Origin: Flavobacterium cheniae
GTDB lineage: Bacteria; Bacteroidota; Bacteroidia; Flavobacteriales; Flavobacteriaceae
Length of the DNA stretch: 64,000 bases
Reading direction: 5' to 3'
Assembly: GCF_004363695.1 (NCBI RefSeq)
Contig: NZ_SNZC01000002.1
Location: 496,001-560,000, forward strand
The notes beneath the pieces are model-generated. The model had not been told where the DNA came from and searched no databases. It saw only the letters and a list, made by a program, of their open reading frames with translations. This document shows, piece after piece, positions 1-64,000 of the stretch (within the stretch, counting starts at the first letter, position 1; each line of letters opens with the position of its first letter). A program made the translations under genes and the position numbers.

Positions 1-2611
1 GCTCATTTGAAGCATTTGTGAATGGATTTACAACTCCAACTGTTCCTGCATCATTTATATAAAAAGATGAAGTACCATTATTATTATCTGAATAAGCATC
101 ATTTAAAATTACAGTAGTAACATTTAAATTATGAGCTCCTCTTGATAAAACGACCGAAGGTAAATCAATATCTGCAATTGCAGAAGAAGTTAAAGAACCA
201 TTCCATACAAAACTTGAAGGTGCTCCATCAATAGTATAATTAACTGTAATTGTGGTAATGGTATTTAAACCATTATTTTTGACTTCAACTCTTGGAGTAA
301 CAGTACTTCCGCAATTAATTTCAGCTGTTGGATTTTTTATTCTTAATAATTTAATATCGTTGCTTGCCAACTGAACAGGAATAGTGGTTTGCCACACTCC
401 TCTTCCGTATGTTGCTGCAATCAATTTTGCATCCTCAACATTAATTTCCAAATCCTCAACAGAAACGTTAGGCAAATTCGTATCGAATGGTTGCCATGTT
501 GACATACTATCATCTAAATAGTAAACTCCAAGACTGGTTCCTACATATAGTGGATTATCGGTATGTCTAGGTTGATGAACAATAATGTTTTTACCAATAT
601 TAGGAATGCCTGTAGTAATATTAATAAAGCTTACTCCGCCATCTAAGGATTTCAAAACCCTTCCAGCTGAACCACTAGTTGTTAAATATACTATCTCGTT
701 ATTTGAATTATTTACTTCAACAGAAGTAATGGAAGCATGAGCCGTGTAAACTAAAGTGAAACTTATACCTCTATCAATACTTTTATATAACCCCGTTCCA
801 TTTGCAACATACATAATATTATTATCTGTAGGATCTACTTCAATATAATCAATATTGCCAGAACCTGTTGGATCAAAGTTTTGTTGTTCCCAAGCATTAC
901 CATTTAACTTGTATAAATAATCAAATCCTGAAAATATTTCACCAATGGAATTTGCTACTAATGGAGTTACCCAGTTCCCATCAATTCCACCAGGTGAATT
1001 AACGGATGAACTAATCCCATTTCCTGCCGAATTACTGATGTACAATCCACCTCCATTTTGAATAAATCCATAATATAAATTAGGATTTGTTGGATCTACT
1101 GCGGTATCCATACCATCTGCACCATAATAATTTTTCCACTGACCTCCACTGTAGGCATAACCACCATTATCTTGTAAACCACCAACCATATTACCGCTAG
1201 ATTGTTTTGAAACCGCAATTTTGTAATATTGGCTAATTTGCACCCCGGCGGTTAAATCTGTAAAATTAATTCCATTGTTTTCTGAAACATAAATTCCACC
1301 ATCTGTCCCTGCAAATAATTTTGTTCCATGAAATCCTAAATAATGAATGTCGGCATGGGTATAAGTTGGTCCAGACGGATTACTCCAGTTATTAATTTTT
1401 GTTGCAGAAGTTCCTCCACTAGTAGATTTCCAAACATTTAAACACCCTGTGTAAATTTCTTCCGCATTTGTTGATGAAACCGCTAATGCCAAATCATACC
1501 AAGCTTGAGATGATTCGAAAACATCCGTTGTCGTATTTCTTGCTGTAAATGTGGTTCCACCATCAATTGAACGATAAATTCCCTGAAAACCACTTCCTGT
1601 TGTTGCGCTTAAAATATAAATATAATTTGCATTTGCAGGTGTAACATCTAATAATAATCTCCCTGAACTAGTTGGTAATCCTGAAGTAATCATCGAAAAC
1701 GTTGTTCCAGAATCCGTTGAACGATAAAATCTGTTAGTTGTAACTGCATACACCGTATTAGGGTCTCCAGGTTTTAAACGAATATTTCCTTGAGAAAAAT
1801 TTCCAGTTTGTACTTGCGTCCATGAGGTTCCAGCATTTATTGATTTAAAAATTCCTGCATTTGTAGCACACCACAAAACTTGATTATTTGTTGGATGAAT
1901 TACAATATCACCTGCTCTTGAAGGATTAGATGCTCCCATTGTTCCTGTAGGATTCCAAGTTAAACCACCATTTGTTGATTTATAAACTCCAACAGAATAA
2001 GAATCTCCAGCGTCTTTATCGCCTGTAGCAATATAAATTACATTTGAATTTGAATAATCAACAGCAATACCAGAAACTCCAATTTGTGGTAATTCATCTG
2101 TTAAAGGTGTCCAAGTTGAACCGTTATTAGTTGATTTCCAAATTCCTCCTGCAGGAGCACCTAAATAAATCGTATTAGCATTAGATGGATCAACATGTAC
2201 AATGTTAACTCTCCCCTGACCCGAAGACCACGAACCTGTATTAGTATGCGTAAATGGCCCCACTGCCTGCCAATTACTTGGTGGAAGCGACGTGATAGCA
2301 TTTCTATTCGTTTTCGATTGATTCTTTTCACGCCAAGCGTTCCAAAACTCATCCGATGACATTATATAACCTTGATTGTTAGTGTAATTTTTCCAGTGGT
2401 ATTCCCAACGCATGAAAGGTTTGTAACCAGATCCCCTTGCGTTTTTATCTCTTGTAGACCAGTAGGTGTTAAAAGCATTTACCATTTCATTAATGGTTGC
2501 TTCTCCGTTTTTAGCTGTGCTCATATTAGTCATCCAAGGGGCGTTGGAATTAAATTGTGAAAATCCTAAAAAGGAACACAATAAACTAACAATTAAGTAA
2601 TTTTTAATCAT
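1..2611 (-). CDS. Secreted Asp-box (BNR/VPS10-like) beta-propeller protein, 3' end outside window
   Basis: The frame is open from an ATG at 2611 to the window edge, giving 870 residues without a stop, so the C-terminus is missing. It begins with a signal peptide (MIKNYLIVSLLCSFLGFSQ). From about residue 145 on there are at least eight Asp-box motifs of the form S-x-(D/N)-x-G-x-(T/S)-(W/F), for example STNNGSTW, STNGGLTW, SIDGGTTF and SLDGGVSF, each closing a propeller blade as in sialidase, sortilin and photosynthesis-stability-factor-like folds. After about residue 730 the repeats stop and Ig-like, CARDB-like text begins (PRVEVKNNGLNTITT). The family is common among flavobacterial exported proteins and usually ends in a T9SS sorting domain, which would lie to the left of the window. 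The ligand or substrate is unknown. Confidence is high for secretion and fold, low for function. Confidence 0.85.
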   Translation of the reverse strand, partial: MIKNYLIVSLLCSFLGFSQFNSNAPWMTNMSTAKNGEATINEMVNAFNTYWSTRDKNARGSGYKPFMRWEYHWKNYTNNQGYIMSSDEFWNAWREKNQSKTNRNAITSLPPSNWQAVGPFTHTNTGSWSSGQGRVNIVHVDPSNANTIYLGAPAGGIWKSTNNGSTWTPLTDELPQIGVSGIAVDYSNSNVIYIATGDKDAGDSYSVGVYKSTNGGLTWNPTGTMGASNPSRAGDIVIHPTNNQVLWCATNAGIFKSINAGTSWTQVQTGNFSQGNIRLKPGDPNTVYAVTTNRFYRSTDSGTTFSMITSGLPTSSGRLLLDVTPANANYIYILSATTGSGFQGIYRSIDGGTTFTARNTTTDVFESSQAWYDLALAVSSTNAEEIYTGCLNVWKSTSGGTSATKINNWSNPSGPTYTHADIHYLGFHGTKLFAGTDGGIYVSENNGINFTDLTAGVQISQYYKIAVSKQSSGNMVGGLQDNGGYAYSGGQWKNYYGADGMDTAVDPTNPNLYYGFIQNGGGLYISNSAGNGISSSVNSPGGIDGNWVTPLVANSIGEIFSGFDYLYKLNGNAWEQQNFDPTGSGNIDYIEVDPTDNNIMYVANGTGLYKSIDRGISFTLVYTAHASITSVEVNNSNNEIVYLTTSGSAGRVLKSLDGGVSFINITTGIPNIGKNIIVHQPRHTDNPLYVGTSLGVYYLDDSMSTWQPFDTNLPNVSVEDLEINVEDAKLIAATYGRGVWQTTIPVQLASNDIKLLRIKNPTAEINCGSTVTPRVEVKNNGLNTITTITVNYTIDGAPSSFVWNGSLTSSAIADIDLPSVVLSRGAHNLNVTTVILNDAYSDNNNGTSSFYINDAGTVGVVNPFTNASNE

Positions 2612-2641
2612 TTATTTAGTAGTTTTATGGGTATAATATCA

Positions 2642-2649
2642 CAAATATA
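2642..2649 (-). promoter_or_regulatory. -7 element for the Asp-box protein
   Basis: Read on the minus strand this is TATATTTG, an exact match to the Bacteroidota -7 consensus TAnnTTTG, about 30 bases upstream of the ATG at 2611. No convincing -33 TTG at the usual spacing was seen. Confidence 0.4.
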
Positions 2650-2724
2650 ATGAAGAAAATCAACAAATTAGAATTTTAACAAATGTCCATCTGTGATTTT
2701 AACAAATCTTTTTTGATTTATGAT

Positions 2725-2732
2725 TATTTTTG
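2725..2732 (+). promoter_or_regulatory. -7 element for the sco gene, very short leader
   Basis: TATTTTTG matches TAnnTTTG and ends only 12 bases before the ATG at 2745, so the predicted leader is about 5-9 nucleotides. A -33 TTG at standard spacing was not found. Confidence 0.4.
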
Positions 2733-2744
2733 TAAAAAATTTAT

Positions 2745-3440
2745 ATGCTTAATTTTCTGGCCCCTTATAAAAAGTTTTTAATCATTTTTTCAATACTTTC
2801 CATCATAATTTACTTTGGAATTTACACTTTACTTTCTCCAGAAAAAATGCTCCCAATCTACTCCCCTAGAGATATTAATCCAGAATTAGTAGATTCTACG
2901 GTTCAACACATTGGTAACGATCATAAAATTGCTGATTTTGCTTTTACCAATCAAAATGGAAAAGTAATCACCCAAAAAGACTATGAAAATACGATTTATG
3001 TAGCCGATTTCTTTTTTACTACTTGTCCAACTATCTGTCCAAAAATGACAGATAATATGGTTTGGTTGCAAGATCAATTGAAAAACAATCCTAAAGTAAA
3101 ACTGTTGTCTTTTTCTGTTACTCCTGATATTGACACTCCAGAAGTATTAAAAAAATATGCTCTTGAAAAAGGAGTGGATGACTCGCGTTGGAATTTAGTA
3201 ACAGGTGATAAAAAAGATATTTATTATTTAGCCAGAAAATCATACTTGGCAGTAAAAACTGGTAAACCGGAAGAAATGTATGACATGGTACATACCGAAA
3301 ATTTCATTTTGGTAGATAAAAACAAACGAATTAGAGGTTTTTATGACGGTACCAATCTTGACAAACCTTCAGATGACCCAAAAACAAAGAACATGAAACA
3401 ACTTTTAGAAGATATTTTGTGGCTTTGTGAAAACCAATAA
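2745..3440 (+). CDS. SCO1/SenC family copper chaperone
   Basis: This 231-residue protein has a single N-terminal membrane anchor (about residues 11-30) followed by a thioredoxin-fold domain. The Sco copper site is visible: CPTIC gives Cys94 and Cys98 (CxxxC) and the distal ligand is His183 in MVHTENF. Sco proteins deliver Cu(I) to, or reduce, the CuA centre of cytochrome c oxidase on the outer face of the cytoplasmic membrane. The length is typical. It stands alone, with the feo operon starting about 100 bases downstream from its own promoter. The downstream Met at residue 35 would remove the membrane anchor, so the ATG at 2745 is preferred. Confidence 0.93.
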   Translation: MLNFLAPYKKFLIIFSILSIIIYFGIYTLLSPEKMLPIYSPRDINPELVDSTVQHIGNDHKIADFAFTNQNGKVITQKDYENTIYVADFFFTTCPTICPKMTDNMVWLQDQLKNNPKVKLLSFSVTPDIDTPEVLKKYALEKGVDDSRWNLVTGDKKDIYYLARKSYLAVKTGKPEEMYDMVHTENFILVDKNKRIRGFYDGTNLDKPSDDPKTKNMKQLLEDILWLCENQ

Positions 3441-3482
3441 ATTAATTTTTATAAATATTTTGCTAAAGTTGACAATTATCAG

Positions 3483-3511
3483 TTGTAGTCCGATTATAAT
3501 TTTTACTTTTG
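3483..3511 (+). promoter_or_regulatory. feoAB promoter
   Basis: A -33 TTG (3483-3485) is followed, after exactly 18 bases, by TACTTTTG (3504-3511), a full match to the Bacteroidota housekeeping promoter. The leader to the ATG at 3538 would be about 20 nucleotides and contains AATCTAAATAA at 3523-3533, which recurs in the leader of the FecA-like receptor at 6904-6914. Confidence 0.75.
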
Positions 3512-3537
3512 TATTTTAATTCAATCTAAATAAGGAA

Positions 3538-3765
3538 ATGGAAATTTGTTCTTCTGAACTTAAAATTGGTGAAGTAGCTACCATTACTTCGGTCAATCTA
3601 GATGAAATCCCGCTAAAGCTTTTAGAAATGGGATGTTTACCTGGAAATTCCATTACTTTAATACAAATTGCGCCTTTAGGTGATCCCTTATATTTCAACG
3701 TAAATGATTCTCATGTTGCCATTCGTATTGAAACGGCAAGAGAAATTACCGTTACTAAAATTTAA
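3538..3765 (+). CDS. feoA: Ferrous iron transport protein A
   Basis: The 75-residue product is a single FeoA/SH3-like domain, with the typical Leu-x-Glu-Met-Gly-Cys-(L/I)-Pro-Gly turn (LEMGCLPGN, about residues 30-38) and a C-terminal strand HVAIRIETAREI. FeoA is a small cytoplasmic partner of the FeoB Fe(II) permease. The ATG of feoB lies 5 bases after its stop, so the two are an operon. The start is supported by the promoter ending at 3511. Confidence 0.93.
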   Translation: MEICSSELKIGEVATITSVNLDEIPLKLLEMGCLPGNSITLIQIAPLGDPLYFNVNDSHVAIRIETAREITVTKI

Positions 3766-3770
3766 TTCTC

Positions 3771-5873
3771 ATGAGTTCAAATCCTATAAAAGTGGCTTTA
3801 ATTGGAAACCCAAATGTGGGAAAAACTTCCGTTTTTAACCAACTTACAGGATTGAATCAACAAGTGGGAAATTACCCAGGAATTACCGTTGAAAAAAAAC
3901 AAGGTGTTTGCAAATTAAACGAAAACACGAAAGCTAGAATCATTGATTTACCCGGAACTTACAGCTTAAATGCGAGTTCAATTGATGAAAACGTAGTAAT
4001 CGAATTGTTACTAAATAAAAACGATGAAGATTTTCCAGATGTTGCTGTTGTAGTGACCGAAGTAGAAAATCTAAAACGAAATTTACTCCTTTTTACTCAA
4101 ATCAAAGATTTAGAAATTCCAACCATTTTAGTCATTAACATGGCAGATCGAATGGCTTTAAAAGGAATTGAACTGGATATTCCAGCTTTAGAAAAAGAGT
4201 TAAAAACGAAAATTGCTTTAATAAGTTCAAGAAAAAAAACAGGAATTAATCAGTTGAAAGAATTGATTCTGAACTATACGGAACTTTCAACCGAACCTTG
4301 TTTACACGCATCGTCGATTGACCCAGATTATTTTAATAATTTAAGAAGAGCCTTTCCAAATCAATTGTTGTACAAACTTTGGTTGGTAATTACGCAAGAT
4401 GTTAATTTCTTAAATTTAGAGCGAAATGAAATTAAAAGTTCGTTTACTAAATCGCACGCCGATTTAAAACGCTTACAACAAAAAGAAACCATAAAACGTT
4501 ACCAATTTATTAATGACACATTGAAAATTGGTCAAAAAATAGATGTTTCAAAAGCAACTGATATTCGAGCAAAAATCGACAGAATTCTAACACATAAAAT
4601 TTATGGTTATGTGATTTTCTTCGGAATTTTAATGCTTATTTTTCAGTTTCTGTTTGATTGGAGTAGCATTCCAATGGATTTTATAGATGAAACGTTTGCT
4701 AATTTTAGCTCGCTTGCCAAACAACACCTTCCAGCGGGAGAATTCACCAATTTAATCAGTGAAGGATTAATTCCAGGAATTGGTGGTATCGTAATTTTCA
4801 TTCCGCAAATTGCCTTTTTATTCTTATTCATTTCTGTTTTAGAAGAAAGCGGTTACATGAGTCGCGTAGTATTTTTAATGGATAAAATCATGCGAAAATT
4901 TGGTTTGTCTGGAAAAAGTATTGTGCCTTTAATCTCAGGAACGGCTTGTGCTATTCCGGCAATTATGAGTGCGAGAAATATCGAAAATTGGAAAGAAAGA
5001 TTAATCACCATTTTAGTCACGCCATTTACCACTTGTTCGGCAAGATTACCTGTTTATGCCATTTTAATTTCCTTAATTATTCCCGAAAAAAGAATTTTTG
5101 GCTTTTTAAGTTTACAAGGATTAACGCTGATGGCATTGTATTTATTAGGTTTTGGAATGGCGGTTTTTTCGGCTTTCTTACTTAATAAATATTTAAAATT
5201 AAGTTGCAAATCGTATTTCGTAGTGGAAATGCCGAGTTATAAAATTCCGATGTTTAAAAATGTTGGTATTAATGTTTTAGAAAAAACCAAAGCTTTTGTT
5301 ACAGGTGCTGGAAAAATCATTTTAGCCTTATCGGTAATTTTATGGTATTTAGGTTCTCACGGATTAAGTGATGATTTCAATAATGCTGAAGCTATCATTA
5401 CCCAACAAAATCAAAACAAAACCATCACTACTGAAGCATTTGAAGATCAAGTAAATTCCTTCAAGTTAGAAAATTCATACATCGGATACATGGGAAAAGC
5501 GATTGAACCTGCTATTCGTCCTTTAGGTTATGATTGGAAAATTGGAATTGCAGTGGTAAGTTCGTTTGCAGCTCGTGAAGTTTTCGTTGGCACATTAGCC
5601 ACCATTTACAGTGTAGGTAGTCATAGCGAAGAAGAAACTACTATTAAAAATAAAATGGCTGCCGAAGTGCATCCTGTAACTGGTGAAAAAATATTCAATT
5701 TTGCTACAGGAATTTCATTACTCCTTTTTTATGCTTTCGCGATGCAATGCATTTCTACTTTAGCCATTGTAAAAAAAGAAACTAATTCATGGAAATGGCC
5801 AATAATTCAGTTGGTTTTCATGAGTGGTTTTGCCTACATAACCGCTTTAATTGCGTATCAAGTTTTGAAATAA
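3771..5873 (+). CDS. feoB: Ferrous iron transporter B (G protein-coupled permease)
   Basis: The 700-residue protein imports Fe(II) through the cytoplasmic membrane. The N-terminal G domain shows the G1 loop GNPNVGKTS (residues 12-20), G3 DLPG (59-62) and G4 NMAD (123-126). It is followed by a helical spacer and a polytopic region from about residue 280 with Gate-type helices, including the GTACAIPAIMSARNI segment characteristic of FeoB, where the Cys is a conserved pore residue. Length and domain order are normal. It follows feoA directly. The small Cys-rich Feo partner is not next in line but about 3.3 kb downstream. Confidence 0.96.
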   Translation: MSSNPIKVALIGNPNVGKTSVFNQLTGLNQQVGNYPGITVEKKQGVCKLNENTKARIIDLPGTYSLNASSIDENVVIELLLNKNDEDFPDVAVVVTEVENLKRNLLLFTQIKDLEIPTILVINMADRMALKGIELDIPALEKELKTKIALISSRKKTGINQLKELILNYTELSTEPCLHASSIDPDYFNNLRRAFPNQLLYKLWLVITQDVNFLNLERNEIKSSFTKSHADLKRLQQKETIKRYQFINDTLKIGQKIDVSKATDIRAKIDRILTHKIYGYVIFFGILMLIFQFLFDWSSIPMDFIDETFANFSSLAKQHLPAGEFTNLISEGLIPGIGGIVIFIPQIAFLFLFISVLEESGYMSRVVFLMDKIMRKFGLSGKSIVPLISGTACAIPAIMSARNIENWKERLITILVTPFTTCSARLPVYAILISLIIPEKRIFGFLSLQGLTLMALYLLGFGMAVFSAFLLNKYLKLSCKSYFVVEMPSYKIPMFKNVGINVLEKTKAFVTGAGKIILALSVILWYLGSHGLSDDFNNAEAIITQQNQNKTITTEAFEDQVNSFKLENSYIGYMGKAIEPAIRPLGYDWKIGIAVVSSFAAREVFVGTLATIYSVGSHSEEETTIKNKMAAEVHPVTGEKIFNFATGISLLLFYAFAMQCISTLAIVKKETNSWKWPIIQLVFMSGFAYITALIAYQVLK

Positions 5874-5911
5874 AGGCATACTTTTTGATTGCTTTTAAGA
5901 AACAAAAATTG

Positions 5912-6733
5912 ATGAAAAACACATTACTTGTAATTTTACTCAGTCTTACCCTACACAATTCTTTTTCTCAAAAGATTGACAAGTCAAAAAATGAATTAAA
6001 ATCTGGAAACACTTCGAATTCTTCATCGAGCTCAAGTTCATCAAGTTCAAGTAGAAATTCTTCTTCAAATGATTTTGGATTAGCTGGCTTATTCGTTGAA
6101 GGCTTATTATATGTGAGTTTTTATTCCACTATTGGCGATTACAGAAGTGAAAATCATTTATACAACCCATTATCTAAATATCCTTATTTTGATGGTGAAT
6201 CAGGAAATTTTCAAAAAGATAATGACAGTATTCAATATGGAAACTTGACGCGATTTGATGTTGAGAATCATTTTCTGTATAGCAACAATAATTTATTCGG
6301 AAATCATCTAAAAGCAAAATTCAGACCTTTTCAATATTTCTATATACAAGGCGATTATCGAGAATTAATTGAGAAAAATGCTATTACTAACAAATATTCA
6401 AATCTTTCACTATTTCAATTTAATGTGGCTTACGATAGAATTCGATTTAAAAAGTTCAATTTAGGTTGGACTCTAGGCGCAACTTACGTTGGTAATGATG
6501 TTCAAAAAGCTGGTTTTTCTTATGGGTTACATACAGATGTTTTTGCGATAAAAAACATAAGTTTTAATAGTGCAATGATTTGGAGTAGAATAAATGGCTT
6601 ACCTGTAAACTCATTCGAAATTAGAGGAAAATACCATAAACAGAATTATTTTTTCGCTTTAGGCTACGAACATTTAAAAATTGCTACTCCAAATTATAAT
6701 TATATGACATTTGGAGCAGGAATATACTTTTAA
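5912..6733 (+). CDS. Secreted protein with poly-Ser linker, probable outer-membrane barrel
   Basis: I do not recognise the family. The product (273 residues from the ATG at 5912) has a signal peptide ending in NSFSQ, then a low-complexity linker of about 20 residues that is nearly all Ser and Asn, a short hydrophobic segment (FGLAGLFVEGLLYVSF), and then alternating strand-like sequence rich in Tyr, Phe and Asn up to a C-terminal aromatic (GAGIYF), as in outer-membrane beta-barrels. The Ser run uses mixed codons, so it is not a simple DNA microsatellite. The frame extends upstream into feoB, but the signal peptide fixes the start at 5912. Its position between feoB and a FecA-like receptor suggests a role in iron acquisition, which is inference only. 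Confidence 0.7.
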   Translation: MKNTLLVILLSLTLHNSFSQKIDKSKNELKSGNTSNSSSSSSSSSSSRNSSSNDFGLAGLFVEGLLYVSFYSTIGDYRSENHLYNPLSKYPYFDGESGNFQKDNDSIQYGNLTRFDVENHFLYSNNNLFGNHLKAKFRPFQYFYIQGDYRELIEKNAITNKYSNLSLFQFNVAYDRIRFKKFNLGWTLGATYVGNDVQKAGFSYGLHTDVFAIKNISFNSAMIWSRINGLPVNSFEIRGKYHKQNYFFALGYEHLKIATPNYNYMTFGAGIYF

Positions 6734-6848
6734 AAAAAGCTGTTTTTGTTAAATAGTTTTGTTTGTTTTTCTGATTTAAATAGAAAAAATAAAAATTTAT
6801 TATTAAAAAAATAGATTTAACACAATTCTAAAAGTCTCTTTAAAAAAG

Positions 6849-6873
6849 TTTATTTATAATTTGTCTAAATAAA
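6849..6873 (+). promoter_or_regulatory. Inverted repeat over the -33 region of the FecA-like receptor gene
   Basis: TTTATTTA (6849-6856) and TAAATAAA (6866-6873) form a perfect 8-base inverted repeat with a 9-base spacer. The proposed -33 TTG (6861-6863) lies in the spacer. Such a placement fits a repressor operator. The sequence is AT-rich, so chance is not excluded. Confidence 0.45.
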
Positions 6874-6891
6874 CTTTAGTGATTATTTTTG
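6861..6891 (+). promoter_or_regulatory. Promoter of the FecA-like receptor
   Basis: TTG (6861-6863), a 20-base spacer and TATTTTTG (6884-6891) match the Bacteroidota promoter pattern. Transcription would start near 6898, so the ATG at 6916 and not the upstream in-frame TTG at 6889 is the start codon. The leader carries AATCTAAATAA (6904-6914), as in feoA. Confidence 0.7.
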
Positions 6892-6915
6892 CTCCGTAGA
6901 ATTAATCTAAATAAA

Positions 6916-9147
6916 ATGAAATATATCGTTGTATTGGCTTTTTCAAGTATAGTGCTATCACAAAGCCTAAACGCTCAAGAAATTGAATCTAATGATTCTA
7001 TAGTAGAGTTAAATCCAGTCACCATCTCACCTATTCAACAAAGTCCTGAGAGAATGCCTGAAACAAAAGGAAATGTGATTTTTTCAGGAAAGAAAAATGA
7101 AGTTATCAAATTAAACGCCATTAACGCAAATTTAACCACAAACAATGCTCGTGAAGTTTTCTCAAGAATTCCAGGAGTTACAATCTGGGAAAATGAAGGA
7201 TCAGGAATTCAAATAAACGTTGGGGTTAGAGGTTTAAGTCCTAACAGAAGTTGGGAACTAAACACGAGACAAAACGGATACGACATTTCATCTGATGTTT
7301 TTGGTTATCCAGAAGCTTATTACAATCCACCTTTGGAAGCAGTTGAGTCACTAGAATTAATTCGTGGTGGTGCTTCATTACAATTTGGACCTCAATTTGG
7401 AGGTATGTTAAATTATGTTCTTAAAAGAGAAACCAAAAAGAAATTTTCTTTTGAAACACAAAACACAGCTGGTAGCTATAACTTAATGAGTTCTTATAAT
7501 GCTATTGGAGGAAAAGTAGGTAAATTTTCATATTACGCTTACAATCATTCCAGAAGTGCTGATGGCTGGAGAGAAAACAGCGAGTATAAAGTAAGAAATT
7601 CTCATGTTTTCCTTGAATATGCATTCACAGAAAAAACAAAACTTTCTGCAGAATATACAAACATGGATTACCAAATGCAACAAGCTGGAGGTTTAACAGA
7701 TGAGCAGTTTAGTAATAATCCTAGACAATCATTAAGAAACAGAAACTGGTTTGGAACTCCATGGAACGTGTTTTCATTAAATTTTGACACAAAAATTAAT
7801 GAAAATTTAAGTTCTAACACTAAATTATTTGGCTTAATTGGCGAACGAAATAGTGTTGGTTTTACAGCAACTCCTAACAATGTAGACGCTATTAATCCAT
7901 TAACTAATGACTATGCTAACAGAAGAGTTGACAGGGATTTTTATGAAAATTTTGGTTTAGAAAACAGAAACTTGTACAAATATAAACTAGGGAAAATTGA
8001 AAACAATTTAGCTTTTGGGTTTAGATTATACAAAGCAAACACTATCAGAAAACAAGAAGGTAGAGGGACAACAGGTTCCGACTTTGATCTATCAACTGAA
8101 AATGGTTTTCCTAGAGATTTAAATTTTTATACTGAAAATGTAGCTTTATTTGCAGAAAACCAATTCAAATTAACTGAAAAATTAAGTGTAACGCCAGGTT
8201 TAAGATATGAATATATTAACTCTATCGGAAACGGAAGATTTGGGATTAGCTCAGGAAATGATGTGCCATTTGAAGAAAAAGAAATTAGTAGAAGCAAACC
8301 ATTATTTGGTTTAGGAATGGAATATAAACTAGGCTCAACAAACATTTATGCTAATATTACGCAAGCGTACAGACCAGTTCTTTTCTCAGACATTACTCCG
8401 CCTGCAGTTACTGACCAAATAGACCCTAACTTAAAAGATGCTTCAGGCTTCAATGCTGATTTAGGATACAGAGGTACATTTAAAAATTATTTAAACTTTG
8501 ACTTTAGTTTATTCTATCTTTCATACAACAACCGAATTGGAGGTGTTAGACAATTTGTAAACAACGATCCAACTCAGGGTACTTTCTTATACAGAACCAA
8601 CTTAGGCGAAACAATTAATAAAGGTATTGAAGGATTTGTAAATCTTAATGTAACTAAATTACTAGAGGTTGAAAATAAATTCGGAAATATCGACTTATTT
8701 GCAACAATTAGTTTTATTGATTCTAGATACACCGATTTTAAAATATATTCAGCATCAGGAACTGCGCCAAATGTAGTGATTACAGAAAGTAACCTTAAAG
8801 GAAATAGAGTAGAAAACGCGCCTCGTTATATTCACAATTTTGGTCTAGGATGGGAAAAAAACAACTTTTCCACTACATTACAATATAAAATGTCAGGGAA
8901 AATTTTTACTGATGCAAACAACACAATAACACCATCTGCAAATGGAGTAACGGGATTACTAGACAAATATCACGTATTAGATTTATCAGCCGAATATAGA
9001 TTCTTGAAAAATTATAATCTTAAAGGTGGAATTAACAATTTAACCGATGAAATGTATGCAACAAGAAGAGCAGGTGGATATCCAGGCCCTGGAATTTTAC
9101 CAGGAGAAGGGCGAACATTCTTTCTTTCTATTGGAGCAAAATTTTAA
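6916..9147 (+). CDS. TonB-dependent receptor, FecA (ferric dicitrate)-like
   Basis: The 743-residue outer-membrane receptor has a signal peptide ending in SLNAQ, a plug domain and a 22-strand barrel ending in LSIGAKF. The plug contains IPGVTIWENEGSG, VGVRGLSPNRSWE and IRGGASLQFGPQFGG, and the loop GGLTDEQFSNNPRQS is very like ferric-citrate receptors. No STN signalling domain precedes the plug, so it is unlikely to drive an anti-sigma cascade directly. FecA-type receptors take up Fe(III) citrate with energy from TonB. The gene has its own promoter with a candidate operator and ends at a strong hairpin. The true substrate could be another ferric chelate. Confidence 0.88.
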   Translation: MKYIVVLAFSSIVLSQSLNAQEIESNDSIVELNPVTISPIQQSPERMPETKGNVIFSGKKNEVIKLNAINANLTTNNAREVFSRIPGVTIWENEGSGIQINVGVRGLSPNRSWELNTRQNGYDISSDVFGYPEAYYNPPLEAVESLELIRGGASLQFGPQFGGMLNYVLKRETKKKFSFETQNTAGSYNLMSSYNAIGGKVGKFSYYAYNHSRSADGWRENSEYKVRNSHVFLEYAFTEKTKLSAEYTNMDYQMQQAGGLTDEQFSNNPRQSLRNRNWFGTPWNVFSLNFDTKINENLSSNTKLFGLIGERNSVGFTATPNNVDAINPLTNDYANRRVDRDFYENFGLENRNLYKYKLGKIENNLAFGFRLYKANTIRKQEGRGTTGSDFDLSTENGFPRDLNFYTENVALFAENQFKLTEKLSVTPGLRYEYINSIGNGRFGISSGNDVPFEEKEISRSKPLFGLGMEYKLGSTNIYANITQAYRPVLFSDITPPAVTDQIDPNLKDASGFNADLGYRGTFKNYLNFDFSLFYLSYNNRIGGVRQFVNNDPTQGTFLYRTNLGETINKGIEGFVNLNVTKLLEVENKFGNIDLFATISFIDSRYTDFKIYSASGTAPNVVITESNLKGNRVENAPRYIHNFGLGWEKNNFSTTLQYKMSGKIFTDANNTITPSANGVTGLLDKYHVLDLSAEYRFLKNYNLKGGINNLTDEMYATRRAGGYPGPGILPGEGRTFFLSIGAKF

Positions 9148-9174
9148 TAATTTTCAGTTAGTTTTAGTTAATAA

Positions 9175-9207
9175 AAAAGCAATCTCATAAATTTTGAGAT
9201 TGCTTTT
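9175..9207 (+). terminator. Terminator after the FecA-like receptor
   Basis: A perfect 13-bp stem (9175-9187 with 9195-9207, core AGCAATCTCA) with a 7-base loop, followed by a T-rich stretch. Confidence 0.85.
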
Positions 9208-9209
9208 CT

Positions 9210-9217
9210 TATTTTTG
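9210..9217 (+). promoter_or_regulatory. -7 element for the small FeoB-associated gene
   Basis: TATTTTTG ends 4 bases before the ATG at 9222, which predicts an essentially leaderless transcript. It directly abuts the preceding terminator hairpin. No -33 TTG at standard spacing was seen. Confidence 0.4.
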
Positions 9218-9221
9218 CACT

Positions 9222-9350
9222 ATGGATATACAACAAATCTTAGTTTACCTTTCTTTAGCTATTGCCGTAGGTTTTTTGGTAAAGAAATTCTTTTGGAAAA
9301 AACGCCCAAAGAAATCAAAACCTTGCGGTGATGATTGTGCTTGTCATTAA
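9222..9350 (+). CDS. FeoB-associated Cys-rich membrane protein (42 aa)
   Basis: A short reading frame that is easy to overlook encodes 42 residues: an N-terminal transmembrane helix (about residues 4-23, LVYLSLAIAVGFLVKKFFW), a basic stretch WKKRPKKSK, and a C-terminal Cys cluster KPCGDDCACH. That layout of one helix, a basic linker and CxxxCxC-type Cys is the hallmark of the small FeoB-associated proteins found beside Feo systems. It may help pass Fe(II) or stabilise FeoB. Its stop codon overlaps the stop of the convergent ZIP gene by 3 bases. The location near feoAB but behind two other genes is consistent with a shared iron function. Confidence 0.8.
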   Translation: MDIQQILVYLSLAIAVGFLVKKFFWKKRPKKSKPCGDDCACH

Positions 9351-10165
9351 CCCAAAGCCACGTCTAAAATCATCATGACAATAAATCCGCCGATAAAACC
9401 TAAAGTGGCAATATCGGTATTTTTATCTTGTTGGGTTTCTGGAATTACTTCTTCAACGACAACAAATATCATAGCTCCAGCAGCAAAAGCCAATGCGTAA
9501 GGTAATATTGGGGTGAAAAAAGTAACCGCAACAGCACCAATTACTCCAAAAATAGGTTCTACAATGGCTGACGATTGTCCGTACATGAAACTTTTTGTTC
9601 TGCTCATTCCCATTCTTCGTAACGGCATAGAAACGGCAATTCCTTCAGGAAAATTTTGAATTCCAATTCCAATCGCCAAAGTAACGGCGCCTGCAATTGA
9701 AGCTTCTGGAATTCCAGCTGCAACACCACCAAACAAAACACCAACCGCTAATCCTTCAGGAATATTGTGCAACGTGATGGCTAAAACCAAAAGAGTGGTT
9801 CTTTGCCATGGCGATTTTATTCCCTCTGTTTCTTTGAAATTAATGTGCATGTGTGGCAACACTTTATCTAATCCGAAAATAAATAAAGCTCCTAAAGCGA
9901 ATCCAACTGCAGCCGGAATTACTTTAATAAATCCATCTCCTTCACTCATTTCGATAGCGGGCGCTAACAAACTCCAAAAACTTGCCGCAACCATTACACC
10001 ACCTGTAAAACCAAGCATTCCGTCTAAAACTACTCGATTCATCGTCTTAAAAAAGAACACAAACGAAGCACCGAATGCTGTTAATCCCCACGTAAATGTG
10101 GTAGCTAAAAAAGCAGCCAAAATCGGGTCGATACTTTCAAAAAAATGAATAATTGAATCAAACAT
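9347..10165 (-). CDS. ZIP family divalent metal transporter
   Basis: The 272-residue polytopic membrane protein carries both ZIP metal-site motifs: HNIPEG (residues 133-138, helix IV) and QNFPEG (170-175, helix V), plus a helix-IV/V region rich in Gly and Ala. Between them and the N-terminal helices lies a His-containing loop (LPHMHINFKE), a likely cytoplasmic metal-binding loop. ZIP proteins of the ZupT/GufA type import Zn, Fe or Mn into the cytoplasm. It is encoded 2 bases after the DtxR/MntR repressor gene and so shares its transcript, which favours Mn or Fe over Zn as the physiological substrate. The assignment of metal is inference. Confidence 0.92.
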   Translation of the reverse strand: MFDSIIHFFESIDPILAAFLATTFTWGLTAFGASFVFFFKTMNRVVLDGMLGFTGGVMVAASFWSLLAPAIEMSEGDGFIKVIPAAVGFALGALFIFGLDKVLPHMHINFKETEGIKSPWQRTTLLVLAITLHNIPEGLAVGVLFGGVAAGIPEASIAGAVTLAIGIGIQNFPEGIAVSMPLRRMGMSRTKSFMYGQSSAIVEPIFGVIGAVAVTFFTPILPYALAFAAGAMIFVVVEEVIPETQQDKNTDIATLGFIGGFIVMMILDVALG

Positions 10166-10167
10166 AA

Positions 10168-10815
10168 TTATTGTACGTATAAGTTATTAGCAATTTTATT
10201 CGAAATCGTTAATCTTTTTCCATCAATTTCAACCGTTAACGTGTCATCAAAATCTTCTTTGTCGATTACTTTAACAACTGAACCTAAAGCTATTTTTTGC
10301 TTGTCTAAATATTTTAAAAAATCGGTAGACGAATCTTTCACGCCAACACAATGAAATGCAGCATTAATTTCGACTTCCGATAAAAGTTGTTTCTCAATTT
10401 TTTTAATCACACCTTTTGCATCTGGAATGGGATCACCGTGTGGATCAGCTACTGGAAAACCAAGAAAAGCATCCAATTTATTAATCAATTGTTCGGATTT
10501 AATGTGTTCTAATTCTTCTGCAATTTCGTGCACTTCATCCCAAGAAAAACCTAATTTATCTACCAAAAAAACTTCCCACAAACGGTGCTTTCTAACAATC
10601 ATTTTTGCCGAATGAAAACCTTTTTCAGTTAAGGTAACGCCTTGATATTTCTGGTAACTTACCAAATCTTTATCCGAAAGTTTTTTCATCATATCGGTAA
10701 CCGATGACGCTTTGGTATCAAGCATTCCCGCAATAGCGTTCGTATTGACACCTTTTGGAGAAACCAACGATAAATGATAAATAACTTTAATATAATTTTC
10801 TTCAGAAATGGTCAT
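10168..10815 (-). CDS. DtxR/MntR family metal-dependent transcriptional repressor
   Basis: The 215-residue protein has an N-terminal winged helix (MTISEENYIKVIYHL, then TKASSVTDMMKKL as recognition helix), a dimerisation and metal-binding domain (RKHRLWEVFLVDKLG, EVHEIAEELEHIKSE, DPHGDPIP) and a C-terminal FeoA/SH3-like domain (about residues 155-215), the three-domain layout of DtxR/IdeR. At the position of the IdeR metal ligand Cys102 it has Glu, as in MntR, while the following Glu-His pair is kept. The N-terminal MntR ligand Asp8 and Glu11 positions read Asn and Lys. It probably represses metal uptake when Mn(II) or Fe(II) is plentiful. The start is the ATG at 10815; the frame also runs up to a TTG at 10821. 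It is divergent to a TonB receptor. Confidence 0.9.
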   Translation of the reverse strand: MTISEENYIKVIYHLSLVSPKGVNTNAIAGMLDTKASSVTDMMKKLSDKDLVSYQKYQGVTLTEKGFHSAKMIVRKHRLWEVFLVDKLGFSWDEVHEIAEELEHIKSEQLINKLDAFLGFPVADPHGDPIPDAKGVIKKIEKQLLSEVEINAAFHCVGVKDSSTDFLKYLDKQKIALGSVVKVIDKEDFDDTLTVEIDGKRLTISNKIANNLYVQ

Positions 10816-10827
10816 AATCAATTCATT

Positions 10828-10882
10828 TTGACAAATATATAAAGTTTTTTTAGTTTTGTAAATGTTTTATTTTTAGTTTTGT
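10828..10882 (+). promoter_or_regulatory. Tandem promoters/direct repeats before the second TonB receptor
   Basis: The 13-mer TTTTTAGTTTTGT occurs at 10847-10859 and again at 10870-10882, 23 bases apart. Each copy contains the -7 element TAGTTTTG. The first has a -33 TTG at 10828-10830 with a 20-base spacer. The second has TTG at 10856-10858 with only 15. The segment TTTAGTTTTGTCTAAA (10872-10887) also contains the inverted pair TTTAG-N6-CTAAA, a possible DtxR/MntR-type operator over the second -7 element. Confidence 0.5.
10832..10839 (-). promoter_or_regulatory. -7 element for the dtxR-zip operon
   Basis: On the minus strand this reads TATATTTG, an exact TAnnTTTG match, about 17 bases before the ATG at 10815. 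No TTG at the -33 position was evident. It lies next to and back to back with the promoters of the TonB receptor. Confidence 0.45.
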
Positions 10883-10899
10883 CTAAATTTAATTTTATA

Positions 10900-13095
10900 A
10901 TGTCTAAAATATTTATTTATACTGCTCTATTTTTATCTGCCTTTACCTTTTCACAAAACACTATAAAAGGAAAAGTAACCGCTAATAATGAAGTTTTAGC
11001 TTATGCCAATATCTATATAAAAGAGCTAAACAAAGGAGTTGAAACAAATGAAAAAGGTTTATATGAATTCGAAAATATTCCTAACGGTTCTTATACAATT
11101 ACCGCTTCATACATTGGGTTTAAATCCGAAAAGAAAAAAATTACACTTGAAAACAATTCTGATTTAACAATCAATTTCACCTTACAAGAAGATTCAAACA
11201 CATTAGACGATGTAGTAATTTCCGGAACACTAAAACCCGTTTCAAGAATGGAAACACCCGTTCCTGTAGAAGTGTATACAACAGCCTTTTTAAAGAAAAA
11301 CCCAACCTCCAATATTTTTGAAGCATTGCAAAATGTAAATGGTGTTCGACCTCAACTAAATTGCAACATTTGCAACACTGGCGACATTCATATTAATGGA
11401 TTAGAAGGTCCGTACACCATGGTTACGATTGACGGAATGCCAATTGTAAGCGCACTTTCAACCGTTTATGGTTTATCAGGAATTCCGAATTCGTTGATTG
11501 ACAGAGTTGAAGTAGTAAAAGGTCCAGCATCAAGTTTGTACGGAAGTGAAGCCGTTGGCGGATTAATTAACATCATTACCAAAAAACCAACAACTGCTCC
11601 ATTATTTTCTGCCGATATTTTTTCGACTTCTTGGCTAGAAACCAATGTGGATTTAGGATTTAAAAGTAACATTGGTAAAAAAGTAACCACATTAGTGGGA
11701 ATCAATTATTACAATTACAACCAACCTATCGATAATAACAACGATAATTTTACCGATGTAACCTTGCAAGAACGCATTTCCATCTTCAACAAATGGAACT
11801 TTGAGCGAAAAAACAATAAAGAATTCACCATCGCTGGACGTGTTTTTTATGAAGATCGTTGGGGTGGCGAAATGCAATGGAATAAATCGTATCGCGGTGG
11901 TTCGGAAGTGTATGGTGAAAGCATTTATACCAAACGTGTGGAGCTTTTAAGTAAATATCAATTACCCACAACTGAAGATATGTATTTGTCTCTATCAGTA
12001 ACCGCTCACGATCAAAATTCGGTGTATGGAAATACGATTTACTTGGCGAATCAAAAAATTGCTTTTGGACAATATACTTGGGATAAAAAGCTAGAAAATC
12101 ACAATTTGTTATTGGGAGCTGCTTTTCGTTATCAATATTACAACGACAACACACCAGCGACAGTTTCGGCAGAACAAACAAAAATCTATAGTGTTTTTCT
12201 TCAAGATGAAATAAAATTGGCTGAAAAACATCATCTTTTATTAGGTGCTCGATACGATTACAACAACAATCACGGTAATATTTTCACCCCGAGAATTGCC
12301 TACAAATGGAATCCAACAGAAAATGATGTATTCCGAATTAATGCAGGAACTGGATTTCGAATCGTGAATTTATTTACCGAAGATCACGCTGCTTTAACAG
12401 GTTCAAGAGATGTAGTAATTACCGAAGATTTAAAACCTGAAACTTCGTACAACATCAATTTGAATTATTTGAAGAAAATCAGATTTGAAAACGGTGTTTT
12501 TTTAGGATTTGAAACTTCGGCTTGGTACACCTATTTTAACAACCAAATTATTCCAGATTACGACACAAATCCAAACCAAATTATTTATTCCAACTTAAAC
12601 GGATATGCACAAACATTAGGAATAAGTGGTAATATCGATTTGGTTACACCTTTCGGATTAAAAGCAATTGTTGGTTTTACGATTATGGAACCTAAAAATG
12701 TGCAAAACGGAGTGATTTCAACACCTGTTTTAACGGAAAAATACAGCACTAATTGGGCAATAACGTACGATATTCCAAAATGGTTTCTATCCATCGATTA
12801 CACTGGGAATTTATATGGACCAATGCGATTGCCAATTTTAGGTGATTTAGACCCAAGGCCTGAGTACTCTCCTATTTGGAGTTTGCAAAACATACAATTT
12901 ACTTATAAAAAATTTCGTAGTTTTGAACTTTATGGTGGTGTGAAAAATATTTTGAATTGGACGCCAAATAAAGGAACTCCATATTTAATAGCTGGAGCAG
13001 AAGATCCTTTTGGTGAAAATTTTGACGCAACTTATATGTATGCACCCAACCAAGGAATTAGAGGCTTTTTAGGAATTCGATATACTATTTTTTAA
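10900..13095 (+). CDS. TonB-dependent receptor with N-terminal carboxypeptidase-regulatory-like domain
   Basis: The 731-residue receptor starts at the ATG at 10900 with a signal peptide (MSKIFIYTALFLSAFTFSQ). Residues about 21-97 form the CarboxypepD_reg-like Ig domain common in Bacteroidota receptors (GKVTANNEVLAYANIYIKE, IPNGSYTITASYIGF). Then come the plug (DGMPIV, VVKGPASSLYGSEAVGGLINI) and a barrel ending in LGIRYTIF. The plug has an unusual Cys pair, LNCNICNTG (Cys155, Cys158), which could be a disulfide or metal site. Divergence from a DtxR/MntR repressor points to uptake of a Mn or Fe complex, or a cofactor needed when metals are scarce. The stop overlaps the start of a lycopene cyclase gene. 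Confidence 0.88.
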   Translation: MSKIFIYTALFLSAFTFSQNTIKGKVTANNEVLAYANIYIKELNKGVETNEKGLYEFENIPNGSYTITASYIGFKSEKKKITLENNSDLTINFTLQEDSNTLDDVVISGTLKPVSRMETPVPVEVYTTAFLKKNPTSNIFEALQNVNGVRPQLNCNICNTGDIHINGLEGPYTMVTIDGMPIVSALSTVYGLSGIPNSLIDRVEVVKGPASSLYGSEAVGGLINIITKKPTTAPLFSADIFSTSWLETNVDLGFKSNIGKKVTTLVGINYYNYNQPIDNNNDNFTDVTLQERISIFNKWNFERKNNKEFTIAGRVFYEDRWGGEMQWNKSYRGGSEVYGESIYTKRVELLSKYQLPTTEDMYLSLSVTAHDQNSVYGNTIYLANQKIAFGQYTWDKKLENHNLLLGAAFRYQYYNDNTPATVSAEQTKIYSVFLQDEIKLAEKHHLLLGARYDYNNNHGNIFTPRIAYKWNPTENDVFRINAGTGFRIVNLFTEDHAALTGSRDVVITEDLKPETSYNINLNYLKKIRFENGVFLGFETSAWYTYFNNQIIPDYDTNPNQIIYSNLNGYAQTLGISGNIDLVTPFGLKAIVGFTIMEPKNVQNGVISTPVLTEKYSTNWAITYDIPKWFLSIDYTGNLYGPMRLPILGDLDPRPEYSPIWSLQNIQFTYKKFRSFELYGGVKNILNWTPNKGTPYLIAGAEDPFGENFDATYMYAPNQGIRGFLGIRYTIF

Positions 13096-14234
13096 TGCAA
13101 CATTATCATTACATTTTCACAGGTTCAGGATTATCGACTTTGATGACCGTTTATGAAATGCTTTTATCTGGAAAATTTAAAGATAAATCCATTTTACTAA
13201 TTGATGAGAATACTAAAAAAGCAAACGATAGAACTTGGTGCCTTTGGGACGAACATAATTTATTTGATGAAATCGTCTCAAAAAAATGGAATCAAGCCAT
13301 TTTTGCGAATGAAAAATTTAATCGGGTTTTAGAACTAACGCCTTATCAATACAAGAAAATCAATGGTTTGGATTTTTATGAATTGATTTTCAAGAAGATT
13401 TCCGAACATAAAAACATCCATTTTCTAAATCAAAAAGTAGTTGATTTTACAGAATTAGGAAATCATTGCGTTGTAAAAACCAAAGAAGAAACTTTTACTT
13501 GTAACAAAATTTTTAATTCAATTTACAATCCTGAAATTGTTACTGCGCAAAATAAATTTCCTTTGATACAGCAACATTTTGTAGGTTGGTTTTTCAAAAG
13601 TAAAGAAGCTGTTTTTACTCCAAATTGTGCCACTTTCATGGATTTTTCGGTGGAACAAAAAGGCAATACGCGTTTTATGTATGTTTTACCAACATCAGAA
13701 AATGAAGCGTTGTTAGAATACACGTTGTTTTCAAAAGACTTACTTTCAAAAGAGGAATACGAATCTGAAATCCAGAAATACATTGAAAATTTAGGTATAA
13801 CGGAATACGAAATCATCGAAAAAGAACAAGGCAATATTCCGATGACGTGCTATCCTTTCTGGAAACACAACACTAAAAACATCATTAATATTGGTTCGGC
13901 TGGCGGTTGGACAAAAGCTAGCACAGGATATACTTTTAAAAACGCATCCAAAAAATCGAAAGCTTTAGTCCAATTTCTAAAATCAGAATCCGACTTCACG
14001 AAATTTCATAAGAAAGATAAATTTTGGTTCTATGATTTGTTGTTGCTGGATATTTTAAGTTCTAAAAACGAATTAGGTTCTAAAATATTTTCATCGATGT
14101 TTAGAAGTGGAAATTCAACTGTGATTTTTAAATTTTTAGATGAAGAAACTTCAATATGGGAAGATTTACAAGTCATTTGGAAATGCCCAAAAATGATGTT
14201 TGTGAAAGCGCTTTTTGGTAGAATTTTCAAATAA
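13095..14234 (+). CDS. Lycopene cyclase family protein (CrtY-type)
   Basis: The 379-residue flavoprotein resembles CrtY/CrtL lycopene beta-cyclases: an N-terminal dinucleotide-binding segment (YIFTGSGLSTLM), the family signature NDRTWCLW at about residues 42-49, and a C-terminal GSAGGWTKASTGYTF segment. CrtY closes the beta-ionone rings on lycopene to give beta-carotene, precursor of the zeaxanthin pigments of yellow flavobacteria. It starts at an ATG that overlaps the TonB receptor stop (TAATG), so it is translated by coupling. No other crt gene is in the window. An alternative role as a related FAD-dependent enzyme outside carotenoid synthesis cannot be ruled out. Confidence 0.85.
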   Translation: MQHYHYIFTGSGLSTLMTVYEMLLSGKFKDKSILLIDENTKKANDRTWCLWDEHNLFDEIVSKKWNQAIFANEKFNRVLELTPYQYKKINGLDFYELIFKKISEHKNIHFLNQKVVDFTELGNHCVVKTKEETFTCNKIFNSIYNPEIVTAQNKFPLIQQHFVGWFFKSKEAVFTPNCATFMDFSVEQKGNTRFMYVLPTSENEALLEYTLFSKDLLSKEEYESEIQKYIENLGITEYEIIEKEQGNIPMTCYPFWKHNTKNIINIGSAGGWTKASTGYTFKNASKKSKALVQFLKSESDFTKFHKKDKFWFYDLLLLDILSSKNELGSKIFSSMFRSGNSTVIFKFLDEETSIWEDLQVIWKCPKMMFVKALFGRIFK

Positions 14235-14299
14235 GAGTAAACTATCAAATCATAACAAATCTTTATGAATTGGTTTTCTGTAACAAGCAAAAAACTTTG

Positions 14300-14307
14300 T
14301 AACTTTG
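14300..14307 (+). promoter_or_regulatory. -7 element for the bacilliredoxin gene
   Basis: TAACTTTG is an exact TAnnTTTG match about 30 bases before the ATG at 14337. A -33 TTG at normal spacing was not seen. Confidence 0.5.
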
Positions 14308-14336
14308 CAACTCGTTAACTTATAACAATACAAATT

Positions 14337-14747
14337 ATGTATCCAGAAGAAATGGTAAAACCAATGCGTGCTGAATTAACAGAAGCTGGTTTTCAAGAAT
14401 TATATAGCGCTGAAGCAGTAGAAAATGCTTTAAAAAACGAAGGAACTACGTTAGTAGTAATCAACTCTGTTTGTGGTTGTGCAGCAAGAAATGCACGTCC
14501 AGGAGCAAAAATGAGTTTAGATGGTGCTAAAAAACCTTCACAATTAGTAACTGTTTTTGCAGGAGTTGATAAAGAAGCTGTAGATGCAGCGCGTCAACAC
14601 ATGTTCCCTTTTCCTCCATCATCCCCATGTATGGCTTTATTTAAAGATGGTGAACTAGTTCACATGCTAGAACGTCATCATATCGAAGGTCGCCCAGCAG
14701 AATTAATTGCTGAAAATTTAAAAGACGCTTACAACGAATTTTGCTAA
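14337..14747 (+). CDS. Bacilliredoxin BrxA/BrxB family protein
   Basis: The 136-residue thioredoxin-fold protein carries the CGC motif of the YphP/YqiW family (Cys46-Gly-Cys48 in [14 protein letters not shown]) and a terminal Cys136. It also has the conserved [18 protein letters not shown] segment. In Firmicutes these enzymes remove bacillithiol from oxidised protein thiols; Bacteroidota also make bacillithiol. The gene has its own -7 element and follows the lycopene cyclase, so the pair may serve oxidative-stress defence. It is close to full family length. Confidence 0.92.
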
Positions 14748-14761
14748 TAATTTTTTTTGGC

Positions 14762-14787
14762 GCAACCTTTTTATGAATTTCGAATCT
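14762..14787 (+). promoter_or_regulatory. Possible ECF-sigma-type promoter before a Cys-rich lipoprotein
   Basis: GCAACC (14762-14767) followed by CGAATCT (14781-14787) resembles the AAC / CG-TC pattern of ECF sigma promoters, although the spacer of 13 bases is on the short side. No TAnnTTTG element was found here. This is a tentative call. Confidence 0.25.
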
Positions 14788-14802
14788 TATTAAAAAAAGA
14801 TT

Positions 14803-15189
14803 ATGAAAATTATAGTTCGAATTTTGCTTTTGTCAATTTTATTGCAAAGTTTTCAATGTGATGAAAATGAGTCAAATGTTTCGGAAATTACACCTGAACA
14901 ATTGATTGAAAAAAAACAAGAGATTCTTGATTATATTAACAGTTTTTCGTGTACCAGCACATCAAATTGTAATTACATCGCTTTTGGTGCTAAGCCTTGT
15001 GGTGGACCTAGAGAATTTTTGGTTTTTCCAAATACAGTAAATCAAACTACATTAGAAAACTTAGTCAATGAATATTATGAAATGGATCGTCAATACAATA
15101 TACAAACAGGAGCAGTTTCTGATTGTATGGTAGTAAGTCCTCCAAATAATATTGATTGTGTAAACGGCGACTGCACAATTGTAGACTAA
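14803..15189 (+). CDS. Putative Cys-rich lipoprotein, unknown function
   Basis: The family is not named here. The 128-residue product has a hydrophobic N-terminus with a lipobox-like end (LLQSFQC, Cys19 followed by Asp and Glu, as in surface-exposed flavobacterial lipoproteins) and then six further Cys residues, including NSFSC, TSNC, GAKPCGGPREF and CVNGDC, which could form three disulfides. The motif (A/G)-x-K-x-CGGP followed by hydrophobic residues appears in small envelope proteins of several bacteria. A terminator follows at 15223. It is preceded by a possible ECF-type promoter, so it may belong to an envelope-stress or other specialised regulon. Confidence 0.7.
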   Translation: MKIIVRILLLSILLQSFQCDENESNVSEITPEQLIEKKQEILDYINSFSCTSTSNCNYIAFGAKPCGGPREFLVFPNTVNQTTLENLVNEYYEMDRQYNIQTGAVSDCMVVSPPNNIDCVNGDCTIVD

Positions 15190-15222
15190 AAATACAAGCA
15201 TTATACTATGCTGGCATACAAT

Positions 15223-15254
15223 AAAATCCACTAAAAAATTGGTGGATTTTTATT
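15223..15254 (+). terminator. Terminator after the Cys-rich lipoprotein
   Basis: A 9-bp stem AAAATCCAC / GTGGATTTT (15223-15231 with 15242-15250), 10-base loop, then a T-rich tail. It overlaps the -33 region of the next gene. Confidence 0.8.
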
Positions 15255-15270
15255 TTATAGCTTACTTTTG
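15239..15270 (+). promoter_or_regulatory. Promoter of the acyltransferase-desaturase operon
   Basis: TTG (15239-15241), a 21-base spacer and TACTTTTG (15263-15270). It predicts initiation near 15277, which rules out the in-frame TTG at 15268 and supports the ATG at 15289. Confidence 0.6.
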
Positions 15271-15288
15271 CCCAAATTGGTTTTTTAC

Positions 15289-16023
15289 ATGGAAAAAATT
15301 CTTTCATACCCACTTTCAATATTATACACGTTAGTTTTTTTTATTTGGTTGTTAATTTTTCATCCGATTCAATGGGTTTGTTTTAATCTTTTTGGATACA
15401 ATGCACACCGCCTTAGTGTTGCATATTTAAACCTTTGCTTAGTTAGAACTGCGCATTTACTTGGCACCACTTATCATATTAAAGGGATGGAAAATGTTCC
15501 TGAAAACAAGCCTTTAATCATTGTTGCCAATCACCAAAGTTTACACGATATCACTACCATTATTTGGTTTTTGCGAAAAGTACATCCTAAATTTATAAGT
15601 AAAATTGAACTTGGAAAAGGAATTCCGAGTGTTTCTTATAATTTACGCCATGGTGGTTCGGCTTTAATTGACCGAAAAGATCCAAAACAAGCGTTACCTG
15701 AAATTAAAAAAGTAGCAGAATTAGTAAATAACAATAATTACTCGGTTGTAATATTTCCAGAAGGTACACGAAGCAAAACCGGAACACCTAAACCTTTCGC
15801 CGTGAATGGATTAAAAATGTTATACAAGTTTGCTCCAGATGCTTATTTCTTGCCAATAACCATAAATAATTCATGGAAAATGACTAAATTTGGTACTTTC
15901 CCTCTCGGATTAGGAACTCGTTTAGAATTTACCATTCATAAACCAATGAAAATTTCAGAACATCCGTTTGAAGAAATTTTTGAAAAAACCGAAACTATAA
16001 TTACAAAACATATTAAAATATAA
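15289..16023 (+). CDS. 1-acyl-sn-glycerol-3-phosphate acyltransferase (PlsC family)
   Basis: The 244-residue membrane-bound acyltransferase has an N-terminal hydrophobic hairpin, the catalytic HX4D motif (ANHQSLHDI), and the substrate-binding FPEGTRS motif. It converts lysophosphatidate to phosphatidate in phospholipid synthesis on the cytoplasmic membrane. A desaturase gene begins 5 bases after its stop, so the pair probably tunes membrane composition. The ATG at 15289 was chosen because an upstream in-frame TTG lies inside the promoter. Confidence 0.92.
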   Translation: MEKILSYPLSILYTLVFFIWLLIFHPIQWVCFNLFGYNAHRLSVAYLNLCLVRTAHLLGTTYHIKGMENVPENKPLIIVANHQSLHDITTIIWFLRKVHPKFISKIELGKGIPSVSYNLRHGGSALIDRKDPKQALPEIKKVAELVNNNNYSVVIFPEGTRSKTGTPKPFAVNGLKMLYKFAPDAYFLPITINNSWKMTKFGTFPLGLGTRLEFTIHKPMKISEHPFEEIFEKTETIITKHIKI

Positions 16024-16028
16024 CCCCC

Positions 16029-17027
16029 ATGTCTATACAAAACGTCCGCTTGGAAGTAATGCAATTTTTGGAAAAAAAAGTGGATAACTTCGTGGAAGAA
16101 TTCTTAATCCCTGTCGAGAAAATTTGGCAACCTACTGATTTACTTCCTGATTCTTCAAAAGAAAATTTTTTAGAAGAAGTAAAAGAATTACGTGAAATAG
16201 CTAAAGATTTACCTTATGATTTTTGGGTTACTTTAGTTGGAGATACCATTACCGAAGAAGCTTTGCCAACATACGAAACTTGGCTAATGGATGTTGAAGG
16301 CGTTACTCAAAAAGGAGAAAACGGTGATAACGGTTGGGCAAAATGGTTACGTCAATGGACAGGTGAAGAAAACCGTCACGGAGATGTATTAAACAAATAT
16401 CTTTATCTTTCGGGTAGAGTAAATATGCGTGAAGTTGAAATTACTACGCACCATTTAATAAACGATGGTTTTGATCCAGGAACTGGAAGAGATCCTTATA
16501 AAAACTTTATATTCACCAGTTTTCAAGAATTAGCAACTTATGTTTCTCACAATCGTGTGGCGTTACTTGCTAAAAAATATGGCGATAAAAAACTACACAA
16601 AATGTGTAATTTAATTGCTGGAGACGAAATGCGTCATCACTTAGCGTATAGCGAATTTGTTAAACGTATTTTTGAAGTAGATCCTAGCGAAATGATGTTA
16701 TCGTTTCAATACATGATGAAGAAAAAAATTACGATGCCAGCGCATTTGATTAGAGAATCAGGTGAAAGTATTGGAACTGCATTCGAAAAATTTTCAGAAT
16801 CGGCACAACGTTTAGGTGTTTACACAGCGATGGATTATGTAGATATTCTTCAAAAATTAAATGAGAAATGGGAAATTGATAAAATTGGTAATCTTACAGA
16901 TGAAGCTGAAAAAGCACGTGATTATCTAATGAAATTACCTGCTCGTATGGCAAAAATTTCTGAGCGTTTAGTCGTTCCTGCTGAAGGACAACTTTTTAAA
17001 TGGGTAGAACCAGCTTTAGCTAGATAA
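16029..17027 (+). CDS. Acyl-ACP desaturase (soluble diiron type)
   Basis: The 332-residue protein has the two Glu/His diiron motifs of soluble stearoyl-ACP desaturases: EENRHGD (about residue 115) and DEMRHH (about residue 200), in a four-helix-bundle context. It introduces a cis double bond into acyl-ACP using O2 and reduced ferredoxin. The family is typical of plastids, Actinobacteria and Bacteroidota. Co-transcription with a PlsC acyltransferase fits membrane lipid remodelling. The start is 5 bases after the upstream stop. A strong hairpin follows the gene. Confidence 0.94.
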   Translation: MSIQNVRLEVMQFLEKKVDNFVEEFLIPVEKIWQPTDLLPDSSKENFLEEVKELREIAKDLPYDFWVTLVGDTITEEALPTYETWLMDVEGVTQKGENGDNGWAKWLRQWTGEENRHGDVLNKYLYLSGRVNMREVEITTHHLINDGFDPGTGRDPYKNFIFTSFQELATYVSHNRVALLAKKYGDKKLHKMCNLIAGDEMRHHLAYSEFVKRIFEVDPSEMMLSFQYMMKKKITMPAHLIRESGESIGTAFEKFSESAQRLGVYTAMDYVDILQKLNEKWEIDKIGNLTDEAEKARDYLMKLPARMAKISERLVVPAEGQLFKWVEPALAR

Positions 17028-17050
17028 ACTTATAAATTCTAAAAAAAATT

Positions 17051-17084
17051 AAATTCCAATTTTACACAAGATTGGAATTTTTTA
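17051..17084 (+). terminator. Terminator after the acyl-ACP desaturase
   Basis: A perfect 10-bp stem AAATTCCAAT / ATTGGAATTT (17051-17060 with 17071-17080) followed by T residues. Confidence 0.85.
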
Positions 17085-17095
17085 TATCATCAGAA

Positions 17096-17740
17096 ATGAC
17101 AATAATAGACAACACTATACTTTTTGTAAAACAACAATTAGAAAATGCAGAAGGAGGTCACGATTGGTTTCACATCGAACGCGTCTATAAAAATGCTTTA
17201 TTAATTGCAGAAGGCGAAGATTGCGATTTGATAGTAGTTAAGCTTGGTGCGTTACTACATGATATTGCCGATTCAAAATTTCATGGTGGCGATGAAACGG
17301 TTGGCCCAAAAACAGCTCGTACTTTTTTAGAATCACAAAATGTAAAAGAAGACATTATTTTACATGTAATTGCAATTATTGAAAATATTTCGTTTAAAGG
17401 TGGAAATTTCGAAAAGAAATTCAATTCCAAAGAATTAGAAATTGTGCAAGATGCTGATCGATTAGATGCTATTGGCGCTATAGGAATTGCTCGTACTTTT
17501 AATTATGGTGGATTCAAAAATCGTCCATTATACAATCCGAATGTTCAGCCCAACATGAGTATGAATAAGGAAGAATACAAGAATAGTGAATCGCCAACTT
17601 TGAATCACTTTTACGAAAAATTATTACTTCTAAAAGATAAAATGAATACCGAAACAGGTAAAAAAATTGCTCAAAAGCGTCATGATTTTATGGTGACTTT
17701 TTTAAGTCAGTTTTATGCCGAATGGGACGGTCAGGAATAA
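17096..17740 (+). CDS. HD-domain phosphohydrolase
   Basis: The 214-residue cytoplasmic protein shows the HD-superfamily metal ligands: GHDWFH (His22, His26), LLHDIAD (His55-Asp56) and a late Asp in QDADRLDAIGA. It belongs to the YedJ/YpgQ-like group of small HD hydrolases, which act on nucleotides or other phosphate esters; the substrate here is not evident. The frame extends to a TTG at 17072, but that codon lies in the terminator hairpin, so the ATG at 17096 is used. It converges with gdhA and shares a bidirectional terminator. Confidence 0.88.
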   Translation: MTIIDNTILFVKQQLENAEGGHDWFHIERVYKNALLIAEGEDCDLIVVKLGALLHDIADSKFHGGDETVGPKTARTFLESQNVKEDIILHVIAIIENISFKGGNFEKKFNSKELEIVQDADRLDAIGAIGIARTFNYGGFKNRPLYNPNVQPNMSMNKEEYKNSESPTLNHFYEKLLLLKDKMNTETGKKIAQKRHDFMVTFLSQFYAEWDGQE

Positions 17741-17744
17741 AAAC

Positions 17745-17778
17745 AAAAAGCGGTTCTCTTTATGAAAACCGCTTTTTT
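17745..17778. terminator. Bidirectional terminator between the HD hydrolase and gdhA
   Basis: An 11-bp stem AAAAAGCGGTT / AACCGCTTTTT (17745-17755 with 17767-17777), with T runs on both strands. Confidence 0.9.
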
Positions 17779-17794
17779 TAATATTTTAATTTCA

Positions 17795-19138
17795 TTAAAC
17801 TACTCCTTGCGCCAACATAGCATCCGCTACTTTTACAAATCCTGCAATATTGGCTCCTTTTACATAATCAATATAACCATCATCGTTTTTACCATATTTC
17901 ACACAAGATTCGTGAATGCTGTTCATGATTTTATGCAAACGCTCATCCACTTCTTCTGTTGTCCAACTCAATCGTAATGAATTTTGTGACATTTCTAATC
18001 CCGATGTGGCAACACCACCCGCGTTAGATGCTTTTCCTGGTGCAAATAAAATTTTTGCATTGTGAAAGGCTGCAATTGCTTCTGGAGTGGAAGGCATGTT
18101 GGCGCCTTCAGCCACACAAATACAACCGTTTGCAATCAATTTTTGTGCTTCATCACCGTTCAATTCGTTTTGAGTGGCACAAGGCAAAGCAATATCGCAT
18201 TTAACTTCCCAAGGATCTTTTCCTGCAAAAAATTGTGCCTTTGGATATTTGTTCAAATATTCTGAAATTCTACCATAATTTATATTTTTGATTTCCATAA
18301 TGTAAGCTAATTTCTCTGCGTCAATTCCGTCAGCATCATAAATATATCCTGAAGAATCTGAAGCTGTCACCACTTTTGCTCCTAATTGTGTTGCTTTTTC
18401 AATAGCATATTGCGCCACATTTCCTGAACCAGAAACCAAAACTGTTTTTCCTTGAAATGAAAGTCCTTTGGTAGCCAGCATACTTTGGGCAAAATAAACA
18501 GTACCATATCCTGTAGCTTCTGGACGAATTAACGAACCTCCAAAAGAGATTCCTTTTCCAGTTAAAACACCAGTAAATTCGTTTCTTAATTTTTTATATT
18601 GACCAAATAAATAACCTACTTCTCTACCTCCAACACCAATATCACCCGCAGGAACATCAGTATCTGGTCCAATGTGTCTAAATAATTCTGCCATAAAAGC
18701 TTGGCAAAAACTCATGATTTCAGTGTCTGATTTCCCTTTCGGATCAAAATCTGAACCACCTTTTCCACCACCCATTGGCAATGTCGTTAAACTGTTTTTG
18801 AAAACTTGTTCAAAAGCCAAAAATTTCAAAATGCTCAAATTTACCGAAGGATGAAAACGCAATCCTCCTTTGTATGGACCAATTGCAGAATTCATTTGGA
18901 TGCGATATCCTTTGTTTAATCTTGTTTTTCTGGCATCATCTAACCATGCTACGCGAAACATTACAACCCTTTCAGGTTCAACCATTCGTTCTAAAAGCAT
19001 TTTATCTTGATACTTTTTATTGTTTTCAATGAATGGAATAACAGCTTCGGCCACCTCGTGGACAGCTTGCAAGAACTCGGGTTCGTTTGGATTTTTTTTC
19101 GCAACTTCAGCCACGAAATCATTAATTTTTTTTAACAT
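17795..19138 (-). CDS. gdhA: NADP-type glutamate dehydrogenase
   Basis: The 447-residue enzyme has the length of the hexameric NADP-dependent class. It shows the catalytic Lys in PMGGGKGG (Lys126), the conserved DVPAGDIGVG segment, and the Rossmann-fold GSGNVAQY motif. It catalyses reductive amination of 2-oxoglutarate for ammonium assimilation in the cytoplasm. The gene is monocistronic, with a candidate -7 element at 19189-19196 and a terminator at its 3' end. Confidence 0.96.
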   Translation of the reverse strand: MLKKINDFVAEVAKKNPNEPEFLQAVHEVAEAVIPFIENNKKYQDKMLLERMVEPERVVMFRVAWLDDARKTRLNKGYRIQMNSAIGPYKGGLRFHPSVNLSILKFLAFEQVFKNSLTTLPMGGGKGGSDFDPKGKSDTEIMSFCQAFMAELFRHIGPDTDVPAGDIGVGGREVGYLFGQYKKLRNEFTGVLTGKGISFGGSLIRPEATGYGTVYFAQSMLATKGLSFQGKTVLVSGSGNVAQYAIEKATQLGAKVVTASDSSGYIYDADGIDAEKLAYIMEIKNINYGRISEYLNKYPKAQFFAGKDPWEVKCDIALPCATQNELNGDEAQKLIANGCICVAEGANMPSTPEAIAAFHNAKILFAPGKASNAGGVATSGLEMSQNSLRLSWTTEEVDERLHKIMNSIHESCVKYGKNDDGYIDYVKGANIAGFVKVADAMLAQGVV

Positions 19139-19188
19139 AATTATTGTGTTGTTGTTTGTTAAATAATTAAAAAATATTTATTTCAACT

Positions 19189-19196
19189 CAAAATTA
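19189..19196 (-). promoter_or_regulatory. -7 element for gdhA
   Basis: Minus-strand TAATTTTG, an exact TAnnTTTG match about 50 bases upstream of the ATG at 19138; the -33 region is not clear. Confidence 0.4.
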
Positions 19197-19252
19197 AACA
19201 TTTTAACAATTATACTTAAAAAAATTAACTAAAACATTTTGTTAACAACCTT

Positions 19253-19284
19253 AAATAAAAAACCCAGAACTAAGTTCTGGGTTT
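19253..19284 (-). terminator. Terminator of the hemH-hemJ-kinase-crotonase operon
   Basis: An 11-bp perfect stem AAACCCAGAAC / GTTCTGGGTTT (19260-19270 with 19274-19284), followed on the minus strand by a run of T. Confidence 0.9.
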
Positions 19285-19289
19285 ATATT

Positions 19290-20066
19290 TTATTTTCCTG
19301 GAAATATTGCTTTTCTTTTTTCTAAAAATGCGGTTGTCCCTTCTTTAAAGTCTTCGGTTCCAAAAGAAAGACCGAAGTTTTTAATTTCTACTTCATAACC
19401 ATTCGTTCCGTCTTCAAAATTGGCATTAATTGCTTCGATTGCTTTTGCGATAGCTACACTTGAATTATTTGCAATTTTTGAAGCAATCCCTTTTGTGAAA
19501 TCTAATAGTTCTTCTTGTGTAACTACGTGATTAACTAAACCAAAATTTTTAGCCGTTTCTGCATCAATCATTCCTGCTGTCATGATTAGTTCCATAGCAC
19601 GACCTTTACCAACCAATTGAGCTAAACGTTGTGTGCCTCCATAACCAGGAATCACACCCAAAGTAACTTCTGGTAATCCCATTTTTGCATTTGTTGAAGC
19701 TGTTCTAAAATGACAAGCCATTGCTAATTCTAATCCACCACCAAGAGCAAATCCATTAACTGCTGCAATAACTGGTGTGCTTAAATTTTGTACAAAATCA
19801 AATAATAAAGCTTGTCCTTCAGCGGCTAATTTCCCGCCTTCTTCTACTGAAAAATTAGCGAATTCTGAAATATCTGCTCCGGCAACAAATGCTTTTTCGC
19901 CACTTCCAGTAATGATAATAGCTTTTATTGATTTGTCTTCGTTTAACGCTTTAAAACCATCATGTAATTCTTGTATTGTAGCTTTGTTTAATGCGTTTAA
20001 TTTTGTGGGTCTATTAATGGTAATAACCGCAATATTGTCTTGTTTTTCAATTAAAATGTTCTCCAT
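19290..20066 (-). CDS. Enoyl-CoA hydratase/isomerase (crotonase) family protein
   Basis: The 258-residue cytoplasmic enzyme has the crotonase oxyanion-hole segments AGADISEF and NGFALGGGLELAMAC, and both catalytic glutamates of true hydratases, Glu113 (GGGLELA) and Glu133 (LPEVTLG). It hydrates short-chain 2-enoyl-CoA in fatty acid or branched-chain amino acid breakdown. It is the last gene of the hemH operon, 10 bases after the histidine kinase gene, with no obvious tie to heme synthesis. Substrate chain length cannot be read from the sequence. Confidence 0.92.
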   Translation of the reverse strand: MENILIEKQDNIAVITINRPTKLNALNKATIQELHDGFKALNEDKSIKAIIITGSGEKAFVAGADISEFANFSVEEGGKLAAEGQALLFDFVQNLSTPVIAAVNGFALGGGLELAMACHFRTASTNAKMGLPEVTLGVIPGYGGTQRLAQLVGKGRAMELIMTAGMIDAETAKNFGLVNHVVTQEELLDFTKGIASKIANNSSVAIAKAIEAINANFEDGTNGYEVEIKNFGLSFGTEDFKEGTTAFLEKRKAIFPGK

Positions 20067-20076
20067 TATAGTGTGT

Positions 20077-21549
20077 TTATTGTTTATTTATTGGGAAAGA
20101 AACCAAAAATTCGGTTCCTATGTTTAATTCTGTTTCAAATGTAATTGTTCCGTGGTAATTTTCGATAATATTTTTAATAATTGCTAAACCAAGTCCCATT
20201 CCGCTTGATTTTGTGGTGAATTTTGGTTCGAAAATTCGGGCAGCATTTTCTTCGGAAATTCCTTTTCCGTTATCTTTAACCGCAATTTTTACTTGATTAT
20301 CTTCTCTAAAAACGGTTACAAAAACCAGTTTGTGCTCTTGCTCTTCTGGAATGGATTGAATGGCGTTTTTTACCAAATTTGTGATTACACGAATTAATTG
20401 CGTTCGGTCTAACTTGGCAATAATTTCGTCTTCTAATGCTGAAAATTGAATAAAATCTTCATTAAAAATTTCCAATGCCATTTTAACAATATACACCACA
20501 TTTAATGTTTCATTTTGTTGAGCTGGCATTGTGGCAAAGTTAGAAAAAGCACTTGCTACCGAACTCATCGTATCTATTTGTTGTAAAATGGTTTGCGTGT
20601 AATCGTTTAATTTTTTTGAAATATCAGGATCGTTAGCATCAAACTTTCGTTGAAAACTTTGCACCGTTAAACGCATTGGTGTAAGCGGATTTTTAATTTC
20701 GTGTGCTACTTGCTTTGCCATTTCGCGCCAAGCTTGTTCTCTTTCACTTTGTGCTAAAATAGTGGCGCTTTCTTCTAATTTATCTACCATGTTATTATAG
20801 GAACGGACCAATAAGTTGATTTCCTTACTTCCGTCTTCAATAACAATTTTTTCATTACGTTGATCTAATTGAGTTTCCTGAATTTTATCGCTAATGATTT
20901 TTAATGATTTTGTAATATAACTCGATAAAAAGTAAGAAAGAACAATGGCAATGAAAAACATAAAAGTATAGACCTGTCCAAAACGAATTAAGAAATTTTG
21001 AACTTCATTGTCATAAAACTCAGCATCTTCTTCATAGGGTAAATTTAAAATAGCAAGTGGCTTAAATTTATTATCTTTTAAATAAGAATAGGATGATCTA
21101 AAGGTTTTTTCGTCAACATTTGAAAATTCAATATATCTTTTATCTAAAGAAGATTGAATTATTTTTAAAGTAGATGGATTAATTTTTGGTTTGTCTTTAT
21201 CTAATTTAAAAATAGCTTTTGATGAAATTAATAAGTTTCCTTTTAAATCAAAAAAATTAATTTCCATGCTATGAATATCTGCTAATTCGAAAATTTTATC
21301 TTTAAAAATTAGTGGAATATTTTTTGTGTTTAGCGGATAAGTTGTTGTTTGTAAAACATAATTTATGTGTTCAGCAATTGCAGTTTCTTTTCGCTCTAAT
21401 CTATCTTGATGGTATTCTTTTGCTTCTTTTCTAAATTGGTAAATGGAAACCGCAGCAATAAGTATTGATGCAATTAGTGTTAAGAATATCATGGATAGAA
21501 ATATTCTTACACGCAATGAAAGGTTTTTAAAATTGAATATTCTATCCAT
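20077..21549 (-). CDS. HAMP-domain sensor histidine kinase (NtrY-like)
   Basis: The 490-residue kinase has two membrane segments (about residues 16-36 and 195-215) flanking a periplasmic sensor region of about 155 residues, then a HAMP linker, a HisKA box HEIKNPLTPMRL and an HATPase domain with NLVKNAIQS, DNGKGI and GMGLGLAI. The NPLTPMRL variant resembles NtrY-type kinases. No response regulator gene is adjacent, so its partner lies elsewhere. It sits between hemJ and the crotonase with 10-15 base gaps, so it is probably co-transcribed with heme genes. Confidence 0.92.
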   Translation of the reverse strand: MDRIFNFKNLSLRVRIFLSMIFLTLIASILIAAVSIYQFRKEAKEYHQDRLERKETAIAEHINYVLQTTTYPLNTKNIPLIFKDKIFELADIHSMEINFFDLKGNLLISSKAIFKLDKDKPKINPSTLKIIQSSLDKRYIEFSNVDEKTFRSSYSYLKDNKFKPLAILNLPYEEDAEFYDNEVQNFLIRFGQVYTFMFFIAIVLSYFLSSYITKSLKIISDKIQETQLDQRNEKIVIEDGSKEINLLVRSYNNMVDKLEESATILAQSEREQAWREMAKQVAHEIKNPLTPMRLTVQSFQRKFDANDPDISKKLNDYTQTILQQIDTMSSVASAFSNFATMPAQQNETLNVVYIVKMALEIFNEDFIQFSALEDEIIAKLDRTQLIRVITNLVKNAIQSIPEEQEHKLVFVTVFREDNQVKIAVKDNGKGISEENAARIFEPKFTTKSSGMGLGLAIIKNIIENYHGTITFETELNIGTEFLVSFPINKQ

Positions 21550-21564
21550 TAGTAATGCTAAAAA

Positions 21565-22119
21565 TTAGCTGTTATTTTTTTCTCTAATTTTTTTATACAA
21601 TTTATATCCTAGCATTAAAAGTATTGAAAAGGCAATAATTCCAACAACTCCAAAAATCCAGTTAATTGCATTCTTTAAAATTACTAAAAAAACTACTGCG
21701 AAAAGAATAATAGTAGCACCTTCGTTCCAAAGTCTAAAAAACCCAGGGGAATGTTTCACTTCGTTATTTTGTAATTGCTTAAATATTTGATGGCATTTTA
21801 AATGATACAAATACAATAAAAACACAAAAGCTAATTTAACATGCATCCAAGGTTGCGCTAACCAAACTTTCCCAACTTCAGTAAAAAACAACATCCAAAA
21901 AGCAAAAATACTTGCTAAAATAGCACTTGGCCAAGTAATAATGTACCACAAACGGTATTGCATTAATTGGTATTGTTTTATTAAAATATCTTGCTCAAGT
22001 TGTGGTTTTTGTTTGGCTTCGGCATGATAAACAAATAAGCGAACAATGTAAAACAACCCAGCAAACCAAGTGATTACAAATATTAAATGCAGTGATTTTA
22101 TGTAGTTGTAAAGTTCCAT
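21565..22119 (-). CDS. hemJ: HemJ-type protoporphyrinogen IX oxidase (UPF0093 membrane protein)
   Basis: The 184-residue protein has four to five membrane helices and the HemJ/CopD-like features: a conserved His in the first helix (SLHLIFVITWFAGLFYIVRL), an internal WMHVKLAFVF helix, and a basic tail. HemJ oxidises protoporphyrinogen IX to protoporphyrin IX at the membrane, the step before ferrochelatase. The family identity is supported by its position 13 bases downstream of hemH. No hemG or hemY is seen in the window, so HemJ supplies this step here. Confidence 0.9.
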   Translation of the reverse strand: MELYNYIKSLHLIFVITWFAGLFYIVRLFVYHAEAKQKPQLEQDILIKQYQLMQYRLWYIITWPSAILASIFAFWMLFFTEVGKVWLAQPWMHVKLAFVFLLYLYHLKCHQIFKQLQNNEVKHSPGFFRLWNEGATIILFAVVFLVILKNAINWIFGVVGIIAFSILLMLGYKLYKKIREKNNS

Positions 22120-22132
22120 TTAGAAGTCATTT

Positions 22133-23152
22133 CTATTTAATTTGAAAATCTTTAATCCAATTCGCAACTACTCCACACCATTCATCTTCATCATTTAAAC
22201 ATGGAATTGCCATAAATTCCTCGCCTCCATGATGCAAAAATTGTTCGTTAGCTTCCATTGCGATTTCTTCTAAAGTTTCTAAACAATCAGCAACGAATGC
22301 TGGTGTTACTACGGCTAATTTCTTAATTCCTTGCTCTGGCATTTTGTTAATTTCAACATCTGTATAAGGTGTTAACCATTTATCACCTGCTAAACGCGAT
22401 TGAAAGGTTTGGCTGTATTTTCCTTCTGGAATTCCTAATAATTTTACAACTTGTTTTGTAGTTTCATAACATTGATGACGGTAACAAAATTCGTGCGCTG
22501 GCGAAGGTGTGTTGCAACAAGAACCATCAATTTTACAATGCGATTTAGTTACATCTGTTTTACGAATATGACGTTTTGGAATTCCGTGATACGAAAATAA
22601 TAAATGGTCGTAATCAAATCCTTCTAAATGTTTTTTGATGGAATTTGCCAAAGCCTGAATAAAATCAGGTTTGTTATAAAAAGCTGGAACATTAGTAAAT
22701 GTCATTTCTGGGAAATGCTTCTGACGTAATTCTTCAGCCAAAACTAAAATAGTAGTAGTTGAAGCCATGGCATGTTGCGGATATAAAGGCAAAAGCATCA
22801 CTTCAGTTACCCCTTGATCTTTTAACTCTTGTAATCCTTTTTGAATGGTCATGGTTCCATATCGCATTGCTAAGGCAACTGGAACATCAACCAATTGTTG
22901 CACTTTTTGATGCATTTTTTTAGAAATCACAATTAAAGGCGAACCTTCATCTGTCCAAATTCTTGCATACGCTTCCGCTGATTTTTTAGGTCTTGTTTGT
23001 AAAATAATCCCTCGAACTAACAAAGCACGTAATAAAAACGGAACATCTATTACATATTTATCCATTAAGAACTCGTCTAAATATGGCTTAACGTCTTTGG
23101 CTGTTGGACTTTCTGGCGAACCTAAGTTAACTAATAATACTCCTTTTTTCAT
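22133..23152 (-). CDS. hemH: Ferrochelatase
   Basis: The 339-residue enzyme inserts Fe(II) into protoporphyrin IX, the last step of protoheme synthesis. It starts with GVLLVNLGSPESP, has the catalytic His in LFSYHGIPKRHI, a Cys-rich segment (HCKIDGSCC, FCYRHQC) that may bind an iron-sulfur cluster as in some bacterial ferrochelatases, and a conserved FVADCLETLEEI helix. It is the first gene of a leftward operon with hemJ. A -7 element lies within about 20 bases of the start codon. Confidence 0.95.
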   Translation of the reverse strand: MKKGVLLVNLGSPESPTAKDVKPYLDEFLMDKYVIDVPFLLRALLVRGIILQTRPKKSAEAYARIWTDEGSPLIVISKKMHQKVQQLVDVPVALAMRYGTMTIQKGLQELKDQGVTEVMLLPLYPQHAMASTTTILVLAEELRQKHFPEMTFTNVPAFYNKPDFIQALANSIKKHLEGFDYDHLLFSYHGIPKRHIRKTDVTKSHCKIDGSCCNTPSPAHEFCYRHQCYETTKQVVKLLGIPEGKYSQTFQSRLAGDKWLTPYTDVEINKMPEQGIKKLAVVTPAFVADCLETLEEIAMEANEQFLHHGGEEFMAIPCLNDEDEWCGVVANWIKDFQIK

Positions 23153-23165
23153 TTTCTTTTTTTTT

Positions 23166-23173
23166 CAAAAATA
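23166..23173 (-). promoter_or_regulatory. -7 element for hemH, short leader
   Basis: Minus-strand TATTTTTG, 13 bases from the ATG at 23152, predicting a leader of under 10 nucleotides. The rest of the 215-base hemH/cassette intergenic region is very AT-rich, and no clear promoter for the rightward cassette was found in it. Confidence 0.35.
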
Positions 23174-23367
23174 CTATTTAATTATCAAAAAAAAATGACG
23201 TAAGATTAATCTTAAAGCAAAAATTACTATTTGTCGGAAAAATTATTCATTTTATCGAAATTTTGTTAAAATTATAATATTATTAACAATATATTTTTTT
23301 TTATATTAAATAATATTTAACTTAGTGACAGAATTATTGAATATTTAATAATTAAAAACCTTGGCTC

Positions 23368-24096
23368 ATGAAGAAACATTACATTAAATTACTCATTTGG
23401 TTTGTTTCAACTACAGCATTTTCTCAAGTGCAAGGTGTAGGAATCAACGAGGACACTCCTCAACAAGCCCTTCATTTAGGTTCCTCAAGTGGAACAATTC
23501 GCGTTGATGGTTTAAATGACGCAAACTCTCTCTTTAATGGAGGGGGCGCTGTTACATATCCGTTATTCGTAGACGGAGCTGGTAATCTTACCTTAGAATT
23601 CAAACCAATTTATAACAGCAATGGTTCAGATGCTCTCGATCATGCGCTTTTGCCAGGCTCGGTTGTAACACTTCCTGCCGGTGATAATGATGGTGTAATG
23701 GTAGGGGAGCTTTTTAATTTTACAATAGCTGTTAATAGAGCGTCAATTCTTGAAGTAAAATACAATGTTAGCATGGATGTGTTTTTAAATCCCGCAGAAA
23801 CAGCTATTTCTGATAGACGAGCAAGACGAGTAAATACTTTTTTTCAAGTTAATGGCGCAGGAAGAAAATATGGACAATCTGCAAAATGCTATACAGGTGG
23901 ATCAGTTGATAGTGAAACAGGTAAATTATTTAACACAAGTACTTCATACATTACTCTGCCAGCAGCGGGTTCTTATGTAATTCGTTTTTACGGGGAAGTT
24001 TCTTCAGGAATAACAAACAGTACCGCAAACACAGGATTAGCCACTTGCGTAAAATTTGCTAGAGGAAACGACAGTTTACTATTTAGATTACATTAA
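23368..24096 (+). CDS. Secreted GxGxNPQxxLHV protein, cassette 1 type A
   Basis: I do not recognise the body of this 242-residue protein. It has a signal peptide ending in TAFSQ, then a head shared with five neighbours: GVGINEDTPQQALHLG, GTIRVDGLN and YPLFVDGAGNLTL (residues about 24-73). The remaining 170 residues look all-beta, with FTIAVNRASILEVKYNVSM, a segment RRYG-like (AGRKYGQSAKCYTGG) and a late LPAAGSYVIRFYGE strand pair, ending in LLFRLH. There is no lipobox and no T9SS domain. It is closest to the gene at 25859 (type A of cassette 2), roughly half identical by eye in the head. The next gene follows after 32 bases. Confidence 0.8.
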   Translation: MKKHYIKLLIWFVSTTAFSQVQGVGINEDTPQQALHLGSSSGTIRVDGLNDANSLFNGGGAVTYPLFVDGAGNLTLEFKPIYNSNGSDALDHALLPGSVVTLPAGDNDGVMVGELFNFTIAVNRASILEVKYNVSMDVFLNPAETAISDRRARRVNTFFQVNGAGRKYGQSAKCYTGGSVDSETGKLFNTSTSYITLPAAGSYVIRFYGEVSSGITNSTANTGLATCVKFARGNDSLLFRLH

Positions 24097-24128
24097 GCCT
24101 CTTTTCTAATTCTAAAACTCAGAAAATT

Positions 24129-24911
24129 ATGAAAAATCAATACTTATATTTACTTTTTAGCTCAGCTATTGGATTTAGTCAAGTAGGAATAGGGACTTCA
24201 AACCCACAAGAAGAATTACATGTTGCGGGAAATAATTCAACTATTCGCATAGAGAGTTTAAGCAACGCAAATAACCCACTTAATGACGGAATAAAAAACG
24301 CACGTGTTTATGTTGATGCGAACGGAAACTTCACATTAACCCCACCAAACTATACAGCAGGCGGAAGTGGATATGGAAATTTACCAATAAACTTCTTAAT
24401 AGATGTACCAAATTTTATTCCTGATAATGTTGATGGTCTTCCAGCTCCTTATGATAGTTTAGGAAGAATAATAAATAGTGATTTAACTCAAGAAACCGTT
24501 GAAGGCTTTATTTTTAGTGCTACCTTTACTGTTCCTCAATCATGTACTGTTGAAGTAAAACATGGCGTTACAATAGTAATATCAGGTTCAAATATGTTAA
24601 CTCCTAGTTTAGCATATATTAACGACAGTAAAACAAGAACCATACAAACCTTTTTCTGCTTTGATATAAATAATGATGGATTAAGCCCTGCAGAGAAAGC
24701 ATTACAATATGGCCATAAAGGACAATTTTACTGTTCGGTTGCCGGAGGTTCACTAGGCTATCCATATATGAATAGTCAAGGGTACGCAACCTTACCTCCA
24801 GGCACACATTCCATTCATTTCTTTGGAATTGTACAAGATCCGCCTAACTCGTTCACAAGTGTAGGATTTGGAGGAGCAACAGACTATTTAAAACTTAGAG
24901 TATATAATTAA
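24129..24911 (+). CDS. Secreted GxGxNPQxxLHV protein, cassette 1 type B
   Basis: This 260-residue protein has a signal peptide ending in GFSQ, the shared head (VGIGTSNPQEELHVAG, STIRIESLS, VYVDANGNFTL), then a type B body of unknown fold. The body has FTVPQSCTVEVKHGVTIV, an acidic loop DINNDGLSPAE resembling a calcium-binding DxNxDG loop, and YATLPPGTHSIHFFGI near the end. The C-terminus is YLKLRVYN, almost identical to the type B protein of cassette 2. The type C gene starts 11 bases downstream, so A, B and C are one transcript. It is probably exported to the periplasm or surface; function unknown. Confidence 0.8.
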   Translation: MKNQYLYLLFSSAIGFSQVGIGTSNPQEELHVAGNNSTIRIESLSNANNPLNDGIKNARVYVDANGNFTLTPPNYTAGGSGYGNLPINFLIDVPNFIPDNVDGLPAPYDSLGRIINSDLTQETVEGFIFSATFTVPQSCTVEVKHGVTIVISGSNMLTPSLAYINDSKTRTIQTFFCFDINNDGLSPAEKALQYGHKGQFYCSVAGGSLGYPYMNSQGYATLPPGTHSIHFFGIVQDPPNSFTSVGFGGATDYLKLRVYN

Positions 24912-24922
24912 AACCTACTATT

Positions 24923-25747
24923 ATGAAAAAATACTTTACCTTATTTATTTTTGCATTTTGCGCTTCAACATTTGGACAAGTGGGTGTTAATACTAACAAT
25001 CCTCAAGAAGAACTTCATGTTGGAGGAGCAAATTCGACAATCAGAATTGATGGATTAAACACCCCTAACAACGTTAACAACCTAGGAACAGCTTCATCAT
25101 CACCTGTTTACGTTGACGCTGATGGTGATTTGATTTTAGGAACTTTAGCAGACAATGTTGAAATACTTTTTGACTCGGAAAATTATTTAGTTGATGTTCA
25201 AGATCCAACATCTTTAATTAATCAAGTAGGTAGTGGTGCAGGATTTAGTCAAGGTGGAATTCCTATTGGAGGAACCGCTATTTCTTTTACCTTAACTAAA
25301 CCAGCAATTGTTGAGGTTAACTATTCTGTAAGCTGGAATGTTGGAAAAAATGTAACTGCAACATCAAGAATTGATGATTTTAGAGCTAGAATTGTTCAAA
25401 CCGCAATGTATTTCAGACAAAATAATTATTTAGGCCCAGCGGTTATTAACGATTATTATGGCAATCCAATTAATGGAGGACCATGGTGCATTACTAGTAA
25501 TTGCATGGAACTTGGAGGTTTATTAGCTATCAATGGACAGTTTTATAATAACATCATTGGTAACCAAGGAGAATGGAGAAACTACAGAAACACAGCATCT
25601 GATTATGTAGTTTTAGGACCAGGAACCTATACTCCTATGTTTGCCGCTCAATTAGCAGTTGGAAACACGGGTGGTACAGGAGCTGTAAAATTATATTTAG
25701 GTGTTGGAATGGATGAGGTTCAAATAGTTGCTTATTATTTTAACTAA
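24923..25747 (+). CDS. Secreted GxGxNPQxxLHV protein, cassette 1 type C
   Basis: The 274-residue protein has a signal peptide ending in TFGQ and the shared head (VGVNTNNPQEELHVGG, STIRIDGLN, PVYVDADGDLILG). The type C body contains FTLTKPAIVEVNYSVSWNV, a Cys pair in WCITSNCMELGG, and a Gly-rich end YVVLGPGTYTPMFAAQL, NTGGTGAVKLYLG, finishing IVAYYFN. The end is nearly repeated in the gene at 27401. A GC-rich hairpin terminator closes cassette 1 downstream. The role is unknown; a jelly-roll-like beta-sandwich is a guess from strand pattern. Confidence 0.8.
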   Translation: MKKYFTLFIFAFCASTFGQVGVNTNNPQEELHVGGANSTIRIDGLNTPNNVNNLGTASSSPVYVDADGDLILGTLADNVEILFDSENYLVDVQDPTSLINQVGSGAGFSQGGIPIGGTAISFTLTKPAIVEVNYSVSWNVGKNVTATSRIDDFRARIVQTAMYFRQNNYLGPAVINDYYGNPINGGPWCITSNCMELGGLLAINGQFYNNIIGNQGEWRNYRNTASDYVVLGPGTYTPMFAAQLAVGNTGGTGAVKLYLGVGMDEVQIVAYYFN

Positions 25748-25770
25748 CTTTATTAATATAAATAGTTTTT

Positions 25771-25812
25771 TGTCGGCAAAAATTGTATTTAAACGATTTT
25801 TGCCGACATTTT
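25771..25812 (+). terminator. Terminator between cassette copies
   Basis: A perfect 13-bp stem TGTCGGCAAAAAT / ATTTTTGCCGACA (25771-25783 with 25796-25808), 12-base loop, then TTTTA. It is GC-rich for this locus and separates the two cassettes into distinct transcripts. Confidence 0.75.
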
Positions 25813-25858
25813 ATTGATTATCAGAAAAATAATTAGATTTTTGACCAAAAGGTAGAGC

Positions 25859-26614
25859 ATGAAATCAAAAATTATTTTTCTGATAGTTTTTTTTATTGGG
25901 GTAAACTCAAAAGCGCAAGTTAGCGGTGTCGGTATCAATAAAGACAATCCACAACAAGCACTTCATTTAGGATCACAAACAGGAACTATTCGTGTAGATG
26001 GATTAAATTCAACTAATAATACATTTAATGGTGGAGGTGTTGATAAAACATATCCTGTCTATGTTGATCATAATGGTGATTTAACATTAAAAACCGCAGC
26101 ATATGACAACAGTGACGGAGACGATGCTTTTTTAACAGCTGCAATAAATGGCACTCTAACAATTTTAGCTGCAGATGTGCCTAATGATGGTTATGCAACT
26201 TCTGAAATAACTTCATTTGTTTTTACATTAACTAGACCTACAATCGTAGAAATAAAATATTCTATAAGTCTTGAAGTGTTTCAAAACAATCTTTTTACAA
26301 TAATTAAAGACCCATATGCAAGAAATATTACAAATTTCTTTACACTAAACACACCAGTTTTATTAGATACTACTAGAAGATATGGCGCTAGTTCAAAATG
26401 TTATTTCAATAGAAATGATGCAGCAACAAACCCTGCAGCAGCTCCTGATGGAGCAACAGGTTATATTTATAATTCTGGCACAACATATATTCCTTTGCCA
26501 GCAGGACTACACACGCTTCGCTTTTATGGAACTGCTTGCTCAGGAAGCGCTAATCGACCAACATTTGTAAGATTTGCTGGAGGCCCAGACTCAATATTTA
26601 TAAAACTATATTAA
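25859..26614 (+). CDS. Secreted GxGxNPQxxLHV protein, cassette 2 type A
   Basis: This 251-residue paralogue of the 23368 protein has a signal peptide ending in NSKAQ, the head GVGINKDNPQQALHLG, GTIRVDGLN, YPVYVDHNGDLTL, and a type A body with FTLTRPTIVEIKYSISLEV, RRYGASSKCYF and LPAGLHTLRFYGTACSG, ending in SIFIKLY. The order of landmarks matches cassette 1 type A throughout, with scattered substitutions and small indels, so the duplication is old. It has its own leader after the terminator at 25771. The type B copy starts 10 bases downstream. Confidence 0.8.
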   Translation: MKSKIIFLIVFFIGVNSKAQVSGVGINKDNPQQALHLGSQTGTIRVDGLNSTNNTFNGGGVDKTYPVYVDHNGDLTLKTAAYDNSDGDDAFLTAAINGTLTILAADVPNDGYATSEITSFVFTLTRPTIVEIKYSISLEVFQNNLFTIIKDPYARNITNFFTLNTPVLLDTTRRYGASSKCYFNRNDAATNPAAAPDGATGYIYNSGTTYIPLPAGLHTLRFYGTACSGSANRPTFVRFAGGPDSIFIKLY

Positions 26615-26624
26615 TTTTTATACT

Positions 26625-27392
26625 ATGAAAAAAAATATTATATATTTCTTTTTGTCATTTAGTTGTTTCTCGTTTTCACAAATTGGTATAGAAACTAATA
26701 ATCCACAACAAGACCTTCACATAGCTGGTGCAACTTCAACAATTCGTATTGAAAGTTTAAATAGTATTAATGAACCTGCATTAAATGATGGAACAAAACT
26801 TGCACCACTTTATGTAAATGCAAACGGCGATTTTACACTTGCACCTTCTGGTTTTACAACCGGTGGAGGTGTAGGAACCAACGCGCCATTAAACTTTTTA
26901 ATTAGCGTTCCTAATTTTGTGCCTAACGGACCATTTGGTGACGGTACAGTTGTAGCTAATGACATAACCGTTACAAGTGGTGTTGCTGAAATTGTTCAAG
27001 TTCCTTTTACAAGTCCACAAGATGCTTTAATAGAAGTGCGATATGCAATGACGATAGATCTTTCAGATCAATTTTTACCAGCACCTGCAGGATCAACTTT
27101 TAATGATATTTCAGCAAGAGCAGTTCGTTGTTATTTTTATATTGATTTAAATAGTGATGGATTGGATGCGGCCGAATTATCAAAAAAATATGGTTTACAT
27201 GGTGAAGCATATACTTCATTTGCCCAAGGTTCAATTGGATATGCATTTATTCACGGTGTTGGGTATGGAAACATCCCTGCAGGGAACCATAGATTAGTGT
27301 TTTATGGGGAAACACAAGACGGAAACAACAGGGATACCTATGTAGGATTTGGTGGATCATCAGATTATTTAAAAATTAGAATCTATAATTAA
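26625..27392 (+). CDS. Secreted GxGxNPQxxLHV protein, cassette 2 type B
   Basis: The 255-residue paralogue of the 24129 protein has a signal peptide ending in FSFSQ, the head IGIETNNPQQDLHIAG, STIRIESLN, LYVNANGDFTLAP and a type B body. It keeps the acidic loop (DLNSDGLDAAE), the KYGLHGEAY segment, GYGNIPAGNHRLVFYGE, and the C-terminus YLKIRIYN. Conservation of the loop between the two B copies suggests it matters, perhaps for calcium binding. The type C copy starts 8 bases downstream. Function unknown. Confidence 0.8.
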   Translation: MKKNIIYFFLSFSCFSFSQIGIETNNPQQDLHIAGATSTIRIESLNSINEPALNDGTKLAPLYVNANGDFTLAPSGFTTGGGVGTNAPLNFLISVPNFVPNGPFGDGTVVANDITVTSGVAEIVQVPFTSPQDALIEVRYAMTIDLSDQFLPAPAGSTFNDISARAVRCYFYIDLNSDGLDAAELSKKYGLHGEAYTSFAQGSIGYAFIHGVGYGNIPAGNHRLVFYGETQDGNNRDTYVGFGGSSDYLKIRIYN

Positions 27393-27400
27393 ATTATACT

Positions 27401-28222
27401 ATGAAAAACATTTTAACATCTATATTTTTATTGTTTGCTTTTTTAGTATTTGGTCAAGTAGGAATTAAAACCACGACACCTTTAGAAGAATTACATATTG
27501 CTGGACCAACTTCAAATATTAGAATTGAAGGTCTTAATGCTACTAATAATGTTTTAAATCTTGGAAATAAAGAGAATACTCGTGTTTTTGTTGATACAGA
27601 TGGAGACTTAGTTTTAAGTACAATACCTACAAATATTGGAGTGCTATTCAATCCAGCAAACTATTTATCTGATCCATTAGATACTGGTGGTGCTGATGCA
27701 AATGTAATTAATCAAACTGGTGTTGGATCTGGATATGCTCAAGGTGGTTGGCCAAGAGTTACTGGTCCAGGAAGTTCAACTTTCACCCTTACAAGACCTG
27801 CAATTGTCGAAATAAATTACTCCCTTTCTTACGAAATTTTTAAATCTGGCATTCCAATTGATGACAACCATGCGCGTACTGCTCAATTTTTTATTTACTT
27901 ACGTAATGGCGGTCCAGCAGGAGCTATTATAACTACAGATTATAATGGAGATCCTGTGAATTTTGGTGGAAACCCAGGTGCATTAGGTTATAGTGGTAAT
28001 TTTTATACTAACGGAAGTTCTTTAGGAGCTGGCGGTGGAGAAGGCACAGGAAAAGAGTTCTACGCAACAGGACATGACTATATTGTATTAGGGCCAGGAA
28101 CTTATACACCAATGTTTTCAGGAATACTTTTTGTTGCAAATACAGGTGGTACAGGAGCTGTAAAAATGCAAATTGGGGGCGGAGACGATGAAGTTATTAT
28201 TGTAGCTCATTATTACAACTAA
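27401..28222 (+). CDS. Secreted GxGxNPQxxLHV protein, cassette 2 type C
   Basis: The 273-residue paralogue of the 24923 protein has a signal peptide ending in VFGQ, the head VGIKTTTPLEELHIAG, SNIRIEGLN, RVFVDTDGDLVLS and a type C body. It contains FTLTRPAIVEINYSLSYEI, a Gly-rich central part without the WCITSNC Cys pair of its partner, and YIVLGPGTYTPMFSGIL, NTGGTGAVKMQIG, ending IVAHYYN. It closes the array before a bidirectional terminator facing the AraC-type regulator. Export is predicted; function unknown. Confidence 0.8.
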   Translation: MKNILTSIFLLFAFLVFGQVGIKTTTPLEELHIAGPTSNIRIEGLNATNNVLNLGNKENTRVFVDTDGDLVLSTIPTNIGVLFNPANYLSDPLDTGGADANVINQTGVGSGYAQGGWPRVTGPGSSTFTLTRPAIVEINYSLSYEIFKSGIPIDDNHARTAQFFIYLRNGGPAGAIITTDYNGDPVNFGGNPGALGYSGNFYTNGSSLGAGGGEGTGKEFYATGHDYIVLGPGTYTPMFSGILFVANTGGTGAVKMQIGGGDDEVIIVAHYYN

Positions 28223-28235
28223 ACAAAATAAAAGC

Positions 28236-28265
28236 AAAAAAGAGCCAAAAGGCTCTTTTTTTTTA
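28236..28265. terminator. Bidirectional terminator between the cassette array and the araC-type gene
   Basis: An 11-bp stem AAAAAAGAGCC / GGCTCTTTTTT (28236-28246 with 28251-28261), AAAA loop, with T runs on both strands. Confidence 0.9.
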
Positions 28266-29135
28266 TATACTAGAATTTATAGACATTAAATACTTTTTTG
28301 GAGTTGTACCAAATTTTTTCTTGAAAGCGGCTATAAAATGACTTCCTGTACTATAACCAATTTTCAAACCTACTTCATTTACATTATACGAACCACTATC
28401 TAATAATTGACGTGCGTAATCCATTTTGTAATCAAATAAAAATCCATAAACGGTATCGCCATAAATTTGCTTGAAACCCATTTTTAACTTCTTAAGATTT
28501 AAACCCACTTGGTCAGCCAATTCTTGAAGTCCAGGAGGCTCTGCCATGTTATTCAAAATAATATCTTTTGCCTTTCTTATTTTTAAAACATTTTCTTCAT
28601 CAATTAGAAACGGACATTGTTCAGCATTTGGATCTTCTGAACGGTTAAAATACAAACTGAGTAATTCATATCCTTTACCCTTGTAATATAAATTTTTGAT
28701 GAATGAATTCAAATTATAATGAAAAATTTGACTCAATACAATTGACATCGAAGGACTAATATCATTTTCTTTATAATATTTCTTATCCTTGTTTTCATCA
28801 CTTAAAAAAGGGATGTTTTCTGCTTCTGAAGAAAACAAACCGTGAAATTTTTTTATAGAAACAATAATAGAAATCACCCAAGTATTGGGAGCTAATTCCA
28901 AATGAATAGGCAATTCTTTTTGTGGATTATAAAACAAAAGAGACTTTTCTTCTTTTAAATCTAAAGCATAATTTCCCTGATTAAAAATAAATTTTCCTTT
29001 TCCTTTAATTCCAAAATGAAACTGTATAAGACCCTGACTTACAGGTCTTTCAATTTTAATTGTTTCATTACTATCATTCTGAAAACGCAATAAAATAAAT
29101 TCATTTTCAATTTTTATTTCTTCTAAAGAACCCAT
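28263..29135 (-). CDS. AraC-family regulator, PchR-like
   Basis: The 290-residue protein has an N-terminal ligand-sensing half and a C-terminal AraC DNA-binding domain with two helix-turn-helix units: LQELADQVGLNLKKLKMGFK and NVNEVGLKIGYSTGSHF, followed by FKKKFGTTPKKY. The wording of this domain resembles PchR-type regulators, which sense siderophores or iron status. It is divergent to hemA, with 230 bases between, and is therefore a candidate regulator of heme genes or of the cassette array it faces. The effector is unknown. Confidence 0.88.
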   Translation of the reverse strand: MGSLEEIKIENEFILLRFQNDSNETIKIERPVSQGLIQFHFGIKGKGKFIFNQGNYALDLKEEKSLLFYNPQKELPIHLELAPNTWVISIIVSIKKFHGLFSSEAENIPFLSDENKDKKYYKENDISPSMSIVLSQIFHYNLNSFIKNLYYKGKGYELLSLYFNRSEDPNAEQCPFLIDEENVLKIRKAKDIILNNMAEPPGLQELADQVGLNLKKLKMGFKQIYGDTVYGFLFDYKMDYARQLLDSGSYNVNEVGLKIGYSTGSHFIAAFKKKFGTTPKKYLMSINSSI

Positions 29136-29306
29136 AGCGATATTTTTTCGTATATACTTTTAATCAACTAACAAAATATTATTTAGAATTATTCTACATA
29201 AAGCAATTGTTAGCCCTTGAATACATTACAAATTTAGTAGAAATAATAGTAAAAAGATAATATTAGCTTAAAATATCTTTAAGCGACACAAAAAGTCCTT
29301 TGAGCG

Positions 29307-29338
29307 TTGTTTTTATAAAAAGGTAAAATATATTTTTG
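29307..29338 (+). promoter_or_regulatory. hemA operon promoter
   Basis: TTG (29307-29309), 21-base spacer, TATTTTTG (29331-29338), leading to a leader of about 20 nucleotides before the ATG at 29366. The remaining part of the 29136-29365 gap is AT-rich and could hold an AraC-type operator, but none is clear. Confidence 0.65.
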
Positions 29339-29365
29339 TTAAACTTTTAGGAAAGAGTACATATT

Positions 29366-30622
29366 ATGGAAAACAATACATTCGCAAAGCATCCAACTTT
29401 CTACGCCATAGGCTTAAGTTATAAGAAAGCTGATGCTGAAATGAGAGGAAAATTTAGCTTGGACGAACAAGCTAAAATCAGCTTATTGAATCAAGCCAAG
29501 GCAGAAGGTATTGATAACCTAATTGTAACCTCAACTTGCAATCGTACTGAAATTTATGGTTTTGCTCAACACCCTTTTCAATTAATTAAATTATTATGCG
29601 AAAACAGTCAGGGAACAGTTGAAGATTTTCAAAAAGTAGCTTTTGTATACAAAAATAGTGAAGCTATTTCACATATGTTTCGTGTAGGTACTGGTCTAGA
29701 CAGTCAAATTTTAGGTGACTTTGAAATCATTAGTCAATTAAAAAATGCCTTCGTAAAAAGTAAAGAGCTTGATTTAGCAAATGCTTTTTTAGAAAGATTA
29801 GTGAATGCGGTTATTCAAGCAAGCAAGAAAATAAAAAATGAAACTGAAATATCATCTGGAGCAACATCGGTATCATTTGCTTCGGTTCAATACATTTTTA
29901 AAAACGTAGAAGATATTGCTTCGAAAAATATTTTACTTTTTGGAACAGGAAAAATCGGAAGAAATACTTGTGAAAACTTAGTAAAACACACGAAACACGA
30001 GCAAATCACATTAATAAACAGAACCAAAGAGAAAGCTGAAAAATTAGCTAGAAAACTACATGTTATAGTTAAGGATTATGCTGATTTGCAGTTAGAACTT
30101 CAAAAAGCAGATGTCGTAGTTGTGGCTACTGGTGCTCAAAATCCAACAGTTGACAAAGCCATTTTAAATCTGAAAAAACCTTTACTAATTTTAGATTTAT
30201 CGATTCCGAAAAACGTGAACGAAAATGTAAAAGACATTGAAGGAGTTACTTTAGTTCACATGGATGAACTTTCGCAAATTACAGATGAAACTTTAGAAAA
30301 CAGAAAAAAACATATTCCTGCTGCTGAAGCTATTATCGATGAAATTAAAGACGAATTTATTGCATGGACAAAGCAACGTAAATTTGCACCAACCATACAT
30401 GCTTTAAAAGCAAAATTGAATACAATTAAAGAAGGAGAATTAAATTTCCAACGAAAAAAACTAGCTAATTTTGACGAAGAACAAGCCGAATTAATTACCG
30501 CTAGAATAATTCAAAAAATCACCAATCATTTTGCCAATCATTTAAAAGATGATGAAACAATGGTGGATGAAAGTATTGAATGGATTGAAAAAATTTTCCA
30601 ATTAGAAACGGTTGCAAAATAA
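29366..30622 (+). CDS. hemA: Glutamyl-tRNA reductase
   Basis: The 418-residue enzyme reduces glutamyl-tRNA to glutamate-1-semialdehyde, the first committed step of the C5 heme pathway. The catalytic Cys58 lies in TSTCNRTEIYG, the NADPH-binding region reads LLFGTGKIGRNTCENL, and a C-terminal dimerisation helix follows. Length matches the family. It heads a long rightward operon; its stop overlaps the start of hemC (TAATG). hemL, the next step, is not in the window. Confidence 0.96.
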   Translation: MENNTFAKHPTFYAIGLSYKKADAEMRGKFSLDEQAKISLLNQAKAEGIDNLIVTSTCNRTEIYGFAQHPFQLIKLLCENSQGTVEDFQKVAFVYKNSEAISHMFRVGTGLDSQILGDFEIISQLKNAFVKSKELDLANAFLERLVNAVIQASKKIKNETEISSGATSVSFASVQYIFKNVEDIASKNILLFGTGKIGRNTCENLVKHTKHEQITLINRTKEKAEKLARKLHVIVKDYADLQLELQKADVVVVATGAQNPTVDKAILNLKKPLLILDLSIPKNVNENVKDIEGVTLVHMDELSQITDETLENRKKHIPAAEAIIDEIKDEFIAWTKQRKFAPTIHALKAKLNTIKEGELNFQRKKLANFDEEQAELITARIIQKITNHFANHLKDDETMVDESIEWIEKIFQLETVAK

Positions 30623-31539
30623 TGAGCAAAACAATCCGAATAGGAACTCGTGATAGCGAATTAGCCCTTTGGCAAGCACACACAGTACAAAAAAAACTAA
30701 ATGATTTAGGTTATAAAACCGAAATTACAGCAGTTAAATCGCAAGGAGATATCATTCTTGACAAACCACTTTACGAATTAGGAATCACTGGAATTTTTAC
30801 CAAAACTTTAGATATTGCCATGTTAAATGGACAAGTAGATATTGCAGTGCATTCTATGAAAGATGTGCCAACCGCTTTACCTATCGGAATTGTGCAAGCA
30901 GCAGTTTTAGAACGCGCCAACACACTTGATATTTTAGTTCACAAAGGCAATTTAGAATTTTTAAATTCAGCTGGAACTATTGCTACTGGAAGCTTACGTA
31001 GACAAGCGCAATGGTTGAATAAATATCCAAATCACAATGTGGTAGATTTACGTGGAAATGTAAATACGCGTATGCAAAAACTTCATGATAACGATTGGAG
31101 CGGAGCTGTTTTTGCAGCTGCAGGATTAGAACGCATTAACTTAAAACCAGAAAATTATATCGATTTAGATTGGATGGTTCCGGCACCAGCGCAAGGCGCA
31201 ATGGTTGTGGTGGCAATGGAAAAAGATGATTTTTGCAGAGAAGCATTAGCCAAACTAAATCACTCAGAAACAGAAATTTGTACACATATTGAACGTGAAT
31301 TCTTAAAAACACTAGAAGGTGGTTGTACAGCTCCAATTGGTGCTTTGGCAACATTTACCTCAGATAAAATTAATTTTGAAGGCGTTTTGTTCTCTTTAGA
31401 CGGAAAAGAAAAACACACAATCAAAAAAAGTTGTACTTTTGATTCTTATAAAAACTTCGGAAAAAATTGTGCCGAAGAAATTTTAAACAGCGGCGGAAGT
31501 GCTTTAATGGAAAGTATTCGTCGTGATTTAAAAAAGTAA
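30622..31539 (+). CDS. hemC: Hydroxymethylbilane synthase (porphobilinogen deaminase)
   Basis: The 305-residue enzyme polymerises four porphobilinogens. It shows IRIGTRDSELALWQA at the N-terminus, the VHSMKDVPT motif, RGNVNTRMQKL, and the dipyrromethane-cofactor Cys in EGGCTAPIGALA. Its ATG overlaps the hemA stop, giving translational coupling. The next gene in the operon is a potassium transporter, with a 12-base gap. Confidence 0.96.
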   Translation: MSKTIRIGTRDSELALWQAHTVQKKLNDLGYKTEITAVKSQGDIILDKPLYELGITGIFTKTLDIAMLNGQVDIAVHSMKDVPTALPIGIVQAAVLERANTLDILVHKGNLEFLNSAGTIATGSLRRQAQWLNKYPNHNVVDLRGNVNTRMQKLHDNDWSGAVFAAAGLERINLKPENYIDLDWMVPAPAQGAMVVVAMEKDDFCREALAKLNHSETEICTHIEREFLKTLEGGCTAPIGALATFTSDKINFEGVLFSLDGKEKHTIKKSCTFDSYKNFGKNCAEEILNSGGSALMESIRRDLKK

Positions 31540-31551
31540 TTTTATTCCAAA

Positions 31552-33294
31552 ATGGAGAAAGAATCGTTACTCAATTATTTATATCGCTTTTTTGATATTA
31601 TCGTATTACTTTTTATAGTTTTTGACTTTGGATATGACTTCGAAGAAAACTACAATTCACCTCACGTTATTGGTTTAATACTCCTTTCTATTGGATTATT
31701 AGCCTTTAATTCATTTAAGTTTTTTACTTACAAGTATAAGAGTAATAAAAAAGTAGCCCTTGTAAATATGGTGTTACTAACCGGGATAATGATTACTTGT
31801 GTAATCATATCATTACTAAACTTTGAATTCCCAACAGATTATATTTTGCAAAAAATAAAGCCTCTATTAGAAGGAGGTTTGATCTTTTATTTTCTCCTTA
31901 GACTACTTGTGTTGGTGCGCCATATCTATGATATTTATTTCAATCCCGCAATTGTCTTTGTAGGAAGTTTTATGATTTTAGCATTAACAGGAGGATTTTT
32001 ATTAATGTTACCAAGTGCCACAACAAACGGAATCACATTTACTAATGCGCTTTTCACTTCTACAAGTGCTGTTTGTGTTACTGGCTTAGCAGTTGTTGAT
32101 ACTTCAACGGCTTTCACTGTAGTGGGACAATCCATTATTTTAGTTTTAATTCAATTAGGTGGAATCGGAATTTTAACCTTTACCTCTTTCTTTGCTTTCT
32201 TTTTTAGAGGTAGCTCTTCGTTTAAAGAAGGATTAAATACAAAAGATTTTATTGCACACGAAGGCATGAGGGATGTTTTTAGAGCTGCTCTTAATGTTGT
32301 TATTTTTACTTTGGCTGTGGAAGCTATCGGTGCCATCTTTGTTTATTCGTCTATTGCAGATAACAATGCTATTGACAATAAATTCTTCTTTGCAATATTC
32401 CACTCTATTTCAGCTTTTTGTAATGCTGGATTTTCTATTTTATCAGCTGGTTTGTATGATGAAGCTATCCGTTTTGACTATTTCTTACAATGGATTATTA
32501 TGACATTAATTGTATTAGGAGGTTTAGGTCACAACATTGTATTTAATTTTTATCAAAAAATAAGAACTTATGTGTTAGAACTTTTTGACAAAACTATTAT
32601 TCATAAAAAAGTTCGAATCATCACTTTAAATACTCAAATTGTAATTTACACTACTTTAGTATTGTTAATCGGTGGTTTTATCTTCTTATTTATTTCAGAA
32701 TACAACAACACCTTATTAGAGCACGATAGCATTTTTGGAAAAATCACAGCGGCTTCATTTAATTCGGTAACACCAAGAACTGCCGGATTTAATGCAGTAG
32801 ATTTTACTAAAATGAATGTTCCTTCTTTGTTGTTTGTCATATTCTTAATGTGGATTGGTGGATCTCCAGCTTCTACAGCCGGTGGTATCAAAACAAGTAC
32901 GTTTGCATTAGCTACTTTAAATATTTTTGCCGTAGCAACAGGAAAAAGTAGAATTCAACTATTTGGAAGAAGAATTTCTTCGGAATCTACTTCACGTGCT
33001 TTTGCCATTTTATGTATCTCTTTAATTACAATAGGAATTTCAATTGTTGCAATGTTGATTTTTGAACCAAAAGGAACACCTTTATTAACCGTTGCCTTTG
33101 AATGTTTTTCAGCATATAGTACCGTTGGATTAAGTTTAAATTATACACCAACAGTAACTGAACCAAGTAAATATGTTTTAATTGCTTGTATGTTTATTGG
33201 TCGAATTGGAATGCTCAACTTAATGGTTGGATTATTACGAAGATTGAATCATCAATTCTACGAATATCCAAAAGAAAATATATTAATTAACTAA
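31552..33294 (+). CDS. Trk/Ktr-type potassium channel subunit
   Basis: The 580-residue polytopic membrane protein belongs to the TrkH/KtrB superfamily. Pore-loop segments with the typical Ser/Thr-x-Gly pattern are visible: TSTSAVCVTGLAVVDT, HSISAFCNAGFSI, TPRTAGFNAVDF and FSAYSTVGLSLN, corresponding to the four MPM repeats. An extra N-terminal region with about four helices precedes them. It imports K+ or Na+/K+ with its RCK partner encoded 10 bases downstream. It is inside the heme operon, between hemC and hemD. Confidence 0.93.
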   Translation: MEKESLLNYLYRFFDIIVLLFIVFDFGYDFEENYNSPHVIGLILLSIGLLAFNSFKFFTYKYKSNKKVALVNMVLLTGIMITCVIISLLNFEFPTDYILQKIKPLLEGGLIFYFLLRLLVLVRHIYDIYFNPAIVFVGSFMILALTGGFLLMLPSATTNGITFTNALFTSTSAVCVTGLAVVDTSTAFTVVGQSIILVLIQLGGIGILTFTSFFAFFFRGSSSFKEGLNTKDFIAHEGMRDVFRAALNVVIFTLAVEAIGAIFVYSSIADNNAIDNKFFFAIFHSISAFCNAGFSILSAGLYDEAIRFDYFLQWIIMTLIVLGGLGHNIVFNFYQKIRTYVLELFDKTIIHKKVRIITLNTQIVIYTTLVLLIGGFIFLFISEYNNTLLEHDSIFGKITAASFNSVTPRTAGFNAVDFTKMNVPSLLFVIFLMWIGGSPASTAGGIKTSTFALATLNIFAVATGKSRIQLFGRRISSESTSRAFAILCISLITIGISIVAMLIFEPKGTPLLTVAFECFSAYSTVGLSLNYTPTVTEPSKYVLIACMFIGRIGMLNLMVGLLRRLNHQFYEYPKENILIN

Positions 33295-33304
33295 TCTACC
33301 AAAA

Positions 33305-34012
33305 ATGAAAATTATAGTATTTGGTTTAGGAAACTTCGGAATGTCGCTTGCTATCAGCTTAACTGAAACAGGAAACGAAGTAATTGGTGTAGATAAAAAC
33401 ATCGAAAAAATTAATCTTATCAAAGATAAAATTTCACATGCTATTGCATTAGATTCAACAAATGAATTATCGTATGAAGCTTTACCTTTAAAAGATGCAG
33501 ATAAAGTAGTAGTTGCTATTGGAGAAAATGAAGGTGCTGCTATTATTACAACTGCAATCATAAAAAAATTGAGTGATGTAAAAATTATCAGTCGTGCTTT
33601 ATCACCTATTCACGATACGGTTTTAGAGGCAATGGGAATTCACAGTATAATTCACCCAGAGCAAGAGTCAGCAGATAGACTAACAAAACAAATCAACTTC
33701 AAATCAACGTTGGAAAACTATCAATTAGATGATAACTTCACGATTTCGGAAGTAAAAGCTAAGCCTGAATTCTTCGGAAAAACATTAGCAGAATTAGATT
33801 CTATCGATAAATATCATTTGACTTTGGTTACTATTATTCGTAAAAGAGAAAAACGTAATCTTATCGGAAAAAAATCAATTATAAAAGAAACTATTGGTCG
33901 TCCTGCTCCTGATACTGTAGTATTAGAAGATGATATTTTAGTAGTTTACGGATATAATAAAGATATCGAAACTTATTGTTTAGGTCAAGAAGAATATCAA
34001 ATTAGAAGCTAA
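33305..34012 (+). CDS. Ktr/Trk regulatory RCK subunit
   Basis: The 235-residue cytoplasmic protein has an RCK_N Rossmann domain (MKIIVFGLGNFGMSLA, then the acidic end VIGVDKNIEK) that binds ATP/ADP or NAD(H), followed by an RCK_C (TrkA_C) domain from about residue 140. It gates the partner channel encoded just upstream. hemD begins one base after its stop, so both potassium genes are firmly embedded in the heme operon. Confidence 0.94.
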   Translation: MKIIVFGLGNFGMSLAISLTETGNEVIGVDKNIEKINLIKDKISHAIALDSTNELSYEALPLKDADKVVVAIGENEGAAIITTAIIKKLSDVKIISRALSPIHDTVLEAMGIHSIIHPEQESADRLTKQINFKSTLENYQLDDNFTISEVKAKPEFFGKTLAELDSIDKYHLTLVTIIRKREKRNLIGKKSIIKETIGRPAPDTVVLEDDILVVYGYNKDIETYCLGQEEYQIRS

Positions 34013-34013
34013 A

Positions 34014-34673
34014 ATGACTCAAATTCTTTCTACGAAAAAACTTTCAAAGGCGTTAAAAAAGAAGTTTTCTGATGCTGGAATGAAACTTGTAGAAAAGAAT
34101 TTTATTCAAACTAAAGCAGTTTCTTTTGAAACACCTCAACTAAATGATTACTTAGTTTTCACGAGTAAACAAGCAGTAAAAAGTGTTTTGAAATCGGGAG
34201 TACAAAACATTCTTTTGAAACCTTGTTTGTGTGTAGGAAGTAAAACCAAGAATTTTCTCGAAAAAAAAGGTTTCACCGTTATTGAAAGTGCTGATTATGC
34301 CGAAGATTTGATTCAAATCATCGATTCGAAATATAAAGACAATTCGTTTACATTCTTCTGTGGAAACATCAGAAAAAATACGATTCCCGATTTTTTTCAG
34401 CAAAATAAAATCGCATATAACGAAATTGTCGTATATGAAACTAAACTAAAACCACACCAAATAAAAAAACCATTTGATGGCATTTTATTTTTTAGTCCGT
34501 CTGGAGTGAATAGTTTTTTGGAAAAGAATTCATTAGAAAATAAAAAGTGTTTTTGTATTGGAAACACCACTGCAAAAGCATTAGAAAACAAAACAGAAAA
34601 TATTGTAATTGCATCACAACCCACTGTTGAAAATGTAATTAACGAAGTAATACATTATTATAAACGCTTATAG
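34014..34673 (+). CDS. hemD: Uroporphyrinogen-III synthase
   Basis: The 219-residue protein is a divergent HemD, as is usual for this fast-evolving family. It has the two-domain pattern with VFTSKQAVKSVL and the late FFSPSGVNSFLE and FCIGNTTAKALE segments. It closes hydroxymethylbilane into uroporphyrinogen III. Identity is strengthened by its position between hemC and hemE. The start codon is one base after the RCK gene. Confidence 0.9.
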   Translation: MTQILSTKKLSKALKKKFSDAGMKLVEKNFIQTKAVSFETPQLNDYLVFTSKQAVKSVLKSGVQNILLKPCLCVGSKTKNFLEKKGFTVIESADYAEDLIQIIDSKYKDNSFTFFCGNIRKNTIPDFFQQNKIAYNEIVVYETKLKPHQIKKPFDGILFFSPSGVNSFLEKNSLENKKCFCIGNTTAKALENKTENIVIASQPTVENVINEVIHYYKRL

Positions 34674-34703
34674 CCTATTGCTTAAAGCCTAAAGCAATCA
34701 AAA

Positions 34704-35729
34704 ATGATTAAGAACGATTTATTTTTAAAAGCATTAAAAGGAGAAACAGTTGAACGCCCACCAGTTTGGATGATGCGTCAAGCAGGAAGATATTTACCAG
34801 AATTTAGAGCTTTGCGCGATAAATATGATTTCTTCACGCGTTGCGAAACTCCAGAATTAGCAGCTGAAATTACCGTGCAACCTATTCGTATTGTAAAACC
34901 AGATGCGGCTATTTTATTCTCAGATATTTTGGTAGTGCCAAGAGCTATGGGAATTCATGTGGAATTGAAAGACAATTTAGGTCCGATAATTCCAAATCCG
35001 ATTCGTACTGCCGAACAAGTAAATCAGGTTTTTGTCCCAAATATTCACGAGACTTTAGGTTACGTGATGGATGCGGTAAAACTAACCAAAGAAATGTTGA
35101 ACGACGAAGTACCGTTAATTGGTTTTGCGGGATCGCCTTGGACAATTTTCTGTTATGCTGTAGAAGGTAAAGGTTCTAAAAGTTTTGATACTGCTAAAGG
35201 ATTTTGTTTTTCAAATCCGGTTGCAGCACACTTACTATTGCAAAAAATTACGGATACCACAATTTTATACTTAAAAGAAAAAGTAAAAGCAGGTTGTAAT
35301 GCTATTCAGATTTTTGATTCTTGGGGAGGAATGCTTTCTCCAGTAGATTATCAAGAATTCTCATGGCAATACATCAACCAAATTGTAGAAGCTTTAGCCG
35401 AAGAAACAGAGGTAATCGTATTTGGAAAAGGATGTTGGTTTGCCTTGAACGACATGGCAAAATCAAAAGCATCAGCTTTAGGAGTAGATTGGACGTGTTC
35501 GCCAAGAAACGCTCGTTATTTAACTGGTGGTGATATCACTTTACAAGGAAATTTCGATCCAAGTCGTTTGCTTTCTCCTATTCCAACCATCAAAAAAATG
35601 GTACATCAAATGATTGACGAATTCGGAAAAGACAAATACATTGTAAACTTAGGTCACGGAATTTTACCAAATATTCCTGTGGATCATGCTAAAGCGTTTG
35701 TTGAGGCAGTGAAAGAGTATAAGATGTAG
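34704..35729 (+). CDS. hemE: Uroporphyrinogen decarboxylase
   Basis: The 341-residue cytoplasmic enzyme carries both signatures: [18 protein letters not shown] near residue 19 and [16 protein letters not shown] in the middle, with further conserved FDSWGGMLS and [11 protein letters not shown]. It removes four carboxylates to yield coproporphyrinogen III, the substrate of the hemF product encoded downstream. A 30-base gap separates it from hemD. Confidence 0.96.
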
Positions 35730-35743
35730 TTTTTTTATAACTA

Positions 35744-36280
35744 ATGATAGAAACCGATTCATTTCATATAATCACTTTACAAGCAGATGACGCAAAAAGT
35801 TTATCTGAAATGATGGTTTTGAATTTTGATAACTTTAAACGTTACTTTCCAATTACACTATCTAAAAATCTATCCATAAAAGATAGTTTAAGTTATATTG
35901 AAGAAAAAAGAAAAGAAAACGTTTCAAAGTCTGAATTTACTTTTGGAATTAAAGATGTTTCTAATTCAAAAATTGCTGGTTTGATCATCATCAAAGAAAT
36001 AAATTGGGATACGAAACAAGGAGAATTTGCCTATTGTATTAGTTCAGAATACGAAAACAAAGGTTGGATGTCAAAAGCTATTGCTCGAACCACAAAATAC
36101 GGTTTTGAAGTTTTAGGATTCAATAAATTTCAAATTATTGCTCATAAAACAAATATTGGAAGTTGTAAAGTTGCAGAAAAGTGCGGTTTCACATGGAAAA
36201 GAACACTTTTAAATGAATACACACCTCCAAATGAAACTCCATTGGATATGGAATTATATGAATTAGAACATGAAAAATAA
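35744..36280 (+). CDS. GNAT family N-acetyltransferase (RimJ/RimL-like)
   Basis: The 178-residue protein has a GNAT fold of the RimJ/RimL kind: GEFAYCISSEYENKGWMSKA around the acetyl-CoA loop (a divergent QxxGxG), then FNKFQIIAHKTNIGSCKVAEKCGF, the C-terminal signature with Asn and a Cys-Gly-Phe. The substrate may be a ribosomal protein N-terminus or a small amine. It lies 14 bases after hemE and 6 bases before the next gene, so it travels with the heme operon for no obvious reason. Confidence 0.88.
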   Translation: MIETDSFHIITLQADDAKSLSEMMVLNFDNFKRYFPITLSKNLSIKDSLSYIEEKRKENVSKSEFTFGIKDVSNSKIAGLIIIKEINWDTKQGEFAYCISSEYENKGWMSKAIARTTKYGFEVLGFNKFQIIAHKTNIGSCKVAEKCGFTWKRTLLNEYTPPNETPLDMELYELEHEK

Positions 36281-36286
36281 ATTAAA

Positions 36287-37390
36287 ATGAGAGCAATTTT
36301 AACTGTATTTATTTTATTATTTTCAAACTTTATTAATGCGTGCCTTTGGGATAGAGACACTTATGCAATGGAAAAACAAAAGTTTCCAGATGCTTTTGAA
36401 TTAATGACTGGGAATTTTGACAGGCACTCCAATTCATATTACCAATGGCGTATTGCTAAAATTCAACCACTAATTGATAAAGGAAGTAAAGACCCTTTAC
36501 TTTTTGATGATTTGGCAGTGGCATATTCAAAATTAGGCAATGATAAAAAAGCTATTGAGCTTATGAAGCTTAAGGAAAAATTTGCTCCAAATTTATATGA
36601 AACATTCGCTAATCTTGGTACTTTTTATATACATGATGAGCAATTTGAAGAAGGATTAATATATATTAATAAAGCTATAAAAATAAATCCTGAGGCGCAC
36701 TTTGGAAGAGAAATATATCAAAAATACCTTGTTGAATTTATTCTATCAAATAAAAAAAAGGGGTCTGAATCTAACAATTTTTACACCTTTTTATTAGAAA
36801 AATACAAAACCAAAAATAATTCAACGAAAGATTTTCTCCCTGAAGATGAAATTAAAAAAGCCGTAAAAGGAATTTTAGGAATGATGCGTTTTGGTAATTA
36901 TAACTCTCCTATTCTTTTGAATGCTCTTGGAGATGTTTTGCTTAATGAATCATATAGTGAACCTGGAGCTAAAAGATTATCAGCTATGGCATATATGGCT
37001 TCTGATTTATACAATGCCGGTTCAGTTTCTCTCAAAACCAAAGAAAACATTCAAATGTTTTTGAGCATGCAAGAAAGTGATAAAAACACTTACGAAGAAT
37101 TGCTTAAAGAAGTTAAAAAAGGTATTCTAATTGGGAAAAGCAGATATGCTGAAATTGAAAAAAAAGAATCAAATTGGGTTATCCAAAACAAAGATTTAGA
37201 TATTGAGTTCGCACAAAATTTTTATGCAAAAACAGATTCTACAAATAAGAACAATGTTGCTCAAAATAATCAAAATAGAATTACTAAAAGCGGAGATAAA
37301 ATATCTAACAAACTAATCATTGGATTAATCATTACATTAGTTATTGTTGGAATTATTGTGATTATAAAACTTCGAAAAAAACATATTTAA
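36287..37390 (+). CDS. TPR-repeat protein with signal peptide and C-terminal membrane anchor
   Basis: The 367-residue protein has a short signal-like N-terminus (VFILLFSNFINACLW), two or three tetratricopeptide repeats at about residues 65-140 (LFDDLAVAYSKLGNDKKAIE, FANLGTFYIHDEQFEEGLIY), a helical middle, and a C-terminal transmembrane helix (about 340-360) followed by a basic tail. That places the repeats in the periplasm. The Cys at the end of the signal could be lipidated. It is embedded between the GNAT gene and hemF. Function unknown beyond protein-protein contact. Confidence 0.75.
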   Translation: MRAILTVFILLFSNFINACLWDRDTYAMEKQKFPDAFELMTGNFDRHSNSYYQWRIAKIQPLIDKGSKDPLLFDDLAVAYSKLGNDKKAIELMKLKEKFAPNLYETFANLGTFYIHDEQFEEGLIYINKAIKINPEAHFGREIYQKYLVEFILSNKKKGSESNNFYTFLLEKYKTKNNSTKDFLPEDEIKKAVKGILGMMRFGNYNSPILLNALGDVLLNESYSEPGAKRLSAMAYMASDLYNAGSVSLKTKENIQMFLSMQESDKNTYEELLKEVKKGILIGKSRYAEIEKKESNWVIQNKDLDIEFAQNFYAKTDSTNKNNVAQNNQNRITKSGDKISNKLIIGLIITLVIVGIIVIIKLRKKHI

Positions 37391-37391
37391 A

Positions 37392-38294
37392 TTGAAAAAT
37401 AAATTCTATCAATACATACAAACCCTACAAGATCAAATCTGTAAAGGATTAGAGGACATCGATGGCGGTACCAAATTTCGAGAAGATTTATGGGAACGAC
37501 CAGAAGGCGGTGGCGGTCGCACACGTGTTATTGAAAACGGAAATGTTTTTGAAAAAGGTGGTGTAAATATTTCAGCCGTTCATGGTAAATTACCCGATAC
37601 GATGCAAAAAATGTTTGGTGTTGGAGAAGCCGATTTTTTCGCTTGCGGATTGAGTTTGGTAATTCATCCTAAAAATCCGATGGTGCCAACGGTTCATGCG
37701 AATTGGCGTTATTTTGAAATGTATGATGAAAACGGCAATATCATTAACCAATGGTTTGGTGGCGGACAAGATTTAACACCTTATTACTTATTTGAAGAAG
37801 ATGCCAAACATTTTCATCAAACTTGTAAAACGGCTTGTGACAAACATAACCCTGAATTTTATCCGAACTATAAAAAGAAATGCGATGAGTATTTCTGGAA
37901 CGCCCACAGATTTGAAGCTCGTGGAATTGGCGGTTTATTTTTCGATTATTTGAAAGCAACCGAGCAAATGTCGATGGAAGATTGGTTTAATTTCGTGTCA
38001 GAAGTTGGAAATTCTTTCTTACAAGCATATGTTCCAATTGTGGAAAAAAGAAAAGATTTACCATATACAGATGCACAACGCACATGGCAAGAAATTCGTC
38101 GTGGTCGTTATGTAGAATTCAATTTGGTTCATGATAAAGGAACACTTTTCGGACTAAAAACTAACGGAAGAATAGAAAGTATTTTGATGAGTTTACCACC
38201 ACATGTGCAATGGGTGTATGACCATCATCCTGAACCAGGAAGCGAAGAAGAAAAATTACTAAAAGTATTAGCAAAACCAGTTGACTGGCTATAA
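37392..38294 (+). CDS. hemF: Coproporphyrinogen III oxidase, oxygen-dependent (TTG start)
   Basis: The 300-residue enzyme matches aerobic HemF throughout: RPEGGGGRTRV, VHANWRYFEM with the conserved His, WFGGGQDLTPYY, RGIGGLFFDYL and GRYVEFNLVHDKGT. It oxidatively decarboxylates coproporphyrinogen III with O2. The start is TTG at 37392, one base after the preceding stop. The next in-frame ATG would delete about 60 conserved residues, and the TTG-initiated length equals that of characterised HemF, so TTG is used. It ends the operon at a strong terminator. Confidence 0.95.
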   Translation: MKNKFYQYIQTLQDQICKGLEDIDGGTKFREDLWERPEGGGGRTRVIENGNVFEKGGVNISAVHGKLPDTMQKMFGVGEADFFACGLSLVIHPKNPMVPTVHANWRYFEMYDENGNIINQWFGGGQDLTPYYLFEEDAKHFHQTCKTACDKHNPEFYPNYKKKCDEYFWNAHRFEARGIGGLFFDYLKATEQMSMEDWFNFVSEVGNSFLQAYVPIVEKRKDLPYTDAQRTWQEIRRGRYVEFNLVHDKGTLFGLKTNGRIESILMSLPPHVQWVYDHHPEPGSEEEKLLKVLAKPVDWL

Positions 38295-38334
38295 ATAAAA
38301 AACTCCGCTATTTAAGTAGCGGAGTTTTTTATTT
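38293..38334. terminator. Bidirectional terminator after hemF
   Basis: An 18-bp perfect stem (38293-38310 with 38317-38334, core AACTCCGCTA / TAGCGGAGTT), 6-base loop, T-rich on both strands. Confidence 0.92.
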
Positions 38335-38346
38335 ATTTCATTTGAA

Positions 38347-40215
38347 TTAATCTAAAAAATCGATTAAATCCAAAGTCTGAAGTATAATATTTTCATTTGA
38401 AAAATTAGAATTGATTTCCATTTCTAATTTCATAATATGATTGTTTAGTTTATTTGACGCTTTGAATTCCATATTTTTAAACTGATTCCCTAAACGTATC
38501 ATTTTTGCTGTATCACTTCCTAAATCTTGGTTTAATAAATACGCTTTGAAAAAACGTTGCATTTCAAAATTTCCGTAAAAATAATTCTTCGATAAATCTT
38601 TCTTTACTTTCTTAGTAAAATCAGACTTTGAGCCATCATTCAAATACTTTAATCCATTTGTAAACACCATAACATCCCCTTTTTTAAGTATAATCATATC
38701 TCCTAAATCTTCTGATTGATTTACTAAATAATAACCATCTCCTTTTTGTAAAAGATTTTTTCTAACACCTAAATTCAATAATTTATCTCCCATTTTTGGA
38801 TGTGTAGAAGTCATAATCATGGTGAAAATTGGTCGGGTTTTAGTGATGGTTTTTTCTTCTTCTAGTTCTTCGTAATTTTCATCATAAGTTCTCGACATAA
38901 AGGTACTTTCATAAGACTCCATGGCATGTAAAAACATAGAAATATCGCCATCAAAAAGAGTTGCTGTGGCTTCTTCATCAACAATTGTTGAAATTAAATC
39001 TGTTATTATTTCTGTATCTTGTTTGTCAATTGGCATATTACTTAAAAGCTGCTCCATAATTTCTGGATAGTTTTTAAGTAATTCTTCTGTACTTGAGTGA
39101 TAGGAAAAATACGCTAAAGGTTCTTGCTTTGGAAAATAATTATAAATGTTTTTATTCGGTTTTCTGGCAACTACTTTTTGCATTACATTGGCAAGAGATT
39201 CTGAATATTCCACTTTTTGTTCCATTCTAGCTTTGTTGTTTTCAAAATAGAAATCAACATTCATTCCTTTAATTGAATTATTGGAATTATTTATGCCGTT
39301 GTTTGAATTGATAGAACCTAACAAATAATAAAACGAACTCATTTTGCCATAAACTGCTTCATAATTAATCCATGAAGCAATATCTGCATTGGTACTTACT
39401 TTAGTTGAAGTTGGTGTTACAAATCCATTTTCAAATAAAAGAGCTATTTGTTCCTCTTGCTTTTCTTGTTTTTGGATTCGTTGTTCTGCTTGCTCTTTTT
39501 CAAAAGAGGCAATCCATTTTTTATACTCTTCATCTTCAACAGCTTCTACCACTTCGATATTTTCATCTTCAGAAATGGCTTCTTCAACTCCAATTCTTTT
39601 TTCAACAATTTCCTCTATTGGAGCAACTTCTTCAATTTCAATCACTTCTACTGGAGGGTCTTCATAATACTCTTCATCTACTACAACTGCAGCACTATCG
39701 GCTACCAACATAGCGTCTGAAAAATCTGCGTTAGTAAAATTATTATTGGTTTCAACAAGTCCATAAATAATGAAGTTGCCGTCATTCCACGCCATTGTAA
39801 AATCGTCTTTTTTAGGCGAATAAACAGTGTATTTTGAATGCGTTTTAATAACTTCTTTAATAGAATCAGTTGTTTTTGAGTTATTATTATTGACTTTATT
39901 TTGGATAAAAGCATTCCAACCATTTACATCTTTTAATGGAAATGTCATTTGATAATACGCTATACTATCGGTAAAATTTCCATGAATGGTTACGGGATTA
40001 GATTTATCTATGAACGAAATAAAATCGTTTAATTTAAAATCGGAATCAGCTTGGTTTACACTTTTAAAAACTTTGTGATTAAACAAGCTATCAATATTTA
40101 CTTTTTTAGCAAATTGTTGTGTGTTGAATTGCACAAAATAATCATACTTTTCCAGTTTTTCTTGACTAAACACCAATACTGGAAATAAGAATAAGAAATA
40201 AAAAATCTTTTTCAT
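38347..40215 (-). CDS. Large secreted protein of unknown function
   Basis: I do not recognise the family with confidence. The 622-residue product starts with a signal peptide (FLFLFPVLVFSQ) and lacks a T9SS domain or membrane helices. Residues about 185-260 form an acidic stretch rich in Glu, Val and Ile (EVIEIEEVAPIEEIVE), followed by a predicted coiled coil (KWIASFEKEQAEQRIQKQEK). The ends look like a repeated alpha/beta unit with periplasmic character. The preceding gene in the same direction, a lipoprotein, is 7 bases upstream, so the two form an operon. It may be an envelope-associated protein. Confidence 0.7.
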   Translation of the reverse strand: MKKIFYFLFLFPVLVFSQEKLEKYDYFVQFNTQQFAKKVNIDSLFNHKVFKSVNQADSDFKLNDFISFIDKSNPVTIHGNFTDSIAYYQMTFPLKDVNGWNAFIQNKVNNNNSKTTDSIKEVIKTHSKYTVYSPKKDDFTMAWNDGNFIIYGLVETNNNFTNADFSDAMLVADSAAVVVDEEYYEDPPVEVIEIEEVAPIEEIVEKRIGVEEAISEDENIEVVEAVEDEEYKKWIASFEKEQAEQRIQKQEKQEEQIALLFENGFVTPTSTKVSTNADIASWINYEAVYGKMSSFYYLLGSINSNNGINNSNNSIKGMNVDFYFENNKARMEQKVEYSESLANVMQKVVARKPNKNIYNYFPKQEPLAYFSYHSSTEELLKNYPEIMEQLLSNMPIDKQDTEIITDLISTIVDEEATATLFDGDISMFLHAMESYESTFMSRTYDENYEELEEEKTITKTRPIFTMIMTSTHPKMGDKLLNLGVRKNLLQKGDGYYLVNQSEDLGDMIILKKGDVMVFTNGLKYLNDGSKSDFTKKVKKDLSKNYFYGNFEMQRFFKAYLLNQDLGSDTAKMIRLGNQFKNMEFKASNKLNNHIMKLEMEINSNFSNENIILQTLDLIDFLD

Positions 40216-40222
40216 AATTGAA

Positions 40223-40855
40223 TTAAGGATTGAAACTTATGGAATTATTCATCAGCTTGTTGTTGTTTAAAACATTCCATATATTCTGTTTTAAAAACAC
40301 TGTTTTTTTGGATTTTGAAAGTTTACTATTCGCATTTTGTACCATTGCCACATCTTTATCAAAAGTATAAACGGCAACTATATTTGCTTTCAGTAAATCT
40401 TCTTTTTTGTCTTCGTTCTTTATTAAATTTTTAGGTAACGGATAAGAAGCGATTCGCTCAAATTTGCCATTATTGTTTTTAAAATGAACTAAAGTATTTT
40501 TTTTATCTATTGCATTTAAAACAGCATTCAACGTTTCTAAAGAATTGTATGAAAAATTGATTTTGAAAATATAGGTGTTAAAATCGTATGAGGTGGAAAT
40601 TTTTGAAATACCTTTAATTTTTGAAGCTTCAGCTCTAAATTGTGCTAACTTAGATTTAATATCTTCCTCATTTGGAATGCTTACACCATCGACTTCTTCT
40701 AACATTATAGCCGATTTTGTTTTAAACCATGAACTCGAAAAATCTACAACCAAACTATAGTCACCACTTTGATCACTATTGTGTTTGATTTTTTCAGTTA
40801 TTTCGAAACAACTGGTTAGTAGCAAACAAATGCTAAGAATAATTAGCTTCTTCAT
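40223..40855 (-). CDS. Lipoprotein of unknown function
   Basis: The 210-residue product has a classic lipoprotein signal (MKKLIILSICLLLTSC, lipid Cys at residue 16) and a compact alpha/beta domain with no motif known to me. It precedes the 622-residue secreted protein by 7 bases. The two are probably made together, and they diverge from hemB. Nothing links them to heme synthesis except proximity. Confidence 0.75.
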   Translation of the reverse strand: MKKLIILSICLLLTSCFEITEKIKHNSDQSGDYSLVVDFSSSWFKTKSAIMLEEVDGVSIPNEEDIKSKLAQFRAEASKIKGISKISTSYDFNTYIFKINFSYNSLETLNAVLNAIDKKNTLVHFKNNNGKFERIASYPLPKNLIKNEDKKEDLLKANIVAVYTFDKDVAMVQNANSKLSKSKKTVFLKQNIWNVLNNNKLMNNSISFNP

Positions 40856-40924
40856 ACTGCAAAACTAAGAATATTTTTACAGATTTATGTCTTTTGCAAA
40901 AGAAAGAAATAGATGAAAAATTAG

Positions 40925-40932
40925 TAACTTTA
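40925..40932 (+). promoter_or_regulatory. Probable -7 element for hemB
   Basis: TAACTTTA followed by CG, one mismatch from TAnnTTTG. The same TAnnTTTAC form precedes ricT (minus strand), the SpmAB fusion and the fumarase gene, suggesting it is a functional variant. No -33 TTG at the right distance. Confidence 0.35.
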
Positions 40933-40957
40933 CGCATTAATATTTGAATATCAAATT

Positions 40958-41953
40958 ATGTTTCCATTACACAGAGGTCGTCGTTTAAGAGTAAACGAAT
41001 CTATAAGAAGTTTAGTTCGCGAAACCACATTAAGTCCGGCTGATTTTATGTTTCCAATGTTTATCATGGAAGGAGAAAACACGAAAGTAGAAATCTCTTC
41101 TATGCCAGGAATTTTCCGTCGTACATTAGATTTAACGGTGGAAGAAGTAAAAGAATTATACGCTTTAGGCATAAGAGCTGTCAATATTTACGTAAAAGTA
41201 AGCGATGATTTAAAAGACAATACCGGAAAAGAAGCTTGGAACGACAATGGTTTGATGCAAAGAGCCATTCGTGCTATCAAAGCGGCATGCCCAGAAATGA
41301 TTGTGATGCCTGATGTAGCTTTAGACCCTTATTCAATTTATGGTCACGATGGTATCATCGAAAAAGGTGATGTAGCTAATGATGCAACCAATGATGCTTT
41401 AGTAAAAATGGCAGTTTCTCATGCAAAAGCAGGCGCCGATTTTGTTGCGCCAAGCGACATGATGGATGGTCGTGTATTACGTTTACGTCAAGGTTTAGAT
41501 GCTGCGGGATTTCACAATGTGGGTATTATGAGTTATTCTGCAAAATATGCTTCTGCTTTTTACGGTCCGTTTCGTGATGCATTAGATAGTGCTCCGAAAG
41601 ATGCTGACGTAGCAGTGCCGAAAGACAAAAAAACATACCAAATGGATTACGCTAATCGCATCGAAGCGGTTAAAGAAGCATTGTGGGATGTAGAAGAAGG
41701 AGCGGATATGGTTATGGTAAAACCTGGAATTGCCTATTTAGATATCGTTCGTGAAGTTAAAAATGCGGTTGATGTTCCAGTAACGGTTTTTCATGTTTCT
41801 GGAGAATATGCTATGATTAAAGCAGCTTCTGAAAGAGGTTGGTTAGATCACGACAAAATTATGATGGAACAATTAATGTGTATCAAAAGAGCGGGGGCGA
41901 GTTTGATTTCAACTTATTTCGCAAAAGAAGCAGCCATTTTATTAAATAAATAA
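40958..41953 (+). CDS. hemB: Porphobilinogen synthase (5-aminolevulinate dehydratase)
   Basis: The 331-residue enzyme condenses two 5-aminolevulinates. The two Schiff-base lysines are in the SYSAKYASAFYGPF and MVMVKPGIAYLD segments. In the metal region, DVALDPYSIYGHDG (residues 119-132), the three zinc-binding Cys of animal and yeast enzymes are replaced by Ala, Asp and Asp, the pattern of Mg-dependent HemB. It is transcribed with a cytochrome c lipoprotein gene 7 bases downstream. Confidence 0.96.
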   Translation: MFPLHRGRRLRVNESIRSLVRETTLSPADFMFPMFIMEGENTKVEISSMPGIFRRTLDLTVEEVKELYALGIRAVNIYVKVSDDLKDNTGKEAWNDNGLMQRAIRAIKAACPEMIVMPDVALDPYSIYGHDGIIEKGDVANDATNDALVKMAVSHAKAGADFVAPSDMMDGRVLRLRQGLDAAGFHNVGIMSYSAKYASAFYGPFRDALDSAPKDADVAVPKDKKTYQMDYANRIEAVKEALWDVEEGADMVMVKPGIAYLDIVREVKNAVDVPVTVFHVSGEYAMIKAASERGWLDHDKIMMEQLMCIKRAGASLISTYFAKEAAILLNK

Positions 41954-41960
41954 TTTTAAA

Positions 41961-42374
41961 ATGAAACATATATTAAAATCATTCGCTGTTTTTGCATTAG
42001 CCATTTCATTGACTAATTGTGGTGAAAAAAAAGAAACGGATGCTTACGGAAATCCAGTTGAAGAAAAAACTGAGACAACCACTGAGACAACAGTTGATCC
42101 ATTATTCGCTAAAGGGCAAGAACTTTTCGAAGGGAAAGGAACGTGTACAGCATGTCATAAACCAGATACGAAAGTAATTGGTCCGTCAATAAAAGAAATT
42201 GCTAAGATTTACAAAGAAAAAGATGCCAGTATTGCTGCTTTCATCAACGAAGAAGGAGAGCCAATTGTTGATCCAACACAATATGAAACCATGAAAACGA
42301 ACTTTGCAATTACCAAAGCTATGACGGCTGAAGAACGTAAAGCTTTAGAAGTATATATGATGAGTTTCGAATAA
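41961..42374 (+). CDS. c-type cytochrome lipoprotein
   Basis: The 137-residue protein has a lipobox (ALAISLTNC, lipid Cys20), a Thr/Glu-rich linker, and a single monoheme cytochrome c domain with CTACH (Cys62, Cys65, His66) and a likely distal ligand Met111. It is anchored in the membrane and probably carries electrons in the periplasm. Being 7 bases behind hemB, its production is tied to heme supply. The partner oxidase or reductase is unknown. Confidence 0.92.
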   Translation: MKHILKSFAVFALAISLTNCGEKKETDAYGNPVEEKTETTTETTVDPLFAKGQELFEGKGTCTACHKPDTKVIGPSIKEIAKIYKEKDASIAAFINEEGEPIVDPTQYETMKTNFAITKAMTAEERKALEVYMMSFE

Positions 42375-42381
42375 AAAGCGA

Positions 42382-43068
42382 TTACTCAACCACCAATTTA
42401 AAGCCCACGCGCGGAATGTTTTCTATTCTCACGTGGGTTTCTTCTTTTATGATTTTTCGTAATCTTGAAATGAATACATCTAAACTTCTCCCAAGGAAAT
42501 AATCATCGCTTCCCCATAATTCCATTAGGATTTTTTCACGTTTTAAAACCGTATTTGGATTGTCTAAAAACAATTTTAAAAGCGATGCTTCTCTTTCGGT
42601 TAACGTGATTTTTTGACTGTCATTTTTCAACAAATAATTCTCAGGTTCAAATTGAAAACTTCCAAAAGTATATTGTTTTTGTGTTGAATTATCGGTTGAT
42701 TTCTGACTTCGGTTTAAGAAAATTTCTATTTTTAAAATTAATTCTTCAATCGAATAGGGTTTTACCAAATAATCATCGGCACCCAATTTCAAACCTTTAA
42801 TTCGGTCTTCTTTCATGGTTTTTGCCGATAGAAAAATGATCGGAATTTCTTGATTTCGCTTTCTAATTTCGGTTGCTATTTCAAATCCGTCCATATCGGG
42901 CAACATAATATCCAAAACGCACAAATCAAACGTTTCTTTACAAAACAGTTGAAATGCTTCTTTCCCGTTGTTGCAATGCACAACTTCAAAATGCTGTTCT
43001 AAATTATCGGAAGTTAAAAACGCTAGGGTTTCGTCGTCTTCTACATACAAAATACGTTTCTTACTCAT
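42382..43068 (-). CDS. OmpR-family response regulator
   Basis: The 228-residue protein has a receiver domain with the acidic pocket VEDDE, phospho-acceptor Asp53 (VLDIMLPDMDG) and the switch Lys in FLSAKTM, followed by a winged-helix DNA-binding domain (TLTEREASLLKLFLDNPN, then DVFISRLRKII). It is encoded immediately after its kinase with an 8-base overlap. Layout and wording recall the RprY-type systems of Bacteroidota, though the target genes are not known. It faces the hemB operon tail to tail. Confidence 0.94.
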   Translation of the reverse strand: MSKKRILYVEDDETLAFLTSDNLEQHFEVVHCNNGKEAFQLFCKETFDLCVLDIMLPDMDGFEIATEIRKRNQEIPIIFLSAKTMKEDRIKGLKLGADDYLVKPYSIEELILKIEIFLNRSQKSTDNSTQKQYTFGSFQFEPENYLLKNDSQKITLTEREASLLKLFLDNPNTVLKREKILMELWGSDDYFLGRSLDVFISRLRKIIKEETHVRIENIPRVGFKLVVE

Positions 43069-44329
43069 AATCGTTTTTATTTATTTGGATGGATATTGTA
43101 ATTCCTTTGTCTTCATTATTAGTTGCAAAAACTTTCCATTTGTGCCATTCGCAAACACGTTTTACATACGAAAGTCCAATACCAAATCCTTCTATATCTT
43201 TACTGTCTTCTCGTGCAACTCTAAAAAACTTATCAAACACAAATGGTAAATCATTAGCTGGAATTCCTACTCCATTATCCGAAAATTTCAATAGTAATCC
43301 TTTCTCATTTTCTTTGGATTGAATTTGGATTATTGGGTTTAAACCCGAATATTTTACCGCATTATCCATAATATTATAAAGCACATTATAAAAATGAAAT
43401 TCATCAGCTTGAATTATATAATCACGCTCTAATTGAATGTCTATTTTTATTTCTTTCTGATGTTTTAAAACGATATTTTCTTTAACCAATTCGAGTAATA
43501 CTTTTACATCTACTTTGGTTTTATCCAAAACAATTTGCTTGCTTTCGGTTTTGGCTACGTACAAAATTTTCTCAATGTGTTGATTTAATTTATTGCTTTG
43601 ATTGATGATAATTTGCATGTATTTTGACAATCTTGGATTATCAACAATTTCTTTTTGTGTATTGGCATAATTTGAAGCAATCAAAATAGAAGCTAAAGGT
43701 GTTTTAAACTCATGTGTCATATTATTAATGAAATCCTTTTGTAAATCGGTATATCTTTTTTGTTGCAACATTAAAAATACCGAGTACACATAAATAATTA
43801 AAACCAAAAACAACACACCTGTAAATATCCAATATTGCGATAGACTTTTAAAATAGGTTTGTTCAATATGTGGGAAACGCACTGCAAAATAATACGTTAA
43901 ATCGCTATTTTTTGAAAAACAATCTTCACAAAATTTTTCAGATTTTCCGTTAATCGAAATGTAATTTCCGTAAACCATTTCATCTGAACTACAGTCATAA
44001 ATAGCATATTCAAAATCGAGTTCCAATTTTACTTTTTCAAATTCAAGTTTTAAATATTGTTCTAAGATTCTGTTTTCGAAAACATCGTTAACGTTAACTA
44101 TAAAGTAGTTTTCAGAAACTTTCTTAATTTGATTGGTAATAGGTAATTCTGATTTATTATCTCTATAAATTTTTTCCACCACATCTTGCAAAGCAAAATG
44201 GATTTTATCTTCCATATCTTTTTTTTCAAAAATATAGGCCTGATTGAGCAAAAACAACTGCATGATGATAACACCAACAATTGCTAAAAACCCAATGAAA
44301 ATTACGGTATTAAATCTGTTAAACTTCAT
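43061..44329 (-). CDS. Two-component sensor histidine kinase
   Basis: The 422-residue kinase has two membrane helices (about residues 9-30 and 170-190) enclosing a periplasmic domain with three Cys, including FCEDCF, then a HisKA box NNMTHEFKTPLASI and an HATPase domain with NAVKYSG, DNGVGIPANDLPFVFDKFFR and GFGIGLSYV. No HAMP domain is obvious. It overlaps its response regulator gene by 8 bases. The periplasmic CxxC could sense redox or metal, which is inference. Confidence 0.93.
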   Translation of the reverse strand: MKFNRFNTVIFIGFLAIVGVIIMQLFLLNQAYIFEKKDMEDKIHFALQDVVEKIYRDNKSELPITNQIKKVSENYFIVNVNDVFENRILEQYLKLEFEKVKLELDFEYAIYDCSSDEMVYGNYISINGKSEKFCEDCFSKNSDLTYYFAVRFPHIEQTYFKSLSQYWIFTGVLFLVLIIYVYSVFLMLQQKRYTDLQKDFINNMTHEFKTPLASILIASNYANTQKEIVDNPRLSKYMQIIINQSNKLNQHIEKILYVAKTESKQIVLDKTKVDVKVLLELVKENIVLKHQKEIKIDIQLERDYIIQADEFHFYNVLYNIMDNAVKYSGLNPIIQIQSKENEKGLLLKFSDNGVGIPANDLPFVFDKFFRVAREDSKDIEGFGIGLSYVKRVCEWHKWKVFATNNEDKGITISIQINKNDYE

Positions 44330-44430
44330 AATGAGTTCGATATTACAAAAAATGTGGGTCTAAAAATCCCTATTAACATGTCATTAACAATCATTAAAAT
44401 TTAATTAACAACACCCGTTTAAAAGTTTTT

Positions 44431-44438
44431 TAGTTTTG
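44431..44438 (+). promoter_or_regulatory. -7 element for the DUF1573 gene
   Basis: TAGTTTTG, an exact TAnnTTTG match, places initiation near 44445 and supports the ATG at 44475 over the in-frame TTG at 44436. Confidence 0.5.
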
Positions 44439-44474
44439 TATAACAAATTTAAAATAACTAAAAACATATACAGT

Positions 44475-44960
44475 ATGAAATCAATTAAATTATCAATTGT
44501 AGCTTTATTTATAGCTAGTGCTTCATTTGCACAATTAAAAGATGCAAAAATAGAAACTGCTAAAGCAATTCAAGTTACTCCAACAGAAGTTAAAACTCCA
44601 GTTGCTCCAAAACAATCAAACATTAAATGGGATCAAGAAATGCATGATTTTGGAGATATTGAAAAAGGAAAACCAGTTACTTATGAATTTTCTTTTACAA
44701 ACACTACAAAAGAAACTATCTTAATTACAAATGTAAGACCAGCTTGTGGTTGTACTGCTGCAAATTACACAAAAACTCCAATTAAACCAGGAGAAAAAGG
44801 AATGGTTGCTGCAACTTTTAATGCTGCATCTGGTGGTCAATTTCAAAAATCAGTTACAATTACAACTACTGAAAACGGAGCTGAAGCAGTAAAAACTTTA
44901 TCTTTCAAAGGAAAAGTATTAGAACCAGCTACTGAGAAAAAAGAAGAGATTAAATCTTAA
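44475..44960 (+). CDS. Exported DUF1573 protein
   Basis: The 161-residue protein has a signal peptide (VALFIASASFAQ) and an Ig-like DUF1573/ASH-type domain: WDQEMHDFGDIEKGKPV, FTNTTKETILITNVRPACGC with the conserved CGC, and KPGEKGMVAATF. These proteins are abundant and exported in Bacteroidota; their role is not established. A Glu/Lys-rich tail ends the protein. The gene stands alone with its own promoter and terminator. Confidence 0.88.
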   Translation: MKSIKLSIVALFIASASFAQLKDAKIETAKAIQVTPTEVKTPVAPKQSNIKWDQEMHDFGDIEKGKPVTYEFSFTNTTKETILITNVRPACGCTAANYTKTPIKPGEKGMVAATFNAASGGQFQKSVTITTTENGAEAVKTLSFKGKVLEPATEKKEEIKS

Positions 44961-44992
44961 CAATATTATTAATTCAGCTTTTACATCTTATT

Positions 44993-45021
44993 AAACCACC
45001 TGTCAAAAGGTGGTTTTTTTA
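44993..45021 (+). terminator. Terminator after the DUF1573 gene
   Basis: A 9-bp stem AAACCACCT / AGGTGGTTT (44993-45001 with 45008-45016) and a T run. Confidence 0.88.
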
Positions 45022-45031
45022 TATTTACAAA

Positions 45032-45505
45032 ATGAAAACAGTCATTATAAACACACCGCTTGGTTGTACAGAAATTCAAGGAGATGAAAACGGAATTTCA
45101 AAAATTCATGTGATGAATGAAGACATTGAAATTTCTACAAAAATTCCGAAGGAATTAAAAGAGGCTGTTTTACAACTTAAAGAATATTTTGAAGGGAAAA
45201 GTACTGAGTTTTCATTTAAAATTAATCCAGCAGGAACTGATTTTCAACAAAAAGTTTGGCAAGAATTAGTAAATATTCCTTTCGGGAAAACATGTTCCTA
45301 TTTAGAATTATCAAAAAAATTAGGAGATGTAAAAGCAATTCGTGCAGTTGCTTCTGCCAATGGAAAAAATCCACTTTGGATTGTAGTTCCATGCCACAGA
45401 GTTATTGGAAGCGACGGCTCATTAACAGGTTATGCAGGTGGTTTGTGGCGTAAAAAATGGCTGCTCGAACACGAAAATCCAGTAAAACAAGAAAGTTTGT
45501 TTTAG
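45032..45505 (+). CDS. ogt: Methylated-DNA-protein-cysteine S-methyltransferase
   Basis: The 157-residue protein repairs O6-alkylguanine by suicide transfer to Cys121 in VVPCHRVIGSDGSLTGYAGG. An N-terminal ribonuclease-like half and the helix-turn-helix ASANGKNP precede it. The length is that of stand-alone Ogt without an AraC (Ada) part. It begins about 10 bases after the terminator of the previous gene. Confidence 0.94.
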   Translation: MKTVIINTPLGCTEIQGDENGISKIHVMNEDIEISTKIPKELKEAVLQLKEYFEGKSTEFSFKINPAGTDFQQKVWQELVNIPFGKTCSYLELSKKLGDVKAIRAVASANGKNPLWIVVPCHRVIGSDGSLTGYAGGLWRKKWLLEHENPVKQESLF

Positions 45506-45566
45506 ATTTTTTAAAATCATTCTAACTTTTTCCTACTTTTATAACACAATCTTATAAAATTAGGAA

Positions 45567-46742
45567 ATGAAATTTCTTTTAAAATTCTTCAAGTGGTTCG
45601 CTATTATTTTAGCGAGCATCATTGTTTTAATGTATATTTTTGATGTTGATTACCTATTACGTGCTGTAAGAACCATTTATTTCAAAGGTTATACAACCGC
45701 ATTTTTAGAAGATTACAAAGAATTTCCAAATAGAGAAATTAAAAAAGGAACTGCTCAACCTTGGGCAATTTCATCAGATTATAACTCTGTTCCTGCAACT
45801 CAAAATTTACAAAAAACACATAAAGAGCTTCAAACCATTGCTTATCTCATCATTAAAAATGATAGTATTTGGCACGAAAGTTATTTTGATGGATTTGATA
45901 AAAACTCGAAATCCAATTCCTTTTCCATGGCAAAAAGTGTCGTTACTATGGCGATGGGAAAAGCCATTATGGATGGAAAAATTAAAAGCTTAGACCAAAA
46001 AGTAACAGACTTTTTTCCGGAATTAAAAGGTAATTATGCAAAAGACGTAACCATAGGTGATTTATCTTCAATGGCTTCTGGGTTAAGTTGGGATGAAAAA
46101 TATTATAGCCCATTTTCAATTGTAACCCGCGCTTATTTTGATGATGATTTAAAAGGAATTATTTTAGGTTTAGACATAAAAGAAAAGCCAGGAAAATCTT
46201 TCAAATATTTAAGTGGCGCTACTCAATTATTGGCGATGTGTATTGAAAAAGCTACTGGTGAACATTTATCTGATTATGTTTCAAAACACTTTTGGCAACC
46301 CATGGGAGCCGAAAATGAAGCGCTTTGGCAACTTGACGAAGAACCAGACGGAATTGAAAAAGCGTATTGTTGTATTGCTAGTAATGCTAGGGATTTTGCT
46401 CGTTTTGGAAAACTATATTTAAACAATGGAAAATGGAATGGTAAACAATTACTAGATAGCGCATTCGTGAAAAAATGTATAACTCCACGTTTTGAAAAAA
46501 GTCCGCAATATGGATATGGTTGGTGGATGCACAACTTTTTAGGAAAAGATTTATATTATATGCGCGGGCATTTAGGGCAATTTGTAATTGTAATTCCTGA
46601 AGATAAATTAATCATCGTAAGATTAGGCCATTTAAAAGGTGTACAAACAACTTATGATCCTCACAGCGAAGACTTATATACATATATAGAAGAAGCTTAC
46701 AATATGTTAGAACAAAGAAAAAACAAAAAAGAAATACATTAA
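45567..46742 (+). CDS. Serine hydrolase, beta-lactamase/PBP class C-like
   Basis: The 391-residue protein has an N-terminal membrane anchor (about residues 8-28) and a beta-lactamase-fold domain with the nucleophile SMAK (Ser120, Lys123), the second-motif Tyr in FKYLSGATQLL, and a third-motif-like GHLGQF near the end. Proteins of this family include esterases, D-aminopeptidases and EstB-like enzymes; real beta-lactamase activity is not implied. It faces the periplasm. Confidence 0.88.
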   Translation: MKFLLKFFKWFAIILASIIVLMYIFDVDYLLRAVRTIYFKGYTTAFLEDYKEFPNREIKKGTAQPWAISSDYNSVPATQNLQKTHKELQTIAYLIIKNDSIWHESYFDGFDKNSKSNSFSMAKSVVTMAMGKAIMDGKIKSLDQKVTDFFPELKGNYAKDVTIGDLSSMASGLSWDEKYYSPFSIVTRAYFDDDLKGIILGLDIKEKPGKSFKYLSGATQLLAMCIEKATGEHLSDYVSKHFWQPMGAENEALWQLDEEPDGIEKAYCCIASNARDFARFGKLYLNNGKWNGKQLLDSAFVKKCITPRFEKSPQYGYGWWMHNFLGKDLYYMRGHLGQFVIVIPEDKLIIVRLGHLKGVQTTYDPHSEDLYTYIEEAYNMLEQRKNKKEIH

Positions 46743-46758
46743 TCAACTACTACTCTCT

Positions 46759-47472
46759 ATGATTGAAAAAATTAATTTAAACAACATTCTGTTTTTAGAC
46801 ATTGAAACGGTTCCAGAATACCACAATTATCGTGGTTTAGATAGCGAAACCCAACAACTTTGGGAACAAAAAACACAATACCAACGTAAAGATGAAGTCT
46901 CGGCAGAAGATTTTTACGAAAGAGCCGGAATTTGGGCTGAATTTGGAAAAATTATTACTATTTCTGTGGGTTACTTTGTAAACAAAGGTGATATTAGAAA
47001 CTTTCGCGTTACTAGTTTTTGGGGAGAAGAAAAGAAAATTTTAAACGATTTTTCTAATTTACTAAACACACATTTTAACGGAGCACAACACGTTTTATGT
47101 GGTCATAATGCTAAAGAATTTGATATTCCGTTTATAGCTCGACGCATGATAATCAATGGAATTGCACTTCCAAATAAGTTGAATTTATTCGGCAAAAAAC
47201 CATGGGAAGTAGCACATCTAGATACGTTAGAATTATGGAAGTTTGGCGACTACAAACATTTTACTTCATTAAAATTACTTACAAAAGTACTTGGTATTCC
47301 ATCTCCAAAAGATGACATTGACGGAAGTGAAGTGGCGCACGTTTTTTACGTAGAAAACGATATTGACCGAATTATTACTTATTGTGAAAAAGATGTAATT
47401 GCTGTAGCACAAATTTTTCTGAGATTAAGACGAGAAGATTTGTTGGTGGAAGATGAAATTATTCATGTATAA
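46759..47472 (+). CDS. PolB-like 3'-5' exonuclease (DEDDy)
   Basis: The 237-residue protein resembles the stand-alone PolB-type exonuclease family. Metal-binding acidic residues are in LFLDIETVPE (Asp14, Glu16), GHNAKEFDIPF and the late YCEKDVIAV (Tyr and Asp of DEDDy). It likely trims DNA or RNA ends, but its cellular job is not settled. It follows the serine hydrolase by 16 bases and ends at a bidirectional terminator. Confidence 0.88.
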   Translation: MIEKINLNNILFLDIETVPEYHNYRGLDSETQQLWEQKTQYQRKDEVSAEDFYERAGIWAEFGKIITISVGYFVNKGDIRNFRVTSFWGEEKKILNDFSNLLNTHFNGAQHVLCGHNAKEFDIPFIARRMIINGIALPNKLNLFGKKPWEVAHLDTLELWKFGDYKHFTSLKLLTKVLGIPSPKDDIDGSEVAHVFYVENDIDRIITYCEKDVIAVAQIFLRLRREDLLVEDEIIHV

Positions 47473-47506
47473 AAAAAGGGAGCTAATTAAGCTCCCTTTT
47501 TTATTT
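47472..47506. terminator. Bidirectional terminator between the exonuclease and subtilisin genes
   Basis: A 13-bp stem AAAAAAGGGAGCT / AGCTCCCTTTTTT (47472-47484 with 47490-47502), 5-base loop. Confidence 0.92.
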
Positions 47507-47518
47507 TTATGCTAATGA

Positions 47519-50500
47519 TTATTTATTAATAACCAATTTTTTTGTGGTTTTAGCACCTCCATTTTGAATGCTTAACATATAAATACCTTCCGATAAATTT
47601 TCAATATTTAATGTTTCAATGTTATTAGAAGAAACTTTAGAAATTACTTTTCTTCCTTGAACATCAAATAATTCATAGGTTGTTTCACCTGTTACACTTC
47701 CAGCTAAATCGATATTAACAATACCTTTAGCAGGGTTAGGATAAACTTTTAATGAATTTAAAACAGTATCATTAGAACCTAATGTTCCTGGTACAACGTT
47801 GCAAAAGTTTAAAGAAACTGCATTAATTGCTCCACCATCTTGATTACCAACATCTGAAACTTTTAATGTCCAAACTCCATCGGCATTCAACCCATTAAAA
47901 TCTATAAAACTTTCAAAAGGCGCTACGATACCTCTAACAACAGGTGATGTTGCTTCACAAACAAGTGCAGCACCTGCTTCATCTAGTGTCGCTAAAATAT
48001 TTGGATAAGTAGAACCACTACCTGAACATGGTTGGTTCAGTAAAATAATTTCTGGACTACCTATCGAAGCAGGTCCTTCAAGAGAAATTATCATGTCTCC
48101 AATCCAAGTGTGTGAAATATCTAGAGTTACTTTCAAATCACCTATTATGATTCCTCCTGTAACATTTATTGGAACTGAAGCAGTAACATTAGCAGTAGTA
48201 GCAATTGTTGCATCAGAAAAATCTGTTGCGTTAAATATATTACCACATGATATAATTCCTGTTTTAAAAGAATTTACAACTGCAGATGCATTTGTTGCTG
48301 AACCACATCTGTTTGAAGGAACAACTCTCCAATAATAAACAGTATCTTGGTTTAAATTAGATGCAATAAAATTAGATTCTTGTATTAATTGATTAACTAC
48401 AGTTGTAGTAAATGTTGAGGTCGTAGAAACTTGAAGAAGGTAATTTTCTGCATTGATGTCATCTTGCCAATCTAAATTAATTGAAGTTGGTGTACCATTA
48501 AATCCATTTAAAGGACTTGTTAACGTAATTGGAGTAAAAGTAGAGCTAAACACTCTTAATGACTTAGTTCTTGTTTCAGTTTCTGTGCCGTTATTCCCAA
48601 CAATACCTATGTTATAAAAACCAGGTGTTACAGAACCTAAATTAGTAACATTCATTGTAACTGTTCCGTTTGCACTTAAACTAGTTGGTGTAAAACTTAC
48701 TGTAGCTCCTGCCGGAACACCAGTTGCAGTAAAATTAGTAGTACCAGCTCCCGATTGTTTATAATCAAAAGTATATGATGCATTTGCAGTAGAACATAAA
48801 ACAACATCATTTGATTTTGAAATTAATCCAAAACTAGACGAAATTCCAGTTACAACTAAAGAATAATTCTGACCTCCAGTAACTAAATTACCTTTATGAG
48901 TAATTGTTATTACATAATCCCCTGCTGCTGGAGAATCAATTCTTACTAACTCTACGTTATCAATATTATTATCTCCTGCTCTAGTAGCAGCTAATGTAGG
49001 GTCAAGGCTATTTAATTTCCATGGATAATAAGTAGTTCCATCTTTAGTTATTCTAATGTCTAAATCATTAACTAAAGCTCTTGTAAGATCATTAACTATT
49101 AGACTATTGTTTGCAACTCCTGGAACATCTGTCCACGTAATAGATGCAATAAGAGGGTTTGCAGCTCCTCCATTTGATCTAACAGTCATAGTAAACGTTT
49201 GACCTTGGTTTAATCTTTCTTCAGAAATCCATGATGTTAAACCGTTATTATTTATAGTTTCAGCAGCTTTTTTTGCATTTAATAATCCCCAACCAAAAGA
49301 AGGGTCAGGTCCAACAGTTCCTGCATCATCAGCTGTATGACAAGCTAACCCCTTTAATGTAGCTGCTTTCATAAAACTATTTGTAACGTTTTTGTGATGC
49401 TGTTGCAAAAGAAGTAAAGTTCCTGTAACGTTTGGAGCAGCCATTGACGTTCCTGAGTAATCAGCAGTAGTAGTATTACCTGTACTAATAGGAGATACTA
49501 AGCCAGTACCATTTCCTGTAATATCCGGTTTAATTCTTCTATCATCAGATGGACCTTGGCTACTGCCTGAATTTATATTAACAGAAGTTAAAGATCCGTC
49601 TGCAGCAATTGTAGCATCTTGTGCATTAGCAATGGTTAGCACATTTTTTGCAACTTTATTACCCACTAATTTATCTATACCAAATGCTATTGGGTCTGAA
49701 TTATCATTATTATTTCCATCATTTCCAGCGGAATAAACTGGTAAATAAAAAGGCGCATTATAAGTAATTTCATCCCAAGCCCTTGAATCTTCAACATATG
49801 CTCCAATATACCATGCTGGAAGTGGACCAGTCCCGCCTGTCACTGGTACGCCATATGAATGATTAGATAACAACATTCCATTTGCTGCTTCATTGATAGC
49901 CTCAGTTTCGTCATCTGTCCAATCAAAAGTTCTTGCTGTAGCACTTGTTGCCATACCTTTTACTTGAGCACTTCCGGCATTCCATGGTAAAGCTAAAATT
50001 GTACCTGTAACATGTGTACCATGACTACTATTTGTAGAAGGTGACGAAAAAGGAGTATCTACAGCTGTAACTCTACTAGTAGTGTTAGTGCTACTTGTAT
50101 AAAAGGCATTGTGAGTGCTTCTAACTGGTCCACCATCCCATACACGAGCAACCATGTTTTGACCATCAAGTGTTAAACCTAATCCACCTCCAGTATTTAA
50201 AAAATTCGCTCTTGTAGATCTTGCGGCTATTACATTACTTTCTGTAGCATAATAAATCGGTTGATTCCCATCTGGAGTTAATTTCATTAACTCATGGTAA
50301 ACACCGTCTTTTTCAAAGGTAATTGGCCATCCATTTCTTTCAGCTACTTCATAAGCTGCTTTTTTTTCTGCTGCTTCTTTCTTTTTGTAAGAAACTTGCA
50401 ATTCTTTTAATTTATCTAAATCGTAATTTTTTGTGATTTTCTCTACATCTTCTTTTGTTTGAGAAAAGACAAAACCAGAAATAGACAATGAAAAAATAAA

Positions 50501-50521
50501 TAGTAATCTTCTGATTTTCAT
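47519..50521 (-). CDS. Secreted subtilisin-like (S8) protease with T9SS sorting domain
   Basis: The 1000-residue exported protease has a signal peptide ending in GFVFSQ, a short charged prodomain-like region (residues 22-90) and an S8 catalytic domain with the triad Asp129 (VARVWDGG), His167 (SSHGTHVTG) and Ser359 (SGTSMAAPN). It then carries a beta domain, a fibronectin-type III-like module (about 700-770), and a proprotein-convertase P-domain (ISHTWIGDMIISLEGP, GVWTLKVSDVG). The last 80 residues are a type A T9SS sorting domain (LKVYPNPAKGIVNID ... KKLVINK). It is released or attached at the cell surface and digests proteins. Confidence 0.95.
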   Translation of the reverse strand: MKIRRLLFIFSLSISGFVFSQTKEDVEKITKNYDLDKLKELQVSYKKKEAAEKKAAYEVAERNGWPITFEKDGVYHELMKLTPDGNQPIYYATESNVIAARSTRANFLNTGGGLGLTLDGQNMVARVWDGGPVRSTHNAFYTSSTNTTSRVTAVDTPFSSPSTNSSHGTHVTGTILALPWNAGSAQVKGMATSATARTFDWTDDETEAINEAANGMLLSNHSYGVPVTGGTGPLPAWYIGAYVEDSRAWDEITYNAPFYLPVYSAGNDGNNNDNSDPIAFGIDKLVGNKVAKNVLTIANAQDATIAADGSLTSVNINSGSSQGPSDDRRIKPDITGNGTGLVSPISTGNTTTADYSGTSMAAPNVTGTLLLLQQHHKNVTNSFMKAATLKGLACHTADDAGTVGPDPSFGWGLLNAKKAAETINNNGLTSWISEERLNQGQTFTMTVRSNGGAANPLIASITWTDVPGVANNSLIVNDLTRALVNDLDIRITKDGTTYYPWKLNSLDPTLAATRAGDNNIDNVELVRIDSPAAGDYVITITHKGNLVTGGQNYSLVVTGISSSFGLISKSNDVVLCSTANASYTFDYKQSGAGTTNFTATGVPAGATVSFTPTSLSANGTVTMNVTNLGSVTPGFYNIGIVGNNGTETETRTKSLRVFSSTFTPITLTSPLNGFNGTPTSINLDWQDDINAENYLLQVSTTSTFTTTVVNQLIQESNFIASNLNQDTVYYWRVVPSNRCGSATNASAVVNSFKTGIISCGNIFNATDFSDATIATTANVTASVPINVTGGIIIGDLKVTLDISHTWIGDMIISLEGPASIGSPEIILLNQPCSGSGSTYPNILATLDEAGAALVCEATSPVVRGIVAPFESFIDFNGLNADGVWTLKVSDVGNQDGGAINAVSLNFCNVVPGTLGSNDTVLNSLKVYPNPAKGIVNIDLAGSVTGETTYELFDVQGRKVISKVSSNNIETLNIENLSEGIYMLSIQNGGAKTTKKLVINK

Positions 50522-50554
50522 AATGTTTAGTAGCTTGGGTTAATATATTATTTA

Positions 50555-50562
50555 CAAATATA
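50555..50562 (-). promoter_or_regulatory. -7 element for the subtilisin gene
   Basis: Minus-strand TATATTTG, an exact TAnnTTTG match, about 34 bases before the ATG at 50521. Confidence 0.45.
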
Positions 50563-50609
50563 TAATTATTTCTTAAAATCACTAAATATTTATATTTTTT
50601 TAATATTTG

Positions 50610-50638
50610 TTGAAATATTTTGAATTATAGTACATTTA
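50610..50638 (+). promoter_or_regulatory. Promoter of the SpmAB-like gene
   Basis: TTG (50610-50612), 18-base spacer, TACATTTA (50631-50638), one mismatch from the consensus and in the TAnnTTTAC form seen elsewhere here. Confidence 0.5.
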
Positions 50639-50655
50639 CGAAAAAATAACAATTT

Positions 50656-52095
50656 ATGGTTTTAAGCAGATTCTGGTTAGTGATATTTATATCGTCTATC
50701 TTTTTTATTGTTTTCGGATTGTTTTCTTCTCAATACTATTCTATTGATTATGTGTTGAATGGCAAACAAGGCGAACCTCTTTTAATAGGTGAAAAGTATT
50801 TAAAAGAAGTGCCCCAATTTGTACAAGACAGCGTACAAAAAGCGGAAGACAAAACATTCGTTATTAATAAAAATGAAAAGGATGCCGACACTACCTACAT
50901 CTATAATAATCAAACCGTAAAAATCTACAGCGGAAAACAAAAAGCCGATGGTTTACTTCCTATGACCAAAAGCAGTTTGTTTGATTTAATTCTACCATTA
51001 ATTGCCTATTTATCTTTTTTCTGTGGTATCATGGAATTGCTTATAATTTCAGGCGCTTCTGAAAGATTAGCTAAAAAACTAAGTCCGTTATTTGCTAAAG
51101 TATTTCCTTCGATTCCTAAAAACCACGAATCGATTTCATATATGACGTTGAACTTTTCCGCCAACTTTTTAGGATTAGACTCAGCGGCAACTCCTTTTGG
51201 TTTGAAAGCTATGCAAAGTTTACAAGAATTAAATCCTGATAAAGACAGAGCAAGTGATGCCCAAATCATGTTCATGTGCTTACATGCTGCGGGTTTAACA
51301 TTAATCCCAACCTCAATTATTGGTTATCGTGCGGCTGAACATGCTGCCAATCCTGCTGATGTAATGTTGCCTTGTATCATTACTTCTTTCGTAGGAACAA
51401 TTGCTGCTTTCATTTTGGTGGGAATAAAACAAAAAGTAAATTTCAAAAGTGCTTCTTTATTAGCGGCTTTAATGGGTGTTATCGGAGCCATTGTTGGATT
51501 ATTATTTTACGTAAACAGTTTAGATTTAATCGGGAAAAATTATTTTACTTCTAATCTTTCTGGATTGTTATTGATATTAATCATAGGTGGAACTTTGATT
51601 TTTTCTTTCGTTCAGGAGAAGAAATTCGTAGAACAAAAAACAACCATTTTCGACACATTTGTATCAGGAGCCAACAACGGATTAAAAACGGGAGTAACTA
51701 TTTTTCCTTATGTAATGGGAATGTTAGTAGCTATTTCGTTATTCAGAAATAGTGGTTTGTTTGAAAATATAAGCTACGGAATTTCATTTCTATTTGCTCA
51801 TCTTGGTGTCGCTAAAGAGATCACCGATTCACTCCCTGTGGCGATGTTGCGTCCTTTTAGTTCTGGTGGTTCACGAGGTTTTATGATTGATGCGATGAAG
51901 CAATTTGGACCTGACTCCTTAACGGGAAGATTGAGCTGTATTTTCCAATGCAGTGCCGAAACAACTTTCTACGTGATTGCCGTTTATTTTGGAAGTATCA
52001 ATGTGAAAAACACACGTTATACGTTAGGCATGATGCTTTTAGTGGATTTAATCTGCGTAATTACAGCGATTTTTGTGGCGAGTTGGTTTTTTTAA
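50656..52095 (+). CDS. SpmA-SpmB fusion, nucleoside-recognition (Gate) membrane protein
   Basis: The 479-residue polytopic protein joins two Gate-domain halves that are separate spmA and spmB genes in Bacillus. The first half has ISGASERLAKKLSPLF and LNFSANFLGLDSAATPFGLKAMQ; the second has FDTFVSGANNGLKTGVTIFPY, MLRPFSSGGSRGF and FQCSAETTFYVIAVYFGS. In spore formers these proteins influence spore core dehydration; in non-sporulating bacteria the role is unknown, possibly transport of a small solute. A periplasmic insertion (about residues 25-95) separates the first helix from the rest. Confidence 0.9.
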   Translation: MVLSRFWLVIFISSIFFIVFGLFSSQYYSIDYVLNGKQGEPLLIGEKYLKEVPQFVQDSVQKAEDKTFVINKNEKDADTTYIYNNQTVKIYSGKQKADGLLPMTKSSLFDLILPLIAYLSFFCGIMELLIISGASERLAKKLSPLFAKVFPSIPKNHESISYMTLNFSANFLGLDSAATPFGLKAMQSLQELNPDKDRASDAQIMFMCLHAAGLTLIPTSIIGYRAAEHAANPADVMLPCIITSFVGTIAAFILVGIKQKVNFKSASLLAALMGVIGAIVGLLFYVNSLDLIGKNYFTSNLSGLLLILIIGGTLIFSFVQEKKFVEQKTTIFDTFVSGANNGLKTGVTIFPYVMGMLVAISLFRNSGLFENISYGISFLFAHLGVAKEITDSLPVAMLRPFSSGGSRGFMIDAMKQFGPDSLTGRLSCIFQCSAETTFYVIAVYFGSINVKNTRYTLGMMLLVDLICVITAIFVASWFF

Positions 52096-52098
52096 GGG

Positions 52099-52614
52099 AT
52101 GAAAAGTAATTATAATTATAAATTTTACGGTGATCTTAATTTATACTATAGGCATAAATATATCACGGGATTATTATTGTTAATTGTATTTATTTTTATG
52201 CCTATATCTATTATTTATGGCATATTTGGATTTTTAATTTCTTTTATTTTAGTCATTTCAACTTTGATATTTATTCTAAATAAATTCAATCATGAAAATA
52301 ATCTAATTCTATTTACAGACGAACAAATTATTCATCTTAAAAAAGATTTTATTTCCGAAATAAAATACGAAGATGTTAGGAAAATTGAACGTATTTATCA
52401 ACCAAAAGGCCTTACGATACATGAACTTAAAACTAACAATCAAACTTTTAAATTTAATATTTCAATTAAAGTAAATACCATTTTTCCTTATAGTTCTTTC
52501 TATGAATTAATACTAAATAAGAATAAAAACATTGAAATAATTGAAATCGTATTTTGTGATAAACATAAATATTTTTTACATCATGGAGAAGTTAGAAAAA
52601 TACAAATTGATTAA
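52099..52614 (+). CDS. Small membrane protein, unknown
   Basis: The 171-residue protein has two adjacent hydrophobic helices (about residues 20-60) and a C-terminal domain of about 100 residues with strand-like PH-domain character (ILFTDEQIIHLKKDFISEIKYEDVRKIERIY). No family was recognised. It starts 3 bases after the SpmAB-like stop, so it is probably co-transcribed. Confidence 0.7.
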   Translation: MKSNYNYKFYGDLNLYYRHKYITGLLLLIVFIFMPISIIYGIFGFLISFILVISTLIFILNKFNHENNLILFTDEQIIHLKKDFISEIKYEDVRKIERIYQPKGLTIHELKTNNQTFKFNISIKVNTIFPYSSFYELILNKNKNIEIIEIVFCDKHKYFLHHGEVRKIQID

Positions 52615-52666
52615 ATCTATATAACAAATAACCAAAATTCATTTTTCCATTCCCATCAAAAATCCG

Positions 52667-52674
52667 TAACTTTA
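52667..52674 (+). promoter_or_regulatory. Probable -7 element for the fumarase gene
   Basis: TAACTTTA followed by C, one mismatch from TAnnTTTG, about 20 bases before the ATG at 52695. Confidence 0.35.
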
Positions 52675-52694
52675 CCTTTCAAAACATACACACA

Positions 52695-54296
52695 ATGGAC
52701 TTTTTATATCAAGACCCGTATCCAATTTTAAAAGACGATACACACTACAAAAAATTAACTTCCGATTACGTAAAAGTAGAGCAACTTGGCGATAGAGAAA
52801 TCTTAGTGGTGGATCCAAAAGGATTAGAATTACTAGCACAAGAAGCAATGGACGACGTTTCATTTATGTTGCGTTCGGCACATTTACAAAAACTAAGAAA
52901 CATTATCGAAGACCCAGAAGCAACAGACAACGATCGTTTTGTGGCTTATAATTTATTACAAAATGCTGCGGTGGCTGTGGAAGGTCAATTGCCTTCTTGC
53001 CAAGATACTGGAACAGCAATTGTAGTTGCCAAAAAAGGTGAAAACGTTTACACAGGCGTGGAAGATGGTGAATGGTTATCCAAAGGAATTTACAATACAT
53101 ACCAAAATAAAAATCTTCGCTACTCGCAAATTGTTCCGATTTCGATGTTTGAAGAAAAAAACTCAGGTTCGAATCTTCCTGCTCAAATTGATATTTATGC
53201 TAAAAAAGGAAGTTCGTATGAATTCTTATTTTTAACAAAAGGTGGCGGTTCGGCAAACAAAACGTTTTTATATCAAAAGACAAAATCGTTGTTAAATGAA
53301 AAATCGTTAGACGAATTTGTTCGTGAGCGCATTATGGATTTAGGAACAGCGGCTTGTCCTCCGTATCACTTGGCTATCGTTATCGGTGGAACTTCTGCGG
53401 AAGCGAATTTAGCAGCCGTGAAAAAAGCATCAGCTGGATATTATGACAATTTACCAACTTCTGGAAATATGTCAGGTCAAGCATTTCGCGATTTAGAGTG
53501 GGAAAAAAGAGTACAAATTATTTGTCAAGAAAGTCAAATTGGAGCACAATTTGGTGGAAAATATTTAACACATGATGTGCGTGTGATTCGTTTACCACGT
53601 CATGCTGCATCTTGCCCTGTTGGAATGGGAGTTTCTTGTTCAGCTGATAGAAATATCAAAGGAAAAATCACGAAAGACGGAATTTTCTTAGAACAATTAG
53701 AAACCAATCCAGGTCAGTTTTTACCAACATCAGCTCCACATTTAGAGCCAGCGGTAGAAGTTGATTTAAACAAACCAATGGCTGAAATTTTAGCAGAATT
53801 ATCAAAATACCCAATCAAAACACGTTTGAAATTAAACGGAACGTTGATTGTAGCTCGTGATATTGCACATGCAAAAATCAAAGAATTGTTAGACGCTGGA
53901 AAACCAATGCCAGAATATTTCAAAAATCACCCAGTATATTACGCTGGACCAGCAAAAACCCCAGATGGAATGCCTTCAGGAAGTTTTGGACCAACAACCG
54001 CAGGAAGAATGGACGTTTATGTAGACGAATTCCAAGCCGCTGGCGGAAGCATGATTATGTTAGCAAAAGGAAATCGTTCTAAACAAGTTATGGATGCTTG
54101 CAACAAATATGGTGGATTCTATTTAGGTTCGATTGGTGGACCTGCTGCTATTTTAGCGAAAGAAAACATCTTAGCTGTTGAAGTAGTGGATTTTGAAGAA
54201 TTAGGAATGGAAGCCGTTCGTAAAATTACCGTGAAAGATTTCCCAGCATTTATTATTACGGATGACAAAGGAAATGATTTTTTTATGAATCTTTAG
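52695..54296 (+). CDS. Class I fumarate hydratase (iron-sulfur)
   Basis: The 533-residue enzyme is of the FumA/FumB type that uses a [4Fe-4S] cluster. Cluster-ligand regions are visible: [31 protein letters not shown] and [14 protein letters not shown]. The C-terminal domain carries [26 protein letters not shown]. It interconverts fumarate and malate in the TCA cycle in the cytoplasm. Class I enzymes are O2-sensitive compared with FumC. Related tartrate dehydratases share the fold, but the single-chain length favours fumarase. Confidence 0.94.
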
Positions 54297-54330
54297 TCTT
54301 AGAACAAAGAGAATAGACGCAAGAAAAAAG

Positions 54331-54366
54331 AAACCTGTGAGTTGAAAGACTTACAGGTTTTTTTAT
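54331..54366. terminator. Terminator between the fumarase gene and a membrane-protein gene
   Basis: AAACCTGT (54331-54338) pairs with ACAGGTTT (54353-54360), with AGT/ACT pairing inside the loop and a T run after. The AAACCTG / CAGGTTT core recurs in the hairpin at 56447. Confidence 0.8.
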
Positions 54367-54800
54367 TTGAAATAGGATTCTAATACAGTTATTGATTTTT
54401 TGACTTTACTATCAAATATGAATTTCAGAATTAAGAGAAACCCAATCAAAAATGGAAAAAACAACAATACTTGTTTCTCTTGAATTTTCGTATAAATAAA
54501 CACAATAAAAAGAGGTTCGACTAATATTATAAACCACAATACTTTTTTCATTATCGAACTTAAATCAAACACTAAGTCGATTTGATTGCCGTGAATTTTT
54601 CCTGTAATTTCTGGTCGAAATTGATTTCTTGGTCCGAAATCAAATGTAGGTTTAATATTAATTTCTCCATTTAAATTTACACTTCCTTCAAAATCGAATT
54701 TAGAATTGTCTCGATGAAAATTTTCAACCTTATTTTGAAGAATTGCAATGATTTCTTCTTTTGAAAGTAAGGTTTTTATAGTGTGAGTTTTTTTGAACAT
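54363..54800 (-). CDS. Small membrane protein, unknown
   Basis: The 145-residue protein has an N-terminal soluble part with strand pattern (KFDFEGSVNLNGEINIKPTF) and two hydrophobic segments at about residues 89-108 and 110-130. No family was recognised. Its start codon overlaps the last base of the preceding gene, so both are translated from one mRNA behind the methyltransferase gene. Confidence 0.65.
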   Translation of the reverse strand: MFKKTHTIKTLLSKEEIIAILQNKVENFHRDNSKFDFEGSVNLNGEINIKPTFDFGPRNQFRPEITGKIHGNQIDLVFDLSSIMKKVLWFIILVEPLFIVFIYTKIQEKQVLLFFPFLIGFLLILKFIFDSKVKKSITVLESYFK

Positions 54801-55258
54801 TATTCAGTAATTTTTACTTCAATTATGCTGTCTTCTAACTTTTTATTTTTTATATCAAATTTAATTTCATTGGGGCTTTTAATCATTTCATCATTGTTTT
54901 TATCAATGACTTTAAATTCAATTTCATTTACATCAATATTTTCTTCTTTTGGTTTATACTTTTGCTCTAATACATAAATTGAAAAGAATAACACTATAAA
55001 AATAAGTGGAAAACAATTTATAAGATAAAATAAATTAAAAACGACTTCTTTGAAGTTTTTAGATTTTAATTCAATATATCTACTGATTCCGATAAAAAAT
55101 AATAAAAAATAAAAAATTAAAATAAAAACTGTTGCCTCTATTACCCCAAAAAAAATAAAACTCAATATGATTAATTGAAAAATAAAACTTAATAATGCAA
55201 CAAATCTAATACTTGTCGAAAGTTTGTGTTTTAACCGATCAAATAAATTCATAACCAA
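54800..55258 (-). CDS. Small membrane protein, unknown
   Basis: The 152-residue protein has about three hydrophobic helices in its first 100 residues, then a hydrophilic Lys/Glu-rich tail ending in KLEDSIIEVKITE. No family was recognised. It lies 3 bases after the methyltransferase stop and overlaps the next gene by one base. Confidence 0.65.
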   Translation of the reverse strand: MVMNLFDRLKHKLSTSIRFVALLSFIFQLIILSFIFFGVIEATVFILIFYFLLFFIGISRYIELKSKNFKEVVFNLFYLINCFPLIFIVLFFSIYVLEQKYKPKEENIDVNEIEFKVIDKNNDEMIKSPNEIKFDIKNKKLEDSIIEVKITE

Positions 55259-55261
55259 AAA

Positions 55262-56428
55262 TTACTCCACAAACAAAACCAATCCTTTCAAATAATGCCC
55301 TTCTGGATGGTAAATGTTGGTTGGATGATCGGGTCCTTGTTCTAATTTGTGTAAAACTCGGATGTTTCTTCCGGTTTCTATGGCTGCTGCGGCTACGGTA
55401 TTATAGAATAAAACATCGTCAATTACTTGTGAGCAAGAGAACGTGAATAAAATTCCGTTGGGTGCTAAGGCTTTTAATCCTGCAATGTTTAAACGTTTGT
55501 AGGCTTGTGTTGCGGTGTGTTTACTTTTGATGCTTTTCGCGAAAGCTGGCGGGTCTAATACGATGACATCATATTGTTGCGTGTGTTCTTTCATGAAGTT
55601 GAACACGTCGTCAGCTACAGCTTTGTGATTGGCGTTTGGGAAATTTAATTCCATATTACTAGCTGCTAAGTCCACAGCTTTTTGAGAAATATCTACCGAG
55701 GTAACTAATTCGGCTCCGGCACTCATGGCATAAATGGAAAATCCTCCTGTGTAACAAAACGTGTTTAGTACTTTTTTGCCCTTTGAGAATTCGCCTAATA
55801 ATTTTCGATTTTCGCGTTGGTCTAAGAAGAAACCTGTTTTTTGTCCTTCTACCCAATTTACAGAAAACAAAATGTTGTTCTCTTTGGCAACTGCTTCTGC
55901 TTTGTTTCCAAATAAGAAATAATCGGTTCCTGTATTCGGTAATGTTCCCGAACTTTTGCAATAAATGGTTTCGCAATAGTCTGGAAAATTCGATTTTATG
56001 GCTTCGGCAATTTGCTCCATTTGAAGAAAAACTCCTGTTGAATGCGCTTGAATTACCCAATTTTTATCGTAATAATCAATAATTAATCCCGAAATTCCAT
56101 CGCCTTCTCCGTGAATTACTCGGAACGCATTGGTAACTTCAAAATCTAATAATTGTGTGCGTAAATACCAAGCTGATTGTAGTTTGGCTGCCCAAAAGTT
56201 CTCAGAGAAAGTCTCTTCGCCGAAAGTCAAAATACGAACTACGATACTTCCTTTATCACTGAAATATCCGGTTCCTAAATGATTGTTTTTCGAATCAACT
56301 ACATCTACCATTTCGCCGTCGTTTATTTCACGACTTACGCCATAAACCGCACCACTGAAAATCCAAGGGTGACGACGTTGAATAGATTTTTCTTTACCTG
56401 ATTTTAGAATTACTTTTGGTAAGCTCAT
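55262..56428 (-). CDS. Class I rRNA methyltransferase, RlmI-like
   Basis: The 388-residue protein has an N-terminal PUA domain (RRHPWIFSGAVYG), an RlmI/RlmKL-type linker WVEGQKTGFFLDQREN, and a Rossmann SAM-binding domain with VLNTFCYTGGFSIYA and the catalytic VLDPPAFAKS. E. coli RlmI makes m5C1962 in 23S rRNA. The Cys in FSCSQVIDD fits a C5-cytosine methyltransferase. It heads a small leftward operon with two membrane-protein genes. Confidence 0.9.
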   Translation of the reverse strand: MSLPKVILKSGKEKSIQRRHPWIFSGAVYGVSREINDGEMVDVVDSKNNHLGTGYFSDKGSIVVRILTFGEETFSENFWAAKLQSAWYLRTQLLDFEVTNAFRVIHGEGDGISGLIIDYYDKNWVIQAHSTGVFLQMEQIAEAIKSNFPDYCETIYCKSSGTLPNTGTDYFLFGNKAEAVAKENNILFSVNWVEGQKTGFFLDQRENRKLLGEFSKGKKVLNTFCYTGGFSIYAMSAGAELVTSVDISQKAVDLAASNMELNFPNANHKAVADDVFNFMKEHTQQYDVIVLDPPAFAKSIKSKHTATQAYKRLNIAGLKALAPNGILFTFSCSQVIDDVLFYNTVAAAAIETGRNIRVLHKLEQGPDHPTNIYHPEGHYLKGLVLFVE

Positions 56429-56441
56429 TTTCTTTAAAATA

Positions 56442-56479
56442 TATAAAAACCTGACAGGTTAGAGTAACCTATCAGGTTT
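56442..56479 (-). terminator. Terminator of the CoA-transferase genes, repeat-like hairpin
   Basis: A 15-bp stem with one G-T pair (56447-56461 with 56465-56479, AAACCTGACAGGTTA type) and a 3-base loop, followed on the minus strand by TTTT. The stem itself contains AACCTGACAGGTT, an inner palindrome. Confidence 0.85.
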
Positions 56480-56499
56480 AAAATTATAAACTCTTTTTA

Positions 56500-57156
56500 T
56501 TAATCGATTTTCATTTCCGGAATTTCTCCTTCAATGATTAAATCGGCTTCAGTTGCTTTGATAATATCTTCTACTGAAACACCTGGCGCGCGTTCTAACA
56601 ATTTAAAACCTTTTGGTGTGATTTCTAAAACGGCTAATTCCGTAACAACTTTTTTCACACAACCAACACCGGTTAATGGAAGCGTACATTTTTTAAGAAT
56701 TTTTGATTCTCCAGCTTTGTTTACGTGCATCATAGCTACGATAATATTTTCTGCTGAAGCTACTAAATCCATAGCGCCACCCATTCCTTTTACCATTTTT
56801 CCTGGGATTTTCCAGTTGGCAATATCTCCGTTTTCAGAAACTTCCATCGCACCTAAAATAGTTAAATCTACTTTTTGCGCACGAATCATTCCGAAACTAA
56901 ACGCAGAATCAAAGAAACTTGCTCCTGGCAAAGTGGTAATCGTTTGTTTTCCTGCGTTGATGATGTCAGCATCTTCTTCTCCTTCAAAAGGAAATGGACC
57001 CATTCCTAAAACTCCATTTTCCGATTGAAATTCAACTGAAATATCGGTACGAACGTAATTGGCAACTAAAGTTGGAATTCCGATTCCTAAGTTTACATAG
57101 TAACCGTCTTTTACTTCTTGTGCTATTCTTTTTGCTATATCTTCTTTTGATAACAT
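56500..57156 (-). CDS. 3-oxoacid (acetoacetyl/succinyl) CoA-transferase subunit B
   Basis: The 218-residue protein carries the catalytic-Glu motif of SCOT/AtoA-type beta subunits, SENGVLGMGP (Glu at about residue 45), plus KMVKGMGGAMDLV. With the A subunit encoded upstream it moves CoA between succinyl-CoA and acetoacetate or a similar 3-oxoacid, in ketone body or branched-chain catabolism. The gap to the A gene is 39 bases. A hairpin terminator follows. Confidence 0.93.
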   Translation of the reverse strand: MLSKEDIAKRIAQEVKDGYYVNLGIGIPTLVANYVRTDISVEFQSENGVLGMGPFPFEGEEDADIINAGKQTITTLPGASFFDSAFSFGMIRAQKVDLTILGAMEVSENGDIANWKIPGKMVKGMGGAMDLVASAENIIVAMMHVNKAGESKILKKCTLPLTGVGCVKKVVTELAVLEITPKGFKLLERAPGVSVEDIIKATEADLIIEGEIPEMKID

Positions 57157-57195
57157 AATTCTTTCTTTTACTGAACACTAAAAACTGAACACTGT

Positions 57196-57894
57196 TTACT
57201 TTTGACGAACTGTGCGTTGCTCAATTCTTTTTTCAAACTTCTCTCCTTGGAAAATACGGTTGACCATAATTCCTGGGATGTGAATTTCGTTAGGATTTAA
57301 AGTTCCTGCTGGTACTAATTCTTCAACCTCAGCAATAGTGATTTTTGCAGCACCTGCCATACAAGCGTTGAAATTACGAGCTGTTCCTTTGAAAATAAGG
57401 TTTCCTGCTTCGTCACCTTTCCATGCTTTTACGATAGAAAAATCAGCTTTGTAAGCCAATTCCATCACGTGCATTTTTCCGTTGAATTCACGTGTTTCTT
57501 TTCCTTCAGCAACTTCCGTTCCGAAACCTGCTGGAGTAAAGAATGCTGGAATTCCGGCTTGAGCAGCACGACATTTTTCAGCTAAAGTTCCTTGTGGTGT
57601 TAATTCTACATCTAATTCTCCTGAAAGCATTTGACGTTCAAATTCAGCGTTTTCTCCCACATAAGAAGAAATCATTTTTTTGATTTGACGTTTTTGTAAT
57701 AGTAATCCCAATCCGAAATCATCCACACCTGCATTGTTTGAAATACAAGTTAGATTGGTTACATTTTTATTTACTAATTCAGCAATACTGTTTTCGGGAA
57801 TACCACAAAGACCAAAACCACCTAACATGATGGTTTGTCCGTCTTGAATTCCTTCCAACGCTTCTTTAACGTTATTAACTTTTCTAGAAATCAT
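57196..57894 (-). CDS. 3-oxoacid CoA-transferase subunit A
   Basis: The 232-residue alpha subunit has the glycine loop typical of CoA transferases ([12 protein letters not shown]), [16 protein letters not shown] and [19 protein letters not shown]. It pairs with the B subunit encoded downstream. PBP1A is encoded 18 bases upstream in the same direction, so read-through is possible. Confidence 0.93.
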
Positions 57895-57912
57895 ATTTTG
57901 GTTTGTTGTTGT

Positions 57913-60204
57913 TTATAATCCGAATTCGTCCATGTCTGGCTCGTCTGTTGGAACAGCTGTGGTATCAACTACTTTTTTAGGTGTCCAACAATCTACTTTT
58001 ATTTGTAAATCTTCTGGTTTTTCAAATGGCTCCTTAGACACATCTAAATAAGCGTCGTCATAACATTTCTTCATAAAAATACCCCAAATAGGAAGAGCTG
58101 TTGTAGCACCTTGACCCATATTTGTTGAACGAAAGTGCGCTGCTCTATCTTCATTTCCAACCCAAATTCCGGTTGCTAAATTAGGCACCATACCTATAAA
58201 CCAACCATCAGAATTGTTTTGAGAAGTTCCTGTTTTTCCTGCAATTGGATTTCCGAAACTATAATCATATTGAACAAATCCAACTCCTCCATAATTTAAT
58301 CTTGCACCTGTACCTGACTTTGTAACACCTTCCATTAATTTAACAACAGCATAAGCTACATCTTTATTAACGACGTCTTTTTGATAAGGAACAGGTTGAT
58401 CTATTACGACACCATTTTTATCTTCAATTTTAATAATAAACGTTGGCTTTACGTATACTCCTTGATTAGCGAAAGTACTCATAGCTCCAACCATCTCTTC
58501 AACTGTAATATCTACTGCGCCCAAAGCAATAGAAGGTTGAACAGGAATTTTGGATGTAACGCCTAATTCTTTAACCATATCTACTACTGCCTGAGGTCCT
58601 ACACGATCTATTAATTTAGCTGAAACAGTGTTTATTGAATTAGCTAATGCTTTTTGTAATGTTGTTGTACCCCTGTAATTACCATCTGAATTTTTTGGTG
58701 ACCAATCGGCATCGATTCCCCATTTTCCTTTTGGCATGGTGAAATAACTGTCGATAATAGAATCACAAGGCGACATTCCTAATTGTTCGATAGCAGTTGC
58801 GTATACAAAAGGTTTAAAAGTTGAGCCTACTTGTCTTGCTCCTTGACCCACGTGATCGTATTGGAAATATTTATAATTTACACCACCTACCCAAGCTTTG
58901 ATGTGACCGCTTCTTGGTTCCATAGCCATCATACCTGTTTGAAGCATATGTTTGTAGTAAATAATCGAATCTTTTGGTTTCATGATGGTGTCTTTTTCAC
59001 CTTCATACGTAAAGATTTTCATTTTTGCTGGCACATCAAAAGACTTAATAATTTCCTCTTTAGTTTTTCCATTCAAATCCATTTTTCTCCAACGCTCAGA
59101 ATTTTTCATGGCTTGGTTCATAATTTGTTGGGTTTGCTCTGGAGTAATATCAACAAAAGGAGCGTTTTCTTGGTCTTTCTTACCTTTAAAAAACTCTTTT
59201 TGAAGGTTTTTAAGATGTTCGTAAACCGCTTCCTCTGCATACTGTTGCATTTTTGAATCGATAGTCGTGTAAATTTTTAAACCATCGCGATACAAATCAT
59301 ATTCTGTTCCATCTGGTTTTAAATGATCTTTCACCCATTTCTTCATGTAATCTCTTAGATATTCTCTGAAATAAGTAGCACTTCCTTCGGAATGACTTTC
59401 AGGCTTGAAATCTAACTTGATAGGAAGTTTCTTTAATTCCTCTTTTTTTGATTCGGTAATTACACCATTTTTAACCATCTGACCTAAAACTGTATTTCTT
59501 CGGTCTAGAACCAATTTTGCTCTTTTTTTTCGGTTTGGATTATATAAAGATGGGTTTTTTAACATTCCGATGAATAAAGCCGATTCTTCTATTGTTAAAT
59601 CTTTTGGTTCTTTGTTCATGTAAATTTTAGCTGCCGAACGAATTCCAACAGCGCCATTCACAAAGTCAACTTGATTTAAATATAATGCAATAATTTCTTG
59701 CTTGGTATATTGACGCTCCAAACGAATAGCAATAATCCATTCTTTTACTTTTTGAATTACTCGGAATACGATGAATTTTGAACCTTCACCATGAAATAAA
59801 TTTTTTGCCAATTGTTGTGTAAGCGTACTGGCTCCACCGTCTTGAGCTAATTTTACCACTGCCCTCAATGTTCCTTTAGCGTCAATTCCTGAATGTTCAT
59901 AAAAACGTTCGTCTTCTGTTGCTACAAGTCCTTTTACTAAATGTTGTGGCAAATCTTCGTACTTAACAGGTGTTCTATTTTCTTTGTAAAATTTACCAAT
60001 GACTACTCCATCCGAAGAAATAATCTCGGTTGCTACATTAGAATCTGGATTTTCCAAATCGTCAAACGAGGGCATTTTTCCGAAAAATCCCCATGATGCA
60101 AAAAGGAATAATAAAATTACACCTAAAAATCCATAGGCAAATAATTGCCAAAATTTTCTTTTATACTCTGAAAAATCGTTTGTATTTGCTTTTTTGGTAG
60201 CCAT
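57913..60204 (-). CDS. Bifunctional penicillin-binding protein 1A-type peptidoglycan synthase
   Basis: The 763-residue protein has a cytoplasmic tail, one membrane helix (about residues 19-40), a GT51 glycosyltransferase domain with catalytic Glu in ATEDERFYEHSGID and the GGASTLTQQLAKN motif, and a transpeptidase domain with STFKPF (Ser-x-x-Lys), SIN (ANSINTVSA) and KTGTSQ. It polymerises and cross-links murein in the periplasm. gldH ends one base upstream, so PBP1A, GldH and RicT genes form one operon. Confidence 0.96.
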   Translation of the reverse strand: MATKKANTNDFSEYKRKFWQLFAYGFLGVILLFLFASWGFFGKMPSFDDLENPDSNVATEIISSDGVVIGKFYKENRTPVKYEDLPQHLVKGLVATEDERFYEHSGIDAKGTLRAVVKLAQDGGASTLTQQLAKNLFHGEGSKFIVFRVIQKVKEWIIAIRLERQYTKQEIIALYLNQVDFVNGAVGIRSAAKIYMNKEPKDLTIEESALFIGMLKNPSLYNPNRKKRAKLVLDRRNTVLGQMVKNGVITESKKEELKKLPIKLDFKPESHSEGSATYFREYLRDYMKKWVKDHLKPDGTEYDLYRDGLKIYTTIDSKMQQYAEEAVYEHLKNLQKEFFKGKKDQENAPFVDITPEQTQQIMNQAMKNSERWRKMDLNGKTKEEIIKSFDVPAKMKIFTYEGEKDTIMKPKDSIIYYKHMLQTGMMAMEPRSGHIKAWVGGVNYKYFQYDHVGQGARQVGSTFKPFVYATAIEQLGMSPCDSIIDSYFTMPKGKWGIDADWSPKNSDGNYRGTTTLQKALANSINTVSAKLIDRVGPQAVVDMVKELGVTSKIPVQPSIALGAVDITVEEMVGAMSTFANQGVYVKPTFIIKIEDKNGVVIDQPVPYQKDVVNKDVAYAVVKLMEGVTKSGTGARLNYGGVGFVQYDYSFGNPIAGKTGTSQNNSDGWFIGMVPNLATGIWVGNEDRAAHFRSTNMGQGATTALPIWGIFMKKCYDDAYLDVSKEPFEKPEDLQIKVDCWTPKKVVDTTAVPTDEPDMDEFGL

Positions 60205-60205
60205 A

Positions 60206-60703
60206 CTATTTTATTTTTTCAATTCTTAATCCTAGTTCTGTTATTCCTTTTAGTTCCGAAACACCATCTACTTTTCCAGTTTCTCTTACTGCCTGAACTA
60301 CTTCAACATTGTATTTTCCAGCTCTTTTAAATCTGAAATTTTCCAAATACCATAATTTACTTTCCTTCACATCTGAAAAACCTTCTCCTAATAACGTTCC
60401 ATCTGGATTAGCCATTTGGTATTCTAATGTATCTACTTTAAAAGTCGGTTTTTTACCTGGTTCTTTCATCGTTACAATCAAATACATGTTGTTGAACGGA
60501 TAATCGTTGTTGTTTCTCACATTTAAAAATAAATGATACGGATTTACCGTGTCTTTTTGTTCAAATGTAAAACGCAACGTGTCTGATTTTTTCCAAGAAC
60601 CGTCTAACTCTTTGTATTCGCTAAAAAATTGCTTTTCATCGCAAGAGAAAAAAAGCACAGCAAACAGCATTAACCCAATAAATTTAGTCTTTTTTAGGAG
60701 CAT
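60206..60703 (-). CDS. gldH: Gliding motility lipoprotein GldH
   Basis: The 165-residue lipoprotein has a lipobox ending AVLFFSC (Cys about residue 21) and the GldH body, including YHLFLNVRNNNDYPFNNMYL and the late FKRAGKYNVEVVQAVR. GldH is required for gliding in Flavobacterium johnsoniae; its biochemical role is not known. The frame continues upstream into the ricT gene, but the ATG at 60703 immediately before the lipoprotein signal is the start. The gene therefore overlaps the 3' end of ricT by 20 bases. Confidence 0.92.
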   Translation of the reverse strand: MLLKKTKFIGLMLFAVLFFSCDEKQFFSEYKELDGSWKKSDTLRFTFEQKDTVNPYHLFLNVRNNNDYPFNNMYLIVTMKEPGKKPTFKVDTLEYQMANPDGTLLGEGFSDVKESKLWYLENFRFKRAGKYNVEVVQAVRETGKVDGVSELKGITELGLRIEKIK

Positions 60704-61844
60704 TTTTGAAATTTGATGGTTTACGTTTTTTGTTTTTATTGTTATTCTTTTTCTTAGGTTGATCAAAACGTGTTAAACTATCTTGACCTACTACATTTTC
60801 GAATTTTTTCTCTACTTCTTGAACCGTTTCTACCACATAATCTTCCAAAGCCGCCACACGTTCTTTTTTCTTATTGATAGCTACAATTTCTTTCACTTTT
60901 GCTACTGGTAAAACCATCCATTGCGCTGGAGCATTTGCATAAGAGAACCACATAATTTCCTTGAAAATATCAATTTTCTGACAATATGCATCGCCTTTTT
61001 CGGTATACAATTTGGTTTCCATATCAGGCATATCTTTCAATGCATCCAAATAAGTGTCTAATTCGTAATTCAAACAACACTTTAGTTTTCCACATTGTCC
61101 TGCTAATTTTTGTGGATTTAACGACAACTGTTGGTAACGTGCTGCCGAAGTATTTACACTTCTAAAATCGGTTAACCAAGTAGAACAACACAATTCTCTT
61201 CCGCAAGAACCAATTCCACCTAAACGAGCTGCTTCCTGACGGAAACCTACTTGTTTCATTTCGATTCTGATTTTGAAATCTTGTGCAAATTCTTTAATTA
61301 ACTGACGAAAATCGACTCTGTCATTTGCGGTGTAATAAAACGTTGCTTTTGAACCATCACCTTGAAATTCTACATCAGAAATTTTCATTTCTAACTTCAA
61401 ATTAATAGCGATTTCACGAGCACGCATACGCACCGCTTCTTCTTTATTTCGAGCTTCTGTCCAAATATCGATATCACGTTGTGATGCTTTTCTATAGATT
61501 TTAGCTAATTCTTTGTCTGGATTATCGCCTTTCTTCTTCATTTGAATTTTAACCAATTCTCCTGTCAAAGTTACAATCCCAATATCGTGACCTGGAGAAG
61601 CCTCCGTAGCAACAATATCTCCAATAGCTAAAGTTAGCTTTTCTGTATTTCTGAAAAATTCTTTTCTTCCGTTTTTGAAACGGATTTCAGCCGCATCAAA
61701 AGGCGCCTGACCTCCTGGTAATGTCATGTTTGACAACCAATCAAAAACCGAAAGTTTGTTGCAGCTATCGGTGCCGCAAGTCCCATTATTATTACACCCC
61801 TTTGGTGCACCACCATCAGCGGTTGAACAGTTTGTACATGCCAT
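60684..61844 (-). CDS. RicT/YaaT-like PSP1-domain protein
   Basis: The 386-residue protein has an N-terminal Cys cluster (ACTNCS, GCNNNGTCGTDSC), a PSP1 domain in the middle (FYYTANDRVDFRQLIKEFA), the conserved GSCGRELCCS and GQCGKLKCCLNYE Cys motifs that bind an iron-sulfur cluster in the Ric complex, and a basic Lys/Asn tail after residue 345. In Bacillus RicT works with RicA and RicF in mRNA maturation; the partners are not in the window. It starts an operon with gldH and PBP1A. Confidence 0.9.
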   Translation of the reverse strand: MACTNCSTADGGAPKGCNNNGTCGTDSCNKLSVFDWLSNMTLPGGQAPFDAAEIRFKNGRKEFFRNTEKLTLAIGDIVATEASPGHDIGIVTLTGELVKIQMKKKGDNPDKELAKIYRKASQRDIDIWTEARNKEEAVRMRAREIAINLKLEMKISDVEFQGDGSKATFYYTANDRVDFRQLIKEFAQDFKIRIEMKQVGFRQEAARLGGIGSCGRELCCSTWLTDFRSVNTSAARYQQLSLNPQKLAGQCGKLKCCLNYELDTYLDALKDMPDMETKLYTEKGDAYCQKIDIFKEIMWFSYANAPAQWMVLPVAKVKEIVAINKKKERVAALEDYVVETVQEVEKKFENVVGQDSLTRFDQPKKKNNNKNKKRKPSNFKNAPKKD

Positions 61845-61902
61845 AATTTAAATATATAGTGATTGTCCTTAAGCGGACTACGTTTCAAAACGTTTTTGAG
61901 CG

Positions 61903-61935
61903 TAAAGATATTGATTTTTTATGGAAACTTTCAAA
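61903..61935 (-). promoter_or_regulatory. Promoter of the ricT-gldH-PBP1A operon
   Basis: On the minus strand TTTG (61935-61932), a 21-base spacer and TATCTTTA (61910-61903). The leader of about 60 bases before the ATG at 61844 contains small inverted repeats (GTCCTTAAGCGGAC and CGTTTTGAAACG) of unknown significance. Confidence 0.5.
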
Positions 61936-61961
61936 TTCAATCTTTTGAAGTTGCACAAAAA

Positions 61962-61995
61962 CAAAAAACCTATCTCATTATAAAACGAAATAGGT
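61962..61995 (-). terminator. Terminator after the ferredoxin gene
   Basis: A 9-bp stem (61968-61976 with 61987-61995, ACCTATTTC / GAGATAGGT on the minus strand, one G-T pair) and a T run. Confidence 0.8.
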
Positions 61996-62022
61996 CTTTA
62001 TATAGTATTGTAAACCAAAAAA

Positions 62023-62253
62023 TTATGTTTCTTTCACGGTAATTATGTGAACGGGACAAGCCTTTGCTGCTAATTCACAATTTTCAACAATGGTGTGGTC
62101 TGCCGATTTTAAAGTGTGAAAACCTTTGGCATCAACCGATTTTATTAAAACCGATTTTCCGTCTTTTTTTGACATTTGAAATTGGGCTGGCGCCATTTCT
62201 ACACAATAATTGCAACCAATGCATTTGTCTCTTTGAAGCGTAACAACAACCAT
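62023..62253 (-). CDS. 4Fe-4S ferredoxin
   Basis: The 76-residue protein has one [4Fe-4S] site: CIGCNYC gives Cys11, Cys14 and Cys17, and the fourth ligand is the Cys of KACPV near residue 65, with an additional Cys at NCELAAKAC. It carries single electrons in the cytoplasm. Its ATG overlaps the stop of the U32 gene by one base, so it is produced with the U32/TrhP-like enzyme and could supply it or its iron-sulfur centre with electrons. Confidence 0.92.
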   Translation of the reverse strand: MVVVTLQRDKCIGCNYCVEMAPAQFQMSKKDGKSVLIKSVDAKGFHTLKSADHTIVENCELAAKACPVHIITVKET

Positions 62254-63494
62254 TAGTTTTCTACAATTTTATACATTTTATCCGATAAACGAATGCGGAA
62301 CGGCACTTTTAAAGTACAACTATCTCCTTTGGTTGCTTTTTCAGAAGTAGCATCATTCACAAAAAAATCTTCTAAAATTAATTCTTGCGCTCCAGTTGAC
62401 GGACCGGTAATTAAAATTTTATCGCCTTTTTTAATATCGTAAGCTTCGATTTTGAATTCGGCTATGCTTGATTTTGGGAAATAATGCATTCCTTTTCCAA
62501 CGTATACTTTTTTCTGAGTTGCATTGGAACCGGGATTATCAGACCATTCGCCTAATTTTTGTCCCAAATAATAACCGCTCCAAAAACCACGATTGTAAAC
62601 AGTTGCCAAAGCTTCCATCCAAGTGTTGATTTTTTCTTTGGTAAACGTTCCTTCGTAATACGAATCGATAGCTTCACGATAGGTTTTGATAACCGTTGCT
62701 ACATAATCTGCAGCACGTCCACGACCTTCAATTTTTAAAACTTTTATTCCTGAATCGATTACTTGATCTAGAAAATCTAATGTACATAAATCTTTTGGCG
62801 ACATTAAATATTCGTTATCAACTTCAATTTCAAAACCAGATTCTTGGTCAATAACGGTATATTTTTTGCGACAATTTTGTTTGCAAGCACCCCGATTTGC
62901 CGATGAATTATGCGAATGTAAACTCAAATAACATTTTCCAGAAACCGCCATACACAAAGCGCCGTGACCAAAAATTTCAATTTCAACTAAATTACCGCTT
63001 GGACCTTTTACTTGTTCTTTTTCGATGTCTTCGGTGATTTTTTTTACTTGACGCAAACTCAACTCGCGAGACAATACAATCGTATCGGCAAACATTGCGT
63101 AAAATTTTACCGTTTCTATATTAGTCACATTCAATTGCGTAGAAATATGAACTTCGATTCCGATGGTTCTAGCCGTCATAATAACCGCTTGGTCGGATGC
63201 AATTACTGCCGTAATTCCTGCTTCTTTAGCTTTAGTCAAAAGTGTTTTTACAATCGATAAGTCGTGATCGTAGATAATCGTATTTAAAGTTAGATAGGTT
63301 CTAACGTTTTTTTCGTTGCAACGACGTGCAATTTCTGGCAAATCGTCTAAAACGAAATTTACTGTTGCTCGAGCACGCATATTTAGTTGTTCGACACCAA
63401 AATAAATGGAATCGCAACCATTATCTAAAGCCGCTTGCATAGATTCAAAATTTCCTGCAGGCGCCATTAATTCAATTCTTCCCGAAGTTGTCAT
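62253..63494 (-). CDS. U32 family (TrhP-like) tRNA hydroxylation protein
   Basis: The 413-residue protein is a U32 'collagenase-like' family member. It starts RIELMAPAGNFESMQAAL, keeps the U32 signature region GALCMAVSGKCYLS and RGACKQNCRKKY, whose four Cys match the iron-sulfur ligands of U32 proteins, and ends with a U32_C beta-barrel domain (about residues 330-413). Members of this type in E. coli and B. subtilis (TrhP) hydroxylate U34 of tRNAs with prephenate; other U32 proteins act on 23S rRNA or ubiquinone. The flanking TrhO-like gene favours the tRNA role. Its start overlaps the preceding stop (TAATG). Confidence 0.88.
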   Translation of the reverse strand: MTTSGRIELMAPAGNFESMQAALDNGCDSIYFGVEQLNMRARATVNFVLDDLPEIARRCNEKNVRTYLTLNTIIYDHDLSIVKTLLTKAKEAGITAVIASDQAVIMTARTIGIEVHISTQLNVTNIETVKFYAMFADTIVLSRELSLRQVKKITEDIEKEQVKGPSGNLVEIEIFGHGALCMAVSGKCYLSLHSHNSSANRGACKQNCRKKYTVIDQESGFEIEVDNEYLMSPKDLCTLDFLDQVIDSGIKVLKIEGRGRAADYVATVIKTYREAIDSYYEGTFTKEKINTWMEALATVYNRGFWSGYYLGQKLGEWSDNPGSNATQKKVYVGKGMHYFPKSSIAEFKIEAYDIKKGDKILITGPSTGAQELILEDFFVNDATSEKATKGDSCTLKVPFRIRLSDKMYKIVEN

Positions 63495-64000
63495 TAGCCA
63501 ATAATTTTAAATAATTTATCAGATAATCTTACTCGGAAAGGTACTTCAAAAGTTATTTTATCGCCAACTTTAGCTACTGAATTTTCAGTTCCATTTACCA
63601 ACATTTTTTCTAAAACTAATTCTTGGTTCCCAGTTGTTGGTCCTGAAATTAAAATTTTGTCGCCAACATTTAGTTCTTGATTTTCTATAACGAAAAGTCC
63701 CACTTGTGCTTTCACATAATAATGTTCGGCTTTACCAAGCAATACTTTTTTTACTTTTATCTTCTGGCGAATATCTTTCGTTTTTTCGGCAACAGCCAAA
63801 GGTTTATCCGACAATTCTCCTGAATGTTTGAATTTTAAATTCTCTGATTTTCCTTTTCGGAATACTTTATTACCTACTTGTTTTCCTCTACGAAGTTTAA
63901 CTTGTTCGGCTAATGGTAAATGTGTGATTTCTAAACATTCTGTAGAACAACAATTTTCCATTGCAGCTTGGCATTCGTCACATTGAATGAATAATAAGTG
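63494..64000 (-). CDS. C-terminus of TrhO-type rhodanese fused to a U32_C-like domain (5' end outside window)
   Basis: The frame stays open past the in-frame ATG at 63961 to the window edge. The first visible residues, HLLFIQCDECQAAMENCC, followed by LPLAEQVKLRRGKQVGNK, match the Cys-rich tail of TrhO (YceA) rhodanese-like proteins, which hydroxylate tRNA U34 with O2. The catalytic rhodanese domain must lie to the right. After a linker the last 85 residues form a second domain (VGDKILISGPTTGNQELVLE, VPFRVRLSDKLFKI) that is a close paralogue of the C-terminal domain of the adjacent U32 protein (KGDKILITGPSTGAQELILE, VPFRIRLSDKMYKI). TrhO in E. coli ends before such a domain. Confidence is good for the TrhO tail, high for the shared domain. 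Confidence 0.85.
   Translation of the reverse strand, partial: HLLFIQCDECQAAMENCCSTECLEITHLPLAEQVKLRRGKQVGNKVFRKGKSENLKFKHSGELSDKPLAVAEKTKDIRQKIKVKKVLLGKAEHYYVKAQVGLFVIENQELNVGDKILISGPTTGNQELVLEKMLVNGTENSVAKVGDKITFEVPFRVRLSDKLFKIIG

Follow-up and report, generated by a model that had tools for sequence, protein, structure and literature searches.

The mosaic adhesive trimer (MAT) fibres of Bdellovibrio bacteriovorus include members, such as Bd2439 and Bd2734, that end in TNF-like tips (PMC10769870). As described in the part of that report drawn on here, MAT fibres are typically ~1,000 amino acids (aa) long, solved examples are trimers of one chain, and the capping loop has the printed consensus V-G-G/N-pi-X-X-P-X-X-X-L. 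Two further bacterial proteins, the N-terminal domain of BC2L-C and the TNF-like lectin PLTL, are according to the portions of their reports used here each built from one chain of ~130 aa, as a trimer or hexamer, and lack a capping-loop head. Three paralogous chains of the TNF/C1q fold are combined in the globular head of complement C1q, with its A, B and C chains, and in mixed TNF ligands such as APRIL-BAFF. Among the literature matches listed (at most the best 10 per list, judged from titles and the starts of abstracts), none describes a bacterial heterotrimeric TNF/C1q-like fibre.

The window analyzed here, a stretch of 64,000 nucleotides (nts) of Flavobacterium cheniae DNA, carries six genes in the order A-B-C, A'-B'-C', lodged between hemH and an AraC-family gene (Table 1). 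We favor, with a probability of about 0.52, the reading that every A-B-C cassette forms a single transcription unit whose three exported chains would form an A:B:C heterotrimeric, stalk-less fibre tip that resembles MAT tips and acts as an adhesin or lectin. The initial annotation had already recognized six open reading frames in a tandem three-gene layout, and its coordinates (23368–28222, all on the + strand) are exact.

Table 1. Features of the two cassettes and of the slot that holds them (positions in the window)
Feature	Coordinates	Strand	Description
hemH (ferrochelatase)	22133..23152	-	left edge of the slot; TIGR00109
A1	23368..24096	+	242 aa, type A; putative export signal (by eye), MAT-like capping-loop head, predicted TNF/C1q-like body
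B1	24129..24911	+	260 aa, type B; putative export signal (by eye), head and predicted body as in A1
C1	24923..25747	+	274 aa, type C; plan as A1; TNF/C1q-like jelly roll in the model of residues 77-274
Terminator-like hairpin	25771..25808	+	stem of 16 bp; lies between the two A-B-C units
A2	25859..26614	+	251 aa, type A, second cassette
B2	26625..27392	+	255 aa, type B, second cassette
C2	27401..28222	+	273 aa, type C, second cassette
Two-way terminator-like hairpin	28236..28261	.	between C2 and the convergent AraC gene
AraC-family regulator gene	28263..29135	-	right edge of the slot

The intergenic gaps within the two cassettes measure 8–32 nts, and in cassettes elsewhere the B–C gap ranges from −1 to 22 nts. 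Both cassettes of the window have a terminator-like hairpin on their 3′ side; these hairpins come from a consensus scan only, which returned five terminator-like sites in the region versus 2.7 expected. By eye, a hairpin followed by a run of T is also seen after the last C gene in seven collected loci and is not clear in two (L069 and L076). The sequence TANNTTTG is a promoter pattern of Bacteroidota. A pattern scan of the window found it 86 times versus 112 expected, and none of these sites precedes A1 or A2 on the + strand.

As judged by sequence, the six genes are paralogues of one family, since all cross-type pairs align (50–94 bits, 25–40% identity, some at full length and some over 126–201 residues). 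Same-type pairs score 188–216 bits, with identities of 43% for A1/A2, 44–45% for B1/B2, and 45% for C1/C2. These values agree with the original description of three body types recurring by position, as does a tree of 128 proteins, in which type A (35 rows) splits off at a support of 98, type B (36 rows) at 80, and type C forms a clade at 99 that takes in 35 of its 38 labelled rows. The remaining three C rows (L045, L054, and L055) are low scoring and fall among rows of the S type, a related but distinct type that exists as single genes. The four type labels require only 5 changes on this tree versus a shuffled mean of 69.3, a number as low being reached in 0 of 200 shuffles. The landmark motifs first noted for the six proteins are present overall, with small exceptions in C2 (SNIRIEGL in place of STIR) and B2 (LYVNANGDFTL); KKYG is found in B2 too. 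B1 bears an EF-hand-like DxNxDGLxxxE loop, FCFDINNDGLSPAE, to which FYIDLNSDGLDAAE corresponds in B2. The head motif [VI]G-x5-P-x3-[LVIM] occurs in 137 of the 139 proteins of the collected cassettes. Comparison of the window genes with four related loci gave dN/dS values of 0.03–0.20 in 22 of 24 cases (dS was saturated in the other two), ratios that are rough because many dS values exceed 1; the cassette genes look selected. A 50-row alignment mixing single proteins with read-through chains was dropped, the singles apparently lying on the A block as judged by conserved columns rather than row by row.

The A-B-C unit is old and cohesive. Of 299 genomes of the family Flavobacteriaceae, the same 9 have all of A, B, and C, and the other 290 have none of the three. 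Complete A-B-C sets, in that order, make up 45 of the 47 cassettes collected, and the other two are truncated by contig ends. Proteins were typed at a threshold of 180 bits, 13 repeat contigs, recognized by their equal length, were dropped before this count, and the 47 cassettes are not independent, with close relatives among them (e.g., L057 and L058). The order appears to have been kept since an old duplication, as initially supposed, and none of the three types turns up alone in the genomes of the family. The unit persists at several genomic sites, including hemH|AraC-hemA and DUF3467|prfC. A search of 326 genomes of the order with the C profile found no A-B-C outside the family; it matched G000 and G042 as well as a weak single of a different family (59.6 bits). 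Over 43 cassettes (without L157 and L158, which have damaged or cut A genes), the pairwise distances of A, B, and C correlate at 0.90–0.94, as linkage would in part lead one to expect. Fixed-k clustering of the cassettes was given no weight, since its adjusted Rand index moved between 0.2 and 0.87 with the choice of k.

This cohesion bears on the simplest competing idea, an operon for three separate homotrimeric tips (A3, B3, and C3), each with its own glycan, giving three specificities per cell. Were the cassette no more than a set of specificities, members ought to be lost or reordered, which is seen neither in the nine genomes of the family nor in the 47 cassettes bar the two contig-end cuts; moreover, second cassette copies come as entire triplets. 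The idea draws on precedent, in that bacterial TNF-like tips and lectins in the sections of the MAT and PLTL work used here consist of one protein each (trimers, and a hexamer for PLTL), and S-type singles, if they are trimers at all, must be homomeric. AlphaFold2 without controls, furthermore, cannot tell a heterotrimer from homotrimers. On balance we regard three homotrimers as unlikely, though the most serious competitor to the heterotrimer.

The S-type singles of Flavobacteriaceae are the same kind of head-plus-body protein as the cassette chains while belonging to none of types A, B, or C. They occupy the DUF3467|prfC site, usually as one gene beside a partner of ~380 aa. In L062 and L064, two S-type genes lie in tandem immediately ahead of A-B-C, and for this reason the singles may resemble the ancestor of the triplet. 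If the heterotrimer is real, the step from a homotrimer to an obligate heterotrimer would be visible here, with single-gene relatives still adjoining the triplet. These singles and an array of low-scoring paralogues (G138, L045) show that family members can occur without A, B, and C, a point against the favored reading.

The head of the cassette proteins provides the link to MAT fibres. Its profile matches two stretches of the Bdellovibrio fibre 8ojn, weakly (E 0.008–0.009) and over some 25 residues, and this is the only kinship by sequence found among solved structures; other matches, at E 0.02–0.9, were taken as chance. The G-to-P spacing of the 8ojn capping-loop stretches equals that of the cassette heads. 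The printed consensus is one position shorter before the P than both the 8ojn letters and the cassette proteins, and the motif was compared with the 8ojn letters. Five longer flavobacterial proteins (442–543 aa; L081, L083, L084, L085, and L087) start with an N-terminal capping loop that is followed by a middle part and then by a C-terminal tip made of a cassette-type head and body; they are relatives with a longer fibre part before the same tip. The initial annotation could not name the system; it can now be placed closer, since both head and predicted fold resemble MAT-type fibre tips, the TNF-like C-terminal tip of some MAT members having its likeness in the model of C1. The differences are equally clear. 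The solved MAT fibres consist of copies of one chain, whereas the cassette encodes three linked paralogues, and the cassette proteins of the window have only 242–274 aa and no stalk. Being far shorter than MATs, they are referred to here as MAT-like tips, not MATs.

For the body of type C, modelling predicts a jelly roll of the TNF/C1q type. Compared with known structures, the C1 model matched PLTL (Z 9.8, 132 residues aligned, rmsd 3.0), the BC2L-C N-terminal domain (Z 9.2), RANKL (9.1), and Pgp3 (9.1), values of 8–10 being only moderately above the usual background of 7–8. The two bacterial lectin folds, BC2L-C and PLTL, are among the top-ranked (Z 9.1–9.8) at 8–12% identity to C1, and 38 of the 50 matches listed for the model are chains of the TNF/C1q type, as classified by title and established knowledge. 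Birnavirus capsid domains reach Z 8.9. The early guess of a C1q/TNF-like body thus agrees with the C1 model. Assignment of the A and B bodies to the same fold follows from their homology to C and from the read-through model described below. In Pfam, neither the TNF nor the C1q family matched any of the six proteins at E up to 1; likewise, no collagen family was matched, and the collagen stalk of C1q has no counterpart here.

Predicted packing of the three bodies comes from the A-B-C unit of locus L068, read as one chain by AlphaFold2. The model reaches a pTM of 0.69 even though a third of the chain is disordered (pLDDT below 50 at 253 of the 760 residues); just 3 of the 19 rows in the underlying alignment are complete A-B-C read-throughs. 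Such a pTM suggests that the bodies are docked, as three undocked ones would be expected to score far lower. Only 3 of 982 chains aligned reached a Z of at least 8: 4zch, a single-chain APRIL-BAFF-BAFF (Z 14.8, 238 residues, rmsd 3.7, A and B bodies); 5hzf, a single-chain C1q (Z 11.9, 243 residues, rmsd 4.3, B and C bodies); and 5kca, a Cbln1 trimer (Z 8.6, 248 residues, rmsd 5.1, B and C bodies). Every trimer match spans two of the three bodies, never all three. Foldseek, run without VIA, returned low TM-scores only, with unrelated long chains ranked first. The head lies mostly below pLDDT 50 in both the C1 and read-through models. AlphaFold2 may place any three TNF-like paralogues in a learned pseudo-trimer, which weakens the case for a heterotrimer.

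The original proposal had called for predicted contacts between chains; the read-through chain is predicted to pack, its only matches at a Z of at least 8 are trimers of the TNF/C1q type, and together with co-occurrence this predicted packing supports a three-part unit acting together. A hetero-oligomer of another shape, namely a stack, a hexamer, or a short fibre in which homotrimeric discs of A, B, and C follow one another, appears improbable. PLTL, in the part of its description used here, is a hexamer of two TNF-like trimers, and a fixed stacking order would fit the fixed gene order; gene order alone, however, does not set geometry, and the read-through model, judging by its aligned ranges, looks more like a closed trimer of three blades than like a stack.

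In the heterotrimer we favor, one inferred transcript per cassette would yield three exported paralogous chains that co-fold, at a presumed 1:1:1 stoichiometry, into one A:B:C particle. The heads, comprising the capping loop VGxxxxxPxxxLH and the ~40 residues up to (Y/F)VDxxGxLTL, would intertwine as a short β-prism stub, and the bodies would form a three-bladed TNF/C1q-like jelly-roll tip. The surface location, fibre nature, and glycan binding are inferred; the product is probably an adhesin or lectin, whose binding sites would sit in the grooves that separate unlike subunits. The two cassettes of the window, being diverged, probably make two tips of different specificity. The trimer is predicted to be like that of C1q and APRIL-BAFF, from which it differs in being bacterial and in having a heteromeric state that is predicted only. 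We put at about even the chances of a broader proposal: that this is a bacterial counterpart of C1q, an obligate A:B:C TNF/C1q-like recognition tip that arose from a triplicated homotrimeric MAT-type tip, has stayed undivided as a three-gene unit in different genera of Flavobacteriaceae, and has been copied whole to yield tips of new specificity. If so, a genetically fixed three-chain tip would present three unlike binding grooves per particle, as in C1q, and would amount to a mixed-chain form of the bacterial fibre tips described in the papers drawn on here, which are assembled from copies of one protein.

Export signals of the window proteins were judged by eye. No Pfam or NCBIfam family matched the six proteins at cut-off, and no T9SS sorting domain was found in them by either collection at E up to 1; a lipobox-like string occurs in 2 of 139 cassette proteins, neither in the window. 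These searches bear out the early statement that T9SS domains and lipoboxes are lacking, and T9SS cargo or a lipoprotein was accordingly rejected as a reading.

Conceivably, the cassette could be a domesticated phage tail fibre or another mobile-element remnant, as viral proteins often carry domains of the TNF/C1q type (C1 is matched by 137 viral models at E up to 0.001) and the Flavobacterium slot is usually without a cassette. We consider this highly improbable: B1, the one protein so searched, matched no viral contig and none of 50,697 phage records, A2, likewise searched alone, has none in 72,556 plasmids, and the edges identified at the two main cassette sites are housekeeping genes. PHROGs gave weak matches (best E 0.0034) to families without function, covering only the signal and head. 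The AraC-family gene was found as well in each of 16 Flavobacterium genomes that lack the cassette and is therefore not evidently cassette specific. One such slot, in G310, is wider than in other cassette-free genomes; no cassette remnant was found in it, and it holds an unrelated DUF4932 gene.

The A-B-C cassette, a set of three paralogous genes for putatively secreted proteins, is real and old, has been kept together and is under selection. The window holds two of them, as six consecutive forward-strand open reading frames lying where the initial annotation had placed them (table). The same annotation had sorted the bodies into three types recurring in both copies, and BLASTP among the six proteins bears this out: same-type copies share 43–45% identity (188–216 bits). 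Pairs of different type still match at 50–94 bits, and A, B and C are therefore old paralogues of one another. None of the six reaches the cut-off of a Pfam or NCBIfam family, and a B1 search of the window's own genome returned these six genes only. Compared with four related loci, the window gave dN/dS of 0.03–0.20 in 22 of 24 comparisons, dS being saturated in the other two and above 1 in many others.

Features of the cassettes, their sites and their fibre-like relatives (L numbers denote collected loci)
Feature	Position	Context
A1	23368–24096	window, + strand
B1	24129–24911	window, + strand
C1	24923–25747	window, + strand
A2	25859–26614	window, + strand
B2	26625–27392	window, + strand
C2	27401–28222	window, + strand
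Terminator-like hairpin, 16-bp stem	25771–25808	between C1 and A2; consensus scan
Terminator-like hairpin	28236–28261	3′ of C2; consensus scan
Site 1		hemH / A-B-C (A′-B′-C′) / AraC-hemA-hemC; window and 21 other genomes
Site 2		DUF3467 / A-B-C / prfC, beside rpoC; eight genomes, one broken before prfC
767–828-aa protein gene	L057 11360–13846	between AraC and hemA; adjoins cassette
767–828-aa protein gene	L058 11359–13662	between AraC and hemA; adjoins cassette
767–828-aa protein gene	L060 8870–11329	between AraC and hemA; adjoins cassette
Long fibre-like protein, same tip	L081 6326–7678	Flavobacteriaceae
Long fibre-like protein, same tip	L083 6344–7690	Flavobacteriaceae
Long fibre-like protein, same tip	L084 89–1720	Flavobacteriaceae
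Long fibre-like protein, same tip	L085 6311–7639	Flavobacteriaceae
Long fibre-like protein, same tip	L087 821–2452	Flavobacteriaceae

The three types are not scattered singly among relatives. B1 was searched against 299 genomes of the family, and the A and C profiles against 299 family genomes under the same handles (G numbers). B1 matched at E up to 1e-10 in 21 of the 299. C exceeded 200 bits in nine (G000, G042, G060, G087, G156, G193, G194, G195 and G210), A did so in exactly the same nine, and B1 scored at least 184 bits in all but G042, whose short B reaches 74 bits by single-sequence search and is plain type B by profile (261 versus 136 bits). By this typing the remaining 290 genomes have none of the three; matches of 91–135 bits are cross-matches among A, B and C or come from further members of the family, for instance the S type (single head-and-body relatives). 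Within Flavobacterium, 18 of 398 genomes carry the cassette, the window's own included; in 16 of the 17 others it lies between hemH and AraC, and in the remaining one the contig stops on the hemH side. G598, from the same genus search, has a weak single only. A scan of GTDB species genomes yielded at least 67 loci, and the cassettes among those listed belong to Flavobacteriaceae (Flavobacterium, Aureitalea, Aureisphaera, Aequorivita, uncultured Kordia, unnamed genera) or unclassified Bacteroidota; outside the family, none was found in 326 genomes of the order. The gene order is constant: among the 47 cassettes left after discarding 13 repeated loci, 45 are complete and all read A-B-C, the other two (L063, L075) being broken by contig ends. 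An EF-hand-like loop, DxNxDGxxxxE, is present in the B protein of 42 of the 47; three more have near-variants, and the two short B's lack it; calcium binding by it would be a guess. Median pI is less acidic in A (5.3) than in B (4.6) and C (4.5).

Two genomic sites recur. At site 1, L158 is broken on one side, L039 has two extra genes between hemH and A, and three loci have one extra gene between AraC and hemA, whose product in L057 bears a CHU_C type IX signal domain. Among 16 cassette-free Flavobacterium genomes, the distance from hemH to AraC is 27–504 nt in 14 and about 1.15 kb in one, where an unrelated DUF4932 gene intervenes; in the last, the two genes are on separate contigs. At site 2, where edges were named by domain family in examples and by short motifs otherwise, eight other genomes hold a ~380-aa protein, with a Big_9 domain in all four copies scanned, and one S-type single. 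This secreted-looking partner precedes one or two S-type proteins in L046–L053 and L062–L064. Because the partner, a pair of S genes and A-B-C follow one another in L062 and L064, and singles occupy the same site, an origin of A-B-C from S-type singles through tandem duplication is suggested. The lineage of the window's second cassette is also represented by a solitary copy in F. urocaniciphilum (L074) and, in a different genus, by a cassette at an unrelated site (L073); the tree shows this grouping for each of A, B and C. The L073 cassette (5460–7840, genome G060) coexists with that genome's own, different cassette (L036); either transfer of the whole unit or an old paralogy could account for it.

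The model of C1, built from 11 sequences (mean pLDDT 72, body well predicted, residues 10–45 below 50), supports the earlier guess of a C1q/TNF-like jelly roll for the body. VIA-align matches the body to PLTL (Z 9.8, 132 aligned, rmsd 3.0), the BC2L-C N-domain (9.2), RANKL (9.1), Pgp3 (9.1), TNF (8.6), TRAIL (8.5) and BxpB (8.2), and also to birnavirus capsid domains (up to 8.9); many viral models match as well. The margin is only moderate, because models without a clear match typically reach a best Z of 7–8. Foldseek alone lists TNF/C1q-type folds with weak E-values. TNF/C1q-type proteins are typically trimers.

For the head, a search of PDB sequences with the C or B profile gives a weak match to the Bdellovibrio fibre 8ojn (E 0.008–0.009), the C profile at two stretches, 22–45 and 119–139. 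The paper on the Bdellovibrio fibres (PMC10769870) describes a trimeric beta-helix bearing two capping loops of 14 residues (R656–H669, F752–H765) and prints their consensus as V-G-G/N-pi-X-X-P-X-X-X-L. It also describes TNF-like tips for Bd2439 and Bd2734; for Bd2439, binding of GlcNAc and bacterial LPS has been demonstrated. Judged by length and letters, the two 8ojn stretches would be these loops. Between G and P, the 8ojn letters are one position longer than the consensus as printed; it is with those letters, not the consensus, that the flavobacterial heads agree in spacing. Five flavobacterial proteins of 442–543 aa combine one N-terminal capping loop, a fibre-like middle and a cassette-family head and body as C-terminal tip; this shared tip ties the module to longer fibres. 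The cassette products are probably trimeric fibre-tip proteins. Downstream of the long genes, genes of ~120–130, 130, 660 and 180 aa are common to L083, L084 and L087, and L085 has most of them.

The best single explanation, at a probability of roughly 0.5, is that A, B and C form one A:B:C heterotrimer. In L068 (F. suncheonense) the three genes share one frame, with gaps of 12 and 6 nt, so that a single chain of 760 residues results when both stops are read as glycine. Aligned with 18 further read-through rows (in all, 3 full A-B-C, 9 A-B and 7 B-C), it gave a model of pLDDT 65.8 and pTM 0.69, with 253 residues below 50 and the three bodies mostly at 75–93, apart from a few stretches at 51–70. 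Since pTM reaches 0.69 despite a third of the chain being disordered, the bodies appear confidently placed relative to one another. In the PDB, 3 of 982 chains reach Z ≥8: single-chain APRIL-BAFF-BAFF (4zch, Z 14.8, 238 aligned, model 63–486), single-chain C1q (5hzf, Z 11.9, 243 aligned, model 320–760) and the Cbln1 trimer (5kca, Z 8.6, 248 aligned, model 320–760). Each alignment lays two model bodies over the span of a three-body target, and together they would fit a closed trimer with chain order opposite to that of the single-chain constructs. The docking is not discriminating, as same-fold paralogues may dock in AlphaFold2 regardless of their behaviour in the cell; three separate homotrimers are the main, less likely rival.

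Gaps inside each window cassette are 8–32 nt, and the 111 nt between C1 and A2 hold a terminator-like hairpin; the scan, a consensus match only, found 5 sites versus 2.7 expected. By eye, a hairpin and T run follow C in most, not all, related loci examined. A TTGTCGGNAAAAAT-like box lies upstream of A1 (23231–23244) and makes up each of the two arms of the hairpin that follows C1 (25770–25809), three of the four window matches with at most one mismatch (0.46 expected); it is possibly a regulator site. Related ATCGA boxes are seen by eye upstream of A in several relatives.

Further afield, L045 (genome G138; 6772–9057 and 18442–19215) holds a group of three paralogues and one more, which profiles do not clearly assign to A, B or C, perhaps an independent multiplication. 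Head-bearing, secreted-looking proteins only weakly similar to the A-B-C family are also encoded in tandem arrays in L091 and L104 (~210-aa genes) and in Dysgonomonas (L100, ~245–285-aa genes).
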